The translations under genes and the position numbers were made by a program. Positions 1 to 64,000 of a DNA stretch of 64,000 nucleotides are shown here, piece by piece. The notes under the pieces were generated by a model. The model did not search any database. It was not told where the DNA came from and saw nothing but the letters and a program-made list of their open reading frames with translations. Within the stretch, counting starts at the first letter, position 1. Every line of letters starts with the position of its first letter. Source of the stretch: Rhodococcus pyridinivorans (GTDB taxonomy: Bacteria; Actinomycetota; Actinomycetes; Mycobacteriales; Mycobacteriaceae); assembly GCF_900105195.1 (NCBI RefSeq), contig NZ_FNRX01000002.1:2294001-2358000 (forward strand), given 5' to 3'.

Positions 1-1
1 G

Positions 2-766
2 TCCGTCGAGGTGGCCGTGCGCTACGAGATGCGGCGCCAGGCGGCCGTACTGGTCTCCGGTGGTGAGGTGATCCAGGAGACCCGGCACTTCCAGGAGGCC
101 GACGGCACCACCTCGCCCGGTCGCCGCAAGGAGACCGCCGAGGACTACCGCTACTTCCCGGAGCCCGACCTCGAGCCGATCGCGCCCGACGCCGCCTGGG
201 TCGAAGAGCTGCGCGCGACGCTGCCCGAGCTGCCGTGGCTGCGCCGCGCCCGCATCCAGGCCGACTGGGGTGTCTCCGACGAGGAGATGCGCGACCTCGT
301 CAACGCCGGAGCGCTCGACCTCGTCATCGCGACCACCGAGGCCGGCGCCCCCGCCTCGGAGGCCCGCTCGTGGTGGGTCGCCTACCTGGCCCAGCAGGCC
401 AACACCCGCGGTGTCGAACTCGCCGAACTGCCTATCACACCCGAACAGGTCGCCCGCGTCATCGCGCTGGTGGCCGACGGCAAGCTGACGAACAAGCTGG
501 CCCGTCAGGTCGTCGACGGTGTGCTCGCCGGTGAGGGCGAGCCCGACGAGGTGGTCGCCGCTCGCGGTCTCGAGGTCGTGCGCGACGATTCGGCGCTGCA
601 GGCCGCGGTCGACGCCGCGCTGGCCGCCAACCCCGACATCGCCGACAAGATCCGTTCCGGCAAGGTCCAGGCGGCCGGCAAGATCGTCGGCGACGTCATG
701 AAGGCCACTCGCGGACAGGCCGATCCGGCGCGCGTGAAGGAACTCGTCATCGCTGCGTGCAGTTGA
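2..766 (+). CDS. gatB: Asp/Glu-tRNA(Asn/Gln) amidotransferase subunit B, C-terminal part (left-truncated by window)
   Basis: The frame is open from the first base, so the N-terminal half lies outside the window; about 254 codons remain. GatB is the kinase/transamidation subunit of GatCAB, which converts Glu-tRNA(Gln) and Asp-tRNA(Asn) to the amide forms in the cytoplasm. The visible part has the end of the catalytic cradle with the family motif YRYFPEPDL (near residue 50 of the fragment), followed by the helical YqeY-like tail that binds the tRNA elbow, with TNKLARQV and [16 protein letters not shown]. Identification rests on these motifs. A tRNA-Gln gene and gltX lie 17-19 kb downstream, consistent with the indirect Gln-tRNA route usual in actinobacteria. 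Confidence 0.95.
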
Positions 767-777
767 TCTTGCGCGGC

Positions 778-783
778 TAGAGT
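778..783 (+). promoter_or_regulatory. -10 element TAGAGT for a leaderless antiporter transcript
   Basis: TAGAGT ends 8 bases before the ATG at 792, the spacing expected when transcription begins at or next to the start codon. No Shine-Dalgarno is seen. I see no convincing -35 box. Confidence 0.4.
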
Positions 784-791
784 AGCGGCGC

Positions 792-1997
792 ATGGACGCT
801 GCTGTCGCCACCTCGCTGTTCTGGATCGCCGTCGCGGCGGTGCTGGCACCGCTGATCGCCGGCGCCGTCCCGCGTCGGCTGGTGCCCGAGGTCGTGCTGC
901 TGCTGGTGGCCGGTGTCCTCATCGGCCCCTACGCGTTCGACCTCGCGGAGACGGGCAGCGAGATCGGCATCCTGCGCGAACTCGGCCTGGGGATGCTCTT
1001 CCTGCTCGCCGGATACGAGATCGACCCCGCCGAGTTGCGCGGGCGGGGTGGGCGCCGCGCGATGCTCACCTGGTGCGTGTGCATGCTGTTGGCGCTCGGT
1101 ACCGTCGCCGCCCTGGGAGCGGTCGGCCAGGTGCACGCCGAGATTGCCGTGGCGATCGCCCTGACATCCACAGCGTTGGGGACGCTCCTGCCGATCCTCG
1201 CCGACCGCGGGCTCGTCGCGACCCCACTCGGACGGTCGGTGCTCAATCACGGTGCGTTCGGAGAACTGCTGCCCGTTGTGGCCATGGCAACCCTGCTCGG
1301 TGCGCGCGGCGCACTCGGCTCGCTGATCGTCCTGCTGGCGTTCGCGGTCGTGGCCGTCGCCGTCGCCGTGCTGCCGACCTGGATCCTGGGGGAGGGCTCA
1401 CGGTTCACCCAGTTCGTCCGGCTCGGCTCCGACACCACCGCCCAGATCCCGGTGCGCCTGACAATGTTGCTGCTCGTCGGACTCATCGCCGTCGCCGCCG
1501 TCTTCGATCTCGACATCATTCTCGGGGCCTTCGCGGCCGGCTTCATCCTGCGCCGCACGATCCCGGCGGGCGACGAGCGGCTCGAGAAGAAGCTCGACGG
1601 TCTCGGATACGGCTTCCTCATCCCGATCTTCTTCGTCACCTCGGGCATGGCGATCGACGTCGGTGCAGTTGCGAGTGCCCCGGGCATCCTGCTGGCATTC
1701 CTCGGACTGCTCGTCCTGGTGAGGGGTGTACCGGTGTTCGTCGCATCGCGCCTCGAACGCGACGAGACCGGCAACCGCATGTTCGGAACCGCCGAACAAC
1801 TGCAGATCGCCCTGTACTCCACTACGGGTCTGCCACTGATCGTCGCGGTCACCGGCGTCGCGGTGAGTGCCGATCAGATGACGAACGCGAGCGCGTCGAT
1901 CCTCGTGGCGGCGGGCGCCGTCACCGTCCTCGTTCTCCCGATGCTCGCGGGGCTGCTCCACCACCCCGCTGCGGCGCAGACACCGGGGCGGGCATGA
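792..1997 (+). CDS. CPA2-family cation:proton antiporter (KefB/NapA-like membrane domain)
   Basis: This 401-residue protein is almost entirely hydrophobic, with roughly 11-13 membrane segments. It resembles the Na+/H+ exchanger domain of the monovalent cation:proton antiporter-2 family, expected to exchange Na+ or K+ for H+ across the plasma membrane. The pattern ILGAFAAGFILRR near residue 245 and the charged break GDERLEKKLDGLGYGFLIPIFFV just after it are typical of the family. It stops after the membrane domain, so the cytoplasmic TrkA-N/RCK domain of full-length Kef proteins is absent. The ATG at 792 is chosen because a -10 box precedes it. Its stop codon abuts that of the convergent lipoprotein gene. 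The transported ion cannot be told from sequence. Confidence 0.85.
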   Translation: MDAAVATSLFWIAVAAVLAPLIAGAVPRRLVPEVVLLLVAGVLIGPYAFDLAETGSEIGILRELGLGMLFLLAGYEIDPAELRGRGGRRAMLTWCVCMLLALGTVAALGAVGQVHAEIAVAIALTSTALGTLLPILADRGLVATPLGRSVLNHGAFGELLPVVAMATLLGARGALGSLIVLLAFAVVAVAVAVLPTWILGEGSRFTQFVRLGSDTTAQIPVRLTMLLLVGLIAVAAVFDLDIILGAFAAGFILRRTIPAGDERLEKKLDGLGYGFLIPIFFVTSGMAIDVGAVASAPGILLAFLGLLVLVRGVPVFVASRLERDETGNRMFGTAEQLQIALYSTTGLPLIVAVTGVAVSADQMTNASASILVAAGAVTVLVLPMLAGLLHHPAAAQTPGRA

Positions 1998-3143
1998 TCA
2001 GTCGAATCCGCCGCCACCGGCCGGGAACTGGATGCGGATGACGCGGTCGTCGTTCGGTCCCGGTTCGGCGCCGGACTTGTTGACCGTCGAGACCCACAGC
2101 AGGCCGTCGGGCGACGAAGAGGCGCCGCGCAGCATGCCGTAGCGGTCCTCCGCCGCGAGGACGGGGGACGCCGTGACCGCGCCGGTCCCCGGATCGGTAG
2201 CGACGACCGCGACGGCCTTCGCGTCGGTGAGCGAGATCGCGATCCCGTCGGGAGCCGCCGCGCACCCGGCGACACCGGGCCGCTCGGGCCACGTCCAGGC
2301 CGGGCCGGTGCCGGTCGAGCCGTCGACCCCGACCCGTTGGAGCCGGTCCTCGAGGGGAGTGCGGTCGGTGATCCACAGGTTGCCGTTCGGATCGCGGCAC
2401 ACATCGCCCGCGGTGCCGATCCCCGACAGCATCACCGAGGGAGCGGGTGCTGCGCCGGGTGCCGGGAGCGGCAGGTTCAGGAGCTTGCCGGACAGGACGT
2501 TCGGATCGTTTGCGGCCGCTGCGTTTCCGGCGTCGCCGGTCAGGACGGCGAGCTCGGTGGGCGAGACGAATTCGATGGCGCCGGAATTGCCCGTCGCGCC
2601 GCGCGGGATTCCCGTCAGCACGTCCTTGGGAGTGTCGCCCGCGGCGATGCGGACCACGCGGTTGTCCGAGGCCGTGGTGATGTAGGCGTAGAGCAGTCGG
2701 TCCTCGGCGAAGGTGGGGGAGAGTGCCACGTCCAGGAGCCCACCGTCCCCGGATCCGTCGACCGGGATCGTCGCGATCTCCACCGGCTCGGTCTCCGGGG
2801 CGACCTGCAGTATCCGGCCCGTCCGACGCTCGGTGACGAGCGCGGAGTTGCCATCGGGCATCGTCACCAGGCCGCCGGTGACGTCGAGGCAGGTCGCGAT
2901 CACGGACGGATCGGGGTCGACACAGGGCCCCGGTGGCTTGGGGGAGGCGCTCGTCGTCGTCGTCTCGGTGGGGTCCTGGGGTCCGACGCCCGGTCCCGGG
3001 TCGAAGGTGGGCTCGGGAGTGAACGGGGTCGACGCGGAGTCGTCGAAGCGGGCGCAGGATGGGACGGCGAGGACTCCGACGGCGAGCACCGCCGCTGCCG
3101 CACGTACGCCCCACGAACCCGTCCATCGCGTACCCGGTGTCAT
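1998..3143 (-). CDS. lppZ: LppZ-like lipoprotein, PQQ-dependent sugar dehydrogenase-type beta-propeller
   Basis: A 381-residue secreted lipoprotein. The N-terminus has a basic start (TPGTRWTG), a hydrophobic stretch and a lipobox VPSC with the lipidated Cys near residue 30. A Pro/Thr-rich linker follows, then a six-bladed propeller of the glucose/sorbosone dehydrogenase fold (SGDGGLLDVALSPTFAEDR, LTGDAGNAAAANDPNVLSGK, GDVCRDPNGNLWITDRT, ASSSPDGLLWVSTVNKSG). Position between gatB and a DoxX gene matches mycobacterial lppZ. The start at 3143 is preferred over an upstream in-frame codon because it gives a proper signal peptide. Substrate is unknown, and a structural or binding role is as likely as dehydrogenase activity. 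Confidence 0.82.
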   Translation of the reverse strand: MTPGTRWTGSWGVRAAAAVLAVGVLAVPSCARFDDSASTPFTPEPTFDPGPGVGPQDPTETTTTSASPKPPGPCVDPDPSVIATCLDVTGGLVTMPDGNSALVTERRTGRILQVAPETEPVEIATIPVDGSGDGGLLDVALSPTFAEDRLLYAYITTASDNRVVRIAAGDTPKDVLTGIPRGATGNSGAIEFVSPTELAVLTGDAGNAAAANDPNVLSGKLLNLPLPAPGAAPAPSVMLSGIGTAGDVCRDPNGNLWITDRTPLEDRLQRVGVDGSTGTGPAWTWPERPGVAGCAAAPDGIAISLTDAKAVAVVATDPGTGAVTASPVLAAEDRYGMLRGASSSPDGLLWVSTVNKSGAEPGPNDDRVIRIQFPAGGGGFD

Positions 3144-3208
3144 GCCGCAGACGTTACCGGCACGACGCGCGCACCCGCGGATGCCGGGTGCGGGGACGGT
3201 CACGGGCA

Positions 3209-3214
3209 TAGGCT
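3209..3214 (+). promoter_or_regulatory. -10 element TAGGCT for a leaderless DoxX transcript
   Basis: TAGGCT lies 6 bases before the GTG at 3221, the leaderless arrangement. It sits in the 77-base divergent gap shared with the lipoprotein gene. Confidence 0.42.
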
Positions 3215-3220
3215 GAGGAC

Positions 3221-3982
3221 GTGGCCGACAACAAGAACGGTGGCATACCGGACGCGGGTTCGAATCCCTACGGCGACCAGCCCGACGAACACACACTCGA
3301 GATGCGCCGACCACGCGAGTCGTATCTCGGATCCGACGATGACTTCGGCGCAGGCGGAACTCCCCTCGGCAGCGACGCCTACGCCGCTCCCACCGAGCAG
3401 ATGTACCGGCCGGAGCCGGTCTACGGTGCGGATACGGGCGGCGCGGTGGTCGCCGGCGAACAGGCCCCGGCGAAGGTGCGCCGCGGAACGCTCGACCTCG
3501 GTCTGTTCGTCCTGCGTGCGGCGGTCGGGGCGATCCTCGTCGCCCACGGACTGCAGAAGCTGGTGGGTCTGTGGAACGGGCCTGGACTCGACGGTTTCGA
3601 GTCGTTGCTCCGCGATGCGGGATACCAGCAGCCCGCCGTGCTCGCGATCGTCGGCGCGGTCGGTGAGATCGCAGCCGGAGGACTGCTCGTCCTGGGTCTG
3701 CTCACCCCGTTCGCCGCTGCCGCGATCGTCGCGATCATGGTCAACGCGGTGCTGTTCAAGCACGAACTCGAACCGGGCGTCCAGTTCTTCGCCGCCGAAT
3801 CGTCGGGCTTCGAATTCGAGGCCCTCCTCGTCGCGTGCGCGGTGGCGATCACCCTCACCGGACCGGGACGCATCGCGATCGACGGACGACGCGGGTGGGC
3901 GACGCGTCCGTTCCTGGGCTCGTTCGTCGTGCTGCTGCTGGGTGTGGCGGCCGGCGTGTGCCTGTGGATCTTCGGACGCTGA
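3221..3982 (+). CDS. DoxX-family integral membrane protein
   Basis: The protein has 253 residues. The first 85 or so are hydrophilic and acidic (DNKNGGIPDAGSNPYGDQPD). The rest is a DoxX domain with about four membrane helices, starting LGLFVLRAAVGAILVAHGLQKL and ending LLLGVAAGVCLWIFGR. DoxX proteins are membrane subunits linked in mycobacteria to redox and thiol-stress complexes; the exact role here is inferred only from the family. The gene stands alone between a divergent lipoprotein gene and a strong terminator. The GTG start is chosen from the -10 box 6 bases upstream. A string resembling a tRNA T-arm near 3256 is coding sequence (AGSNPYG). Confidence 0.8.
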   Translation: MADNKNGGIPDAGSNPYGDQPDEHTLEMRRPRESYLGSDDDFGAGGTPLGSDAYAAPTEQMYRPEPVYGADTGGAVVAGEQAPAKVRRGTLDLGLFVLRAAVGAILVAHGLQKLVGLWNGPGLDGFESLLRDAGYQQPAVLAIVGAVGEIAAGGLLVLGLLTPFAAAAIVAIMVNAVLFKHELEPGVQFFAAESSGFEFEALLVACAVAITLTGPGRIAIDGRRGWATRPFLGSFVVLLLGVAAGVCLWIFGR

Positions 3983-4010
3983 GACACCGCAAGCCGGACA
4001 TTACGAAGGG

Positions 4011-4047
4011 CGAGGGCCCCGCGATCGGGATGATCGCGGGGCCCTCG
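4011..4047. terminator. Bidirectional rho-independent-type hairpin between doxX and ilvD
   Basis: A perfect 16-bp inverted repeat (4011-4026 with 4032-4047) with a 5-base loop sits between convergent genes. It is GC-rich and followed by only a short TTC on the + strand. Confidence 0.8.
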
Positions 4048-4066
4048 TTCCTGCTGTCGTGAAGTG

Positions 4067-5908
4067 TTACGGCACGCGCCGGACGGCACCCTTGTCGGCG
4101 GAGGTCGCCAGAGCGGCGTAGGCGCGCAGTGCCTTCGAGACCGTGCGCTCACGGTCGACGGGCTGCCACGGACGCTCGGAGGCCTCCATCTTCGCGCGAC
4201 GATCCGCGAGCACCTCGTCCTCGACGAGCACCTCGAGGGTGCGGGTCGCGACGTCGATGCGGATCCGGTCGCCCTGCTCGATCAGGCCGATCACACCACC
4301 GGACGCGGCCTCGGGGGAGACGTGCCCGATGGACAGACCGGAGGTGCCGCCCGAGAAGCGACCGTCGGTGATCAGGGCACACACCTTGCCCAGACCGATG
4401 CCCTTGAGGAAGGAGGTCGGGTGCAGCATCTCCTGCATGCCGGGGCCGCCGGCCGGGCCCTCGTAGCGGACGACGACGACGTCGCCGGCCTTGATCTTCT
4501 TGCCGAGGATGACCGAGACGGCCTCCTCCTGCGACTCGACGACGTAGGCCGGGCCCTCGAAGTGGAACAGATCCTCGTCGATACCGGCGGTCTTGAGGAT
4601 CGCGCCGTCCGGTGCGAGATTGCCGCGCAGCACGCACAAGCCGCCCTCGACGGTGTAGGCGTGCTCGATGTCGCGGATGCAACCGTTCGCGGCATCGGTG
4701 TCGAGCGACGACCAGCGGTTGTCCGTCGAGAACGGTTCGGTGGTGCGCACACCGCCCGGTGCGGCGTGGAACAGTTCGAGGGCCGTCTCGGACGCCTTGC
4801 CGGAACGGATGTCCCAGGTGTCGAGCCACTCGTCGAAGCTCTTCGTGTGGACCGTGGAGACGTCGGTCTCGAGCAGACCACCGCGGCGCAGCTCGCCGAG
4901 GATGGCGGGGATTCCGCCGGCGCGGTGCACGTCCTCCATGTGGTAGTCGGAGTTCGGGGAGACCTTCGCCAGGCAGGGCACCCGGCGGCTGATCTCGTCG
5001 ATGGTGGTGAGATCGAAGTCGACCTCACCCTCCTGCGCGGCGGCGAGGGTGTGCAGCACGGTGTTGGTGGAACCACCCATGGCGACGTCGAGCGCCATTG
5101 CGTTGCGGAAGGCGGCCGGGGTGGCGATGTTGCGCGGAAGCACCGACTCGTCGTCGTCGCGGTAGTAGCGCAGGGCGGCCTCGACGATCGTCCGGCCGGC
5201 GGTCTCGAACAGTGCGCGTCGCGCCTCGTGGGTGGCGAGGGTCGAACCGTTGCCGGGCAGCGCGAGACCGAGAGCCTCGGTGAGGCAGTTCATCGAGTTG
5301 GCGGTGAACATGCCCGAGCACGAACCGCAGGTCGGGCACGCGCTGCGCTCGACCTCGTCGAGTCCCGCGTCGTCGACGGCCTCGCTGGCGGAGGCCGAGA
5401 TGGCGGTGATGAGGTCGGTGGGGGCCTGCGCGACACCGTTGACGACGACCGCCTTGCCGGCCTCCATCGGACCACCGGAGACGAAGACCGTCGGGATGTT
5501 CAGGCGCATCGCGGCATTGAGCATGCCCGGGGTGATCTTGTCGCAGTTCGAGATGCACACCAGTGCATCGGCGGTGTGCGCGTTGACCATGTATTCGACG
5601 GAGTCGGCGATGATCTCGCGGCTCGGCAGCGAGTAGAGCATGCCGCCGTGGCCCATGGCGATGCCGTCGTCGACTGCGATGGTGTGGAACTCGCGCGCCA
5701 CGCCGCCCGCTTCGCGCACGGCCTTCGCGACGATCTCACCGACGTCCTTGAGGTGGACGTGACCGGGTACGAACTGCGTGTAGGAGTTCGCGATGGCGAC
5801 GATCGGCTTGCCGAAGTCGGAATCGGTCAGGCCGGTGGCGCGCCACAGGGAGCGCGCTCCCGCGGCGTTTCGTCCGACGGTGGTGGTGCGTGACCTCAAC
5901 GGGGGCAT
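4067..5908 (-). CDS. ilvD: Dihydroxy-acid dehydratase
   Basis: IlvD (613 residues, usual family length) dehydrates 2,3-dihydroxy-isovalerate and 2,3-dihydroxy-3-methylvalerate to the keto acids preceding valine and isoleucine. The iron-sulfur ligands are visible in CDKITPGML and [17 protein letters not shown]. Other family motifs are [50 protein letters not shown] and the start [25 protein letters not shown]. The ATG at 5908 is preferred over a 66-codon upstream extension because AGGAAG lies about 7 bases before it and the N-terminus then matches the family. It is transcribed away from ilvBNC, with the PH-domain gene between. Confidence 0.96.
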
Positions 5909-6047
5909 GGGCTGACTTCCTTGACGGTGGCTGGTGCGCAATCGGCCGGGCCGCGTCCGGGCGCCGGGCTGGGCGGATCCGGGCAACGGCACCGACGAAT
6001 CTACTCGCGTGCTTCCGGATGCCTCTATTCGCATCCGGTCGCGAGGA

Positions 6048-6590
6048 TCAGGAGGAGCGGTCCCCCTTCTTCTCGACGGTGACTGCGTCGTCGGTGGTTT
6101 CGGCATCCGGACCGGCTTCGGCGGCCGCCTTCTCGCGGTATGCCTTCTCCTCGGCGAGCTGTGCGGCCGCGTACGGATCGGTGATGCGGCCTCCGCTGGC
6201 CTCCGACAGCTGCGGCAGCCGGCCGAAGGTGACGACCGGCAGTGCGACCTCGCTGCCGTCGGTGAGCCGTGCGCGGGCCCAGCCCCGCTTCGGGAACCGG
6301 AGGCCGTCGAGTTCGTCCCACTTCAGGTTCGTCGTCTTGAAGGTCGCTCGCGCGACGATGCCCTCGGGGCCGACGACGGTGCGTACCCGCACGACCCAGG
6401 CGGCGACGAGGAACGGGATGATCAGCGTCCATGCGAAGGCCTCCGGCCACGCCAGCGCGGGGGAGGCGAGGGCGAGGAACAGCAGAGCGCACGCGAGGAA
6501 GGACAGTCGCGAGATCTGGATGACCTGCGTCGTCGAATCGGGCGTGTGGGATGATGGGGGCGGTGGCACGGGCTGCTGGGAAGATGACAC
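6048..6590 (-). CDS. cfp6: Cfp6-like PH-domain membrane protein
   Basis: About 180 residues from the GTG at 6590. After a polar, Pro/Ser-rich N-terminus come two closely spaced membrane segments ([20 protein letters not shown] and [19 protein letters not shown]). A small bacterial PH domain follows ([60 protein letters not shown]) and an acidic/Lys tail. The middle closely resembles the mycobacterial low-molecular-weight antigen Cfp6, and the location next to ilvB agrees. Function is unknown. The start is uncertain: an in-frame ATG exists at 6650, but it would put the N-terminus into the ilvB promoter region. Confidence 0.75.
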
Positions 6591-6651
6591 CTCTACATCT
6601 TCGCACTGCAGCCGCGGCATCTCACATTCTGGGACAGTGGACCGCACCAAG

Positions 6652-6681
6652 TTGACTGTCTGGACACCATGCGCCTACCGT
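6652..6681 (+). promoter_or_regulatory. Promoter of the ilvBNC operon
   Basis: A -35 box TTGACT (6652-6657), an 18-base spacer and a -10 box TACCGT (6676-6681) stand 7 bases before the GTG of the leader ORF, so the transcript probably begins at or beside that GTG. Confidence 0.6.
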
Positions 6682-6688
6682 CGAGCGC

Positions 6689-6736
6689 GTGAATCAGAAT
6701 GGGTTGCTCGTAATCGGCCGGCGCGTCGTCGCCTGA
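6689..6736 (+). CDS. ilvBNC leader peptide (Leu-Leu-Val-Ile ... Val-Val)
   Basis: A 15-codon ORF, GTG to TGA, encodes MNQNGLLVIGRRVVA. Six of its 15 residues are Leu, Val or Ile, with a run LLVI at codons 6-9 and VV at 13-14. It begins 7 bases after the -10 box, so it is probably translated from a leaderless mRNA. A 10-bp pairing, 6720-6729 with 6758-6767, covers its last codons and is followed by the intrinsic terminator at 6769. This is the layout of amino-acid attenuation: ribosome stalling at branched-chain codons should alter folding so that the terminator does not form. I did not find a clear-cut antiterminator helix. Confidence 0.75.
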   Translation: MNQNGLLVIGRRVVA

Positions 6737-6768
6737 GCCGCATTTCGCAACTCGCCCACGACGCGCCA

Positions 6769-6803
6769 CCCTCGTACAGCAGACTTGCTGACGAGGGTTT
6801 TTT
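6769..6803 (+). terminator. ilvBNC attenuator terminator
   Basis: The stem is CCCTCGT (6769-6775) with ACGAGGG (6791-6797), continued past one bulged A by CAGCA (6777-6781) with TGCTG (6786-6790). The loop is GACT and six T follow (6798-6803). It lies between the leader peptide and the ilvB ribosome binding site, so it terminates early transcripts rather than an upstream gene. Confidence 0.85.
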
Positions 6804-6835
6804 GTTGCCCGGAGCCAGAATCAGAGGAATTCGCA

Positions 6836-10328
<3,493 letters not shown>

Positions 10329-10347
10329 CAGCCACCTGATCCGGTCA

Positions 10348-10385
10348 CGGCGGCCCGGTACCCCTACGGGGGTGCCGGGCCGCCG
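10348..10385 (+). terminator. Terminator hairpin after ilvBNC
   Basis: A 17-bp GC-rich inverted repeat (10348-10364 with 10369-10385) carries one wobble pair and a very short loop. There is no U-tract, as is common in this GC range. Confidence 0.65.
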
Positions 10386-10404
10386 TCGTCGGTGCGCGTG
10401 AGCG

Positions 10405-12219
10405 ATGTCGCAGCCACGGGCCGAGGCCGCGGAGGATACTTGGCTGATGTGGCTCCTCGCCGCGTTCGGGCGGCTCCCGGGTGTCGCCACCGCACGGTCC
10501 TACCGGCGGGGGTGGCTGCGGGGCGACGTCACGGCGGGTCTCGCGCTCAGCGCCCTGCTCGTCCCCACCGGCATGGGATATGCCCAGGCGGCGGGACTGC
10601 CGCCCTACACAGGTCTCTACGCGACAGTGGTGCCGATGCTCGTGTACGCGGTGGTCGGTCCGTCCCGGATCCTCGTGCTCGGACCGGATTCCGCGCTCGC
10701 CCCGCTCATCGCGGCCGCGGTGATCCCGCTCGCCGCCGACGGTGACCCGCAGCGTGCGGTCGCCCTCGCCGGTGTGCTCGCCCTCCTCGTCGGGGCGATC
10801 CTCCTCGTCGGGGGGATACTCCGCTTCGGATTCCTGACCTATCTGCTCTCCACACCGATCCGGGTCGGTTTCCTCAACGCGATCGCGATCATCGTCATCG
10901 TCGGGCAGCTCCCGCTCCTGCTGGGCACCTCGGCCGACGAATCCGGTGTCGTCGCCGAGGTTCTCGACGTCGTCGACGACGTCTTCGAGGACGGTGTCGA
11001 ACCGGTCGGACTTCTCCTCGGCGCCGGCACCCTCGCTGTGATCCTCGTGCTGCAGAAGGTCGTTCCCCGCATACCCGCGGTGCTCGTCGCGGTGGTCGCC
11101 GCCTCCGCGGCGGTCGAGGTGTTCGGGCTCACCGATCGGGTGGAGATGGTGGGGGCGCTGCCCTCCGGGATCCCCGCGCCCGTTCTGGGCGGTATCGAAC
11201 GGGGAGACGTGATCGAACTGCTCGCACCCGCGGTCGCGGTCGCCGTCATCGCGTTCGCCGACACCGCGGTGCTGTCGCGCTCGTTCGCGCTCCGACGGGG
11301 CGAGGACGTGGACGGCAGTTCCGAGATGCGCGCCCTCGGTGTGGTGAACATCGCAGCCGGTGCGACGGGCGGATTCCCCATCTGCGGCAGCGGCAGTCGC
11401 ACTCCCGTCCTCGAACAGGCCGGAGCGCGTACCCAGCTCGCGGGTGCCGTCGGAGCGGTGACGGTCGCGATCTTCCTGCTCGCCGCGCCGGGGGCGACGG
11501 CGTACCTGCCGCAGGCCGCGCTCGCTGCCGTCGTGATCGCCGCGGCGAGTGCGCTCGTCGATGCGAAGGGGCTCGGTCGCCTGTGGCGGGTCAACAAGAT
11601 CGAATTCTGTTTGTCCTTCGCCGCATTCGTGGCGGTCGGTCTCGCCGGTGTGTTGAGGGGTGTACTCGTCGCGATCGCATTGTCGTTGGCGGTCGTGATC
11701 GTGCGTGCCTGGCAACCCCACCGGACCGAACTCGTCGAACTCGAGAACATCGCCGGATATCACGACCGGGAGCGGCATCCCGAGGGCCACCGCATCCCGG
11801 GTCTCGTGCTCGTGCGATTCGACGCTCCGCTGTTCTTCGCGAACGGTGTGATCCTCACGAAGTTCGTCCGTGAACTCGTCCGCGAACGCGAGGACCGTAT
11901 CGAGTGGGTGGTACTCGCGGCCGAACCGATCACGGATCTAGATATCAGCGCCGTCGAGGAGATCGAACGTCTCGACGACTACCTCGCCCACAGGGGGATA
12001 CGGCTCGCCTTCGCCGCGATGAAGGGGCCGGTCAAGGACAAGTTGCACCGGATGCAATCGGGGAATCGCTTCGGGGCCGGTCGATTCCATCCGACCGTCC
12101 GCACTGCCGTGGTGGCCTTCCGGCACCGGAACCAGCCCGGCATCGAGCGCAGTGTGCTCGACGCACCCCCGCAGGACATCGTCCCGCCCCCGCGGAAGGA
12201 TCGGCCCGCACCACCGTGA
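10405..12219 (+). CDS. SulP-family anion permease with STAS domain
   Basis: The protein (604 residues) has the SulP core with about 12-14 membrane segments, beginning with the family signature LSALLVPTGMGYAQAAGLPPYTGLYATVVPM near residue 50 and GPDSALAPLIAAAV at about 95. A C-terminal STAS domain covers about residues 440-560 (GLVLVRFDAPLFFANGVILT, LDISAVEEIERLDDYLAHRG). SulP proteins import sulfate, bicarbonate or other anions. The substrate is not readable, and no sulfur gene is adjacent, so sulfate is only one possibility. The ATG at 10405 lacks a strong Shine-Dalgarno; a second in-frame ATG 14 codons on is an alternative. Confidence 0.85.
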   Translation: MSQPRAEAAEDTWLMWLLAAFGRLPGVATARSYRRGWLRGDVTAGLALSALLVPTGMGYAQAAGLPPYTGLYATVVPMLVYAVVGPSRILVLGPDSALAPLIAAAVIPLAADGDPQRAVALAGVLALLVGAILLVGGILRFGFLTYLLSTPIRVGFLNAIAIIVIVGQLPLLLGTSADESGVVAEVLDVVDDVFEDGVEPVGLLLGAGTLAVILVLQKVVPRIPAVLVAVVAASAAVEVFGLTDRVEMVGALPSGIPAPVLGGIERGDVIELLAPAVAVAVIAFADTAVLSRSFALRRGEDVDGSSEMRALGVVNIAAGATGGFPICGSGSRTPVLEQAGARTQLAGAVGAVTVAIFLLAAPGATAYLPQAALAAVVIAAASALVDAKGLGRLWRVNKIEFCLSFAAFVAVGLAGVLRGVLVAIALSLAVVIVRAWQPHRTELVELENIAGYHDRERHPEGHRIPGLVLVRFDAPLFFANGVILTKFVRELVREREDRIEWVVLAAEPITDLDISAVEEIERLDDYLAHRGIRLAFAAMKGPVKDKLHRMQSGNRFGAGRFHPTVRTAVVAFRHRNQPGIERSVLDAPPQDIVPPPRKDRPAPP

Positions 12220-12257
12220 TCCCGGTCCCGGTGGCCCCGTGGGAGGGGCCGGGGCAC

Positions 12258-12263
12258 TAAACT
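12258..12263 (+). promoter_or_regulatory. Possible -10 box TAAACT upstream of serA
   Basis: TAAACT fits the actinobacterial TANNNT pattern and would leave a 5' leader of roughly 80 bases before serA. No -35 is convincing. Confidence 0.3.
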
Positions 12264-12347
12264 GTGGGCGGTCGCGGGTGCCCACGCATGCTGTCGGGCG
12301 CGAGCGCCGTCGACCACTCACACATTCACGACACAGGGAGTCCGCAC

Positions 12348-13940
12348 GTGAGCCAGAATGGCCGTCCAGTAGTCCTGATCGCCGACAAGCTTGCGCAGTC
12401 GACCGTCGATGCGCTCGGTGACGGTGTCGAGGTGCGCTGGGTCGACGGCCCCGACCGCCCCGCCCTGCTCGCGGCCGTGCCCGAGGCCCAGGCGCTGCTG
12501 GTCCGCTCCGCGACCACCGTCGACGCCGAGGTGCTCGCTGCGGCGCCCAACCTCAAGATCGTCGGTCGCGCCGGTGTCGGCCTCGACAACGTCGACATCG
12601 CTGCTGCCACCGAGCGCGGTGTGATGGTCGTCAACGCGCCCACCTCCAACATCCACTCCGCCGCCGAGCACGCGGTCGCGCTCCTCATGTCCGCGGCGCG
12701 GCAGGTTCCCGCCGCCGACCGCACCCTGCGTGAGCGCACCTGGAAGCGGTCGAGCTTCAACGGCACCGAAATCCTCGGCAAGACGGTCGGCGTCGTCGGC
12801 CTCGGCCGCATCGGCCAGCTGTTCGCCCAGCGTCTTGCGGCGTTCGAAACCCACGTCATCGCGTACGACCCCTACTTGCCGGCCGCCCGCGCCGCACAGC
12901 TCGGCATCGAGCTCGTCGACATCGACGAGCTGGTCGCCCGCGCCGACTTCATCTCGGTGCACTTGCCCAAGACCAAGGAGACCGCCGGCCTGATCAACGC
13001 CGAGCGTCTGTCCAAGGCCAAGGACGGCGTCATCATCGTCAACGCCGCCCGCGGTGGCCTGATCGACGAGGACGCGCTGTACGACGCGCTCGTCGAAGGC
13101 AAGGTCCGCGCTGCCGGCCTCGACGTCTTCGAGACCGAGCCGTGCACCGATTCGAAGCTGTTCGACCTCGACAACGTCGTCGTCACCCCGCACCTCGGTG
13201 CATCCACCGCCGAGGCCCAGGACCGCGCCGGTACCGACGTTGCCAAGAGCGTGCTGCTCGCCCTCGCCGGCGAGTTCGTGCCCGATGCCGTCAACGTCTC
13301 CGGTGGCCCCGTGGGCGAGGAGGTCGCGCCGTGGCTCGAGCTCGTTCGCAAGCTCGGTCTGCTCGCCGGCACCCTCTCGCCCGAGGCCGTGCAGAACGTG
13401 CAGGTCGTCGTCAGCGGTGAGCTCTCGGCCGAGAACACCGACATTCTCGGCCTGGCCGCCCTCCGCGGCCTGTTCTCGGCGAGCAGCGACGAGCCCGTCA
13501 CCTTCGTCAACGCCCCCAAGCTCGCGGAGCAGCGCGGCGTGACGGTCGAGGTCGAGAAGGTCAGCGAGGCCACCACGCACCGCAGCGCCGTCGAGGTCCG
13601 CGCCGTGGCGCCGGACGGACACGTCACGTCCGTCGCGGGTGCGCTCACCGGCCTGCAGCAGGTCGAGAAGATCGTCAACATCAACAGCCGCAGCTTCGAC
13701 CTCCGCGCCGAGGGCCACAACCTGATCGTCCACTACCAGGACCGTCCGGGTGTCCTCGGAACGCTGGGCACCGTGCTCGGCAACGCGAGCATCGACATCC
13801 AGGCCGCGGCGCTGAGCCAGGACGCGGAGGGCCCCGGCGCCACCGTGATCCTCCGTGTCGACCGCGTCGTCGGCGACGCCGAGGTCGGACAGATCACCGA
13901 GGCGCTCGACGCGCGCGTCGCCCAGGTCGACCTGTCCTGA
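12348..13940 (+). CDS. serA: D-3-phosphoglycerate dehydrogenase (long form with ASB and ACT domains)
   Basis: SerA (530 residues) oxidises 3-phosphoglycerate to phosphohydroxypyruvate, the first step of serine synthesis, and so feeds the cysteine pathway represented downstream. The NAD site is TVGVVGLGRIGQLFAQRL near residue 145. Catalytic Arg, Glu and His lie in NAARGGLIDEDALYDAL, DVFETEPC and VTPHLGASTAEAQDRAG. The allosteric substrate-binding domain spans about 320-450. The C-terminal ACT domain (LIVHYQDRPGVLGTLGTVL) is the serine feedback site known for the mycobacterial type. GTG 12348 follows AGGGAG by 8 bases. Confidence 0.96.
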   Translation: MSQNGRPVVLIADKLAQSTVDALGDGVEVRWVDGPDRPALLAAVPEAQALLVRSATTVDAEVLAAAPNLKIVGRAGVGLDNVDIAAATERGVMVVNAPTSNIHSAAEHAVALLMSAARQVPAADRTLRERTWKRSSFNGTEILGKTVGVVGLGRIGQLFAQRLAAFETHVIAYDPYLPAARAAQLGIELVDIDELVARADFISVHLPKTKETAGLINAERLSKAKDGVIIVNAARGGLIDEDALYDALVEGKVRAAGLDVFETEPCTDSKLFDLDNVVVTPHLGASTAEAQDRAGTDVAKSVLLALAGEFVPDAVNVSGGPVGEEVAPWLELVRKLGLLAGTLSPEAVQNVQVVVSGELSAENTDILGLAALRGLFSASSDEPVTFVNAPKLAEQRGVTVEVEKVSEATTHRSAVEVRAVAPDGHVTSVAGALTGLQQVEKIVNINSRSFDLRAEGHNLIVHYQDRPGVLGTLGTVLGNASIDIQAAALSQDAEGPGATVILRVDRVVGDAEVGQITEALDARVAQVDLS

Positions 13941-13960
13941 TCCTTCGGTTCTCCATCATC

Positions 13961-13996
13961 CGGTGGCCGCGACCGTCTGCACGGTCGCGGCCACCG
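13961..13996 (+). terminator. Hairpin between serA and leuB
   Basis: A perfect 16-bp inverted repeat with a CTGC loop ends 18 bases before leuB. It may terminate serA transcripts or partly attenuate read-through into leuB. Confidence 0.7.
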
Positions 13997-14014
13997 TCGC
14001 ACAGGAAGTGAGTA

Positions 14015-15031
14015 GTGCTCATGAAACTTGCGGTCATCCCCGGTGACGGCATCGGTGTCGAGGTCACGGCGGAAGCTCTCAAGGTGCTCCGCGCCCTCGT
14101 CCCGGATCTCGAGACGACCGAGTACGACCTCGGTGCCCGCCGGTACAACGCGACCGGCGAACTCCTGCCCGATGCCGATCTCGCCGCGATCCGCGAGCAC
14201 GACGCGATCCTCCTCGGTGCCATCGGCGATCCGTCGGTCACGCCGGGCGTCCTCGAACGCGGTCTCCTCCTGAACATGCGGTTCGCACTCGACCACCACG
14301 TCAACCTGCGGCCGTCGCGCCTGTACCCGGGCTCGAAGTCGCCGCTCGCCGCCGACCACGAGATCGACTTCGTCGTCGTCCGCGAGGGCACCGAGGGCCC
14401 GTACACCGGCAACGGGGGAGCGATCCGCGTCGGCACCCCGCACGAGATCGCCACCGAGGTCTCGGTGAACACCTGGTTCGGAGCCGAGCGCGTGGTCCGC
14501 TACGCCTTCGAGCTCGCGCAGACCCGCCGCAAGCACGTCACGCTCATCCACAAAACGAACGTGCTGTCGAACGCCGGCGCCATCTGGACCCGCGCCGTCG
14601 AGACCGTCGGCAAGGAGTTCCCTGAGGTCACCACGGCCTACTGTCACATCGACGCCGCGACCATCTACATGGTCGACGACCCGTCGCGCTTCGACGTCAT
14701 CGTCACCGACAACCTGTTCGGCGACATCATCACCGACCTCGCCGGCGCCGTAACCGGCGGTATCGGCCTTGCCGCGAGCGGCAACATCGACGCCTCGGGC
14801 ACCAACCCGTCGATGTTCGAACCGGTCCACGGCTCGGCACCGGACATCGCCGGCAAGGGCATCGCCGATCCCACCGCGGCGATCCTGTCCACCGCCTTGC
14901 TGCTGCGCCATCTCGGGCGCGAGGAGGATGCTGCACGCGTCGAGCGGGCCGTCGAGGCCGACCTCGCGAATCGTGGCCCCGGTCCGATCGTGACCACCGA
15001 GATCGGCGATCGGATCGCTGCTTCTCTTTGA
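14015..15031 (+). CDS. leuB: 3-isopropylmalate dehydrogenase
   Basis: LeuB (338 residues) oxidises and decarboxylates 3-isopropylmalate to 2-ketoisocaproate with NAD+. Motifs in order: [20 protein letters not shown] at the start, [19 protein letters not shown] with substrate Arg residues, [24 protein letters not shown] with the catalytic Lys, and the metal/NAD region [20 protein letters not shown] and [20 protein letters not shown]. The compact 338-residue form is typical of actinobacteria. GTG 14015 has the better distance (6 bases) from AGGAAG; ATG 14021, two codons later, is the family-like alternative. It is transcribed after serA and ends at a strong terminator. Confidence 0.96.
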
Positions 15032-15074
15032 TCTCTGAGCGCGGATTCTCTCCGGGCACCGAGTTCTTCGGCAC

Positions 15075-15124
15075 AAACGCGCGTGGCGCCGGCGGGTACG
15101 TCCCGTCCGGCGCCACGCGCGTTT
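15075..15124. terminator. Bidirectional terminator between leuB and the MFS gene
   Basis: A perfect 18-bp inverted repeat (15075-15092 with 15107-15124) is A3 on one side and T3 on the other, so it can work on both strands between the convergent genes. Confidence 0.85.
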
Positions 15125-15130
15125 CGCGTA

Positions 15131-16336
15131 TCAGTCCTTCGGTATCACCGGGACCGCCGCTGCGGGAGCGATGGCGGACAGGGCGAAGGCCGCGGGGAAT
15201 CCGACCGCGGCGATGAGCCCACCGAAGACCGGTCCGACGGCCGCGGCGAACACGAACTGCCCGGTGTTCTGGATCCCGAGTGCGCGGCCGCCCCAGAACG
15301 GGCCGGCGATCTCCGCGACGGCAGTGAATGCCAACCCGTTCGGCGCCGAGGTCAGGATCGACGCGACGAGCAGGACGCCCACCGCGATCGCCGAATCCGT
15401 CCACGCCGTGACGGAGAGCGCGACCATCGACACGACGACCGATGCGGCGACGAGGCGCATCGGTCCCAGCCTGCTGCCCACCCGATCGGACCAGGCCCCG
15501 GTGACGACACGTCCGAGGGCGCCGAGGATCTGGGCGGCGGTGATGACGAGACCGGCGCCGACCTCGTCCCAGCCGCGGTCGGCGATGAGCCAGACCAGGG
15601 CGTAGGTCCACACGACGTACTGCGGAACGACGAGCAGGATCGACGCGAGATGGATCCGCGTGAGGGACATGGAACTCCGGTAGGGATTGCCGAGCACGCC
15701 TGCGCGCTCGGCCTCCACCCGTCCGGGTCGGGGCGGATCCACCACGCCGACCGCGCAGACGACGGCTGCGAGCCCGCACGCGAGCATGGGAAACGAGAGC
15801 GCCCAGGCGATCCCGTGGTCGCCCGCGAGAGTGGGGATGACGAGTGCGCCCGCGGCGACACCCAGCGGCACCGACATCTGCCGGATGCCCATCGCGAGGC
15901 CGCGCTGGTGCGGCGGGAACCATCCGACCACCACGCGACCGCTCGCCGAATTGGCGCTCACGGCGCCGGCTCCCGCACACATCAGCAATAGGCCGAGCAG
16001 TGCTGCGGAGGTGGTGCGGGACAGGTCCAGTGAGGTGGTCGCGCTCGCGAGTCCCATCGAGACGGCCGCGATCCCGAGTCCGGCGGCCAGCGCGAGACGT
16101 TCGCCGAACCGGTCGGCGATCGCGCCCCACACGACGAGCGTGAACACGCCGCCGAGGATCGGTGCGCCGGCGAGGGTTCCGGCCTGGGCGAGGGTGAAGC
16201 CACCCTCCTGGTTCAGGATTGGGATGAGGAAGGCGACGCCGTTGATGACGGTGGCCTGGGAGGCCTGGGCGAGGACGCCGAGGGCCAGGATCAGCCATCG
16301 GCGCCGACCGATGTCCGGATTGTCCATGAGTCCCAC
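15131..16336 (-). CDS. Major facilitator superfamily transporter
   Basis: A 401-residue membrane protein with about 12 predicted helices. The MFS loop motif between helices 2 and 3 reads VVWGAIADRFGERLALAAGL near residue 75. A second half-repeat has WDEVGAGLVITAAQILGALGRVVTGAWSDRVGSRLGP. The oxalate/formate-antiporter-like subgroup is suggested by NGVAFLIPILNQEGGFTLAQAG, but the substrate is unknown. It corresponds by position to the MFS gene between leuB and the FAH gene in mycobacteria. The GTG at 16336 and ATG at 16327 are both possible starts, and neither has a clear ribosome binding site. Confidence 0.8.
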   Translation of the reverse strand: MGLMDNPDIGRRRWLILALGVLAQASQATVINGVAFLIPILNQEGGFTLAQAGTLAGAPILGGVFTLVVWGAIADRFGERLALAAGLGIAAVSMGLASATTSLDLSRTTSAALLGLLLMCAGAGAVSANSASGRVVVGWFPPHQRGLAMGIRQMSVPLGVAAGALVIPTLAGDHGIAWALSFPMLACGLAAVVCAVGVVDPPRPGRVEAERAGVLGNPYRSSMSLTRIHLASILLVVPQYVVWTYALVWLIADRGWDEVGAGLVITAAQILGALGRVVTGAWSDRVGSRLGPMRLVAASVVVSMVALSVTAWTDSAIAVGVLLVASILTSAPNGLAFTAVAEIAGPFWGGRALGIQNTGQFVFAAAVGPVFGGLIAAVGFPAAFALSAIAPAAAVPVIPKD

Positions 16337-16425
16337 TATCTGAGAAAGTCGTACCGTTATATGAAATCTTGGTCGGACTCTATACCCGCGGCACCCGGGC
16401 GTCGATCGCAGTGTGCGCGCACCGT

Positions 16426-16431
16426 TAGACT
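16426..16431 (+). promoter_or_regulatory. -10 element TAGACT for a leaderless FAH transcript
   Basis: TAGACT lies 6 bases before the ATG at 16438. It lies in the roughly 100-base divergent gap shared with the MFS gene. Confidence 0.45.
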
Positions 16432-16437
16432 CCGGAC

Positions 16438-17214
16438 ATGCGCCTTGGTCGAATTGCCAGCCCGGATGGTGTCGCGTTCGTGAGCATCGAAGGGGAGGGG
16501 AAGTCCGCGACGGCGAAGGAGATCGCCGAGCATCCTTTCGGGAACCCCACCTTCACGGGCCGGAGCTGGCCCCTCGCCGACGTGCGGATTCTCGCCCCGA
16601 TCCTCGCCACCAAGGTGATCGCGGTCGGTCGCAACTACGCCGCCCACGCCGCCGAGTCGGGCAACGAGGTCCCCGACGAGCCGATGATCTTCCTCAAGCC
16701 CAACACGTCGATCGTGGGCCCGGGCGCGCCCATCGTGATTCCGCCCACCACCTCGCTCGTCCATCACGAGGCCGAACTCGCCGTGGTCATCGGGCGTCCC
16801 TGCAAGGACGTCCCCGCCGCGAAGGCCCGGGAGGCGATCCTCGGCTACACGATCGCCAACGACGTGTCCGCGCGCGACCATCAGCGCAAGGACGGCCAGT
16901 GGGGCCGAGCCAAGGGCCACGACACCTTCTGCCCGCTCGGTCCGTGGATCGAAACCGACATCGACCCTTCCGATCTCGAGATCTCGGCGGAGGTCGACGG
17001 GCAGATCCGCCAACGCAGCCGCACCTCGAAGATGGTGCACGACATCCCGAAGCTCATCGAATGGATCTCCGGTGTCATGACCCTGCTGCCGGGCGACGTC
17101 ATCCTCACCGGCACTCCCGAAGGTGTCGGACCGATCGAGCCGGGCAACACAGTCTCGATCACCGTCGAGGGCATCGGAACGCTCACGAATCCGGTCGTCG
17201 CCAAGGGATCCTGA
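16438..17214 (+). CDS. Fumarylacetoacetate hydrolase-family protein
   Basis: The protein (258 residues) has a small N-terminal domain and a C-terminal FAH domain from about residue 60 (ATKVIAVGRNYAAHAAE). Metal-binding acidic residues are in HHEAELAVVIGRP and the catalytic loop in YTIANDVSARDHQ. LLPGDVILTGTPEGVGPIEPGN is the FAH signature near the C-terminus. Such enzymes cleave C-C bonds or decarboxylate oxo-acids, for example acylpyruvate hydrolase or oxaloacetate decarboxylase. The physiological substrate cannot be assigned. It lies 66 bases before gltX, as in mycobacteria. Confidence 0.88.
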   Translation: MRLGRIASPDGVAFVSIEGEGKSATAKEIAEHPFGNPTFTGRSWPLADVRILAPILATKVIAVGRNYAAHAAESGNEVPDEPMIFLKPNTSIVGPGAPIVIPPTTSLVHHEAELAVVIGRPCKDVPAAKAREAILGYTIANDVSARDHQRKDGQWGRAKGHDTFCPLGPWIETDIDPSDLEISAEVDGQIRQRSRTSKMVHDIPKLIEWISGVMTLLPGDVILTGTPEGVGPIEPGNTVSITVEGIGTLTNPVVAKGS

Positions 17215-17280
17215 CCGGAGCTCGCTGCGGGGCGGATAGCCTGGGAAGGTCTCCCGTCGATCCTCAACCCTGAGCGAGTC

Positions 17281-18753
17281 ATGACCACCAGCGAAGTACG
17301 CGTACGTTTCTGCCCGTCACCGACCGGAACCCCGCATGTGGGTCTGGTGCGCACCGCCCTGTTCAATTGGGCTTTCGCACGTCATCACGGCGGCACCTTC
17401 GTGTTCCGCATCGAAGACACCGACGCCGCACGCGACACCGAGGAGTCGTACCAGGCGATCCTCGACGCCCTCCGGTGGCTTGGTCTCGAATGGGACGAGG
17501 GTCCGGAGGTCGGCGGACCGTACGAGCCGTACCGGCAGTCGCAGCGACGCGACCTTCACCTCGAGATCGTGCAGAAGCTCGTCGACTCCGGTGAGGCCTA
17601 CGAGTCGTTCTCGACGCCGGAAGAGGTCGAGGAGCGGCACAAGGCCGCCGGCCGCGACCCGAAGCTCGGCTACGACAACTTCGACCGCGACCTCACCCCG
17701 GAGCAGCGGCAGGCATTCCTCGACGAGGGGCGCAAGCCGGTCGTGCGACTGCGCATGCCCGAAGAGGACCTCACGTGGAACGACCTGGTCCGCGGCGAGA
17801 CCACTTTCAAGGCAGGCTCGGTGCCCGACTTCGCGCTGACCCGCGGCAACGGCATCCCGCTCTACACGCTCGTCAATCCCGTCGACGACGCGCTGATGAA
17901 GATCACACACGTCCTGCGCGGCGAGGACCTGCTGTCGTCCACCCCGCGTCAGCTTGCGCTGTACGCGGCGCTGCAGCGCATCGGCGTCACCGATTTCACG
18001 CCCGAGTTCGGCCACCTGCCGTTCGTGATGGGGCAGGGCAACAAGAAGCTCTCCAAGCGCGACCCGGAGTCCAACCTCTTCCTGCACCGCGATCGCGGGT
18101 TCATCCCCGAGGGCCTGCTCAACTACCTCGCTCTGCTCGGCTGGGGTCTCGCCGACGACCGCGACGTGTTCTCCCTCGACGAGATGGTCGCGGCCTTCGA
18201 GATCTCCAAGGTCAACTCGAACCCCGCCCGGTTCGACCAGAAGAAGGCCGACGCCATCAACGCCGAGCACATCCGCCTGCTCGAGCCGGAGGAGTTCGCG
18301 ACCCGGCTGAAGGCGTACCTCGTCGAGCACGGCCGGATCGGGGCCGACGTCGACGACGCGCTCTTCCGGACGGCCGCCGACCTCGTACAGACCCGTATCG
18401 TCGTTCTCGGGGACGCGTGGGACCTGCTGAAGTTCCTGTTCGTCGACGACGCCGACTTCACGCTCGACGAGGTCTCCGCGGCGAAGAATCTCAAGGAGGA
18501 TGCCGCGCCCGTGCTCGACGCCTCCGTCGCCGCCCTCGAGGGCCTGACCGAGTGGACCACGCCGGCGATCGAGGAGGCGCTCAAGAGCGCACTGATCGAG
18601 GGGCTCGAACTGAAGCCGAGGAAGGCCTTCGCTCCCGTGCGGGTCGCGGTGACGGGCTCGCACGTCAGCCCGCCGCTCTACGAGTCGATGGAACTGCTCG
18701 GCCGTGAGCGCACCCTTGCACGACTGCGTGCCGGGCGGGCGCGCATCGCCTGA
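17281..18753 (+). CDS. gltX: Glutamyl-tRNA synthetase
   Basis: GltX (490 residues) charges tRNA-Glu and, in organisms using GatCAB, probably also tRNA-Gln. The class I signatures are the HIGH-like [21 protein letters not shown] at residues 11-30 and the KMSKS-like [11 protein letters not shown] near 258. The anticodon-binding helical domain fills the last 170 residues. It lies directly upstream of tRNA-Gln and two tRNA-Glu genes, its own substrates. The ATG at 17281 is the usual N-terminus. A -10-like TAGCCT near 17237 is a possible promoter. Confidence 0.96.
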
Positions 18754-18770
18754 CCCCTGCATGGTCGCTC

Positions 18771-18806
18771 TCGGCCCGTCGTCGGCACCCGCCGGCGACG
18801 GGCCGA
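18771..18806 (+). terminator. Terminator hairpin after gltX
   Basis: An 11-bp inverted repeat (18771-18781 with 18796-18806) starts 17 bases after the gltX stop. The remaining 160 bases before the tRNA cluster contain no gene that I can see, and should hold the tRNA promoter. Confidence 0.6.
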
Positions 18807-18968
18807 ACTCGTTCCGGGCTCGATTTCATGCCACCGAGCTCGTCCTGAGCTCGATTGCACTCCTCTGACCAGCCGATTTGTAGTTGGTGGCGGGGTTGGT
18901 GCTAATCTTCTTCTCGGTTCGGAACGGAGGCCACAACGCCCGCAGGGCAGGCCGAAGGAACAAACCAT

Positions 18969-19040
18969 TGGGGTATGGTGTAATTGGCAACACAGCTGAT
19001 TCTGGTTCAGCCATTCTAGGTTCGAGTCCTGGTACCCCAG
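18969..19040 (+). tRNA. tRNA-Gln (anticodon CTG)
   Basis: A 72-base cloverleaf. The acceptor stem TGGGGTA (18969-18975) pairs perfectly with TACCCCA (19033-19039), and the discriminator is G. The anticodon arm is GCTGA-TTCTGGT-TCAGC, giving CTG, which reads CAG. The T-arm contains GGTTCGAGTCC. The 3' CCA is not encoded. Confidence 0.95.
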
Positions 19041-19106
19041 CTGAGACGCGGCGGTTTGCCCGCAACGTCTCAGCCAGCTATGCTGGCTGAGCTTCCTTCG
19101 GGAAGC
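19040..19106 (+). other. Cluster of competing hairpins between tRNA-Gln and the first tRNA-Glu
   Basis: Three stems are visible: 19040-19048 with 19066-19074 (9 bp); 19070-19078 with 19082-19090 (9 bp, TAT loop); and 19091-19096 with 19101-19106 (6 bp, TTCG loop). The first two share 19070-19074 and cannot form together. They may guide tRNA processing or partial termination inside the tRNA transcript. Confidence 0.5.
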
Positions 19107-19126
19107 GAAGAGAAGAAGTTCCATAG

Positions 19127-19199
19127 GCCCCCGTCGTCTAGCGGCCTAGGACGCCGCCCTCTCACGGCGGTAGCGTGGGTTCGAATCCCATCGGGGGTA
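19127..19199 (+). tRNA. tRNA-Glu (anticodon CTC), copy 1
   Basis: A 73-base cloverleaf. Acceptor GCCCCCG (19127-19133) pairs with CGGGGGT (19192-19198), with a G-U first pair and discriminator A. The anticodon arm CCGCC-CTCTCAC-GGCGG gives CTC, which reads GAG. CCA is not encoded. Confidence 0.95.
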
Positions 19200-19208
19200 C
19201 AACGGACT

Positions 19209-19234
19209 ACCCACCGATCTCCGGGTCGGTGGGT
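19209..19234 (+). terminator. Hairpin between the two tRNA-Glu genes
   Basis: A 9-bp inverted repeat (19209-19217 with 19226-19234) is followed by GTTCTTCTCT. It is either a terminator or a processing signal. Confidence 0.5.
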
Positions 19235-19282
19235 GTTCTTCTCTCGGAGGCGTCGGCTCGTCGATTCCTCGGAAAGTTCCAG

Positions 19283-19355
19283 GCCCCCGTCGTCTAGCGG
19301 CCTAGGACGCCGCCCTCTCACGGCGGTAGCGTGGGTTCGAATCCCATCGGGGGTA
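19283..19355 (+). tRNA. tRNA-Glu (anticodon CTC), copy 2
   Basis: This gene is identical over all 73 bases to the copy at 19127, and the identity runs a few bases beyond each end. It is a recent or gene-conversion-maintained tandem duplication. Confidence 0.95.
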
Positions 19356-19363
19356 CAACCACG

Positions 19364-19394
19364 AAGGCTCTCCGATCATCGATCGGAGAGCCTT
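19364..19394. terminator. Terminator of the tRNA cluster
   Basis: A perfect 14-bp stem (19364-19377 with 19381-19394) with a 3-base loop is followed by T on the + strand. It lies between the tRNA cluster and the convergent split-barrel gene, so it may serve both. Confidence 0.75.
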
Positions 19395-19408
19395 TCGCGT
19401 ATGGGCGG

Positions 19409-19921
19409 TCAGTGCGCGGCGGACGGAAGATAGGCGGCCGTCGTGCCGCCGATCTCCATGGCAGGCATCCCGAGCTTGCAGTGATCCCACGAACGCACCC
19501 GCGCGGGCACCACACGGACGGCCACCCGTTTGTGCATCATCTGCTCCACCGCGGGGCGCGCCTCCTCCGTGTACGGGGCGGTGTACCGCTCCCACACGTC
19601 GCGGCAGACCTCGAACAGGCGGTCGTGGTCGTCCACGATCTCCGCCCGCCCCTCGATCGAGACGCCACGCAACTGGTCGTAGGTGTCGCCGGCCTCGACG
19701 AGGACGGTCACGCGATCGTCGCGCCGGAGGTTGACCACCTTCTGCGATTTCGCCTTCGTCTCGAACCAGATCTCCCCGTCGAGCACCGCGTACCACATGG
19801 CGACGAGGTGCGGGGTGCCCGTCGGTCCGAGGGTCGCCAGGTTCGCGACCCGGCTGCGGTGGAGGAACTCGTCGATCTCCGACTCCGTCATCGTGATGCC
19901 TGCGCGGCGGTTGGTTCCCAT
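19409..19921 (-). CDS. PPOX-type split-barrel flavin/F420-dependent protein
   Basis: The protein (170 residues) is a pyridoxamine 5'-phosphate oxidase-like split barrel. Motifs are [32 protein letters not shown], then [21 protein letters not shown], and [17 protein letters not shown] near the C-terminus. It closely resembles a mycobacterial protein at the same locus (Rv2991 by memory), of the group that uses F420 or flavin for small-molecule reduction. The F420 gene fbiD lies 7 kb away. The start at 19921 (MGTNRRAG) is preferred to a GTG three codons upstream because it matches that relative. Substrate unknown. Confidence 0.82.
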
Positions 19922-20014
19922 GCGAAGCACTCTGGCAGAGCGTGGAGCCGCACGGCTGTCTTCCTCCCGCCCCGCCCGGGCTCCACCCGAAGGGACACGG
20001 ACATGCGGTCGGCC

Positions 20015-20716
20015 TCAGAGACGCTTCTGGAGCGCTTCTGCGGCGGCGAGGAGGTCGGCGGCCCAGCGGGCGCCCGGTCGGCGGCCCATGCGGTCGATGG
20101 GGCCCGATACGGAGATCGCCGCGATCACGCCACCGCTGCTGTCGCGCACGGGTGCGGCGACCGACGCCACACCGGGTTCGCGTTCGGCGGCGCTCTGCGC
20201 CCAGCCGCGGCGGCGGACCTCGACGAGCACGCGTTCACCGAAGGCCGCGTCGGGGAGGATGGCGCGCTGGGTCGCCGTATCGGCCCACGCGAGCAGAACT
20301 TTCGCGCCGGAGCCGGCCGTCATCGGAAGGCGTGCGCCGACGAGGACCGTGTCGCGCAGACCGGTCGGCGGTTCGAGAGCGGCGACGCAGACCCGCTGGG
20401 TGCCCTCGCGGCGGTACAACTGCACGCTCTCGCCGGTGATCTCGCGCAGACGGGGGAGGACGAGCGAGGCGGCCTCGACGAGCGTGTCGCCTGCGCCCGC
20501 GGACAATTCGGCCAGTCCGGGGCCGGGACGCCACTGTCCGTCGCTGTCGCGCATGAGGAGGCGGTGGACCTCGAGGCCCACGGCGAGACGGTGCGCCGTG
20601 GCACGGGGCAGGCCGGTCCGCGCGCACAACTCGTTGAGGTTGCACGGCTGTTCGGCAACCGCATGGAGGACTGTCATCGCTTTGTCCAGCACTCCGATCC
20701 CGCTATGCTGTCTCAT
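20015..20716 (-). CDS. IclR-family regulator divergent from leuCD (LtbR/NdgR-like)
   Basis: The protein has 233 residues. The N-terminal winged helix-turn-helix is [20 protein letters not shown] followed by [24 protein letters not shown]. The C-terminal IclR effector domain has [44 protein letters not shown] and a C-terminal helix. Regulators at this position in relatives (LtbR of Corynebacterium, NdgR of Streptomyces) control leucine and other amino-acid genes. Divergence from leuC with a 126-base gap supports that role here. The ATG at 20716 is preceded by GGAGGT at 8 bases. The effector is not identifiable. Confidence 0.88.
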
Positions 20717-20736
20717 AGGTCGATACCTCCGTCTCG

Positions 20737-20752
20737 CATAATGGGAAGCATA
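20737..20752. promoter_or_regulatory. Candidate IclR operator / overlapping divergent promoters
   Basis: The sequence CATAATGGGAAGCATA stands between iclR and leuC. CATAAT can act as a -10 on the + strand, and the reverse complement offers CATTAT toward iclR. It resembles, from memory, the AT-containing motif bound by LtbR upstream of corynebacterial leuC. It is the most AT-rich part of the gap. Confidence 0.4.
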
Positions 20753-20842
20753 TCGCATGCCGAGAACGGTGGGGACGACGCCATACGCGGCCGGACAGCC
20801 CCCCGGGATCCCGCGTTCGTCACGTACGACAAGGTGGAGAAG

Positions 20843-22261
20843 ATGGCTGGAAAGACTCTGGCGGAAAAGGTGTGGGACCAGCACGTGGTCGTGCGCGGTG
20901 AAGGAGAGGGATCGGCGCGACAGCCGGACCTGATCTACATCGACCTGCATCTCGTACACGAGGTGACCAGCCCGCAGGCCTTCGACGGTCTGCGGCTGGC
21001 AGGACGCCCGCTGCGGCGTCCCGACCTCACGATCGCCACCGAGGACCACAACGTCCCCACGGTGGACATCGACAAGCCGATCGCCGACCCGGTCTCGCGC
21101 ACACAGGTCGAGACCCTGCGCCGCAACTGCGAGGAGTTCGGTGTCCGTCTGCACCCCATGGGCGACCTCGATCAGGGCATCGTCCACGTGGTCGGCCCGC
21201 AGCTCGGTCTCACGCAGCCCGGCATGACGGTGGTGTGCGGCGACAGCCACACCTCCACCCACGGCGCCTTCGGCGCACTGGCGATGGGCATCGGCACCAG
21301 TGAGGTCGAACACGTCATGGCGACACAGACGTTGTCGCTGCGGCCGTTCAAGACGATGGCCATCAACGTCGGCGGCACCCTCGCGCCGGGAGTGACGAGC
21401 AAGGACCTCATCCTCGCGATCATCGCGAAGATCGGCACCGGCGGCGGACAGGGCTACGTCCTCGAGTACCGCGGCGAGGCGATCCGCGCACTGTCGATGG
21501 AAGCGCGGATGACCATCTGCAACATGTCGATCGAGGCGGGCGCCCGCGCCGGCATGATCGCCCCCGACGAGACCACCTACGAGTTCATCAAGGGCCGCCC
21601 GCACGCCCCGAAGGGCGCCGACTGGGATGCTGCCGTGGAGGCGTGGGAGCAGCTGAAGACCGACGACGACGCGGTTTTCGACGCCGAGGTCCACATCGAC
21701 GGCAGCGCTCTGACCCCCTTCGTCACGTGGGGCACCAACCCGGGCCAGGGCGCTGCGCTCGGGTCCAGCGTTCCGGTACCCGAGGAGATCGCCGACGAAA
21801 CCGAGCGGTCTGCAGCGGAAAAGGCGTTGCGCTACATGGATCTCGAACCGGGCATGCCGCTGCGCGACGTGAAGATCGACACCGTCTTCGTCGGCTCGTG
21901 CACCAACGGCCGCATCGAGGATCTGCGTGCCGTGGCGGATGTCCTGCAGGGCCGCAAGGTCGCCGACGGCGTCCGGATGCTCGTCGTGCCGGGTTCGATG
22001 CGGGTGCGCGCGCAGGCGGAGGAGGAGGGTCTCGGCGAGATCTTCACCGCCGCAGGGGCCGAGTGGCGTCAGGCCGGGTGCTCGATGTGCCTGGGGATGA
22101 ACCCCGACCAGTTGGCGCCGGGCGAGCGTTCCGCGTCGACCTCGAACCGGAATTTCGAAGGACGGCAGGGCAAGGGCGGACGGACGCATCTCGTCTCGCC
22201 GGCCGTGGCCGCCGCAACCGCGGTGCGGGGAACGCTTTCCGCACCGGCGGATCTGGACTAG
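20843..22261 (+). CDS. leuC: 3-isopropylmalate dehydratase large subunit
   Basis: LeuC (472 residues) with LeuD isomerises 2-isopropylmalate to 3-isopropylmalate. It is an aconitase-type protein with a [4Fe-4S] cluster: [19 protein letters not shown] supplies one Cys and [14 protein letters not shown] the CxxC pair near residue 410. The N-terminal [13 protein letters not shown] and the segment [27 protein letters not shown] are conserved. The ATG at 20843 gives the usual N-terminus; a GTG three codons upstream is possible. leuD follows after 28 bases. Regulation by the divergent IclR protein is likely. Confidence 0.96.
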
Positions 22262-22289
22262 ACCACAGGACCGACGAGGAGAATTTTCG

Positions 22290-22886
22290 ATGGAAGCCTT
22301 CACCACCCACAGGGGCATCGGCGTCCCGCTGCGCCGCTCCAATGTCGACACGGATCAGATCATCCCGGCCGTGTACCTGAAGCGCGTCACCCGTACGGGA
22401 TTCGAGGACGGTCTGTTCGCCGCATGGCGCAACGACCCGTCCTTCGTCCTCAACACCCCGCCCTTCGACCGCGGCAGCGTTCTCGTCGCCGGACCGGATT
22501 TCGGCACCGGCTCCTCGCGTGAGCATGCCGTGTGGGCGTTGTCGGATTACGGATTCCGGGTCGTGATCTCGTCCCGCTTCGCCGACATCTTCCGGGGCAA
22601 CGCCGGAAAGGCCGGTCTGCTCGCCGCTCAGGTCTCGCAGGACGACGTCGAACTGCTGTGGAAGCTCATCGAGCAGCAGCCCGGACTCGAACTGGAAGTG
22701 GATCTCGAGAACCGGACGGTGACCGCCGGAACCACCGTGGTGCCGTTCACCATTGACGACTACACGCGGTGGCGTCTGCTGGAGGGTCTCGACGACATCG
22801 GATTGACATTGCGCCAGGTAGACGCGATTTCCGAGTACGAAAAGTCAAGGCCGTCATGGAAACCGAGTACCCTTCCGGCGCCCTGA
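22290..22886 (+). CDS. leuD: 3-isopropylmalate dehydratase small subunit
   Basis: LeuD (198 residues) is the swivelling domain of isopropylmalate isomerase. Typical motifs are [20 protein letters not shown] near the N-terminus and [21 protein letters not shown] around residue 75, whose Ser/Arg contact substrate. GGAGAA lies about 8 bases upstream of the ATG. It is the second gene of leuCD and is followed by a strong hairpin. Confidence 0.96.
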
Positions 22887-22907
22887 AAACACCCCCGAAC
22901 GCGCCTT

Positions 22908-22949
22908 CTCCGGGCCCGGTCCGACGCTCCCGTCGGGCCGGGCCCGGAG
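22908..22949 (+). terminator. Terminator after leuCD
   Basis: A 19-bp inverted repeat (22908-22926 with 22931-22949) with one wobble and a CTCC loop is followed by TTATTT. It separates leuCD from the hupB promoter. Confidence 0.8.
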
Positions 22950-22954
22950 GTTAT

Positions 22955-22984
22955 TTGCATGAGAATCCGCGTGGCACATAGACT
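22955..22984 (+). promoter_or_regulatory. hupB promoter
   Basis: A -35 box TTGCAT (22955-22960), an 18-base spacer and a -10 box TAGACT (22979-22984) would leave a 5' leader of about 65 bases before hupB. Confidence 0.5.
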
Positions 22985-23056
22985 CTTGCCCGTTTGCGGG
23001 TCTACCGTGGACTGGAGTCGGTCTGACGGTGGACCGTGTATGTGCGGAGGAAATCA

Positions 23057-23755
23057 ATGAACAAGGCAGAACTGATCGACGTTCTGACCGAGAAACTCGG
23101 TTCGGACAGGCGCACCGCCACCGCGGCCGTCGAGCACATCGTGGACGCGATCGTTCGCGCCGTGCACGACGGTAAGAGCGTCACCATCACCGGATTCGGT
23201 GTCTTCGAGAAGCGTCGTCGGGCCGCGCGTGTCGCGCGGAACCCGCGCACGGGTGAGACGGTCAAGGTCAAGCCGACCTCGGTGCCGGCCTTCCGTCCCG
23301 GCCAGTCCTTCAAGAACATCATCGCGGGCACCCAGAAGCTCCCGGCTTCGGGTCCGGCCGTGAAGCGCGGTGCAGCTGCAGCGGCCAAGAAGACCGCGGC
23401 AGCGAAGAAGGCGGCGAAGAAGACCACGGCGGCGAAGAAGACCACGGCGACCAAGTCGACCGCGGCGAAGAAGACCACCGCAGCGAAGAAGACCACGGCG
23501 GCGAAGAAGACCACCGCCACCAAGTCGACTCCGGCGAAGAAGACCACGGCGGCCAAGTCGACTCCGGCGAAGAAGACCACCGCCACCAAGTCGACCGCGG
23601 CGAAGAAGACCACCGCGGCGAAGAAGACCACGGCGGCCAAGTCGACTCCGGCGAAGAAGACCACCGCCACCAAGTCGACCGCGGCGAAGAAGACCACCGC
23701 AGCGAAGAAGACCACGGCCAAGAAGACCACGGCCCGCAAGAGCACCAAGAAGTAA
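23057..23755 (+). CDS. hupB: HU-type nucleoid protein with long Lys/Ala/Thr tail
   Basis: HupB (232 residues) is the actinobacterial HU homologue, binding DNA without strict sequence preference and compacting the nucleoid. The first 90 residues are a standard HU domain ([55 protein letters not shown]). From about residue 105 the protein is low-complexity tail built from units such as [11 protein letters not shown] and PAKKTTA, like a histone H1 tail, expected to be disordered, DNA-binding and a target of Lys modification. The ATG follows GGAGGAAA at 3-4 bases. It lies between two terminators, so it is monocistronic. Confidence 0.96.
23400..23750 (+). repeat. In-frame tandem repeats in the hupB tail
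   Basis: Imperfect 9-36 base units based on GCGAAGAAGACCACGGCG are repeated through about 350 bases, with ACC/AAG/GCG codons shuffled. Unit number probably varies between strains by slippage or recombination without breaking the frame. Confidence 0.85.
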
Positions 23756-23768
23756 CACCCACCCGCGA

Positions 23769-23794
23769 TGCGGCTCGCACACGTGCGAGCCGCA
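23769..23794 (+). terminator. Terminator hairpin after hupB
   Basis: A nearly loopless perfect palindrome, 12 bp per arm, starts 14 bases after the hupB stop. Confidence 0.65.
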
Positions 23795-23802
23795 CAGGTG
23801 AG

Positions 23803-23840
23803 ACGACGGCGGCCGCCGGACATCCGGTGGCCGCCGTCGT
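23803..23840. terminator. Second hairpin, between hupB and mutT1
   Basis: An 18-bp inverted repeat (23803-23820 with 23823-23840) with one mismatch lies 10 bases before the mutT1 stop on the other strand, so it probably ends the ppk-mutT1 transcript. Confidence 0.7.
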
Positions 23841-23850
23841 GTGTACTCGG

Positions 23851-24807
23851 TCAGATGCTCTCGTTGTCCGCCGGTGGACGGCCCGTGGGAAGAGGGCTGT
23901 CGATGTGGTCGGCCGCGACGAGACGATCGCCGCGCAGCGACAACACCCACATGCTCGCCTTCCGGTTCCGCGCCGGAGGCAGCACGAGACCGTCGCGCTC
24001 GGCCCACCACTCCAGGAGCGGCGGGATCACCCTGCCCTGACTGGAAATCACGGGAGTGCCGGGACCGGACGCGATCTCCAGCGCCCGCTTGCGGCCGTGG
24101 TCCGGATCGGCGCGGTACTCCTCCTCCGACAGGGCCGGCTCGATGGCGATCTCGAGCCCGTGCCGGGAGGCGAAGGGTTCGACCGTCGCGATGCACCGCG
24201 TGCGGTCGGCGGACACCACGCTGTCGCCGCCGAACGCCGTCAACTGCGGAACGAGCGCCTCGGCCTGTGCCCGTCCGGACGCATCGAGGGGCCGGTAACG
24301 GTCGTCGCCCTTGTACTTCTTCCGACTACCCGCCTTGGCGTGCCGCACGATCAGCGCCATGGTCGTGTCCAGCGGCACCCGGCGGAACCGGCGCAGGACA
24401 CTGCGGTCCATCGGATAGGACAACAGATCGAATGCCTCTTCGGTGGACACCCAACGCAATTCGTCAACCTCGTCATTGGGCGCGAACTGCCCGTCGAGGC
24501 ACCGCGCAGCCCAGTAGTCCACCCGCTTGAGCTTGCGGTGACCCGGAACGGGGTAGACGACCTTCCCGAGACTACTGCCGAGCGCGGAGCGGAATCCGGT
24601 CTCCTCCTCGATCTCCCGCACCGCGGCAACCACGGCCGTCTCACCCGCGTCGAGCTTGCCCTTCGGAAAGGACCAGTCGTTGTAGCGCGGGCGATGCACG
24701 AGCGCGACCTGCGCATCGTCCGGAGCGTTCTCGTCGACAGGACGCCACAGGACCGCGCCCGCCGCGAAGATGTTGGCCTTCACGGGCTTGTCGCGTGATT
24801 CGGTCAA
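23851..24807 (-). CDS. mutT1: MutT1-like Nudix hydrolase fused to a histidine phosphatase domain
   Basis: The protein has about 318 residues. The N-terminal Nudix domain carries a complete Nudix box, GKLDAGETAVVAAVREIEEE then TGF. The C-terminal half is a SixA/RHG-type phosphatase (ALIVRHAKAGSR, SADRTRCIATVEPFA). Such two-domain proteins hydrolyse oxidised nucleotides such as 8-oxo-GTP and diadenosine polyphosphates. I prefer the TTG at 24807 because GGAGGG lies 4 bases before it; GTG at 24819 or 24831 is possible and the latter would overlap the ppk stop. It is downstream of ppk on the same strand, as in mycobacteria. Confidence 0.88.
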   Translation of the reverse strand: MTESRDKPVKANIFAAGAVLWRPVDENAPDDAQVALVHRPRYNDWSFPKGKLDAGETAVVAAVREIEEETGFRSALGSSLGKVVYPVPGHRKLKRVDYWAARCLDGQFAPNDEVDELRWVSTEEAFDLLSYPMDRSVLRRFRRVPLDTTMALIVRHAKAGSRKKYKGDDRYRPLDASGRAQAEALVPQLTAFGGDSVVSADRTRCIATVEPFASRHGLEIAIEPALSEEEYRADPDHGRKRALEIASGPGTPVISSQGRVIPPLLEWWAERDGLVLPPARNRKASMWVLSLRGDRLVAADHIDSPLPTGRPPADNESI

Positions 24808-24820
24808 CGTTCCCTCCACC

Positions 24821-27016
24821 TCAGGACGCACGACTACGCATGAGTTCGACCTGGTGGTCGCGGGCAGCGGTTCCCGGCTCGGGGGACGCCGTCCAGGTGC
24901 CGTCGCCCTCGAGAATCCAGCAGCGGGTGACCGGGTCGAGCGCGGAATCGAAGATGCCGTCCAGCTGCGCTGCGAGCCGGGTGTTCTTCACCTGCACCAT
25001 CACCTCGACGCGACGGTCGAGGTTCCGGTGCATCATGTCGGCGCTACCGATCCAGTACTCGTCGCTGCCCCGGAAATGGAACAACCGCGAATGTTCGAGG
25101 AACCGCCCCAGAATCGAGCGCACCGTGATGTTCTCGCTCAGGCCGGGCACGCCCGGCTTGAGGGCACAGATCCCGCGCACGACCACCTCGGTCCGCACCC
25201 CCGCCCGCGACGCGCGGTAGAGCGCGTCGATCACCTGCTCGTCGACGAGGGCGTTGGCCTTGAGCCGGATCCCGCTGGGGCGACCGGCCGCGTGGTGCTC
25301 GATCTCACGCTCGACGCGTTCGATGATGCCCTTGCGGACTCCGTGCGGTGCGACGAGCAGATTGCGGTACTGCGCCTTCCGGGAGTATCCGGTGAGGGTG
25401 TTGAACAGGTCGGTGAGGTCGGCGCCGATCTCGGGTGACGACGTGAGCAGGCCGACGTCCTCGTAGAGACGAGCGGTCTTCGGGTTGTAGTTGCCGGTGC
25501 CGATGTGGCAGTAGCGGCGGATCGTCGAACCCTCGCGCCGCACGACCAGACAGGTCTTGCAGTGTGTCTTCAGACCTACGAGTCCGTATACGACGTGGAC
25601 ACCGGCCTGTTCGAGCTTGCGCGCCCACTTGATGTTGGCCTGCTCGTCGAAGCGTGCCTTGATCTCCACGAGCGCGACGACCTGCTTGCCCGCTTCGGCA
25701 GCGGCGATCAGGGCGTTGACGATGGGGGAGTCGCCCGACGTCCGGTACAGCGTCTGCTTGATCGCGAGGACCTGGCTGTCGGCGGCGGCCTGCTCGATGA
25801 ACCGTTGCACGCTCGTGGAGAACGAGTCGTACGGGTGGTGGACGAGGATGTCGCCCTCGCGCAGGGTGGAGAACACGCTCTTCGGTGTCTCTCGCTCGCC
25901 GAAGGCGGGATGGGTCGCCGGCACGAAGGGGGCGTCCTTCAGATCCGGTCGGTCGACGGCGTGCACCTGCCACAGCGACGACAGATCGAGCAGCCCGGGC
26001 AACTGGACGACGTCCACCCGATCGACGTCGAGTTCGCGCAACAGGAGGTCGAGCATGTGCTCGGTCATGTCGTCCGACACCTCGAGCCGCACGGGAGATC
26101 CGAAGCGCCGCCGGGCGAGTTCGCGTTCGAGGGCTTGAAGGAGATCCTCGTCGCGGTCCTCCTCGACCTCGAAGTCGGCGTTGCGGGTGACGCGGAATGC
26201 GTGGTGCTCGACGATCTCCATGCCCGGGAACAACACGTCGAGATGGGCGGCGATCAGCTCCTCGAGCGGGAGGAAGGCCGGCAGTCCGTGCGACGAACCC
26301 GCGCGATCGACCCGGACGAACCGATCGACGTTGTCGGGCACCTTCACGCGCGCGAAGTGTTCACCGGACGACTGCGAATCCTTGACCGTGACAGCGAGGT
26401 TCAGGGACAGGCCGCTGATGTACGGGAAGGGGTGTGCGGGATCGACCGCGAGCGGCGTCAGGACCGGGAAGACCTGGTCGGCGAAATACTGTGTCAGTCG
26501 TCGGCGTTCGTCCTCCGTCAGATCCGCCCATCGGATGATCGAGATGCCTTCGGCCGCCAGGGCGGGCATGACCGAGTCGAGGAAGACCTGCGCCTGGCGA
26601 CCGGCGAGTTCGCGCGTGCTCGACGCGATGAGCGCGAGCTGGGCGCGCGGGGTCAGTCCGTCCGCGGACCGGACCGACAACCCCGTCTCGGCGCGACGTT
26701 TCAGCCCGGCGACCCGCACCATGTAGAACTCGTCGAGATTCGACGCGAAGATCGCGAGGAACTTGGCGCGTTCGAGCAACGGCTGCGAGGTGTCCTCCGC
26801 GAGCGCGAGAACGCGGGCGTTGAAATCGAGCCAGCTCTGTTCGCGGTTGAGATAGCGGTCGACGGGAAGCGTGTTGTCGTGATCGGTCCTCGACTGCAGT
26901 CCCGTCGCGGCCGGAGGGGCGCTGGTGGCGGTCGCTACGCGACCGGCGGGTCGTGCGGCACCGGATGGTGCCGCGTGCTCGGAACTCGTGGGATCGGGGG
27001 AATCGCCGTTGGTCAC
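24821..27016 (-). CDS. ppk: Polyphosphate kinase 1
   Basis: PPK1 (731 residues) reversibly makes polyphosphate from ATP. After about 55 disordered residues the N domain begins [20 protein letters not shown], then [20 protein letters not shown]. The catalytic core shows [54 protein letters not shown] and the active-site His loop [12 protein letters not shown]. The C-terminal [16 protein letters not shown] is also conserved. The GTG at 27016 overlaps the fbiD stop by 4 bases (GTGA), so translation is coupled; a far longer in-frame extension upstream is antisense noise over fbiD. Confidence 0.95.
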
Positions 27017-27714
27017 GAGTTCATTGTTGCAGAGCGACGGCTCCCTGCAGCGCTGTCGCACGGGTGGCACAGGGGGAACTCGACCGTGTCGAGCACGGCC
27101 GCGGTGGCCGGTCCGACGCCGAGTTGCAGTGCGGCGGCAAGATCGTCCGGTGTGTCCACATCGAGTCGCAGTCCGGGGAGGGCGTCCGGTACCGGGTACG
27201 CACCGGCATCGATGTGGCGACCGGCCGATCCCGGACCGAACGACAGTGGCGGCAGGGTGCCGCTCACGCAGTGCAGCAACGCCGTCGTACCGCTCGCCGT
27301 GTGGTCGACGACCACGGCCGTTCCGGTCCGCCGCGCAGTCTCGCGTGCGAGCACGAAATCCTCGGGCCGCAGGGACGGAAGGTCGGCCTGCAACGCCACG
27401 AGTTCGGCGCCGGGTGCGTGCTCCCGCGCCCGGCGGGCCGCTGCGAGCAGTGCGGAGTTCAGCGGGTCGGGGGAGTCGGGACGCACCGGGTCGGGGAGGA
27501 CGTCCGCGCCGCAGTCCAGCGCCGCGGCCGCGACCCGCTCGTCGGCGGTGACGACGGTGACCGTCACGTCTCCGGCGGACAGCGCCGCCGTCACGGTGTC
27601 CTGCAGCATCGCAAGCACCAGTGATTCCCGTGCTGCCGGGTCGAGGACGTGCGAGAGCCGCGACTTCGCCAGGCCGAGGGCCTTGACGGGAACGAGCACG
27701 TGCGTCGCGGGCAT
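27013..27714 (-). CDS. fbiD: 2-phospholactate/PEP guanylyltransferase of F420 synthesis
   Basis: FbiD/CofC (233 residues) activates 2-phospholactate or, in actinobacteria, phosphoenolpyruvate with GTP for coenzyme F420 assembly. The nucleotidyltransferase fold is visible in [37 protein letters not shown] and [20 protein letters not shown]. It is co-transcribed with ppk and mutT1. The F420 side chain and polyphosphate both depend on high-energy phosphates, but no functional link is shown by the sequence. The ATG at 27714 starts [11 protein letters not shown], as in relatives. Confidence 0.9.
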
Positions 27715-27953
27715 TGCCCGATTGTGCCATCAGTATCGAATCGCACGGTCGCGCCAGGTGACGAACCGCACGAGCGCCCGGTGCGACCGGGTCGTGTGCG
27801 GTCCGTCCTCCGACCCGGCGCGGTGTCGGTGGAGCCTGCGCGATACTGGGTGCGACCGTGGGTGGTGACCGCCCGGACCGAACCGGTCGCGACCGCCCGC
27901 TCCGGGCCGATCGCGAGCGTGAGTGCCGGGCATCGGATGAGAGTGAGGATGGC

Positions 27954-28952
27954 GTGACCACAGCAGCAGTTCTGGGCGCGGGTTCGTGGGGGACGGCGTA
28001 CGCCAAGGTGCTGGCCGACGCCGGAACGGACGTGACGATCTGGGCGCGGCGCGAGGAGGTGGCGCGTGGCATCGCCGAGCGGCACGAGAACTCCGACTAT
28101 CTACCCGGTGTGGAACTGCCGCACTCGCTGAAGGCGACGGCCGATCATCGGGTGGCCCTCGAGGGCGCCGATTTCGTGGTCCTCGCCGTCCCGAGTCAGA
28201 CCCTGCGTACCAATCTCGAGGAGTGGAAGGCAGATATCGGACCGGACGCGACACTTCTCAGTCTCGCCAAGGGAATCGAGAGCGGCACCCTGATGCGCAT
28301 GAGTCAGGTGATCGGTCAGGTCACCGGCGCCGAGCAGAATCGCATCGCCGTGCTGTCCGGCCCCAACCTCGCCCGTGAGATCGCCGAGGGGCAACCGGCC
28401 GCGACCGTCATCGCGTGCCCCGATTCCACCCGCGCCATGGAGATCCAGAAATCCTGCGCCACAAAATATTTCCGTCCGTACACGAACTCCGACGTCATCG
28501 GCTGCGAGGTCGGCGGCGCCTGCAAGAACGTCATTGCCCTCGCGTGCGGCATGGCCGCCGGAGTCGGGCTCGGTGAGAACACCGTCGCGAGCATCATCAC
28601 CCGCGGTCTCGCCGAGATCACCCGGCTCGGAACCGCCCTCGGGGCCAAGCCGGCCACACTCGCCGGTCTCGCCGGTGTCGGCGATCTCGTCGCCACATGT
28701 ACGTCCCCGTTGTCCCGCAACCGTTCGTTCGGCGAACGACTCGGCCGCGGTGAGTCCCTCGAGAGCGCGCAGGAGGCCACCCACGGTCAGGTGGCCGAAG
28801 GGGTCAAGTCGTGCACCTCGGTCCGCGCCCTCGCAGCGAGTTACGACGTCGAGATGCCGCTCACCGACGCCGTGCACCGCGTGTGCCACGAAGGCATGTC
28901 GGTGCAGGACGCGATCGGGCAGCTGCTCGGACGCCGGATCAAGCCGGAATGA
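27954..28952 (+). CDS. gpsA: Glycerol-3-phosphate dehydrogenase (NAD(P)+)
   Basis: GpsA (332 residues) reduces dihydroxyacetone phosphate to sn-glycerol 3-phosphate for phospholipids. The N-terminal nucleotide site is [20 protein letters not shown]. The family motifs [38 protein letters not shown] with the catalytic Lys, and [20 protein letters not shown] are present. The GTG at 27954 follows GAGTGAGGAT. Its stop overlaps the next start (ATGA). The 239-base divergent gap from fbiD should hold both promoters; I could not pick one. Confidence 0.95.
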
Positions 28953-30118
28953 GTGGCATGACGGGCGATTCGACTCGCTGTGTGAAGGCAGTTGCACACG
29001 AGGGTGTTCCGGGCTCCCCGCTGCAGGCGGGACCGGTCTTCGCGGCGCCGTATCTCCTCGGGGAGGACGAGCGCGACGACGTCGACACCTATGCGCGGGC
29101 CTCGAATCCCGGCTGGCGCGCACTCGAATCGGCGCTCGCCGACCTCGAGCACGCCTCGGCCGCCCGCGTCGTCGGCTCGGGAATGTCGGCGATCACGGTC
29201 GCCCTGCGATCCCTCGTGGCCCCGGGCGGCACGGTCGTCGTCCCCTCCGACGGTTACTACCAGGTGCGCACGTACGCGCAGGAATTCCTGGCGCCGCACG
29301 GAGTGAAGGTCGTCGAGATGTCGGTCGCGGAGTTCGGTGACGGCACCCTGACCGACGTTCTGGTGACCGCTCCCGACAATTCCGTCGTACTGGTCGAGAC
29401 CCCGTCTAATCCAGGCCTCGACACCGTCGACCTGCGCGCGATCGCGACCGCGTGCCACGTCTCCGACGCGCTCCTGCTCGTCGACAACACCACCGCCACA
29501 CCCCTGGGCCAGCTGCCCCTCGATCTCGGCGCCGACGTCGTGGTGGCCAGCGGGACGAAATCGCTCAGCGGACACAGTGACCTGCTGTTCGGATACATCG
29601 CCGTCGCGGATCCCGAACTGCTGCCCGCGATCGACCGGGAACGACTGTTGTCGGGAACCGTGCTGGGACCCTTCGAGACCTGGCTCGCGCACCGCAGCCT
29701 CGGCACCGCCGGACTGCGCTTCGAACGGCAGTGCGCCAACGCGCTCGCCGTCGCCGGGATGCTGCTCGAGCACGCCGCTGTCACGGACGTCCGCTATCCC
29801 GGACTCGCCGGCGACCCCGCCCACGCCGTGGCGGCCGGCCAGATGAGCCGCTTCGGCCCCCTCGTCACCTTCCGGCTACCCGGCCGCGACGAGGTGCACC
29901 GCTTCGTCCGCGCGGCCACGCTCGTCGCACCCGCCACCAGCTTCGGCGGTATCCACACGACAGCGGATCGTCGCGCACGATGGGGCGATGCGGTGCCGGA
30001 GGGATTCGTCCGGTTGTCGTGCGGAATCGAGGACACCGCGGATCTGCTCGCCGATCTCGACGCGGCGCTGAAGGAGACGACCCTCCACCGAGGGAGACCG
30101 GAGCCCGCGGAGACATAG
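28949..30118 (+). CDS. PLP-dependent Cys/Met metabolism enzyme (cystathionine gamma-lyase-like)
   Basis: The protein (389 residues) belongs to the fold-type I trans-sulfuration family. It has [22 protein letters not shown] around residue 75, [37 protein letters not shown] and the PLP lysine in [20 protein letters not shown] (Lys near residue 204). The C-terminal [21 protein letters not shown] is characteristic. It could split or form cystathionine, or act as a methionine lyase; sequence alone does not decide. The ATG overlaps the gpsA stop by 4 bases, so the two are translationally coupled, an unexpected pairing of lipid and sulfur amino-acid metabolism. Confidence 0.85.
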
Positions 30119-30176
30119 CAGGGTGTCCGGCCCCACCCGCGTAGGACTCGCTCGACACGCGGAGATCGCCACCCGG

Positions 30177-30182
30177 TACGGT
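30177..30182 (+). promoter_or_regulatory. -10 element TACGGT for a leaderless ddl transcript
   Basis: TACGGT lies 7 bases before the GTG at 30190. This suggests ddl has its own promoter despite closely following the lyase gene. Confidence 0.4.
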
Positions 30183-30189
30183 TCGACAC

Positions 30190-31296
30190 GTGAGTATGCC
30201 CCGAACCCGGGTGGCCGTCGTCTTCGGTGGTCGCAGCAACGAACATTCCGTCTCCTGCATCTCGGCAGGGAGCATCCTGCGCAACCTGGATCCGCAGAAG
30301 TACGAGGTCGTGCCCATCGGCATCACTCCCGAGGGCGCATGGGTCCTCGGCGACGCGGACCCCGCCGGCCTCGCCGCGGCCGGTCGCGAACTGCCCGTCG
30401 TCGCCGGCGACGGCTCCGATCTCGTCCTCACCGCGGATCCGACCCGCGGTGGCGACATCGTCGCCCTCGACGAGGGCTCCTACGGCCGGGTGCTCGCCTC
30501 GGTCGACGTGGTGTTCCCCGTCCTGCACGGCGCCTACGGCGAGGACGGCACCATCCAGGGTCTGCTCGAACTCGCGGACATCCCGTACGTCGGTCCCGGG
30601 GTTCTTGCCAGCGCCGCCGGGATGGACAAGGAGTTCACCAAGAAACTGCTCGCGGCCGAAGGCCTGCCCGTCGGCTTCCAGATCGTCCTGCGTCCCGGCA
30701 CCGCGACCCTCACCGAGGAGCAGAAGACCCGCCTCGGCCTGCCCGTCTTCGTCAAGCCCGCCCGCGGCGGATCGTCCATCGGCATCAGTCGCGTGGCCGA
30801 CTGGGCCGCCTTCGACGACGCCGTCGCGAAGGCCCGGCAGCACGACCCCAAGGTCATCGTCGAGTCCGCGATCATCGGCCGCGAGGTGGAGTGCGGCGTG
30901 CTCGAGTTCCCGGACGGCGACGTCCGCGCGAGTGTCGTCGCCGAGATCCGCATGCCCGACACCTCCGACGACCACGAGGCGTTCTACGACTTCGACACGA
31001 AGTACCTCGACGACGTCTGCGAGTTCGACGTCCCGGCCAAGCTCGACGAAGAGACCTCCGACCGGATCCGCGAACTCGCGGTCCGGGCGTTCCGCGCCCT
31101 CGACTGCCACGGCCTGTCCCGCGTCGACTTCTTCGTCACCGAGGACGGACCGGTGATCAACGAGATCAACACGATGCCCGGATTCACCTCCATCTCGATG
31201 TACCCGCGGATGTGGGAGGCCACCGGCGTGGAGTACGCCGAGCTGCTGTCGATCCTGGTGGAGACGGCGCTGGCGCGGGGCACCGGCCTGCGCTGA
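30190..31296 (+). CDS. ddl: D-alanine--D-alanine ligase
   Basis: Ddl (368 residues) makes D-Ala-D-Ala for peptidoglycan, using ATP. The N-terminal motif is [20 protein letters not shown]. Then come [20 protein letters not shown], the ATP-grasp elements [17 protein letters not shown] and metal ligands in [20 protein letters not shown]. The length is that of the mycobacterial enzyme. The GTG at 30190 is supported by the -10 box; an ATG two codons later is possible. This is the drug target of D-cycloserine. Confidence 0.96.
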
Positions 31297-31332
31297 CGGC
31301 ACACGGCCTGTCGGCTTCCGCGAGGATCCGAC

Positions 31333-31338
31333 TAGGCT
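31333..31338 (+). promoter_or_regulatory. -10 element TAGGCT for a leaderless proA transcript
   Basis: TAGGCT lies 6 bases before the ATG at 31345, with no Shine-Dalgarno. Confidence 0.45.
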
Positions 31339-31344
31339 GGATAC

Positions 31345-32628
31345 ATGACTGCCGTGACCCCCGACTCAGCTGCGACCGACGCCGGCACGGACACCCGTGA
31401 GGCCGTCCACGAGGCCGCGCGTCGCGCCCGCGTGGCCTCCCGTCGTCTCGCGTTGCTCACCACCATCGAGAAGGACGCGGCTCTGCACGCCGCGGCCGAC
31501 GCTCTGCTCGCCGCCGCCGACACCGTCCTCGCCGCGAACGCGGAGGACATCGAGGCCGCCCGCGCCGGTGGCACCGAAGAGGCCATCCTCGACCGGCTGC
31601 GCCTGACCTCCGCCCGGATCGACGGGATCGCCGCCGGCCTGCGCCAGGTGGCCGGACTGCCCGACCCGATCGGCGGCGTCGTCCGCGGCTCGACGCTGCC
31701 GAACGGTCTCGAGCTGCGCCAGGTGCGCGTCCCGCTCGGCGTGGTCGGCATGGTCTACGAAGCACGGCCCAACGTCACGGTCGACGCATTCGGTCTCGCC
31801 CTGAAGTCCGGCAACGCCGCGCTGCTGCGCGGCTCGTCGTCCGCGGCCCGCTCCAACGCCGCGCTCGTCGAGGTGCTGCGCGCCTCGCTCGAGAGCCGGG
31901 GCATCCCCGCCGATGCCGTGCAGCTGCTGCCGAGCGCCGACCGCTCGTCGGTCACGCATCTGATCCAGGCCCGAGGCCTGGTCGACGTCGTGATCCCGCG
32001 CGGTGGCGCCGGTCTGATCGCCGCGGTGGTGCGCGACGCGACCGTCCCCACGATCGAGACGGGCACCGGCAACTGCCACGTCTACGTCCACTCCGCGGCC
32101 GATCTGGAGATGGCGGAGAAGATCGTGATCAACGCGAAGACCCGCCGGCCCAGCGTGTGCAACACCGCCGAGACGATCCTCGTCGACAAGGCGATCGCCG
32201 ACACCGCCGTCCCGAAGCTCCTGCAGGCATTCCAGCAACACAGCGTGACGGTCCACGGCGACCTGCCCGGCCTCGTGCCCGCGACCGACCAGGACTGGTC
32301 CGACGAGTACCTCTCGCTCGACGTCGCCCTCGCGGTGGTCGACGACCTCGACGCGGCCGTCGACCACATCGACCGTTACGGCACCGGCCACACCGAGGCG
32401 ATCGTCACCTCGGACCTCGCCGCTGCTCGGGAGTTCACGACGCGCGTGGACGCCGCAGCCGTTATGGTCAACGCTTCGACGGCGTTCACGGACGGCGAGC
32501 AGTTCGGATTCGGCGCGGAGATCGGCATCTCCACCCAGAAGCTGCACGCTCGCGGCCCGATGGGTCTGCCCGAACTGACGTCGACGAAGTGGGTGGTGTG
32601 GGGCGACGGCCACACCCGTCCCGCCTGA
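31345..32628 (+). CDS. proA: Glutamate-5-semialdehyde (gamma-glutamyl phosphate) dehydrogenase
   Basis: ProA (427 residues) reduces gamma-glutamyl phosphate to the semialdehyde in proline synthesis. The aldehyde-dehydrogenase fold shows [56 protein letters not shown] and the catalytic Cys near residue 272 in [15 protein letters not shown]. The C-terminus has [20 protein letters not shown]. proB is not in the window. It heads a run of same-strand genes from proA to holA. Confidence 0.96.
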
Positions 32629-32657
32629 TCGAGACCGGCCCGACGAAAGGAACCAGT

Positions 32658-33554
32658 GTGGATCGTGCGCTGCCCACCACCCCGCCGATCTTCGCGGACG
32701 TCCAGGACGTCGTCGATCGTCTGGCCGGTACCGGTTATCTCGCCGACAAGTCCACCGCGACCGCGGTGTTCCTCGCCGATCGCCTCGGCAAGCCGTTGCT
32801 GATCGAGGGACCCGCGGGCGTGGGCAAGACCGAACTTGCCCGCGCCGTCGCCGAGACCTCCGAGGCCGAACTCGTGCGCCTGCAGTGCTACGAGGGCGTC
32901 GACGAGTCCCGCGCGCTGTACGAGTGGAACCACGCCAAGCAGATCCTGCGCATCCAGTCGGCAGGGGCGACCGCCGCGGCGGGCGAGTCGTGGGACCGCA
33001 CCAAGGAAGACGTCTTCTCCGAGGAGTTCCTGCTGTCGCGGCCGCTGCTCACCGCGATCCGCCGCGAGGATCCGACCGTGCTGCTCGTCGACGAGGTCGA
33101 CAAGGCCGACGTGGAGATCGAAGGCCTGCTGCTCGAGGTGCTCAGTGACTTCGCGGTCACGGTGCCCGAACTCGGCACCATCCGGGCCACCCGCAAGCCG
33201 TTCGCGGTGCTCACCTCGAACGCCACCCGCGAGTTGTCCGAAGCGCTCAAGCGCCGGTGCCTGTTCCTGCACCTGGACTTCCCCGACGCCGACCTCGAAC
33301 GACGCATCCTCGCCAGCCGGGTCCCCGATCTGCCCGACGCGCTCGCTGACCAACTCGTACGCACGGTCCGCGTGCTCCGCGGCATGCAACTCAAGAAGGT
33401 GCCGTCTGTGGCCGAGACGATCGACTGGGGTCGCACCCTGCTCGCACTAGGACTCGACACCCTCGACGACACCGCGCTGCGCAGCACGCTCGGCGTGATC
33501 CTCAAGCACCAGTCCGACCAGATCCGCGCTGCCGCCGAGCTCCGGTTGAACTGA
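32658..33554 (+). CDS. MoxR-family AAA+ ATPase
   Basis: The protein (298 residues) is a AAA+ ATPase. Walker A is LLIEGPAGVGKTELARAVAE near residue 51, Walker B VLLVDEVDKADVEIEGLLLE near 142, and sensor 1 AVLTSNATRELSEALKRRC. MoxR ATPases act with von Willebrand factor A proteins as chaperone-like pairs, for example inserting metal cofactors, and the next gene is such a VWA protein, 1 base away. The GTG at 32658 follows GAAAGGAACC. The client is unknown; no dehydrogenase needing maturation is adjacent. Confidence 0.88.
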   Translation: MDRALPTTPPIFADVQDVVDRLAGTGYLADKSTATAVFLADRLGKPLLIEGPAGVGKTELARAVAETSEAELVRLQCYEGVDESRALYEWNHAKQILRIQSAGATAAAGESWDRTKEDVFSEEFLLSRPLLTAIRREDPTVLLVDEVDKADVEIEGLLLEVLSDFAVTVPELGTIRATRKPFAVLTSNATRELSEALKRRCLFLHLDFPDADLERRILASRVPDLPDALADQLVRTVRVLRGMQLKKVPSVAETIDWGRTLLALGLDTLDDTALRSTLGVILKHQSDQIRAAAELRLN

Positions 33555-33555
33555 C

Positions 33556-35001
33556 ATGGCCGCCGCGCACCTTCCCGGATCCGAGGCGCCCCCGGCACCC
33601 CACGGACTGCCCGGGCACCTGGTCGGATTCGTCGAGGCGCTGCGCCGTCGCGGCATCGCGGTCGGGCCGTCCGAGACGGTCGACGCCGGACGGGTCATGA
33701 CGGTGCTCGATCTCCTCGATCGGGAGGCCCTCCGCGAAGGCCTCGCGTGCACCCTGCTCCGCCGGTCCACACACCGGCCGACCTTCGACGCCCTGTTCGA
33801 CCTGTGGTTCCCGCCCGCGATCGGACGCCGCGAGGCCACCGACCCTCAGGCGAGCATCCCACGCACCCCCACGGGGGAGGTCGACTTCGAGGCCCTACGC
33901 GATCTCATCGCCGAGCTGCTGTCCGACGAGTCGCCGGAGGCACTCGAGGCCTCCGAGATGCTCGTCTCCGCCATCGTCGAGGAACTCGGCCAGTATGCGT
34001 CGTCGAACGGCCCGTCCTTCTCGGCCTATCAGGCGCTTCGCGACGTCTCCCCGGACACCCTGCTCACGAAGATCCTCGAGGGACTGCTCGGCAACAGCAC
34101 CCGCGAGGAACGCGACGACGCCGCCTACGAGAGCGAGGTCGCGCGGCGCACCGCCGCCCAGCGCATCGCCGATTTCCGGGCCATGGTCGAACGGGAGACC
34201 CGGCGACGCACCGCCGAGCAGCTCGGCCGCGAACGCGTCGAGAAGTACGGGGTGCCCAAGCTTGCCGAGGAGGTCGACTTCCTGCGCGCGTCCGACGCGG
34301 AACTCGTCGCCCTGCGCCGCAGCGTCATGCCGCTCGCGCGTCTGCTCGCGAGCCGTCTCGCGGCGCGCCGCCGGCGCGCTCGTGCCGGCGCCATCGACCT
34401 GCGGCGCACACTGCGCAAGTCCATGTCGACCGGTGGCGTGCCCATCGACCTGGTCAACCGCAAGCCCCGTCCGGCGCGTCCCGAGCTCGTCGTGCTCTGC
34501 GACGTCTCCGGCTCCGTCGCCGGCTTCTCGCACTTCACGTTGCTGCTCGTGCACGCCCTACGCGAACAGTTCTCCCGCGTGCGCGTGTTCGCGTTCATCG
34601 ACACCGCCGACGAGGTCACCCATCATTTCGCCGCAGGGTCCGATCTGGGCGAGTCCATGTCGCGGATGCTGAAGGAAGCGGAGCTGATCACCTACGACGG
34701 TCACTCCGACTACGGACACGCCCTCGGCGGCTTCGCCGAGAACCACGCCCACGCCCTCACCAGCCGCAGCTCGCTGCTGATCCTCGGCGACGGCCGCACG
34801 AACTACCGCAATCCGAACCTCGAAGTCCTCGAACATCTCGTGTCCGTCGCACGGCACGCGCACTGGCTCAATCCCGAGCCGAAGGGACAATGGGGTTCGG
34901 GGGATTCGGCCGCCAGGGTCTACAGCGAGGTCGTCACGATGCACGAGTGCCGGTCGGCGCAGCAGCTCGCAACGGTGGTGGCGAGTCTGCTCCCCGTGTG
35001 A
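33556..35001 (+). CDS. VWA domain-containing CoxE-like protein
   Basis: The protein has 481 residues. The N-terminal 300 are helical and highly charged ([20 protein letters not shown]). The C-terminal VWA domain has the MIDAS motif in [20 protein letters not shown] at about residue 316 and [18 protein letters not shown] later. CoxE-like VWA proteins pair with MoxR ATPases in carbon-monoxide dehydrogenase maturation, but the same pair occurs widely without cox genes. It is separated from the MoxR gene by 1 base and clearly belongs to the same operon. Confidence 0.87.
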
Positions 35002-35006
35002 ACCCG

Positions 35007-35012
35007 TAAGCT
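35007..35012 (+). promoter_or_regulatory. -10 element TAAGCT for a leaderless nadD transcript
   Basis: TAAGCT lies 8 bases before the GTG at 35021. Confidence 0.38.
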
Positions 35013-35020
35013 GGACAACC

Positions 35021-35734
35021 GTGCATCAGCCAACGGATCGGCCCTCGGCCCCCAGGCGCCGCCTGGGCGTCATGGGTGGAACGTTCGACCCGATCCACCA
35101 CGGACACCTCGTGGCGGCCAGCGAGGTCGCCGCGAGCTTCGACCTGGACGAAGTGATCTTCGTGCCCACCGGGCAACCTTGGCAGAAGACCGGACGCGAC
35201 GTCAGCCTCGCCGAGGACCGTTACCTGATGACGGTGATCGCGACCGCATCCAACCCGCGGTTCTCCGTCAGCCGCGTCGACATCGATCGACGCAAACCCA
35301 CCTACACCGTCGACACCCTGCGCGATCTCAGCGAGCAGTATCCCGACGCGGATCTGTACTTCATCACCGGCGCGGACGCACTGGGATCGATCCTGTCCTG
35401 GCAGGACTGGCAGACCCTGTTCGACCTCGCCCGCTTCGTCGGGGTGTCCCGGCCCGGATACGACCTTCACGCCGAACACCTGGCACCGCATCTGGACGAA
35501 CTCCCGGCCGAGGCGGTGAGCCTGGTGGAGATCCCGGCACTGGCGATCTCCTCCACGGACTGCCGCAGGAGGGCCCGCGAGAACCGTCCCGTCTGGTATC
35601 TGGTCCCCGACGGAGTGGTGCAGTACATCAGCAAACGCCGGCTCTACCGCACGAATACGCACCCCGACGGAGATCCCGTCCCGGTGTTCGACGGAAACAC
35701 CCCCGGCACCATCGAGAGAAAGAGCACGCAGTGA
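35021..35734 (+). CDS. nadD: Nicotinate-nucleotide adenylyltransferase
   Basis: NadD (237 residues) adenylates nicotinate mononucleotide in NAD synthesis. The nucleotidyltransferase signature [20 protein letters not shown] is at residues 14-33, with (T/H)xGH present. [18 protein letters not shown] and the ATP-binding [20 protein letters not shown] are typical. The C-terminal tail of about 25 residues is extra and polar. The GTG at 35021 is supported by the -10 box. It overlaps rsfS by 4 bases, starting a chain of overlapping genes. Confidence 0.95.
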
Positions 35735-36138
35735 GCGCAACGGCAGAAGCCACGGAGATGGCCCGAATCGCAGCCCTGGCCGCCGACGAGAAACTCGCCA
35801 CCGACGTCGTGGTGCTCGACGTGTCCGAGCAACTGGTGATCACCGATTGCTTCGTCATCGCGTCCGCACCCAACGAGCGTCAGGTCAACGCCATCGTCGA
35901 CAACGTCGAGGAGAAGCTGCGCGAGGCCGGCCACAAGCCCGTCCGCCGCGAGGGCACCCGCGAGGGACGGTGGACGTTGCTCGACTACGTCGACGTCGTG
36001 GTGCACATCCAGCACGAGGACGAGCGCAACTTCTATGCCCTCGACCGCCTGTGGAAGGACTGCCCGACCATCGAGGTCGACGGTGTGGGTGGCCCCCGTT
36101 CGGCGATCGACGCCGCCGACTCGCCGGAGGACGTGTGA
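35731..36138 (+). CDS. rsfS: Ribosomal silencing factor RsfS
   Basis: RsfS (135 residues) binds ribosomal protein L14 and blocks subunit joining when nutrients are short. The DUF143 domain shows [40 protein letters not shown] and [19 protein letters not shown]. nadD-rsfS is one of the most conserved bacterial gene pairs. Its GTG overlaps the nadD stop, and its own stop overlaps the start of gpgP, both as GTGA. Confidence 0.95.
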
Positions 36139-36806
36139 GTCGTCCGGAGGAGGGTTCGCAGAGCCCGCGGGTGCGGCAGCTGGTGCTGCTGCGCCACGGC
36201 CAGACCGAGTACAACGCCACGCGGCGGATGCAGGGCCAACTCGACACCGACCTCTCCGAGCTCGGCCGGCAGCAGGCGCTCGCCGTCGCCGACGCGATCG
36301 CCCGGTTCGATCCGCTCGCCGTCGTCTCGTCCGATCTGCGCCGCGCCTACGACACGGCGACCGCGCTCGGCGATCGCATCGGGCTGCCGGTCGCGATCGA
36401 CACGCGGCTGCGCGAGACGCATCTCGGCGAATGGCAGGGCCTGACCCACACCGAGGTCGACGCCGTGGCCCCGGGCGCGCGCAGCGCGTGGCGCGCCGAC
36501 GCGACCTGGGCACCGCCGGGAGGCGAGAACCGGATCGACGTCGCGCGGCGCAGCATGGCCGTCGTCGGCGAACTGCTCGACAAGTACGAGGACTGGAGCG
36601 ATCGGCCCATCGTGCTGGTCGCACACGGGGGCCTGATCGCCGCGCTCACCGCCGCCCTGCTCGACCTGCCCGTCGATCGGTGGTCCGTCCTCGGCGGTCT
36701 CGGGAACACCGGCTGGGTGCAGCTCAGCGGATACGGCGAGGTGCCGTCCTGGCGCCTCGACGTCTGGAACGCGTCGGCCACAGTGGCGCCCGATGACGTC
36801 CTCTGA
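36135..36806 (+). CDS. gpgP: Glucosyl-3-phosphoglycerate phosphatase
   Basis: The protein (223 residues) belongs to the histidine phosphatase superfamily. The phosphohistidine motif is [20 protein letters not shown], with [32 protein letters not shown] and the second His in [17 protein letters not shown]. It closely matches the mycobacterial enzyme (Rv2419c by memory) that dephosphorylates glucosyl-3-phosphoglycerate on the way to methylglucose lipopolysaccharides. The following gene also belongs to that pathway, which supports the specific name over a generic phosphoglycerate mutase. Confidence 0.85.
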
Positions 36807-37575
36807 ACCCACGCCGATCGGAACCGACGCCGCCCCGCAGCGCCCGGTCCTGCTGGTGATCGGTGACTCCCTGAGCTACTACGGCCCGAAGGGCGGCCTG
36901 CCCGCCGACCATCCGCAGATCTGGCCCAACCTGGTCGCGGCCGAACTCGGATGGGACGTCGAACTCGTCGCCCGGATCGGGTGGACCACACGCGACGCGT
37001 GGTGGGCCATGACCCAGGACCCGCGGGTGTGGGCCGCGATCCCGCACGCCGGAGCCGTCGTCCTGGCCGTGGGCGGGATGGACACCCTCCCGTCCCCGCT
37101 GCCCACCGCACTGCGGGAGGGCCTGCGCTACATCCGCCCGCCGGCCCTGCGTCGCGCGGCGCGTAACGCCTACGGGTGGTTGCAGCCGCGACTGTCACCG
37201 CTCGGGCGACCGGTGGCGCTCCCACCCCGGGTCAGCGTCGAGTACCTCGAAACGATCAGGGACGCATTGGCATACATGCGCCCCGATCTGCCCGTCATCG
37301 GCACCATGCCGTCGGTGCACCGCAGCGAGCAGTACCGGTCGGTGCATGCCGGCCGGCTCCCCGCGGCACGCGCGATCACCCGCTGGGCGGCCGAGAAGTC
37401 GGTTCCCCTCGTCGATCTCGCCGAAGCGGTGCGGGAGAACGTCTTCTCCGACGACGCCAATCCCGACGGGATCCACTGGGGTTGGGAAGGACACCGCCGT
37501 GTCGCCGCCGCTGTCGGCGACGCGGTCCGGATCGTGCATCGGGATGCGGAAGTCCCGGTGGAGGGCCTACGGTAG
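36793..37575 (+). CDS. octT: SGNH-type diglucosylglycerate octanoyltransferase
   Basis: The protein (260 residues) has the GDSL/SGNH motifs [20 protein letters not shown] (nucleophile Ser), a Gly block [14 protein letters not shown] and the catalytic Asp/His pair [17 protein letters not shown] near the C-terminus. It corresponds to the mycobacterial gene next to gpgP that octanoylates diglucosylglycerate, an early step of methylglucose lipopolysaccharide synthesis. It overlaps gpgP by 14 bases. If the assignment is right, this strain can begin MGLP-type polysaccharides; the remaining genes are outside the window. Confidence 0.8.
37568..37573 (+). promoter_or_regulatory. -10 element TACGGT for a leaderless degV transcript
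   Basis: TACGGT overlaps the end of octT and lies 7 bases before the GTG of degV. Confidence 0.35.
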
Positions 37576-37580
37576 GCGTC

Positions 37581-38420
37581 GTGTCCGTCGTCGTCGTCAC
37601 AGATTCGTCGAGTTGTATCGACCCTGAACTGGTCCGTCGGTACGACATCCGTGTTGTGCCACTGCACATCATCGCGGGCGGACGCGACCTCCGCGAGGGC
37701 GTCGACGAGTTACCGGAGGACCTGTCGACCGTGACGACCTCCGGTCCGTCTCCCGCAGAACTGACCGACGCCTATACCGAGGCGCTCGAGGACAGTGGAG
37801 GAGACGGCGTCGTAGCCGTGCACCTCTCGCGGGTGCTGTCCGGCACATGGGACGCAGCCCGGCACGCCGCCGAATCGCTGGGCGACCGGATCCGGCTCGT
37901 CGATTCGCGGAACACCGCCATGGGTTCGGGTTTCGCCGTCCTCGAAGCGGTGCGCGCCGCACGGGCCGGAGAAGACCTGGCCCGGGTGTACGAGCGGGCC
38001 GTGGAGGTCGCGGCGTCCGCCCGGACCCTGCTCGTCGTCGACCGGCTCGACCACCTCCGTCGCGGTGGCCGGATCGGCACGGCCACAGCGCTGTTGGGTA
38101 CCGCGCTCGCGATGAAGCCCGTGCTGCACATCTCCGACGGCAAGCTCGTCCTGCGGGAGAAGACCCGCACGATGACCAAGGCGATGGCCAAGCTCGTCGA
38201 CGGAGCCGCGACCGACGTGGGCGACGAACCGCTCGTCGCGGTGCACCACCGCGGGGCACCCGAGCGGGCGCGCAGCCTCGTCGATCAGCTCGCACAGCGC
38301 CTTCCGGAAGGCACCGAGATCGTCGTGTCCGAACTCGACGCGGTTCTCGGCGCGCACGTCGGGCCGGGTGCGGTCGGTGTGGTCGTCGCCTCCGCGGCGA
38401 CCGGTGTCTCCGAGGACTGA
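37581..38420 (+). CDS. DegV-family fatty-acid-binding protein
   Basis: The protein (279 residues) is a DegV/FakB-type protein, which binds a fatty acid between two domains and, in Gram-positives, presents it to a kinase. The N-terminal VVVVTDSSSCIDPELVRRYD and the TTSGPSPAELTDAYTEAL motif match, with LSGTWDAARHAAE and DRLDHLRRGGRIGTATALLG later. The cognate FakA kinase is not in the window. The location next to a fatty-acyl (octanoyl) transferase makes an acyl-carrier role attractive but unproven. Confidence 0.87.
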   Translation: MSVVVVTDSSSCIDPELVRRYDIRVVPLHIIAGGRDLREGVDELPEDLSTVTTSGPSPAELTDAYTEALEDSGGDGVVAVHLSRVLSGTWDAARHAAESLGDRIRLVDSRNTAMGSGFAVLEAVRAARAGEDLARVYERAVEVAASARTLLVVDRLDHLRRGGRIGTATALLGTALAMKPVLHISDGKLVLREKTRTMTKAMAKLVDGAATDVGDEPLVAVHHRGAPERARSLVDQLAQRLPEGTEIVVSELDAVLGAHVGPGAVGVVVASAATGVSED

Positions 38421-38554
38421 CCACCTACACCACCTCCCGGCCCGGATGATGCCGGTGGAGGCCCCCCTCCGGGCATTCATCCACAGGGGTGCGGGTCATC
38501 CACAACCCCGGCCGAATCGGCGCCGACACCGAATCCGGCGGTCGCGGCCGCGGT

Positions 38555-38560
38555 TAGCGT
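38555..38560 (+). promoter_or_regulatory. -10 element TAGCGT for a leaderless comEA transcript
   Basis: TAGCGT lies 6 bases before the ATG at 38567 in the 146-base gap after degV. Confidence 0.42.
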
Positions 38561-38566
38561 CGCGGC

Positions 38567-39406
38567 ATGGCGAGCAGTGACCACCGTGATCTCGCGCGCA
38601 CCCGCCTCGGCGCGATCACGCGTTCCTCGGCGATGCCCGCGGAACCGCCCTGGACCGACGACAGGTCGGCTAACGACCACCCCTGGGCGGATCCGGACGA
38701 CGGCGACGAACCCCTCCACAGCGGTCCCGGCCGGGTACGATTCGTCGATCGGCTGACCGCCGCGCGATGGGACACGGGAAGACGTGGGACCGCTGCTCTC
38801 GCCGCGATCGGAGTGCTCGCCGCCGCAGTGGCACTCGTCGTCGTGTGGCGCGACCGGCCGGTCCCCGAACCGGTACCGCCGCTGCCGAGAGTCGAAGTCG
38901 TGGACACGGCAGAGCCGTCCGCCGCGAGGGAGACGGACACGGCACAACCGGATTCCGCTGAGTTCGTCGTCAGCGTCGTGGGTGCGGTGACACGTCCCGG
39001 GCTCGTGCGGCTGCCGGCGGGATCCCGTGTGGCCGACGCGCTCGACGCTGCCGGCGGTGCCGTCGACGGCGCCGACCTCATCGGCCTGAATCTGGCCCGG
39101 CGGGTCGCCGACGGTGACCAGATCGTCGTGGGAATCGCCCCGCCCCAACCTGTTCCGCAGGCCAGTGGAATCGTCGGGGCGCAGACACCGGGCGATGCTC
39201 CACCGGAGGCAAGCGGGCCGGTGGATCTCAACACCGCCGACGAGACCGCGCTCGACGCGCTGCCGGGCGTCGGTCCCGTCACGGCCGCGGCGATCGTCTC
39301 GTGGCGCGACACCAACGGACCGTTCACGGACGTCGAACAACTCGGTGAGGTCGACGGGATCGGACCGGCGCGACTCGCGAGGCTGCGTGAACTGGTGACG
39401 GTGTGA
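38567..39406 (+). CDS. comEA: ComEA-like helix-hairpin-helix DNA-binding protein
   Basis: The protein has 279 residues. A cytoplasmic N-terminal part is followed by one membrane segment (TAALAAIGVLAAAVALVVVW, near residues 75-95). Then come a soluble-ligand-binding-like domain (VSVVGAVTRPGLVRLPAGSR) and a C-terminal HhH domain (LNTADETALDALPGVGPVTA, FTDVEQLGEVDGIGPARLAR). ComEA binds incoming DNA in competent bacteria. It overlaps comEC by 4 bases. Competence in this genus is not established from sequence alone. Confidence 0.9.
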   Translation: MASSDHRDLARTRLGAITRSSAMPAEPPWTDDRSANDHPWADPDDGDEPLHSGPGRVRFVDRLTAARWDTGRRGTAALAAIGVLAAAVALVVVWRDRPVPEPVPPLPRVEVVDTAEPSAARETDTAQPDSAEFVVSVVGAVTRPGLVRLPAGSRVADALDAAGGAVDGADLIGLNLARRVADGDQIVVGIAPPQPVPQASGIVGAQTPGDAPPEASGPVDLNTADETALDALPGVGPVTAAAIVSWRDTNGPFTDVEQLGEVDGIGPARLARLRELVTV

Positions 39407-41763
39407 CCGGACGGAACGACGGGTCCGACGCCGCAACGGTTCTCGATGCCCGGTTGGTGCCGTGCGCGCTGGCCGCGTGGGCCGTGACACTTCTCGGGTT
39501 GTACACGGGATGGCGGATCGTCACCGCCGTGGCGGTCGCGGCCGTCGTCGGATGCGCCGTGACGGTCCGTCTCGTCGCGACCGGTCGCATCCCACGCGGA
39601 GGTGCGCGGATCCTCCTCGCCGCACTGGCCGTCGTCGCGGGATTCGGGCCGGCCGCCGGTCTACGGATATGGGCCGCCGACCAGCACCCGATCGCCTCCG
39701 CAGCGGAAAGGGGAGCGTGGGCCGGCGTCGTCCTCCTCCCCACCGACGACCCGCGACGCATCCGGGCCGCGGCCTTCGACGACACACCCCGGGTACGCAT
39801 CCCGGCCCGGCTCGAGCACGTGATGGTCGGTGGACGATCCATGGACACCGGGGGATCGGTGGTGGTGCTCGCCCCGGCCGACTCGTGGGGAGATCTCCTG
39901 CCCGGGCAGTCGGTCACCGCACGCGTGCGGGCGGCGCCGCACACCGGGCCGGGCACCACGGTGGCGGTGCTCCACGCGGAGAACGCACCCACGGTCGTCG
40001 GCCCGCCCCCGGTGTGGCAGCGATGGGCTGGCACGGTACGCGACCGGCTCGCGCAGGTGGGTTCCGCGGTGCTTCCCGCCGATCGGGCCGGCCTGCTGCC
40101 CGGTCTCGTGGTGGGCGACACCACGGCGCTGACCGACGAGGTGCGGGAGGACTTCCGGGTGGCCGGACTGACGCATTTGACGGCCGTGTCCGGAGCCAAC
40201 GTCAGCATCGTCCTCGGAGCGGTACTGCTCCTCGTGCGCGCGGTAGGACTCGGACCGCGTTCCGGGACCATCCTCGCCGCGACGGCTCTCGTCGCCTTCG
40301 TCGTCGTGGTCCGTCCGTCGGCGAGTGTGGTGCGCGCGGCCGCGATGGGATCGATCGGGTTGCTGGCATTCGTGACGGGTCGTGAGCGACAGGCACTTCC
40401 CGCCCTGTGCACCGCGGTGGGCGTACTGCTCGTACTCCTGCCCGACCTCGCCGTCGACGTCGGGTTCGCGCTGTCGGTGTCCGCGACGGCGGCACTGATC
40501 GTCGCCGCGCCACCTGTCGTGACCCGGCTCGTGGATCGCGGGTGGCCGCGTCCCATCGCGGAGGTCGCGGCAATGTCGCTGGTCGCGTTCGTAGCGACCG
40601 CACCTCTCGTCGCGGCGGTGAGCGGGACCGTGAGTGTCGTGTCGGTCGCGGCCAATGTCCTCGTCGCCCCGGTACTTGCGCCGCTGACGGTCCTCGGTTC
40701 GCTGGTCGCGCTGGGCGCCTCCGTCGTCCCGTGGGTTGGGGAGGTGCTCGCGCGCGGCACCGGGCCGTTCCTGTGGTGGCTGATCACGGTGGCCGACCGG
40801 GCGGCATCGTTGCCGTCGGCCGAACTCGAGGTGCCGGACGGGCCGGTGGGGGCAGTGGTCGCGGCGGTGCTGGTCGCGGTGGCGTGGTCGGTGGCTCGTC
40901 ACCGGCGGGTGCGGATCACGGCTCTCGTGATTGCGGTGGCCGTCGCGGCGGTGTGGCTGCCGGTGCGGATGCTGCGACCGGGCTGGCCCGGAGCCGAATG
41001 GGTACTCGTCGCATGCGATGTCGGTCAGGGCGATGCGCTGGTGCTGGCGACGGGGGACGGGCGCGCGGTCGTCGTCGACACCGGACCCGAACCGGAACCC
41101 GTCGATCGGTGCTTGCGCCGGTTGAGGATTCGCCGTATCGCACTGCTCGTCGTGTCGCACCTGCACGCCGACCACGCGGGTGGGATCCGCGGTGTCCTCA
41201 CCGGGCGCTCGGTCGAGATGGTCGTGGTCGGGCCGGGTGCTGCCGGTGACGACGCGGCGGGTGTGCTCGACGCGGCGGCCGGGGTCGGTGTCGTGGTGCG
41301 GGAAGTGGGTGCCGGTGCGACCCTGCGTGCGGGCGATCTCGACATCCGGGTGCTGGGCCCGGCTGGGCGACGGACAGGCGGTTCCGAGAACGACAACTCG
41401 CTCGTCCTGGCGGTCGACACCGTCGTGGGCCGGGTCCTGTTGCCGGGAGACGCGGAGGAGGCCGCGCTCGACGCACTCGTGCGGTCGGGCACCGACGTGC
41501 GTGCGGACGTGTTGAAGGTGCCGCACCACGGCTCGCGCACCACACCCGCACGCTTCCTCACCGCTGTGCGGCCGAGCGTCGCCCTCGTCAGCGCCGGGCG
41601 AGACAACCTGTTCGGGCATCCCCATCCCGAGATCGTCTCCACCCTGACCGGAATCGGGGCGCGGGTCCTGCGGACCGACCTGCACGGCGACGTTGCAGTG
41701 CTCCGTGCCGCCTCCGGGGCGCTCGCGGTGGTGTCGGACGTGCGTGGCACGATCGAACCGTGA
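39403..41763 (+). CDS. comEC: ComEC/Rec2-family DNA translocation channel
   Basis: The protein (786 residues) has about 10-12 membrane helices, the N-terminal DUF4131 part and the competence core ([38 protein letters not shown]). A C-terminal metallo-beta-lactamase domain from about residue 525 has the metal motif [16 protein letters not shown] and later [20 protein letters not shown]. The complete HxHxDH motif suggests nuclease capability. It overlaps both neighbours by 4 bases (GTGA), so comEA-comEC-holA form one translationally coupled operon. Confidence 0.93.
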
Positions 41764-42731
41764 GCGACGCGTCCCTGCATCTGATCCTCGGTGAGGAAGA
41801 ACTGCTCGTCGACCGTGCCGTCGCGAAGATCGTGTCCGATGTCCGCACGCGCAGCGAAACTCCCGGCGATCTCCCCGTCTCCCGGCTCCGCGCCGGCGAC
41901 GCGGGCGTACCCGAACTCGCCGAGCTGCTGAGTCCGTCGCTGTTCGCGGAAGAACGCATCGTGATCCTCGAATCCACCGCCGACGCCGGGAAGGACGCCG
42001 CGGCGCTGATCCTCGATGTCGCGGGCGATCCGCCTCCGGGCGTGACACTGGTGATCCTCCACAGCGGCGGGGGACGCACCAAGGCGATGGTGCCCGCGCT
42101 GCGCAAGCGCGGCGCCGAGGAGCACATGTGTGCCGCTCCCGCGAAGGCGGGGGAGAAGGCGGCGTGGGTGCGGACGTTCGTCCACAAGGAGTTCCAGGCT
42201 GCGGGGGTGCGAGTCTCGGGCGATGTCGAACAGCTCGTCATCGAGGCGGTGGGTTCCGACCTGCGCGAACTCGCTGCGGCGTGCAGCCAGCTCGTGGCCG
42301 ACACCGGCGGCAAGATCGATGCTGCGGCCGTGCGACGCTACTACTCGGGCAAGGCCGAGGTGTCGGGATTCGACGTAGCCGAGAAGGCCGTGGCCGGCGA
42401 TACGGCCGGTGCGCTCGAAGCGCTACGGTGGGCGATGCACCGCGGTGTCGCCCACGTGCTGCTCGCCGATGCTCTCGCCGACGCCGTGCACACGATCGCC
42501 CGGGTCGGCTCGGCCGGTCGCGGCGACCCGTTCTCCCTCGCGTCGTCGCTGGGTATGCCGCCGTGGAAGGTGAAGAAGGCGCAGGCGCAGGCGCGCACGT
42601 GGGCGCCGGCGTCGATCGGGACCGCACTCACGGTGGTCGCTGCGCTCAACGCCGACGTCAAGGGAGCCGCGGCCGATCCGGACTACGCCCTCGAGCACGC
42701 CGTGCGGGTCATCTCCGAGCTGGCGGCCTGA
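41760..42731 (+). CDS. holA: DNA polymerase III subunit delta
   Basis: HolA (323 residues) is the clamp-loader delta subunit that opens the beta clamp. The N-terminal [20 protein letters not shown], the [20 protein letters not shown] region and the C-terminal collar helices match the family. The order comEC-holA-rpsT is very widely conserved. Its GTG overlaps the comEC stop. Confidence 0.93.
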
Positions 42732-42741
42732 GGCTTCTCCG

Positions 42742-42774
42742 CCGTGCCCGTGCCCGTGCCCGTGCTCGTGCCCG
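42742..42774. repeat. Short CCGTGC simple repeat after holA
   Basis: About five copies of the hexamer CCGTGC or CCGTGCT follow one another in the non-coding gap. It is a slippage-prone tract with no evident function. Confidence 0.6.
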
Positions 42775-42817
42775 CGGCCGATTCCGGGCGGGCGGCATCA
42801 TATCTGTCGTTCAACGC

Positions 42818-42853
42818 CACGAAGGCCGTCCCCGGCGGGGGACGGCCTTCGTG
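42818..42853. terminator. Bidirectional terminator between holA and rpsT
   Basis: A perfect 16-bp inverted repeat (42818-42833 with 42838-42853) has a GGCG loop between the convergent genes. Confidence 0.85.
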
Positions 42854-42890
42854 AAGCAGAGCCTGCGTCTACTACCTTGGAGCGATGAAC

Positions 42891-43151
42891 TCAGAGCTTG
42901 TTGGCAAGCTTCGCGAGAGCAGACTTCTTGTTGGCAGCCTGGTTGGGGTGGATGACACCCTTGCTGGCAGCCTTGTCGAGCTGACGGCTCGTGGCGACGA
43001 GGAGCTCGTTGACCTTGTCCTTGTCGCCAGCGGCCGCAGCCTCGCGGAACGAACGGATCGCCGTACGAAGCGACGACTTCACCGACTGATTCCGGAGTCG
43101 GTTGCGCTCGTTGGTGCGAATCCGCTTCACCTGGGACTTGATGTTGGCCAC
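42891..43151 (-). CDS. rpsT: 30S ribosomal protein S20
   Basis: S20 (86 residues) is Lys/Arg/Ala-rich and helical: [40 protein letters not shown] and [19 protein letters not shown]. The GTG start at 43151 gives the canonical N-terminus; the 20 codons upstream in frame are leader. It is convergent to holA, the conserved arrangement. Confidence 0.96.
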
Positions 43152-43514
43152 GCGTAAAATCCTGTCGTCTTGCTGGTAGCTGGTAGGAAAGCTCTGGGTG
43201 CATCTGAGCACCGATGGACAAGGTTACCAAGAACGGATCGCAAAGCCCAAACCGGCGGTCGAATCACCCTTCTCACCGGCCTGATCGTTTCGGCCAGGAC
43301 TACGCGCACCTGACTGTTGTTGTTGCGTGCCGCCGCGGGAGGGCATCTACATGGGCGGACACGCCACGGTGCACGATGTCGTTGTCGAGGTCACGGCGCA
43401 TGCGTAATCTCCCTCACAGCGCGAACGACGAGTTCGCGGCTGCGGTGCATCGACTCGAAGTGTTCTACCACCAGGTTCCGCCTGCGAGCGGGACCGCGAA
43501 CATCGAGGTGACCC
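43152..43514. other. Intergenic region between rpsT and the aquaporin gene
   Basis: These 363 bases hold the rpsT leader on the minus strand and the aquaporin promoter on the plus strand. I find no convincing protein gene. A tiny ORF at 43351-43407 (MGGHATVHDVVVEVTAHA) follows GGAGGG, but its reality is doubtful. Longer open frames here have unlike composition and no family resemblance. Confidence 0.5.
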
Positions 43515-44336
43515 ATGGAACCCCCACGCGATCCCGAGTCCCGAATCGACGAAGATCTCGCACGCCAGACCTCCCTGGAAATCAGCGACCCCGGTGAGTT
43601 CTCCGACCTGCGGAAGTACGTGGCGGAGGCGATCGGAACCTTCCTCCTGGTGTTCTCCGCGGTGGGTACCGCGGTGTTCGCCGGAACCTATGTCGGTCAG
43701 CTCGGCGTCGCACTGGCGTTCGGCCTGACCCTGCTGTTCCTCGTGTACACCATCGGCCCGATCTCCGGGTGTCACGTGAACCCGGCGGTGACGCTCGGGC
43801 AGCTCATCGTCGGTCACGTGACGCCGGTGCGCGCCGTGGGTTACTGGATCGCGCAGGTCGTCGGCGGTCTGGTCGCCGGTCTGACGCTCTACGCGGTGGC
43901 GTCGTCGTTGCCGAGCTACGACCGTGCCGCCGACGGCCTCGGGGCGAACGGCTGGGGCGCGCACAGCCCCTCGGCGGTGCACGGTCCGCTCGGCGGCGTG
44001 CTCGAGAACGGCTACGGCATCGGCGCGATGATCGTCGTCGAGGTCCTGCTCACGGCCGTGCTCGTCTTCGTGGTGCTGGGTGCGACCGATCAGGTGGCCG
44101 ACGCGCCGATCGCCGGCATCGCCATCGGCTTCACTCTCGCGGTGATCCACCTGATCTCGATCCCGATCGACAACACGTCGGTCAATCCCGCCCGTAGCCT
44201 CGCCGTCGCCTTCTACCAGGACGGTGCGCTCGGGCAGCTGTGGGCATTCATCGTGTTCCCGCTCATCGGCGGAGCGCTCGGAGCGCTCGTCTACACCTTC
44301 CTCTTCGGGCGGCGGTACGGGCTCCGGGCCTCCTGA
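43515..44336 (+). CDS. Aquaporin (MIP family, AqpZ-like)
   Basis: The protein (273 residues) begins with about 35 acidic cytoplasmic residues, then six membrane helices and two half-helices. Both NPA boxes are present: SGCHVNPAVTLGQLIVGHV and NTSVNPARSLAVAFYQDGAL, the latter with the selectivity-filter Arg. This favours water over glycerol. A variable loop (ANGWGAHSPSAVHGPLGGVL) replaces a helix connection. GAGGTGA lies 3 bases before the ATG. It is probably single, ending convergent with the PemK-like gene. Confidence 0.93.
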   Translation: MEPPRDPESRIDEDLARQTSLEISDPGEFSDLRKYVAEAIGTFLLVFSAVGTAVFAGTYVGQLGVALAFGLTLLFLVYTIGPISGCHVNPAVTLGQLIVGHVTPVRAVGYWIAQVVGGLVAGLTLYAVASSLPSYDRAADGLGANGWGAHSPSAVHGPLGGVLENGYGIGAMIVVEVLLTAVLVFVVLGATDQVADAPIAGIAIGFTLAVIHLISIPIDNTSVNPARSLAVAFYQDGALGQLWAFIVFPLIGGALGALVYTFLFGRRYGLRAS

Positions 44337-44363
44337 GGGCCTGCGGTCAGGGCGCGGCCCGAT

Positions 44364-45032
44364 TCAGCTCCAGCCGAAATCGGTACGGAGCCGGGTCGCG
44401 ACCTGATCGAATCGTGCGCGGGGGAGGATCGCGCCTTCGCGGCGGATGCCGTCCTCGGGAACGTCGAGCACGCGATCGAGGCGCACCCAGCTCGGGCGGT
44501 TCTCCGCGTCCCACGGTCCGGAGCCGATTCCGAGCCAGTCGCGGTGACCGTCGCGTTCGGAGTTCGACGAGAGCATCAGCCCGAGCAGCGTCCTGTCGTC
44601 GCGGCCCACGACGAGCACCGGGCGGTCCTTGCCCTCCGTCGGATCTTCTTCATAGGCCACCCAGGTCCACACGATCTCGCCCGGATCGGCGCGACCGTCG
44701 AGGTCGGGGGAGTACTCGAGGCGGCGGGCACGCTGCGCCGTGGGCGTGGTGCGCGACGCCACCGGGCGACCGGGGGCCGGACGCTTCGTGCCGGACTGGG
44801 TCTTCGCGGCACCTGGCTTCGGCGCCGTGGTCCCGGACGCGCCGGGCTTCGGTGCCGCAGTGGTACCGCTCCCCGAGGTTCCGCTCGCTGCGCCGGTCCG
44901 GCCGGCCGCGTTCAACGCGGCGCGCGCCTTGTCGAGCGCCCCGGACTGCTGCAACTGCTGGTAGATCTTCGGACCCTGGTCGACGGCGAGACGCCCCAGC
45001 TGCCTGCCCAACTTCTTCCATGTACCGGCCAC
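44364..45032 (-). CDS. PemK/MazF-fold protein with long N-terminal extension
   Basis: The protein has 222 residues. The first 110 are a short helix-forming start (AGTWKKLGRQLGRLAVDQGP) and a low-complexity Gly/Ala/Pro/Thr linker with repeats of GTTAPKPGA type. The C-terminal 110 are a PemK/MazF-like barrel (DPGEIVWTWVAYEEDPTEGK, DRPVLVVGRDDRTLLGLMLS, RPSWVRLDRVLDVPEDGIRR). No antitoxin gene is adjacent, so a stand-alone role, as for its mycobacterial counterpart next to lepA, is likelier than a classical toxin. The GTG at 45032 is chosen because the frame further upstream is antisense to lepA. Confidence 0.75.
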   Translation of the reverse strand: MAGTWKKLGRQLGRLAVDQGPKIYQQLQQSGALDKARAALNAAGRTGAASGTSGSGTTAAPKPGASGTTAPKPGAAKTQSGTKRPAPGRPVASRTTPTAQRARRLEYSPDLDGRADPGEIVWTWVAYEEDPTEGKDRPVLVVGRDDRTLLGLMLSSNSERDGHRDWLGIGSGPWDAENRPSWVRLDRVLDVPEDGIRREGAILPRARFDQVATRLRTDFGWS

Positions 45033-45149
45033 GGGAACCGAGCTTAACCGGACCTGACCCGGGCGAAATCCCGGCCGTCGCCCGACTTGGATATTCTGCA
45101 GGGTGACCGCGGTCTGCTGGCCGCTGCCAGTCCGAGTCAGGAGCACGAC

Positions 45150-46991
45150 ATCAGCACCTTCGCCGACACCACGTTCACGGACCCCGCAAAGATCCGGAAC
45201 TTCTGCATCATCGCGCACATCGACCACGGAAAGTCGACGCTCGCGGACCGGATGCTGCAGCTCACCGGGGTGGTCGAGGAGCGGCAGATGCGCGCCCAGT
45301 ACCTCGACCGCATGGACATCGAGCGCGAGCGTGGCATCACGATCAAGGCGCAGAACGTACGTCTGCCGTGGAAGCTCGACGGCGAAGACTATGTGATGCA
45401 CCTGATCGACACCCCGGGCCACGTCGACTTCACCTACGAGGTCTCCCGCGCGCTCGAGGCGTGCGAGGGCGCGGTCCTGCTCGTCGACGCCGCGCAGGGC
45501 ATCGAGGCGCAGACCCTCGCCAATCTCTACCTTGCGCTCGACAAGGACCTGACGATCATCCCGGTCCTCAACAAGATCGACCTGCCCGCGGCCGATCCCG
45601 ACCGCTATGCCGGTGAGATCGCGAACATCATCGGCTGTGAGCCGTCCGACGTGCTCCGGGTCTCCGGCAAGACCGGCGAGGGCGTCCCCGAACTCATCGA
45701 CGCCGTGATCCGCCAGGTGCCGCCGCCGGTCGGTGACGCCGACGCGCCCGCCCGCGCCATGATCTTCGACTCCGTCTACGACACCTACCGCGGCGTCGTG
45801 ACGTACGTGCGTGTGGTCGACGGCAAGATCGTGCCCCGCGAGAAGATCAAGATGATGTCGACGGGCACGACCCACGAACTGCTCGAGGTCGGCATCGTCT
45901 CGCCCGAACCCAAGGCCACCGCCGGTCTCGGCGTCGGCGAGGTGGGCTATCTCATCACCGGCGTGAAGGACGTGCGCCAGTCGAAGGTCGGCGACACCGT
46001 CACCACCGCCCGCCACGGTGCGGAGGAGCCGCTCACCGGCTACCGCGAACCGCGCCCGATGGTCTACTCCGGTCTGTACCCGGTCGACGGCTCCGACTAC
46101 CCGGTGCTGCGCGACGCGCTCGACAAGCTCCAGCTCAACGACGCCGCGCTCACCTACGAGCCCGAGACGTCCGTCGCTCTCGGGTTCGGTTTCCGCTGCG
46201 GCTTCCTCGGTCTGCTGCACATGGAGATCACCCGCGAGCGCCTCGAGCGCGAGTTCGGCCTCGACCTGATCTCCACGGCTCCCAACGTCGTCTACCGCGT
46301 CGTGCTCGAAGGCGGCCAGGAAGTCGTCGTGACGAACCCGTCCGACTGGCCCGAGGGCAAGGCTCGCGAGATCTACGAACCGATCGTCAAGTGCACCATC
46401 ATCGCGCCGAGCGAGTTCATCGGTTCGATCATGGAGCTGTGCCAGTCGCGGCGCGGTGAGCTCGGCGGTATGGACTACCTGTCCGAGACCCGCGTCGAGC
46501 TGCGGTACACGCTGCCGATGGCCGAGATCATCTTCGACTTCTTCGACTCGCTGAAGTCGCGCACCCGCGGCTACGCCTCGATGGACTACGAGGAGGCCGG
46601 AGAGCAGGAGGCCGCGCTGGTCAAGGTCGACATCCTGTTGCAGGGCGAGGCCGTCGACGCATTCAGCGCGATCGTCCACAAGGACGCCGCGGCCGCCTAC
46701 GGCAACAAGATGACGACCAAGCTCAAGGAACTCATCCCGCGGCAGCAGTTCGAGGTGCCCGTCCAGGCCGCGATCGGCTCGAAGATCATCGCCCGCGAGA
46801 ACATCCGGGCGATCCGCAAGGACGTTCTCGCCAAGTGCTACGGCGGCGACATCAGCCGTAAGCGCAAGCTGCTCGAGAAGCAGAAGGAAGGCAAGAAGCG
46901 GATGAAGACCATCGGCCGCGTCGACGTTCCGCAGGAGGCGTTCGTCGCCGCGTTGTCGTCCGAGGCCTCGTCCGACAAGCCGAAGAAGTAG
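45150..46991 (+). CDS. lepA: Elongation factor 4 (LepA), possible ATC start
   Basis: LepA (about 613 residues from 45150) is a ribosome back-translocating GTPase. G1 is [18 protein letters not shown]2 [15 protein letters not shown]3 [20 protein letters not shown] and G4 [13 protein letters not shown]; the C-terminal ends with [20 protein letters not shown]. No in-frame ATG or GTG precedes G1. A TTG at 45087 would give 21 more residues, but a -10-like TATTCT lies just inside it. AGGAG (45139-45143) stands 6 bases before ATC at 45150, where the conserved [18 protein letters not shown] begins, so I prefer the rare ATC start. Confidence 0.9.
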
Positions 46992-47026
46992 TCGCTCCTG
47001 CTGCGACGCCCACCGGAAGGATTCGC

Positions 47027-47959
47027 GTGCTCGACACCTGGCTCACCCGTGAACTCGGAATCTCCGTTCCTCTGCTGGGTGCGCCCATGGGTGGCCGGGC
47101 CGGTGGGCGGCTCGCCGGCGAGGTGACGCGGGCCGGCGGACTCGGCCTGATCGGTGCCGCCCGGTACAACACCGCCGAGTGGATCGAGGGCGAGGTGCGC
47201 ACCGCCCGCGAGATCGGTGGTGGGGCCGTGGGATTCGGTCTGATGACTTGGGCGCTTGCCGACGACGACAGCCTCCTCACCGCGGTGCTCGAGCACCGCC
47301 CGCAACTGGTCACGCTCTCGTTCGGCGATCCCGCTCCCTACATCGAGCGCGTCCACGAGGCCGGGGCCGTCGTCCTCTCGCAGATCAACACGGTCGACGA
47401 TCTGCGCGTGGTCGAGGCAGCGGGTGTCGACGCGGTGATCGCGCAGGGCCATGAGGCCGGTGGGCACACGGGCAGGATCGGTACCCTCCCGTTGCTGCAG
47501 GAGGTGCTCGAGTCGACGTCGCTGCCCGTGCTCGCCGCAGGTGGCATCGCCACGGGTCGCGGTCTGGCAGCGGTGCTCGCAGCCGGTGGGCAGGGCGCCC
47601 TGGTCGGGACGGCGCTGCTCGCCAGCCCGGAGACCGTCGGCCCCGACTACGCCCGTGGCCGGCTCGTGGAGGCCGGCAGCGCCGACACCGTCTACACCGA
47701 CGTCTTCGACAAGGCCCGGCACCAGCCGTGGCCGGCGCGCTGGGGCGGACGCGCCCTGCGCAATGCGTTCACCGAGGAGTGGCACGGCCGGGGCGCCGAC
47801 GAGGACACCCTCGCCGCGGCGTACACCGGTGACGATCCCGACATCGGGGTGGTCTACGCGGGGGAGGCCGCCGGTCTGGTGCGCTCCGAGCGACCCGCGG
47901 GCGAGGTGATCCGGGGTATCGCCGAACAGGCGGAGACCCTGCTGTCCCGCTTCCGTTGA
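47027..47959 (+). CDS. Nitronate monooxygenase-type FMN enzyme
   Basis: The protein (310 residues) is a TIM barrel of the 2-nitropropane dioxygenase/nitronate monooxygenase family: ELGISVPLLGAPMGGRAGGR at the N-terminus, GVDAVIAQGHEAGGHTGRIG with the conserved His, and LPVLAAGGIATGRGLAAVLA plus GQGALVGTALLASPE for FMN phosphate. It may detoxify alkyl nitronates or act as an enoyl-reductase-like flavin oxidase. The GTG at 47027 follows GGAAGG by about 6 bases. It lies 35 bases after lepA. Confidence 0.87.
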   Translation: MLDTWLTRELGISVPLLGAPMGGRAGGRLAGEVTRAGGLGLIGAARYNTAEWIEGEVRTAREIGGGAVGFGLMTWALADDDSLLTAVLEHRPQLVTLSFGDPAPYIERVHEAGAVVLSQINTVDDLRVVEAAGVDAVIAQGHEAGGHTGRIGTLPLLQEVLESTSLPVLAAGGIATGRGLAAVLAAGGQGALVGTALLASPETVGPDYARGRLVEAGSADTVYTDVFDKARHQPWPARWGGRALRNAFTEEWHGRGADEDTLAAAYTGDDPDIGVVYAGEAAGLVRSERPAGEVIRGIAEQAETLLSRFR

Positions 47960-47994
47960 GCACTGCGCCGGCACACGGACGTCCACATTCGAGC

Positions 47995-48013
47995 TGAGGT
48001 GAGCCTCACCTGA
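47995..48013 (+). promoter_or_regulatory. IdeR/DtxR iron box
   Basis: The 19-base sequence TGAGGTGAGCCTCACCTGA matches the DtxR/IdeR consensus pattern T.AGGT.AG.CT.ACCT.A at every fixed position. It ends 14 bases before the start of the siderophore-binding-protein gene, so iron-loaded IdeR should block that transcript. Confidence 0.8.
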
Positions 48014-48027
48014 GGTGGAGGTCGCCC

Positions 48028-48600
48028 ATGCGCCGAGTCGTTCTCTCCGCGGTAGCGCTCGTACTGTTCGTCGCCCCGACCCTCGTGGCGTGTTCGTCGG
48101 ACACCGATGACACCGCGACCGCCGGCGGTGAGACCGTCACCGTCGAGCACTCCTACGGCACGACGACGATCGAGGGCACACCCGAGCGGATCGTCGCGAC
48201 CTCCAGCCAATGGCTCGACGCTCTCGTCGAACTCGGGGTGCAGCCCATCGCGTACTACAGCGCCGGCTCGTACGGCGACGAGCGCGGCCTCTATCCGTGG
48301 CAGACCGACGTCTCCCCGGATGCGGTGGCGCTGAGTGCGGCGGCGGAGACGTCGGTGCCCGTCGAGGAGGTGGCCGCTCTCGAACCCGACCTGATCCTCG
48401 GCGCCTGGCAGATCGCCTCGCAGAACGACTACGACACGATCTCCGCGGTCGCCCCGACGATCGGGCCTCTCGGCGACACCGGCGTGGACCGCTGGGACGA
48501 ACAGGTGCGCGTGCTCGGTGAGGTCCTCGGCCGCACCGACGACGCCGAGAGGATCATCGCCGACCGCAACGCCGAGATCGAGGCGGTCGCGAACGCCTGA
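48028..48600 (+). pseudogene. Truncated iron-siderophore ABC transporter substrate-binding lipoprotein (N-terminal lobe only)
   Basis: The 190-residue product has a lipoprotein signal (RRVVLSAVALVLFVAPTLVACSS) and the N-terminal lobe of a FecB/FepB-type binding protein: VEHSYGTTTIEGTPERIVAT, SSQWLDALVELGVQPIAYY, LEPDLILGAWQIASQNDYDT. Family members are about 310-340 residues. Here a stop occurs just where the inter-lobe helix ends (RNAEIEAVANA), 7 bases before the convergent trehalase gene, so the C-terminal lobe is missing. Promoter iron box and GGAGGT remain intact. It is either a decayed gene left by deletion or a retained half-protein. No permease gene is nearby. Confidence 0.75.
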
Positions 48601-48607
48601 GACCGGC

Positions 48608-50554
48608 TCACGGTCCGAGATGCGCGGGCCGGAAGTTGCCCGCTCCGATCTCCCGCTCTGCGCGGATGACATGGACGACGGCATTGATGAGCGCCAGGTG
48701 GGTGAACGCCTGCGGGAAGTTCCCCAGATGACGTCCGCTCTCGGTGTCGATCTCCTCGGCATAGAGCTTCAGGGGGCTCGCGTAGTCGAGCAGGCGCTGG
48801 CACAGTGCGGCGGCCCGCTCGACCTCGCCGATCTCGACGAGCGCCGAGACCAGCCAGAACGAGCAGATGGTGAACGAGCCCTCCTTGCCCGCGAGCCCGT
48901 CGTCGGTGGTCTCCACCCGGTAGCGCAGCACCAGCCCGTCCTCGGTGAGTTCGTCGGCGATCGCCAGCACCGTGGCCCGCACCCGGGGGTCGTCTGCGGG
49001 CAGGAAGCGCAACAAGGGGATCAGCAGAGCCGACGCGTCGAGTGACGGGTGGCCGTACCGCTGGGTGAAGACGCCGCGTTCGTCGACGCCGTGTTCGAGG
49101 ACGTCGGCCTTGATCTCGTCGGCCATCGCCGCCCACTTCCGGGCGTAGTCGGGACGACCCTGCAGTTCGGCGAGTTTCGCGCCGCGATCGAGTGCCACCC
49201 AGCACATGACCTTCGACGACACGAAGTGCTGGGGTTCGCCGCGCACCTCCCAGATGCCGCGATCGGGCTTGCGCCAGTTGGCCGCTGCTTCCTCGACCTG
49301 CCGGCGCAGGGTGTGCAACAGCGTCTGGGGGAAGTGCCCGCGGGACTTGACGTGCAGGTACACCGAGTCGAGCAGTGTGCCCCAGATGTCGTGTTGCTGT
49401 TGGTGATAGGCGTCGTTGCCGATGCGGACCGGGGTGGCGCCGTCGTAGCCGCTCAGATGATCGAGGGTCGACTCCGGCAACTCGCGCTCACCGCCCACCC
49501 CGTACATCACCTGGAGCGGATAGCGGACGCCGTCCGCGTCGCGCGAGACGTCGAGGATGAACGAGAAGAAGTCGTCGGCCTCCCGGTCGAACCCGAGGGT
49601 GTACAGACCCCACAGTGCGAAGGTCGAATCGCGTACCCACGCGTAACGGTAGTCCCAGTTACGTTCTCCGCCAGGTGTTTCGGGGAGTGAGGTCGTCGAC
49701 GCTGCGAGCAGCGCCCCGGTCGGGCTGTAGGTCAGTCCCTTGAGCGTCAGAGCGCTGCTCTGCAGGTAGGTGCGCCACGGGTGATCCGGGAAGCGGCCCG
49801 TCGTGATCCACTCGCGCCAGTAGTCCTGGGTGGCGGTCATCTTGACGGCGGCCTCGTCGAAGGTGTGCGGCATCGGGCAGTCCGACCACGACAATGCGAC
49901 GAAGGCCGTGTCGCCCTTGTGGAGTCGACGTCGCGCGCGGACCTCGCGGTCCTCGATTCCGAGGCGCAGATCCGTCGTCATGCGCAGCGTCGGATGTTCG
50001 TCCGGCGCGTTCCGGCATACCGCGGTGGCCTCCTCGTAGACCTTGCCGGTATAGCTCCATTCGGTGCGGCCGCGGTGGTAGTCGAAGGCGGGTTCGCAGC
50101 TGACGTACAGGTCGACCGTCCCGTTCACGCAGCGCACCGTGCGCAACAGCATGTGCTCGGCCTCCCAGTCGGACGGGGTCCGGCGATGCGTGGTGGAGCG
50201 TTCCTCGACGTCGTACCAGGGTGACATGACCAGCGCGTCCCGCACGATCATCCAACCCGTGTCGGTCTGCCAGGTCGTCTCGAGCACCAGACCGCCCGGC
50301 AGGTACCGGCGTGCCGCAGGAACGGTGCGGTCGTGCGGCGACAACCGGAAATGTCCCGCGCTGCGGTCCAGCAGCGACCCGAACACACTCGGGGAGTCCG
50401 GACGGGGCACGCACATCCACTCCACGGTGCCGTCACGTGCGATCAGGCAGGTGCTCTCGCAATCCGAGAGGAATGCGTAGTCGTCGATCGGCGGGAACGG
50501 ACTCCGTCGGAAGGGTGCCCCCGACAGCGGTGAGGAGGAGTGGTAGTGGTCCAT
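48608..50554 (-). CDS. GH15 glucoamylase-fold enzyme, trehalase-type
   Basis: The protein (648 residues) closely matches the mycobacterial GH15 trehalase at the same locus (Rv2402 by memory). The N-terminal beta-sandwich has SPFPPIDDYAFLSDCESTCL and WMCVPRPDSPSVFGSLLDRS. The (alpha/alpha)6 barrel has PGGERNWDYRYAWVRDSTFA with catalytic-site acids, and KPDRGIWEVRGEPQHFVSSK. LGNFPQAFTHLALINAVVHV lies near the end. It should hydrolyse trehalose to glucose. No signal peptide is seen, so it is cytosolic. GGAGGG abuts the ATG, closer than ideal. Confidence 0.88.
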   Translation of the reverse strand: MDHYHSSSPLSGAPFRRSPFPPIDDYAFLSDCESTCLIARDGTVEWMCVPRPDSPSVFGSLLDRSAGHFRLSPHDRTVPAARRYLPGGLVLETTWQTDTGWMIVRDALVMSPWYDVEERSTTHRRTPSDWEAEHMLLRTVRCVNGTVDLYVSCEPAFDYHRGRTEWSYTGKVYEEATAVCRNAPDEHPTLRMTTDLRLGIEDREVRARRRLHKGDTAFVALSWSDCPMPHTFDEAAVKMTATQDYWREWITTGRFPDHPWRTYLQSSALTLKGLTYSPTGALLAASTTSLPETPGGERNWDYRYAWVRDSTFALWGLYTLGFDREADDFFSFILDVSRDADGVRYPLQVMYGVGGERELPESTLDHLSGYDGATPVRIGNDAYHQQQHDIWGTLLDSVYLHVKSRGHFPQTLLHTLRRQVEEAAANWRKPDRGIWEVRGEPQHFVSSKVMCWVALDRGAKLAELQGRPDYARKWAAMADEIKADVLEHGVDERGVFTQRYGHPSLDASALLIPLLRFLPADDPRVRATVLAIADELTEDGLVLRYRVETTDDGLAGKEGSFTICSFWLVSALVEIGEVERAAALCQRLLDYASPLKLYAEEIDTESGRHLGNFPQAFTHLALINAVVHVIRAEREIGAGNFRPAHLGP

Positions 50555-50607
50555 CCCTCCATGATCACCGCGGGCCGGGCGGATCGCAGCGCGGTTGCCG
50601 AACCTAC

Positions 50608-50613
50608 TAGGGT
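50608..50613 (+). promoter_or_regulatory. -10 element TAGGGT for a leaderless small-membrane-protein transcript
   Basis: TAGGGT lies 7 bases before the ATG at 50621, in the 66-base divergent gap with the trehalase gene. Confidence 0.42.
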
Positions 50614-50620
50614 GTAGGCA

Positions 50621-50827
50621 ATGGATCGGGTGGCTTCGTGGTGGGACGGCTTCGAGCTGTGGCTCGCGGGCCTGTCCTTCGTCCCCCAGGTGGCCCTGGT
50701 GCTCGCAGTGCTGGTGCCGGCCTGCTCAGGGGTCGCATGGCTGCTCGATCGGGCGATGGCCGGTGTCTTCGGACTGCTCGGCCGCGGAGAGACGGACTCG
50801 CCCGCCACGACGACGGAGGATTGCTGA
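50621..50827 (+). CDS. Small membrane protein, 68 residues
   Basis: The protein has one or two hydrophobic segments (FELWLAGLSFVPQVALVLAV and CSGVAWLLDRAMAGVFGLLG) with a polar Thr/Ser/Asp tail. Its position between the trehalase gene and subI matches a small mycobacterial membrane-protein gene. Function is unknown. The -10 box immediately upstream supports it as a real gene. Confidence 0.65.
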   Translation: MDRVASWWDGFELWLAGLSFVPQVALVLAVLVPACSGVAWLLDRAMAGVFGLLGRGETDSPATTTEDC

Positions 50828-50828
50828 C

Positions 50829-50906
50829 ATGCCGCGTTCGCGCGTAACCCTGGCGCTGATCGCGCTGCTGATCATCGTCGTCGTCGCATGGCTCGTCTCC
50901 ATGTGA
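50829..50906 (+). CDS. Tiny membrane peptide, 25 residues
   Basis: The ATG is 1 base after the previous stop. The product has a basic start (PRSRVT) and a single hydrophobic helix (LALIALLIIVVVAWLV). Tight spacing suggests translational coupling with the 68-residue protein. I recognise no family. Confidence 0.45.
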   Translation: MPRSRVTLALIALLIIVVVAWLVSM

Positions 50907-50985
50907 GCACGCCGCTCGCGCATCCGGTTCGGTGCTCGACGTCCGGTGTCCGAATCGTCGATTTCGGTCGACCCTCGACCTCTGC

Positions 50986-50991
50986 TAATCT
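50986..50991 (+). promoter_or_regulatory. -10 element TAATCT of the sulfate-transport operon
   Basis: TAATCT lies 7 bases before the GTG of the Cys leader ORF, so the operon transcript probably begins at that GTG. Confidence 0.5.
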
Positions 50992-50998
50992 CTGCCGC

Positions 50999-51091
50999 GT
51001 GTCCGCGACCACTCTGCCCCGCCTCCGCCACGAGTTGGCGTTGAGCGCTGTGGGCATGCCATCGGTCGCCGACATCGACTGTTGTCGCTGA
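50999..51091 (+). CDS. Cys-containing upstream leader peptide of subI-cysTWA
   Basis: A 30-codon ORF, GTG to TGA, ends ...VADIDCCR with two TGT Cys codons at 51080-51085. It is leaderless by its -10 spacing. It resembles the leaderless polycysteine short ORFs described in mycobacteria before sulfur genes, and its LPRLRHELAL segment resembles the Arg/His-rich part of actinobacterial sulfur-operon leader peptides. Three bases after its stop is CCTCCT, complementary to the AGGAGG of subI. A ribosome waiting for Cys-tRNA would cover CCTCCT. Confidence 0.65.
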   Translation: MSATTLPRLRHELALSAVGMPSVADIDCCR

Positions 51092-51093
51092 AT

Positions 51094-51237
51094 CCTCCTT
51101 CTCTCCGCGGTCCCCGTCTTCCGGATCCTCTCGTCCGTCGGTGCCGCATCCTCGCGAATCCCGGCCGGTCCGATTCCGGCAGCCCCTCGTCCGGTGCCGG
51201 TCGCGTTCATCCCCCCTCGAAACAGCCCCTCAGGAGG
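51094..51237 (+). promoter_or_regulatory. Anti-Shine-Dalgarno CCTCCT and the subI ribosome binding site it can pair with
   Basis: CCTCCT (51094-51099) and AGGAGG (51232-51237) are perfectly complementary over 6 bases, 132 bases apart. The span between them contains no gene. Pairing would hide the subI ribosome binding site. Confidence 0.4.
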
Positions 51238-51243
51238 CTCGTC

Positions 51244-52269
51244 ATGAAACGTTCCAGGTTCGTTGTCGCGGCGTTCGCCGCGGTCACCGCACTCTCCCTC
51301 ACCGCCTGCTCCGGTGGTTCGAGCGACACCGTCGGAGCCGAGAGCGGCGGCGACGGATCCGGCGGCACGGTCAACCTCTACGCCTACGCCGTGCCCAAGG
51401 TCGGATTCGACTCGCTGATCCCCGCCTTCCAGGAGAGCGAGGAAGGCGAGGGCGTCGTCTTCCAGCAGTCCTACGGCGCCTCCGGAGACCAGTCCCGCAA
51501 GGTGCGCGACGGCGCCGAGGCGAACTTCGTGAACTTCTCCGTCGAGCCCGACATCACCCGTCTCGTCGACGCGGGACTCGTCGACGAGAACTGGAACGAC
51601 AACGCCTACAACGGGATACCGTTCGGATCGGTCGTGACCATCGTCGTCCGTGAGGGCAACCCGAAGAACATTCGGGACTGGGACGACCTGCTCCGGCCGG
51701 ATGTCGAGGTCGTCACCCCCAACCCGTTCAGCTCGGGTTCGGCGAAGTGGAACCTGCTTGCACCGTACGCCGCGAAGAGCAACGGCGGCGCCGACCCGCA
51801 GGCCGGCATCGACTACGTCACCGCACTGGTCACCGACCATGTGAAGGTACAGCCGAAGTCCGGTCGCGAGGCCACCGAGACCTTCCTGCAGGGCACCGGC
51901 GACGTGCTGCTGAGCTACGAGAACGAGGCACTGTTCATCGAGCGCAACGGCGACCCCGTCGAGCACGTCACCCCGCCCGTCACCTTCAAGATCGAGAACC
52001 CTGCGGCGGTACTGAAGAACGCGAAGGACGTCGAGGTCGCGCAGGCGTTCAACGACTTCCTGTACACCCCCGAGGCCCAGCGCCTGTGGGCCGAAGCCGG
52101 TTTCCGGCCCGTCGATCCGACCGTCGCCGAGGAATTCGCCGATGAGTTCCCGCAGCCGGAGAAGCTGTGGACCGTCGCCGATCTCGGCGGCTGGGAGACC
52201 GTGAACGAGGAGCTGTTCGCCGACAGCACCGGCACCATCGCGGTGATCTACGACAACGCAACGAAGTAG
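51244..52269 (+). CDS. subI: Sulfate-binding lipoprotein
   Basis: SubI (341 residues) is the periplasmic-side sulfate receptor of the CysTWA importer. The signal is KRSRFVVAAFAAVTALSLTACSG with lipobox LTAC, lipidated Cys near residue 21. The mature part has the Sbp fold: LYAYAVPKVGFDSLIPAFQE, QQSYGASGDQSRKVRDGAEA and EVVTPNPFSSGSAKWNLLAP, segments that bind the sulfate oxyanion. AGGAGG lies 6 bases before the ATG. It is the first gene of the transporter operon and probably under cysteine control through the upstream leader ORF. Confidence 0.95.
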   Translation: MKRSRFVVAAFAAVTALSLTACSGGSSDTVGAESGGDGSGGTVNLYAYAVPKVGFDSLIPAFQESEEGEGVVFQQSYGASGDQSRKVRDGAEANFVNFSVEPDITRLVDAGLVDENWNDNAYNGIPFGSVVTIVVREGNPKNIRDWDDLLRPDVEVVTPNPFSSGSAKWNLLAPYAAKSNGGADPQAGIDYVTALVTDHVKVQPKSGREATETFLQGTGDVLLSYENEALFIERNGDPVEHVTPPVTFKIENPAAVLKNAKDVEVAQAFNDFLYTPEAQRLWAEAGFRPVDPTVAEEFADEFPQPEKLWTVADLGGWETVNEELFADSTGTIAVIYDNATK

Positions 52270-52278
52270 AGCACGCGC

Positions 52279-53181
52279 GTGACCGTTTCGGAACACACCG
52301 CCGGGTCGGGAGATTCGTCTCCCGCCCCGGCGGGTTCGCGTCGCCGGCCGTCCGCCACGGCCCCCGCCCGACCACGACGCCGGATGTTCACCGGCGCCGT
52401 CGGGCCCCTCGGTATCGGCATCGCCACACTGTGGTTGAGCCTGATCGTCCTGCTTCCCCTCGCGGCCCTGGCCTTCCACTCCGTCTCGGACGGTCTCGGG
52501 ACGTTCGTCGATGCGATCACCGCTCCGGCCGCCCTGGCGACCCTACGGATCACCGTCGTCGTCTCGCTGGTCGTCGCGGCGATCAACGCGGTGATGGGCA
52601 CGGTGATCGCCTGGGTGCTCGTCCGCGACGAGTTCCCGGGCAAGAAGTTCGTCAATGCCCTGATCGACCTGCCCTTCGCGCTACCGACGATCGTCGCGAG
52701 CATCGTGCTGCTCTCGCTGTACGGGCCGCAGAGCCCGATCGGTGTGCAGCTCAACGCGACCGAGCCGGGACTGGTGGTGGCGCTGGCGTTCGTCACGCTG
52801 CCGTTCGTGGTGCGCTCGGTGCAGCCGGTGCTCATCGAGGCCGACCGTGAGGTCGAGGAGGCCGCCGCCTCGCTCGGCGCCGGCAACTTCACGATCTTCC
52901 GCACGGTCGTGCTGCCCGTGCTCGCGCCTGCGGTCCTCGGCGGCACCGGCCTGGCATTCGCCCGCGCCATCGGCGAGTACGGCTCGATCGTGCTCATCGG
53001 CGGCAACATCCCGTACAAGACCCAGGTCGCGTCGCAGTACATCCAGCAGCAGATCGAGATCGACCGGCCGGTCAACGCCGCCGCGGTCTCCGTCGCGCTG
53101 CTGGTGATCGCCTTCGTCGTGCTGTTCGTCCTGCGCCTGGTCGCAAATCGGGGGCTGCGCCGAGAGGAGGACGACCGGTGA
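52279..53181 (+). CDS. cysT: Sulfate ABC transporter permease CysT
   Basis: CysT (300 residues) has a 45-residue cytoplasmic N-terminus and about six membrane helices. The EAA-type loop contacting the ATPase is EADREVEEAAASLGAGNFTI followed by FRTVVLPVLAPAVLGGTGLAF. The region LIDLPFALPTIVASIVLLSL is characteristic of sulfate permeases. The GTG start is 9 bases after subI, and the end overlaps cysW by 4 bases. Confidence 0.94.
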   Translation: MTVSEHTAGSGDSSPAPAGSRRRPSATAPARPRRRMFTGAVGPLGIGIATLWLSLIVLLPLAALAFHSVSDGLGTFVDAITAPAALATLRITVVVSLVVAAINAVMGTVIAWVLVRDEFPGKKFVNALIDLPFALPTIVASIVLLSLYGPQSPIGVQLNATEPGLVVALAFVTLPFVVRSVQPVLIEADREVEEAAASLGAGNFTIFRTVVLPVLAPAVLGGTGLAFARAIGEYGSIVLIGGNIPYKTQVASQYIQQQIEIDRPVNAAAVSVALLVIAFVVLFVLRLVANRGLRREEDDR

Positions 53182-53984
53182 AACCGTCCCTCGCATCCCG
53201 ACTGTCGCTGCGCTTCGTCGCGCTCGCCTACCTGTTCGTACTGTTGCTCGTCCCGATCGGGGTGATCCTCTACCGCACCTTCGAGAACGGCATCGTGGCG
53301 TTCGCCGAGTCGATCAGCACCCCGGCGGCGATCTCGGCTCTGAACCTGTCGCTGCTCATCGTCGCGATCGTCGTACCCGTGAACGTGATCTTCGGCATCG
53401 TCGTCGCGCTGGCGCTCGTCCGCGGCAGATTCCCGGGGAGGGGACTGTTGCAGGCCGTCGTCGACCTGCCCTTCGCGGTCTCGCCGATCGTCGTGGGTGT
53501 CGCCCTGATCATGTTGTGGGGCGCCAACGGCTGGTTCGGTGCCGTCGAGGATCTCGGCTTCAAGGTGATCTTCGGCCTGCCGGGCATGGTGCTCGCGACG
53601 ATCTTCGTGACGCTGCCGTTCGTCGTGCGCGAGGTCGAACCGGTGCTGCGCGAGATCGGTGAGGAGCAGGAGCAGGCCGCCGCGACCCTCGGCGCGAACA
53701 CCTGGCAGACCTTCTGGCGGATCACGTTGCCGGCGATCCGCTGGGGCCTGACCTACGGCATCGTCCTCACCGTCGCGCGGGCCCTCGGCGAGTTCGGCGC
53801 CGTCATCATGGTCTCGTCCGGCTTCCCCGGCGTCTCCCAGACCCTGACGCTGCTCGTGCACGCCCGGTACATCGACGACCACAACACCTTCGGCGCCTAC
53901 AGCGCCGCGACCCTGCTCATGGCCATCGCGGTGATCGTCCTGCTGCTGATGACCCTGCTCGACCGGAAGAGGACCACCGAATGA
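53178..53984 (+). CDS. cysW: Sulfate ABC transporter permease CysW
   Basis: CysW (268 residues) is the partner permease with about six helices. Its EAA loop reads [20 protein letters not shown] then [40 protein letters not shown] matches the family. It overlaps cysT (GTGA) and cysA (ATGA), indicating stoichiometric coupled translation. Confidence 0.94.
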
Positions 53985-54979
53985 TCACTGTTACCGGGGC
54001 GCGCAAGAACTACGGAGATTTCGCCGCACTCGCCGACGTCGACATCGACATCCCGTCCGGCTCGCTCACCGCCCTGCTCGGACCCTCGGGTTCGGGGAAG
54101 TCGACGCTGCTGCGTTCGATCGCCGGCCTCGAGACCCTCGACGCGGGCACCGTCCACATCGCCGGTAAGGACGTCACCGGCGTCACCCCGCAGAAGCGCG
54201 ACATCGGTTTCGTCTTCCAGCACTACGCCGCGTTCAAGCACATGACCGTGCGCGAGAACGTCGCCTTCGGACTCAAGATCCGCAAGCGGCCCAAGGCCGA
54301 GATCACGAAGCGGGTCGACGACCTGCTCGAGATCGTCGGGCTCGGCGGGTTCCAGCGACGCTATCCGGCGCAGTTGTCCGGTGGCCAGCGTCAGCGCATG
54401 GCGCTCGCCCGTGCTCTCGCCGTCGACCCGCAGGTGCTGCTGCTCGACGAGCCGTTCGGTGCCCTGGACGCGAAGGTGCGCGCCGACCTGCGGACCTGGC
54501 TGCGCCGCCTGCACGACGAGGTGCACGTGACCACCGTGCTCGTCACGCACGACCAGGAGGAGGCGCTCGACGTCGCCGACCGCATCGCGGTGATGAATGC
54601 CGGACGTATCGAACAGGTCGGAACGCCGGAGGAACTCTACGATCGCCCGGCGAACAGCTTCGTGATGTCGTTCCTCGGGACGGTGTCCAAGCTCAACGGC
54701 GTGCTGGTGCGGCCGCACGACATCCGGCTCGCCCGGCAACCTGCGCTCTCCGACACCTCCGGCGGCTCGGTCGGTGTCACGCGGGCGACCGTCGAGCGTG
54801 TGGTCCGGCTGGGCTTCGAGGTGCGCGTCGAACTGCGCAACGACGCGACGGGTGAGCAGTTCACGACGCAGATCACCCGCGGCGAAACCCACGACCTGGG
54901 GCTCGTCGCGGGCGACACCGTCTACGCGCACGCTCCGGCCGCGTCGGAGACCGCCCCGCTCGGTACCGCCGCACAGTAA
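53981..54979 (+). CDS. cysA: Sulfate ABC transporter ATP-binding protein
   Basis: CysA (332 residues) energises sulfate/thiosulfate import. Walker A is [20 protein letters not shown], the Q-loop [20 protein letters not shown], the signature [20 protein letters not shown], Walker [21 protein letters not shown], and the switch His is in [25 protein letters not shown]-like regulatory domain fills the last 100 residues. It is the last gene of the subI operon, convergent with the stress-protein gene; no terminator hairpin is obvious in the 34-base gap. Confidence 0.96.
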
Positions 54980-55013
54980 CCGAGCGGGGGACTCGAGGGT
55001 CACGCCGGTCGGC

Positions 55014-55904
55014 TCAGTGGGCCTCGGTTTCCGATCGGTGGTGGGCGCGGCAGATCATGACCGGACAGCAACTGTGATGGATGAGTCCCTGACTGCTCGA
55101 GCCGACCACCGCAGCGGCCAGCGGGCTCCGGCCGTGGCTGCCGACCACCACGAGCTGGGCACTCTTGGATTCCTCGAGCAGGACGATGTCGGGCTTGCCC
55201 CGCTCGACCCGGTAGGAGACCGCGACGTCGGGGAACCGTTCGGTGTGCCCGGAGGTATGCGACTTCATCTCCTCCCTCCGGTGCTCGACGTAGGCCGTCC
55301 AGTCCGTGAACCGTGACCCCTCGCCGTAGGTGAGCGTGGACTGCTCCGTCCAGGTGTGGATCGCGACGAGGGGTGCCTCGAGCGCCGCGGCGGTCGCGAA
55401 CGCATGCTCGACGGCGGACTCGCTGACCTCGGTGCCGTCCACTCCGACGACGACCGGGCGCCCGTCGGGCGGTTGGAATCCGTCGCGGCTGCGCCACGTC
55501 ACCACCGGGCATTCCGCGTGGTTGGCCACCGACACGACGTCGGAGCGCCGGATCATCGACTCCCACTCCGTGGTGGTCGTGTGGCCGAGGACGATCATCC
55601 GTGCCTCGCGCGACAGGTCGGTGAGCACTCGATCCGGCTTGCCCGACGGAGTGGACCGCCGGACCTCGACCCGGTCGACCGCGCCCCGGTCGACCGCGCC
55701 CCGAACTGCCGCTTCCGCGGCGGTCAGAACGGCTTCCTCCGACGGGTCGGTCCCGTCGCCGGAGGTGGGGGGATGAACGTGGACCAGGTCGATCGGTTCG
55801 CCGAGACGTCGGGCGACGCAGGCGGCCCACCGGGCCGCATCGAGTGCGCTGTCCGATCCGTCGATGCCGACGACGATTCCGTGACCGACATTGGCTGTGC
55901 CCAT
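55014..55904 (-). CDS. Universal stress protein with two tandem UspA domains
   Basis: The protein (296 residues) has two UspA repeats. The first starts IVVGIDGSDSALDAARWAAC and the second PVVVGVDGTEVSESAVEHAF. The second has the ATP-binding motif VVVGSHGRSPLAAAVVGSSS followed by QGLIHHSCCPVMICR; the first has IVLGHTTTTEW, which lacks the full glycine motif. Such proteins respond to dormancy and stress signals in mycobacteria. GAGGAGG lies 6 bases before the ATG at 55904. It is followed on the same strand by nothing related. Confidence 0.9.
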   Translation of the reverse strand: MGTANVGHGIVVGIDGSDSALDAARWAACVARRLGEPIDLVHVHPPTSGDGTDPSEEAVLTAAEAAVRGAVDRGAVDRVEVRRSTPSGKPDRVLTDLSREARMIVLGHTTTTEWESMIRRSDVVSVANHAECPVVTWRSRDGFQPPDGRPVVVGVDGTEVSESAVEHAFATAAALEAPLVAIHTWTEQSTLTYGEGSRFTDWTAYVEHRREEMKSHTSGHTERFPDVAVSYRVERGKPDIVLLEESKSAQLVVVGSHGRSPLAAAVVGSSSQGLIHHSCCPVMICRAHHRSETEAH

Positions 55905-56000
55905 GCTGCCTCCTCGCGTCACCATCCAGTGTGGTACGGATCGCAGTCTGGGCGCCAGTCCTGCGCACCTCGGCACGCCCGGAGCACGACCTCCCGACAG

Positions 56001-56891
56001 CTAGTCGCCGACGGCGTCCTTGCCGCGCTGCACGATCCTCGGGTCGGCCGGGAAGACGATCTGACGGTCCTTGTCGTCGTACTCGAACTGGTTGAGGAAG
56101 AACCGCATCGCGTTGACCCGGGCCCGCTTCTTGTCGTTGGACTTGATGGTCGTCCACGGCGCCCAGTCGGTGTCGGTGCGCCGGAACATCTCTTCCTTCG
56201 CGTCGGTGTACTGGTCCCACTTGTCGAGCGATTCGAGGTCCATCTCCGACAGCTTCCACCGTCGCACCGGATCGAGCTGGCGGATGGCGAAGCGCGTGCG
56301 CTGCTCCCTCCGGGTGACGGAGAACCAGAACTTCGTCAGGGTGATGCCGGCGTCCACGACGAGCTTCTCGAACAACGGGACGTGCTCCATGAAACGTTCG
56401 TACTCGTCGTCGCTGCAGAAACCCATGACCCGTTCGACGCCGGCTCGGTTGTACCAGGAGCGGTCGAACAGTACGAGCTCACCGGCGGTGGGGAAGTGCT
56501 GGATGTAGCGCTGCATATACCACTGGCCCTGCTCACGGTCGGACGGCTTGTTCAGCGCGACGGTCCGGGCGTGCCGGACGTTGATGTACTCCTGGAACCG
56601 CTTGATCGTGCCGCCCTTGCCGGCGGCGTCGCGACCTTCGAACACGATGATGTGCTTGGAGCCGTTGTCCTTGGCCCACGACTGGAACTTCAGCAGTTCG
56701 ATCTGCAGGAGATACTTCTCGACCTCGTAGGTGGCGCGGTCCATCCGGGTGTCGTACGGATAGTTCTCCCGCCAGGTGTCGACGGCCCGGCCCTCGATGT
56801 CGATCAGATCGGGGTCCTCACCGTGGTCGTCGCGCACCGAATAGCCCTCCGTGCGGAGCCGATCGATGTAGCGCCGAAGTTCGTTCTGCAC
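56001..56891 (-). CDS. ppk2: Polyphosphate kinase 2
   Basis: PPK2 (296 residues) transfers phosphate between polyphosphate and nucleotides, usually making GTP or ATP from polyphosphate. Walker A is IIVFEGRDAAGKGGTIKRFQ, the lid ALNKPSDREQGQWYMQRYIQ, and Walker B LVLFDRSWYNRAGVERVMGF. The single-domain length fits class I. With ppk1 at 25 kb the strain can both make and spend polyphosphate. GTG at 56891 follows GGGAGGG and is preferred to an upstream TTG. It lies beyond the end of the reductive sulfur operon, on the same strand, and may be transcribed with it. Confidence 0.93.
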   Translation of the reverse strand: MQNELRRYIDRLRTEGYSVRDDHGEDPDLIDIEGRAVDTWRENYPYDTRMDRATYEVEKYLLQIELLKFQSWAKDNGSKHIIVFEGRDAAGKGGTIKRFQEYINVRHARTVALNKPSDREQGQWYMQRYIQHFPTAGELVLFDRSWYNRAGVERVMGFCSDDEYERFMEHVPLFEKLVVDAGITLTKFWFSVTRREQRTRFAIRQLDPVRRWKLSEMDLESLDKWDQYTDAKEEMFRRTDTDWAPWTTIKSNDKKRARVNAMRFFLNQFEYDDKDRQIVFPADPRIVQRGKDAVGD

Positions 56892-56996
56892 GTGAGGCCC
56901 TCCCGGATCACCGATGTCGTCGGACGACGACCGTGACTCCGTTGTAGCGGAGGAATGCAAATCGTGCGTGAACTCGGGTGGAGATCCGGAAGTGAC

Positions 56997-57740
56997 TCAG
57001 GCCACGCGCAGTCCGCGCCGCCGGTGCACGGCCTCGGTGTAGCGCTCGGTGATCACCCGCGCGACGGCATCGTGCCGGGTGAGGGTCTGCGCGACCCGCA
57101 CGTGCCCGAGGCTGTCGGCCTCGGCGCAGGCACGGTCCCACAGCAGTCCGGGGGCGAGGATCCACGGTGTCAGCACGACGGTGCGGGCACCGCGGGAGGT
57201 GAGGTCGGCGAGGGTCGTCCCCACGGACGGACCGGTCGTGGCGAAGCACGCCGCGGCCTGCGTCCACGCCGTGCCGACGAGAATGCGGGGCACGACCAGC
57301 CCGGTCGCCCGGTTCGCTTCGGGGCGTCGCGATCCCACCGCGCACACTGCGATACCGACGGACGGATCGTCGGCCGACACCCCCGTGGCCGTGATGAGAT
57401 CGCGAGCCGCGTCGACGAGGAGATCGTCGTCGCCGAGGATCGGCGAGCACAGCACCTCGAGCAGCGGATGACGTTGCTGCGCTTCGTGCAACAGGGCCGG
57501 CAGATCGACCCGCGCGTGGAAGGCGCTGCCGAGCAGCAGCGGCACCACCGCGACCTGCCGGTGCCCGTCCGCGGCGAGCGCGTCGAGAGCCTGACCGACC
57601 GACGGGGTGTTCAGGTCGAGGAACGCGAGTCGCACGTCCAGACCGGGGTTCTCGGCCCGGACGGTGTCGAGCGCGGCAGCCACGGCCTGCGCCGAACGCG
57701 GGTCGCGACTGCCGTGCGCGACGGCGACGAGCGGCATCAT
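56997..57740 (-). CDS. Sirohydrochlorin ferrochelatase-like (CbiX/SirB) protein
   Basis: The protein (247 residues) is a CbiX-type chelatase. The first domain starts PLVAVAHGSRDPRSAQAVAA with the metal His, and AVVPLLLGSAFHARVDLPAL carries the second His. The C-terminal half is a degenerate repeat. It probably inserts iron into sirohydrochlorin to make siroheme, the cofactor of SirA in this operon. Its ATG overlaps the cysN stop (ATGA). The upstream siroheme methyltransferase is not in the window. Confidence 0.85.
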   Translation of the reverse strand: MMPLVAVAHGSRDPRSAQAVAAALDTVRAENPGLDVRLAFLDLNTPSVGQALDALAADGHRQVAVVPLLLGSAFHARVDLPALLHEAQQRHPLLEVLCSPILGDDDLLVDAARDLITATGVSADDPSVGIAVCAVGSRRPEANRATGLVVPRILVGTAWTQAAACFATTGPSVGTTLADLTSRGARTVVLTPWILAPGLLWDRACAEADSLGHVRVAQTLTRHDAVARVITERYTEAVHRRRGLRVA

Positions 57741-59071
57741 GCCGGGACGCGGTCCCCGAGCTCGATGTCGGCGAGTCCGTCGCCCACGAGACCCGCGGCG
57801 AGGGTGTTGCCCCCGGCCGGATCGATCAGCAGGAAGCTGCCGCTGCGGCGGTTGATGCGGTAGTCGTCCGCGGCGATCGGCTCGGCCACACGCACCGTGA
57901 TGCGCGCGATCTCGTTGAGCTCGATGCTCTCCGGGCTCGGGACGGAGGAGAGATCCTGCTCGTCGAACCGCTCGTCGATCGTCCCGACGATGGCCTGCGT
58001 GATGCGGGTGCCGTGCTTGAGCAGCAACCGGGCGCCCGGGCGCAACGGCTTCTCGGCGAGCCAGCACACGGTGGCCTCGAACTCCGACAGCGGCTCGGGT
58101 GCCGCCTCCGGGGTGGCGATGATGTCGCCGCGGGAGACGTCGACGTCGTCGGCGAGCACGAGGGTCACCGACCGGCCGGCGTGCGCGACATCGAATGCGC
58201 CGTCGGCACTGTCGATGCGCTCGACGGTGGTGCGGACACCGGACGGCAGCACGACGACCTCGTCACCGGGGCGCACGGACCCTGCCGCGACCTGACCGGC
58301 GTAGCCGCGGTAGTCGGGGAACTCGGCGGTGCGGGGACGGATCACGTACTGCACCGGGAAGCGCAGACCGGTCTCGTGCCGGCCGTGCACATCGGCGTCG
58401 ACGGGAACCGACTCGAGGTGCTCGATGAGCGTCGGGCCGTCGTAGTAGGGGGTGCTCTCGCTGCGCACGGCCACGTTGTCGCCGTGCAGCGCGGAGACCG
58501 GGATCTCCTGCACGTCCTCGGGTGCCCAGCCGAGCGAACTCGTCAGTTCCCCGAACTCGGCGGAGATCTGCGCGAACACCGAGGCCGGATCCTCGACGAG
58601 GTCGATCTTGTTGACCGCGAGGACGAGCTTCGGCACACCGAGCAGGGCCAGCACGGCGGCGTGCTTGCGGGTCTGCGAGACGACACCCTTGCGCGCGTCG
58701 ACGAGCAGGACGACGAGCTGCGCGGTGGACGCACCCGACACCGTGTTGCGGGTGTACTGGACGTGACCCGGGGTGTCCGCGAGGACGAAGCTGCGCTTCG
58801 GCGTCGCGAAGTAGCGGTACGCCACGTCGATGGTGATGCCCTGCTCACGCTCGGCGCGAAGGCCGTCGACGAGCAGCGAGAGGTCGGGGGTGTCGAGGCC
58901 GCGGTCGACCGACGCGCGGGTGACGGCGTCGATCTGGTCGGCGAGTACGGACTTGGTGTCGTAGAGCAGTCGTCCCACCAGGGTGGACTTGCCGTCGTCG
59001 ACCGAACCGGCGGTGGCGAGGCGCAGCAGCTGCGTGTCGCTCTGCACGCTCTGCTCGTGAAGGTCGCTCAT
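57737..59071 (-). CDS. cysN: Sulfate adenylyltransferase subunit 1 (GTPase)
   Basis: CysN (444 residues) couples GTP hydrolysis to APS formation by CysD. It is an EF-Tu-like GTPase with G1 LATAGSVDDGKSTLVGRLLY, G3 FVLADTPGHVQYTRNTVSGA and G4 VNKIDLVEDP, followed by two beta-barrel domains. The C-terminal APS-kinase (CysC) domain found in the mycobacterial CysNC fusion is absent, fitting direct reduction of APS by CysH. It starts 2 bases after cysD. Confidence 0.95.
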   Translation of the reverse strand: MSDLHEQSVQSDTQLLRLATAGSVDDGKSTLVGRLLYDTKSVLADQIDAVTRASVDRGLDTPDLSLLVDGLRAEREQGITIDVAYRYFATPKRSFVLADTPGHVQYTRNTVSGASTAQLVVLLVDARKGVVSQTRKHAAVLALLGVPKLVLAVNKIDLVEDPASVFAQISAEFGELTSSLGWAPEDVQEIPVSALHGDNVAVRSESTPYYDGPTLIEHLESVPVDADVHGRHETGLRFPVQYVIRPRTAEFPDYRGYAGQVAAGSVRPGDEVVVLPSGVRTTVERIDSADGAFDVAHAGRSVTLVLADDVDVSRGDIIATPEAAPEPLSEFEATVCWLAEKPLRPGARLLLKHGTRITQAIVGTIDERFDEQDLSSVPSPESIELNEIARITVRVAEPIAADDYRINRRSGSFLLIDPAGGNTLAAGLVGDGLADIELGDRVPA

Positions 59072-59073
59072 GA

Positions 59074-60018
59074 TCAGAAATAGCCCTCTCGCTTGCGGTC
59101 TTCCATCGCCGCTTCGGAAACCCGGTCGTCGCCGCGGGTGGCGCCGCGCTCGGTCAGTCGTGATGCCGCGACCTCGGCGAGGATCTCCTCGTTCGTGGAG
59201 GCCTCGGACAGGATCGCGCCGGTGGTCGATCCGTCGCCGACGGTGCGGTAGCGCACCGAACGCGTCTCGGGCTCTTCGCCCTCGGCCGGACCGCCCCAGA
59301 CACCCGGGGTCATCCACATGCCGTCGCGGCGGTAGACGGGGCGCTCGTGCGCGTAGTAGATGCTCGCCAGTTCGACGTTCTCGCGGGCAATGTAGCGCCA
59401 GATGTCGAGCTCGGTGAAGTTGCTCAGCGGGAAGACACGCACGTGCTCCCCGGGTGCGTGCCGCCCGTTGTACAGATTCCACAACTCCGGACGCTGACGC
59501 TTCGGATCCCACTGGCCGAATGCGTTGCGCAGCGAGAAGATCCGCTCCTTGGCGCGCGAACGCTCCTCGTCGCGGCGGCCGCCACCGAAGACGGCGTCGA
59601 ACCGGTTCTCCGAGATCGCGTCGAGCAGCGGCACGGTCTGCAGCGGGTTGCGGATGCCGTCGGGACGCTCGGTGAGCCGGCCGTCGGCGAGGTAGTCCTC
59701 GACACTCGCGACGTGCAGTCGAAGGTTGTACTTTTCGACGACGTGGTCGCGGAACTCGAGGACCTCGGGGAGGTTGTGGCCGGTGTCGACGTGCAGCAGC
59801 GCGAAGGGCAGCGGCGCGGGCCAGAACGCTTTGATGGCGAGGTGCAGCAGGACGGTGGAGTCCTTGCCTCCCGAGAACAGGATGACGGGGCGTTCGAACT
59901 CGCCCGCGACCTCGCGGAAGACGTGGATCGCTTCCGACTCGAGGGCGTCGAGGGTGTCGAACCGGTTGCCGTCCAGCAGCGTCCGGGTCTCGGTGGGATT
60001 CGTATCGGTGAGTGTCAT
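59074..60018 (-). CDS. cysD: Sulfate adenylyltransferase subunit 2
   Basis: CysD (314 residues) adenylates sulfate to adenosine 5'-phosphosulfate. The PP-loop is RPVILFSGGKDSTVLLHLAI near residue 40, followed by LLHVDTGHNLPEVLEFRDHV. The region GGGRRDEERSRAKERIFSLR and the C-terminal RYRTVGDGSTTGAILSEAS are conserved. Its ATG overlaps the cysH stop (ATGA). Confidence 0.96.
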   Translation of the reverse strand: MTLTDTNPTETRTLLDGNRFDTLDALESEAIHVFREVAGEFERPVILFSGGKDSTVLLHLAIKAFWPAPLPFALLHVDTGHNLPEVLEFRDHVVEKYNLRLHVASVEDYLADGRLTERPDGIRNPLQTVPLLDAISENRFDAVFGGGRRDEERSRAKERIFSLRNAFGQWDPKRQRPELWNLYNGRHAPGEHVRVFPLSNFTELDIWRYIARENVELASIYYAHERPVYRRDGMWMTPGVWGGPAEGEEPETRSVRYRTVGDGSTTGAILSEASTNEEILAEVAASRLTERGATRGDDRVSEAAMEDRKREGYF

Positions 60019-60743
60019 GAGGCGTGCAACCCGCATTCGGTCTTGGCTCGGCCGGCCCAGCGCCCGCTGCGCGGATCGGCTCCGGGAAGTGGTTTGGTGG
60101 TGCACGGGGCGCACCCGATGGACGGGTAGCCCTCGTCGACGAGCGGATTGACGAGGATCCCGTGTTCGTCGATGTAGTTCTGCATGTCCTCGTCGGACCA
60201 TGCCGCGATCGGATTGATCTTCACCAGTCCGAACGCGTCGTCGAACGAGATGAGCGGTGAGTTCGCGCGGGTGGGCGCCTCGACACGGCGGATTCCGGTC
60301 ACCCAGGCGCGGTAGCCCTTCAGGCTCTCCTTCAGCGGCACCACCTTGCGCAGGCGGCAGCACTCGTTCGGGTCGCGGGCGAACAGATCCTTGCCGAGCA
60401 GGGCGTCCTGCTCCGCGACGGACTGCTGCGCCCGGGCGTTGACGATGTTCACGCCGTACACCTGCTCCACCGCATCGCGCGTGCCGAGCGTCTCGGCGAA
60501 GTGGTAGCCGGTGTCGAGGAACAGCACGTCCACGCCGGGGCGCTGCTGCGCGGCCAGATGGACCAGGACACCGTCCTGCATGTTGGACGCGACGATGTAC
60601 CCGCTACGTCCACCGTCGGTGGTGGGGGTACCGAAGGTCTCGTCCGTCCACCGCAGGAGTTCCTGCGCCGACGCACCTTCGAGTTCTGCCGCCCCCTGCG
60701 CGGCAATACTCCGGAGCTCGTCGATGTTCGTATCGATCGTCAT
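60015..60743 (-). CDS. cysH: APS reductase (assimilatory, [4Fe-4S])
   Basis: CysH (242 residues) reduces APS to sulfite with thioredoxin. The cluster-binding pattern CC...CxxC is complete: DPNECCRLRKVVPLKESLKG and YPSIGCAPCTTKPL. The catalytic Cys is in the C-terminal KTECGLH. Presence of the cluster motif indicates an APS rather than PAPS substrate, agreeing with the lack of APS kinase in CysN. Its ATG overlaps the stop of a tiny ORF. Confidence 0.95.
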   Translation of the reverse strand: MTIDTNIDELRSIAAQGAAELEGASAQELLRWTDETFGTPTTDGGRSGYIVASNMQDGVLVHLAAQQRPGVDVLFLDTGYHFAETLGTRDAVEQVYGVNIVNARAQQSVAEQDALLGKDLFARDPNECCRLRKVVPLKESLKGYRAWVTGIRRVEAPTRANSPLISFDDAFGLVKINPIAAWSDEDMQNYIDEHGILVNPLVDEGYPSIGCAPCTTKPLPGADPRSGRWAGRAKTECGLHAS

Positions 60744-60796
60744 CGCGTCCCTTCCCGATCCGTCTTCGTGTCGACCGCTGCAGCAGTGCCCGTCAT
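60740..60796 (-). CDS. 18-residue bridging ORF between sirA and cysH
   Basis: This ORF encodes MTGTAAAVDTKTDREGTR. Its ATG overlaps the sirA stop and its TGA overlaps the cysH start, both as ATGA. It therefore fills the 49-base gap exactly in a chain of coupled genes. It may serve only to carry ribosomes from sirA to cysH, or be a small peptide gene; I recognise no family. GAAGGGA near its 3' end could also serve as the cysH ribosome binding site. Confidence 0.45.
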   Translation of the reverse strand: MTGTAAAVDTKTDREGTR

Positions 60797-62508
60797 CGCA
60801 GGTCTGCCTCCTCGGCGCGGACGACCCATTCGCCGAAGCGCTCGCCGGGCGTGCGCTCCTTGACGAAGGTGCGCACCACCCGCTCGATGTAGTCGCCGAG
60901 CTCGGCGCTGGTGACCTTGTGCTGGCGCAGCTTGCGTCCGAACTTCGCGTCGAAGCCCAGCGCACCGCCGAGGTGCACCTGGAAACCTTCGACCTGGTTG
61001 CCCTCACCGTCGTCGACGAGTTGACCCTTGAAGCCGATGTCGGCGATCTGGGAGCGCGCACACGAGTTCGGGCAGCCGTTGATGTTGATCGTCACCGGGA
61101 CGTCGAGCTGCGCGTTGATGTCGGCGAGACGCTCCTCGAGCTCGGGCACGAGGGCTTGCGAACGCTTGCGCGTCTCGACGAAGGACAGCTTGCAGAACTC
61201 GATTCCCGTGCACGCCATGAGATTCTTGCGCCACGGCGACGGCGAGGCCGGCAGACCCAGCGCCTCGAGCTCGGTGACGAGCTGCTCGACCTTGTCGTCG
61301 GCCACGTCGAGCACGATCAGCTTCTGGTATGGGGTGAACCGGATCCGGTCGGAACCCGCACGTTCGGCGGCGTCGGCGACCTTCGACAGGATCGTGCCCG
61401 AGACACGACCGGCGATCGGCGCGACACCCACGGCGTTGAGGCCGTTGCGCAGCTTCTGGATACCGACGTGATCGATGGGACGCTCCGGTGCGGCCGGGGC
61501 CGGGCCGTCGATGAGCGGACGCTTCAGGTACTCGGTTTCGAGCACCTCGCGGAACTTCTCGATGCCCCAGTCCTTGATGAGGAACTTCAGGCGTGCCTTG
61601 GACCGCAGCCGCCGGTAGCCGTAGTCGCGGAAGATCGCGACGACGCCTTCCCACACATCGGCGACCTCCTCGAGCGGCACCCAGGCGCCGACCCGCTGCG
61701 CGAGCATCGGGTTGGTGGACAGGCCGCCGCCGACCCACAGGTCGAAGCCGGGGCCGTGCTCGGGATGCTCGACGCCGATGAAGGCGACGTCGTTGATCTC
61801 GTGCACGACGTCCTGCTGGCCGGAGATCGCGGTCTTGAACTTGCGCGGCAGGTTCGAGTACTCGGGGTTGCCGATGTAGCGGCGCACGATCTCGTCGATC
61901 GCGGGGGTGCCGTCGATGATCTCGTCGAGGGACTCACCGGCGAGCGGCGAACCGAGCACGACGCGAGGGCAGTCGCCGCACGCCTCGGTGGTCTTCAGGC
62001 CGACCGATTCGAGACGACGCCAGATCTCGGGGACGTTCTCGACCTCGATCCAGTGGTACTGGACGTTCTCGCGGTCGGACAGGTCGGCGGTGTCGCGACC
62101 GAACTCGGTGGAGATACCGGCGATCGTCCGCAGCTGCGCGAGATTCAGGGCGCCGGCGTCGCAGCGCACCCGCATCATGAAGTACTTCGCCTCGAGCAGG
62201 TCGATGTTCTCGTCACCGGTGTAGGTGCCGTCGTAGCCCTGCTCGCGCTGGGTGTACAGACCCCACCAGCGGAAGCGGCCGCGCAGATCGCTCTTGTCGA
62301 TTCCGTCGAAACCGGTTTGCGCATAGATGTTCTCGATACGCTTGCGGACGTTGAGCGGGTTGTCGTCCTTCTTCGTCTGCTCGTTGGCGTTGAGCGGCTC
62401 CCGGTAGCCGAGGGCCCACTGGCCTTCGGCGCGACGCTTGGCGGGACGCGCGCGGCGGGCGGGAGTGGCCGACTCGTCGGCGGGCGTGACGTCGGTGGTC
62501 GACGACAT
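60793..62508 (-). CDS. sirA: Ferredoxin-dependent sulfite reductase
   Basis: SirA (571 residues) reduces sulfite to sulfide with six electrons from ferredoxin, using siroheme and a [4Fe-4S] cluster. The cluster/siroheme Cys motifs are ACTGIEFCKLSFVETR near residue 430 and NINGCPNSCARSQIADIG near 478. Substrate-binding basic residues lie in EACGDCPRVVLGSPLAGESL. It is closer to mycobacterial SirA than to nitrite reductase, and the operon context (cysHDN) supports sulfite. AGGAG lies 7 bases before the ATG, inside a hairpin that could hide it. Confidence 0.94.
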   Translation of the reverse strand: MSSTTDVTPADESATPARRARPAKRRAEGQWALGYREPLNANEQTKKDDNPLNVRKRIENIYAQTGFDGIDKSDLRGRFRWWGLYTQREQGYDGTYTGDENIDLLEAKYFMMRVRCDAGALNLAQLRTIAGISTEFGRDTADLSDRENVQYHWIEVENVPEIWRRLESVGLKTTEACGDCPRVVLGSPLAGESLDEIIDGTPAIDEIVRRYIGNPEYSNLPRKFKTAISGQQDVVHEINDVAFIGVEHPEHGPGFDLWVGGGLSTNPMLAQRVGAWVPLEEVADVWEGVVAIFRDYGYRRLRSKARLKFLIKDWGIEKFREVLETEYLKRPLIDGPAPAAPERPIDHVGIQKLRNGLNAVGVAPIAGRVSGTILSKVADAAERAGSDRIRFTPYQKLIVLDVADDKVEQLVTELEALGLPASPSPWRKNLMACTGIEFCKLSFVETRKRSQALVPELEERLADINAQLDVPVTININGCPNSCARSQIADIGFKGQLVDDGEGNQVEGFQVHLGGALGFDAKFGRKLRQHKVTSAELGDYIERVVRTFVKERTPGERFGEWVVRAEEADLR

Positions 62509-62515
62509 ACAGGGT

Positions 62516-62555
62516 CTCCTGATACTCGCTGGAACCGGATCGACGAGCGCAGGAG
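62516..62555 (-). promoter_or_regulatory. Hairpin sequestering the sirA ribosome binding site
   Basis: Read on the minus strand, CTCCTG (62555-62550) pairs with CAGGAG (62521-62516), which contains the sirA Shine-Dalgarno, and CTCG (62547-62544) pairs with CGAG (62528-62525). Together this is a 10-bp stem with a small internal loop. It would lower sirA translation unless opened. Confidence 0.5.
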
Positions 62556-62619
62556 GGAGCTGACCTCGTGCACGCATGCTTCGACCCGGCGGGATCTGGG
62601 ATGTGCCGGGGAGTGCCGA

Positions 62620-62730
62620 CTAGAGACAGTCGGCGCAGAGACAAGCGGCGCAAGGCAGACAACAGGATGCGCAGACGCGCTTGAAGTCGACGTGGCGTCG
62701 CGCCACGAGTCGCACTCCGTGTCCTGTCAT
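62620..62730 (-). CDS. Cysteine-rich upstream leader peptide of the sirA operon
   Basis: A 36-codon ORF, ATG to TAG, has eight Cys among its last 17 residues, CASCCLPCAACLCADCL. Its N-terminal part, VRLVARRHVDFKR, matches the RRHVD motif of sulfur-operon leader peptides in actinobacteria. CACAAT stands 7 bases before the ATG, so it may be leaderless. It lies 111 bases before sirA and the ribosome-binding-site hairpin. Stalling for Cys-tRNA should signal cysteine shortage and raise expression of sulfite reduction. Confidence 0.7.
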   Translation of the reverse strand: MTGHGVRLVARRHVDFKRVCASCCLPCAACLCADCL

Positions 62731-62861
62731 GCGGACCATTGTGCCACGTCACCGGGACGATTCCGAATTGCGGGCGGTATTTCCACCCGATTTTCGGGAA
62801 ATGTCGAGGTAGGGGCGTCGCGCGCGGAGCCGCCCTTCAGGTCTCTGGAACACTGGAGGGC

Positions 62862-64000
62862 GTGAACAGCACTGAGATCGGTCGACGCACCGGCACGGAA
62901 ATCGGTATCGCGGGTCGTCCGGCCGGTCTCGAACTTCCCGCTTCGGCACTCGCAGGAGTGGGGACGCGACCGTTCGGTGTGTACGTGCACGTGCCCTTCT
63001 GCGCGACCCGCTGCGGCTACTGCGACTTCAACACCTACACGGCCGGGGAACTCGGCAGCGCGGCGTCGCCGCAGTCCTGGCTGGAGGGTCTGCGCCGCGA
63101 ACTCGACGCCGGTGCCCGGCTGCTGTCCGAATCCGGACGACGGACTCCCGCTGCCGAGACGGTCTTCGTCGGCGGCGGAACACCCTCGCTGCTCGGCGCG
63201 GACGGTCTCGCGCAGGTGCTCGACGCGATCCGCGACTCGTTCGGGCTCGCTCCCGGCGCCGAGGTGACCACCGAATCGAACCCGGAGTCGACCTCCACGG
63301 AGTTCTTCTCGTCGATCCGCGAGGCCGGATACACCCGCGTGTCGCTCGGCATGCAGTCCGCGGCGCCCCACGTGCTGGCGGTCCTCGACCGCACCCACAC
63401 ACCCGGGCGTCCCGTCGCGGCGGCGAAGGAAGCGCGCGCGGCCGGTTTCGGCCACATCAACCTCGATCTGATCTACGGCACTCCCGGCGAGCGCGACGCC
63501 GACCTCGACGCCTCCCTCGACGCCGTGCTCGAAGCGGGGGTCGACCACGTCTCGGCGTACGCGCTCATCGTCGAGGACGGCACCGCCCTCGCTCGCCGTG
63601 TCCGTCGCGGCGAGCTGCCGGCTCCGGACGACGACGTGCTCGCATCGCGGTACGAGCGGATCGACGCGCGACTCGCCGACGCCGGGATGACCTGGTACGA
63701 GGTGTCCAACTGGGCGAAGGCCGATGATCCGTCGGCGCGCTGCGCCCACAACCTCGGTTACTGGGACGGCGGCGACTGGTGGGGCGCCGGGCCGGGCGCG
63801 CACAGCCACGTCGGTGGCGTGCGCTGGTGGAACGTCAAGCATCCCGCCCGTTACGCGTCGACCCTCGCCGACGGAGTCCTGCCCGTCGGGGGCAGCGAAC
63901 ATCTCACGGCCGAGGACCGGCACACCGAACTCGTCATGCTCACCGTCCGGCTGCGCACGGGCCTGCCGTTGTCGGAGCTCGACGACGGTGAGCGCGAGGC
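62862..64000 (+). CDS. hemW: Radical SAM coproporphyrinogen III oxidase-like protein HemW (right-truncated)
   Basis: The frame is open to the end of the window, about 380 codons. The radical SAM cluster motif is VPFCATRCGYCDFNTYTAGE (CxxxCxxC) near residues 45-65. It is followed by VFVGGGTPSLLGADGLAQVL, TTESNPES, RVSLGMQSAAPHVLAVLDRT and INLDLIYGTPGERDADLDAS, then the HemN-type C-terminal part (WYEVSNWAKADDPSARCAHN, GAGPGAHSHVGGVRWWNVKH). HemW proteins are heme chaperones rather than true oxidases. GTG 62862 is chosen with GGAGGG nearby; no ATG is available before the motif. It is divergent from the sirA leader. Confidence 0.92.
   Translation, partial: MNSTEIGRRTGTEIGIAGRPAGLELPASALAGVGTRPFGVYVHVPFCATRCGYCDFNTYTAGELGSAASPQSWLEGLRRELDAGARLLSESGRRTPAAETVFVGGGTPSLLGADGLAQVLDAIRDSFGLAPGAEVTTESNPESTSTEFFSSIREAGYTRVSLGMQSAAPHVLAVLDRTHTPGRPVAAAKEARAAGFGHINLDLIYGTPGERDADLDASLDAVLEAGVDHVSAYALIVEDGTALARRVRRGELPAPDDDVLASRYERIDARLADAGMTWYEVSNWAKADDPSARCAHNLGYWDGGDWWGAGPGAHSHVGGVRWWNVKHPARYASTLADGVLPVGGSEHLTAEDRHTELVMLTVRLRTGLPLSELDDGERE

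Follow-up and report, generated by a model that had tools for sequence, protein, structure and literature searches.

The sirA gene of Rhodococcus pyridinivorans is preceded on the minus strand by a short ORF whose 3′ end is crowded with cysteine codons, and comparison of sequences indicates that the leader, its Cys tract, a putative leaderless layout, the leader's amino acid sequence, and an RNA element (P1/P2) between leader and Shine-Dalgarno sequence (SD) are conserved among relatives. We propose that this region is probably a cysteine-responsive translational attenuator of a presumed sirA-cysH-cysD-cysN-cbiX operon. By analogy with mycobacteria, where the principle is known, the leader would very likely let ribosomes sense a shortage of cysteine; how a stalled ribosome might be read out at the sirA SD is the less certain half of the proposal. 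Throughout, the window is the whole 64-kb stretch of DNA that was analysed; features are listed in Table 1.

Table 1. Features of the sirA leader region and the genes downstream of it (window positions)
Feature	Position	Strand	Basis or remark
-10-like hexamer CACAAT, putative leaderless promoter	62738..62743	minus	sequence; 7 nt before leader ATG
Leader ORF, 36 aa, 7 Cys, Ms4527A-like polycysteine leader peptide	62620..62730, stop included	minus	sequence; NF042936 profile; conserved upstream of sirA
Cys tract	62626..62673	minus	Cys codons in order TGC TGT TGT TGC TGT TGC TGT
7-bp hairpin across leader stop, GCCGACT/AGTCGGC	62615..62634	minus	all 7 pairs kept in 14/21 near-relative sequences, the window among them; 6 pairs in one and 0 in six
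P1/P2 RNA element	62534..62590	minus	89.1% and 92.8% of cells paired (A1, A5); covariation above all 500 shuffles; single copy in the genome by model R2
P1 outer helix	62590-62581 with 62543-62534	minus	alignments A1, A5
P2a small hairpin	62579-62577 with 62572-62570	minus	inside P1
P2b stem, loop TCAGCTC (62563-62557)	62567-62564 with 62556-62553	minus	inside P1
Candidate SD-trapping hairpin, CTCCTG/CAGGAG and CTCG/CGAG	62516..62555	minus	10/10 pairs in window; at least 8 in 7/21; without covariation
SD of sirA, AGGAG	62516..62520	minus	sequence; CAGGAG invariant in 21/21
sirA, nitrite/sulfite reductase family	60793..62508	minus	Pfam PF01077, PF03460
cysH-like PAPS/APS reductase, next in presumed operon	60015..60821, start approximate	minus	Pfam PF01507
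cysD-like protein, PAPS_reduct domain	59077..60036, start approximate	minus	Pfam PF01507
cysN-like GTPase	57740..59077, start approximate	minus	Pfam PF00009, PF22594
CbiX-family protein	56997..57743, start approximate	minus	Pfam PF01903

A polycysteine leader upstream of sirA

A preliminary description of this DNA had placed a 36-residue minus-strand ORF ahead of sirA, and the ORF is indeed there, delimited by an ATG at 62730 and a TAG at 62620 and encoding MTGHGVRLVARRHVDFKRVCASCCLPCAACLCADCL; the 111 nt said to separate its stop from the sirA ATG (62508) were found as well. The eight cysteines attributed to the last 17 residues lie where they were placed, but there are seven of them (residues 20, 23, 24, 27, 30, 32, and 35), eight having been a miscount. 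The leader is upstream of, and in the same orientation as, a series of sulfur-assimilation genes (sirA, the cysH-, cysD-, and cysN-like genes, and the gene for the CbiX-family protein), and among the matches listed R. gordoniae has the closest named SirA, with 97% identity.

The run of cysteines is not a chance occurrence, since a six-frame scan of the 64-kb window gives only two stop-free stretches of 17 codons with at least seven Cys codons, both overlapping inside the leader ORF, and 0/60 dinucleotide shuffles of the whole window contain such a stretch. A Cys-triplet pattern run over the genome was uninformative (397 + 404 matches, below the 744 + 724 of the reversed control). The folding energy of 62730-62490 has a z of -2.63, equalled by 3 of 200 shuffles.

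When compared with the NCBIfam profile leader_Ms4527A (NF042936), presumably named for the short ORF that precedes Msmeg_4527 in M. smegmatis, the window leader aligns over all 21 profile positions with 44.4 bits and E 8.5e-12. As this is 0.6 bits below the curated cut-off of 45 bits (the genome search gives 44), we make no formal family call and regard the leader as an orthologue by place and alignment; its homologues in R. koreensis/R. jostii (50.7 bits) and Nocardia (49.7 bits) do pass the cut-off. Within the genome the leader is the sole good match to the profile (E 1.6e-10; next 0.36). Close relatives retain the ORF: all 18 genus genomes searched contain the leader DNA, and a regular expression for the peptide motif finds it upstream of sirA at 130 of 184 loci, comprising 53 of 104 loci from one genome set and 77 of 80 from a second, with some genomes in both. 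The loci that lack the motif belong mostly to other families of the order, or to deeper genera of the same family.

The layout ahead of the leader is conserved too. Of 101 distinct promoters, 77 have CACAAT or CAGAAT 7 nt ahead of an in-frame leader start and 6 more have it at a distance of 6 nt, and an SD-like sequence precedes the leader start in 2 of the 101, being absent in the other 99. We read this as a putative leaderless layout, conserved across the set, in which the start codon would lie at or next to the transcript start without an SD.

Peptide conservation and codon choice in the leader

Sequence differences among 98 distinct leaders, taken over the 15-codon block GVRLVARRHVDxKRV before the Cys tract, fall on codon positions 1, 2, and 3 in proportions of 23.5%, 16.3%, and 60.2%, and the L, R, R, D, and R residues show no variation across the 91 codon strings, even though at least two codons are in use for every one of these residues; both figures are descriptive rather than tests, related sequences being counted as independent. 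The third-position excess and the invariant residues therefore point to selection on the leader peptide itself, beyond the Cys codons alone. RRHVD sits 9-13 residues ahead of the most constant Cys codon, and the core of RRHVDxKR recurs in other leaders of the same genome. That this is an ordinary small ORF with cysteines acquired by chance and no regulatory role is contradicted by the match to a curated family just below its cut-off, by conservation in every genus genome searched, by the shuffles, and by the codon-position pattern, and we find it hardly credible.

Cys codon usage also sets the leaders apart from sirA: the rare codon TGT makes up 236 of 385 Cys codons in the 98 distinct leaders versus 10 of 555 in 79 sirA genes, and occupies motif position 13 (window codon 24) in 92 of 93 sequences. 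The preference is uneven, TGC outnumbering TGT at position 9 (65 versus 31) and at position 21 (13 versus 1). A slow TGT codon would sharpen stalling; RNA pairing is a possible alternative reason for the bias.

A conserved RNA element between leader and SD

The P1/P2 element lies between the leader and the SD, and its loop has the consensus NCAGCCC (TCAGCTC in the window). Judged from the alignments, P1/P2 is conserved with compensatory changes. Specifically, i) in alignment A1 (21 sequences), P1 and a 7-pair P2 are paired in 89.1% of cells versus 31-53% when the structure is slid along the alignment, and none of 500 shuffles (mean 0.145) attains the covariation score of 0.190, but 68 of the 500 do reach the number of pairs changed on both sides (5), and sliding the structure by -3 gives equally many doubly changed cells (13); ii) in A5 (18 Rhodococcus sequences), 92.8% of cells are paired versus at most 47.9% when slid, and the score of 0.158 is again above all 500 shuffles, with 3 pairs changed on both sides, a number reached by 74 of 500; and iii) in A4, which holds 16 sequences from Nocardia, Aldersonia, Antrihabitans, and one further genus, picked for having a recognisable form of the architecture, 90.9% of cells are paired versus at most 54.7% when slid, and both the doubly changed pairs (9 of 16) and the score (0.292) lie beyond all 500 shuffles. 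The P1 core is GCTG/CAGC, TGCG/CGCA, or CACG/CGTG. The Rhodococcus and Nocardia types were aligned separately (A5 and A4) because the joint alignment, A2, set the stems wrongly; the MAFFT version folded at -1.8.

Among 53 spacers selected solely to limit redundancy, 39 contain CAGCC, whereas 200 shuffles average 14.3 and never exceed 23, the motif having been noticed in the same sequences before it was tested. The flanks of the fixed motif form a mean of 8.6 pairs versus 2.2 in shuffled flanks, and a P2 of at least 4 pairs is formed in 28 of the 39 CAGCC spacers (controls 9.9, at most 17). The window element, with CAGCTC in its loop, does not satisfy the strict motif.

No Rfam 15 covariance model matches 62480-62760 up to E = 10, and at gathering scores the whole window yields three tRNAs and nothing else. 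Two models of our own were run as well. One built from A4 (R1) locates the element correctly in six loci not used in its construction, with E of at most 0.005 (L137, L154, L175, L160, L145, and L182); it misses the window element (11 matches in 39 sources; 5 in the genome to which the window belongs, none of them at sirA and the best with E 0.39), and the unity of the Rhodococcus and Nocardia types therefore rests on architecture, loop, and position. Another, built from A5 (R2), matches 8 of 31 unused loci at the right place, approximately 10-22 nt before the SD, with E 0.07-0.46 (L125, L122, L114, L025, L132, L108, L015, and L147, L015 being the L108 type again); since R2 matches elsewhere reach E 0.063, 0.086, and 0.10, only position distinguishes these eight. 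At L149 the R2 match (E 0.0077) lies some 62 nt before the SD, and R2 found none of the six Nocardia loci given to it, nor L184, L027, L031, L032, L022, or L176 at the expected place. On the scale of genomes, R2 detects a single strong copy (E below 1e-9) per genome in 12 genomes of the genus, each of which had contributed to the model, the next best match having E 0.016, and no copy in six genomes of other families (best E 0.02); R1 finds one strong copy in each of its 7 source genomes (next best 0.15). Matches of either model elsewhere in genomes at E 0.016 or worse were treated as chance.

P1/P2 with its NCAGCCC loop might be a regulator in its own right, bound by a protein or ligand or serving as a standby or stability element, and not worked by the leader at all. 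Loop and architecture are kept while the stem sequences change, the loop is more constant than folding alone requires, and folding of P2 is largely independent of the leader (mean 0.729 with the leader, 0.841 without); most Nocardia-type sequences have a P2b of 6-9 bp that forms with or without it. Against this reading, the one strong copy per genome lies beside the sirA leader in the genomes searched, and the element has no Rfam match, so that we consider it possible but on the unlikely side.

The SD hairpin

The preliminary description had held that the sirA SD is trapped in a 10-bp stem. The stem exists in the window, as two helices split by an internal loop and with 64 nt between it and the leader stop, and by folding it dominates both there and in R. 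gordoniae (L105). It might accordingly be taken for a conserved SD-trapping device that is opened by stalling on the leader, but it is lost beyond the nearest species: of the 21 near-relative sequences, counting the window, 7 keep at least 8 of the 10 pairs and the others keep 3-7 (pairs kept in A1, window first: 10, 9, 9, 9, 9, 9, 8, 6, 7, 5, 4, 4, 3, 4, 4, 5, 4, 6, 4, 4, 4), and the covariation score of 0.070 does not exceed the shuffle mean of 0.073, with 491 of 500 shuffles at least as high. Nor does folding reveal a general trap. Averaged over 98 relatives, the SD has an accessibility of 0.318 when the leader is free, 0.313 when a ribosome occupies the middle Cys codon, and 0.324 when leaders are synonymously recoded (30 recodings per relative), and as real leaders behave much like recoded ones we reject the SD trap as a mechanism of the group.

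Individual sequences do respond. Stalling shifts SD accessibility by at least 0.2 upward in 7 relatives (L001, L005, L031, L032, L046, L132, and L176) and downward in 8; in 5 of the 7 the SD is trapped by pairing with the leader itself and not by the hairpin, a form of trap named for uORF systems in part of the literature. Direct pairing of leader and SD was rejected as a general feature (mean 0.283 versus 0.266 in controls). In the set of 21 near relatives, a clear rise on stalling is confined to the window and R. gordoniae (L105). Because of the poor retention of pairs, the lack of covariation, and the folding of the 98 relatives, we attribute the hairpin trap to the window and R. gordoniae rather than to the group, and regard a conserved SD-trapping device as rather doubtful.

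Predicted folding and proposed mechanism

With the leader free, folding of the window RNA predicts the SD to be unpaired at 0.01 and P1 to form at 0.00, and the best fold pairs the Cys tract with the 5′ half of P1/P2. A ribosome at the first Cys codon brings no predicted change; at Cys 24 or later it raises unpaired SD to 0.24-0.31 and P1 to 0.59-0.86. A ribosome at the stop codon has an effect as large as a stalled one (SD 0.34, P1 0.97), and therefore the signal would have to be dwell time.

The preliminary description had reasoned that a further alternative helix must transmit the signal from leader to hairpin. P1/P2 (62590-62534) is the best candidate for the missing helix because it excludes the SD hairpin in the window, and it is conserved; tuning of the Cys tract against it, on the other hand, found no support. 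P1 averages 0.521 with the leader versus 0.666 without (P = 0.008), but recoded leaders lower it equally (0.486; P = 0.15, 53 sequences), in a test that picked P1 by length, some rows (e.g. L005) consequently holding a helix other than the P1 of the alignment; in the near group the corresponding value is P = 0.087 (21 sequences). Conserved helices between leader and spacer were also sought, and the candidates judged weak, the best having only 5 bp and the top one being rich in G-U pairs.

On mycobacterial leaders of this kind, stalled ribosomes reportedly stand in the way of mRNA structures by which the ribosome-binding site would otherwise be sequestered. For the window we envisage the following: i) the mRNA would begin at or very near the leader ATG (62730), and the leader would be translated without an SD; ii) when charged Cys-tRNA is scarce the ribosome would stall in the C-terminal Cys tract, as we infer from the mycobacterial homologue; iii) the stalled ribosome is predicted to keep the Cys tract off the downstream RNA, allowing P1/P2 (62590-62534) to fold; iv) P1/P2 would draw some of its bases from the 5′ arm of the hairpin and thereby free the sirA SD; and v) with plentiful cysteine the leader would be cleared, the 5′ half of P1/P2 would be paired with its Cys tract, and the SD hairpin (62555-62516) would form. 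Mutual exclusion and switch are folding predictions for the window alone, and transcription as an operon, the response to cysteine, and the direction of control are presumed. Recoded leaders compete equally with P1, and in most Nocardia-type sequences P2 forms irrespective of the leader. We regard the sensor with high confidence, a switch in the window between P1/P2 and the SD hairpin as only plausible, and a role of P1/P2 across the group as possible.

More tentatively still, the components might act in concert, the RRHVDxKR nascent chain priming the stall, the constant Cys codon being fixed as the rare and probably slow TGT, and the RNA element with the NCAGCCC loop, a structured regulator rather than a simple SD trap, reading the stall; we offer this as a speculation, likelier wrong than right.

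Relation to known leaders

Classical trp and leu attenuators share with the window leader a peptide carrying codons for the end product of the operon; unlike them, the window leader lacks a terminator hairpin with T run, and control is most likely exerted at translation start. The spacer from 62619 to 62509 contains no run of three or more T, so that an intrinsic terminator is not evident. Its 111 nt are C-rich, and the C-rich stretch CAGCTCCCTCC is buried by P1/P2, features that would suit Rho-dependent attenuation, in which untranslated C-rich RNA recruits Rho when cysteine is plentiful and transcription ends before sirA, and in which a stalled ribosome and P1/P2 deny Rho its site. Rho was suggested for the cys leaders of mycobacteria because no conserved terminator hairpin is found there, a "weak prediction" in the words of its authors, according to the passages of that paper on these leaders (Seliverstov 2005). 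Papers citing Canestrari 2020, on the other hand, describe translation attenuation in M. smegmatis, against the Rho model, and we think termination by Rho improbable at sirA.

The cysteine-sensing leader upstream of sirA announced in the preliminary description is supported by the conservation of the leader and by the same arrangement in mycobacteria, where conserved Cys-rich short ORFs upstream of nirA/Msmeg_4527 are described in the relevant part of Shell 2015; leaderless polycysteine ORFs are cysteine-responsive attenuators in mycobacteria, as relayed by papers citing Canestrari 2020. Given the match to these leaders, the cysteine-sensor reading is right in kind and already known. With the Ms4527A/nirA (sirA) leader of mycobacteria (NF042936) the window leader shares its downstream gene, the Cys cluster near the stop, the profile match, and the putative leaderless layout, but its Cys tail is longer (7 Cys, ending CAACLCADCL), its score is just under the cut-off, and P1/P2, conserved in Rhodococcus, Nocardia, and neighbours, is absent from the mycobacterial descriptions covered, a body that excludes Canestrari 2020. 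The Cys leader peptides described for mycobacterial cys operons and for Propionibacterium acnes are similar in that they precede cys operons and carry Cys codons in runs close to the stop; the same passages of Seliverstov 2005 report no conserved terminator-like hairpin for them, whereas the window group conserves a hairpin element that is not a terminator.

Two further families invite comparison. The Ms5788A leader of the cysA2 operon (NF042933) is also a Cys-rich leader peptide, but its downstream gene is a different one and the window leader does not match NF042933; a relative of that family occurs in the same genome at C2:4660398 (38 bits, cut-off 45). The putative leader peptide cis_reg_atten (NF042934) has the RR..VDLxR core in common with the window leader, which scores only 15.8 bits against a cut-off of 27; four other places in the genome exceed that cut-off. 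Among the matches listed, the literature, Canestrari 2020 excepted, showed no work on this sirA leader in Rhodococcus and no description of P1/P2.

We conclude that the leader is of a known kind, to which the NCAGCCC element, the fixation of TGT, and the peptide-level conservation of RRHVDxKR are testable additions. The last two ask whether the sensor needs codon identity and the nascent chain besides the number of cysteines; P1/P2, at a similar place before the SD, is a defined target for how ribosome stalling becomes expression; and control of sulfur metabolism is relevant to biodesulfurising rhodococci.

Codon usage and flanking sequence of the sirA leader

Of 93 distinct leaders with Cys at motif position 13 (codon 24, 62661-62659, in the window), 92 use TGT there, in contrast to the Cys codons of sirA, only about 2% of which are TGT. 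In a relative, Rhodococcus sp. CH91, an early TGA ends the leader two codons short, leaving 34 residues and six Cys.

The sirA Shine-Dalgarno and its own spacer could form a small hairpin (CAGG-AGAC-CCTG, 62521-62510), and folding predicts that the Shine-Dalgarno pairs with a downstream partner in several relatives too. The longest open frame of the divergent radical-SAM gene, which we take to be HemW-like, starts within the leader promoter region, and its start codon and promoter are provisional.

Other Cys-containing leader peptides in the same genome

Features of the window and further leaders in its genome (G000, contig C2)
Feature	Location	Strand	Remarks
Radical-SAM protein gene	62739-63998	+	divergent from leader
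Three consecutive tRNA genes	18969-19355	+	Rfam RF00005 matches
Second Cys-rich leader, MLTRRRAVDLCRLGGCCCPC	G000:C2:4660398-4660463	+	L265/L273
Four further short leader peptides	G000:C2:1160228, 4941882, 4943341, 1529749		L266-L269

The second Cys-rich leader resembles Ms5788A by profile match, albeit below cut-off (38 bits versus 45), and a 154-residue ORF begins 118 nt downstream of it. The four further peptides have an RR..VDLxR core plus Cys close to the stop, and three of them exceed the NF042934 cut-off. The genome may carry a set of cysteine-read leaders similar to the one reported from mycobacteria.
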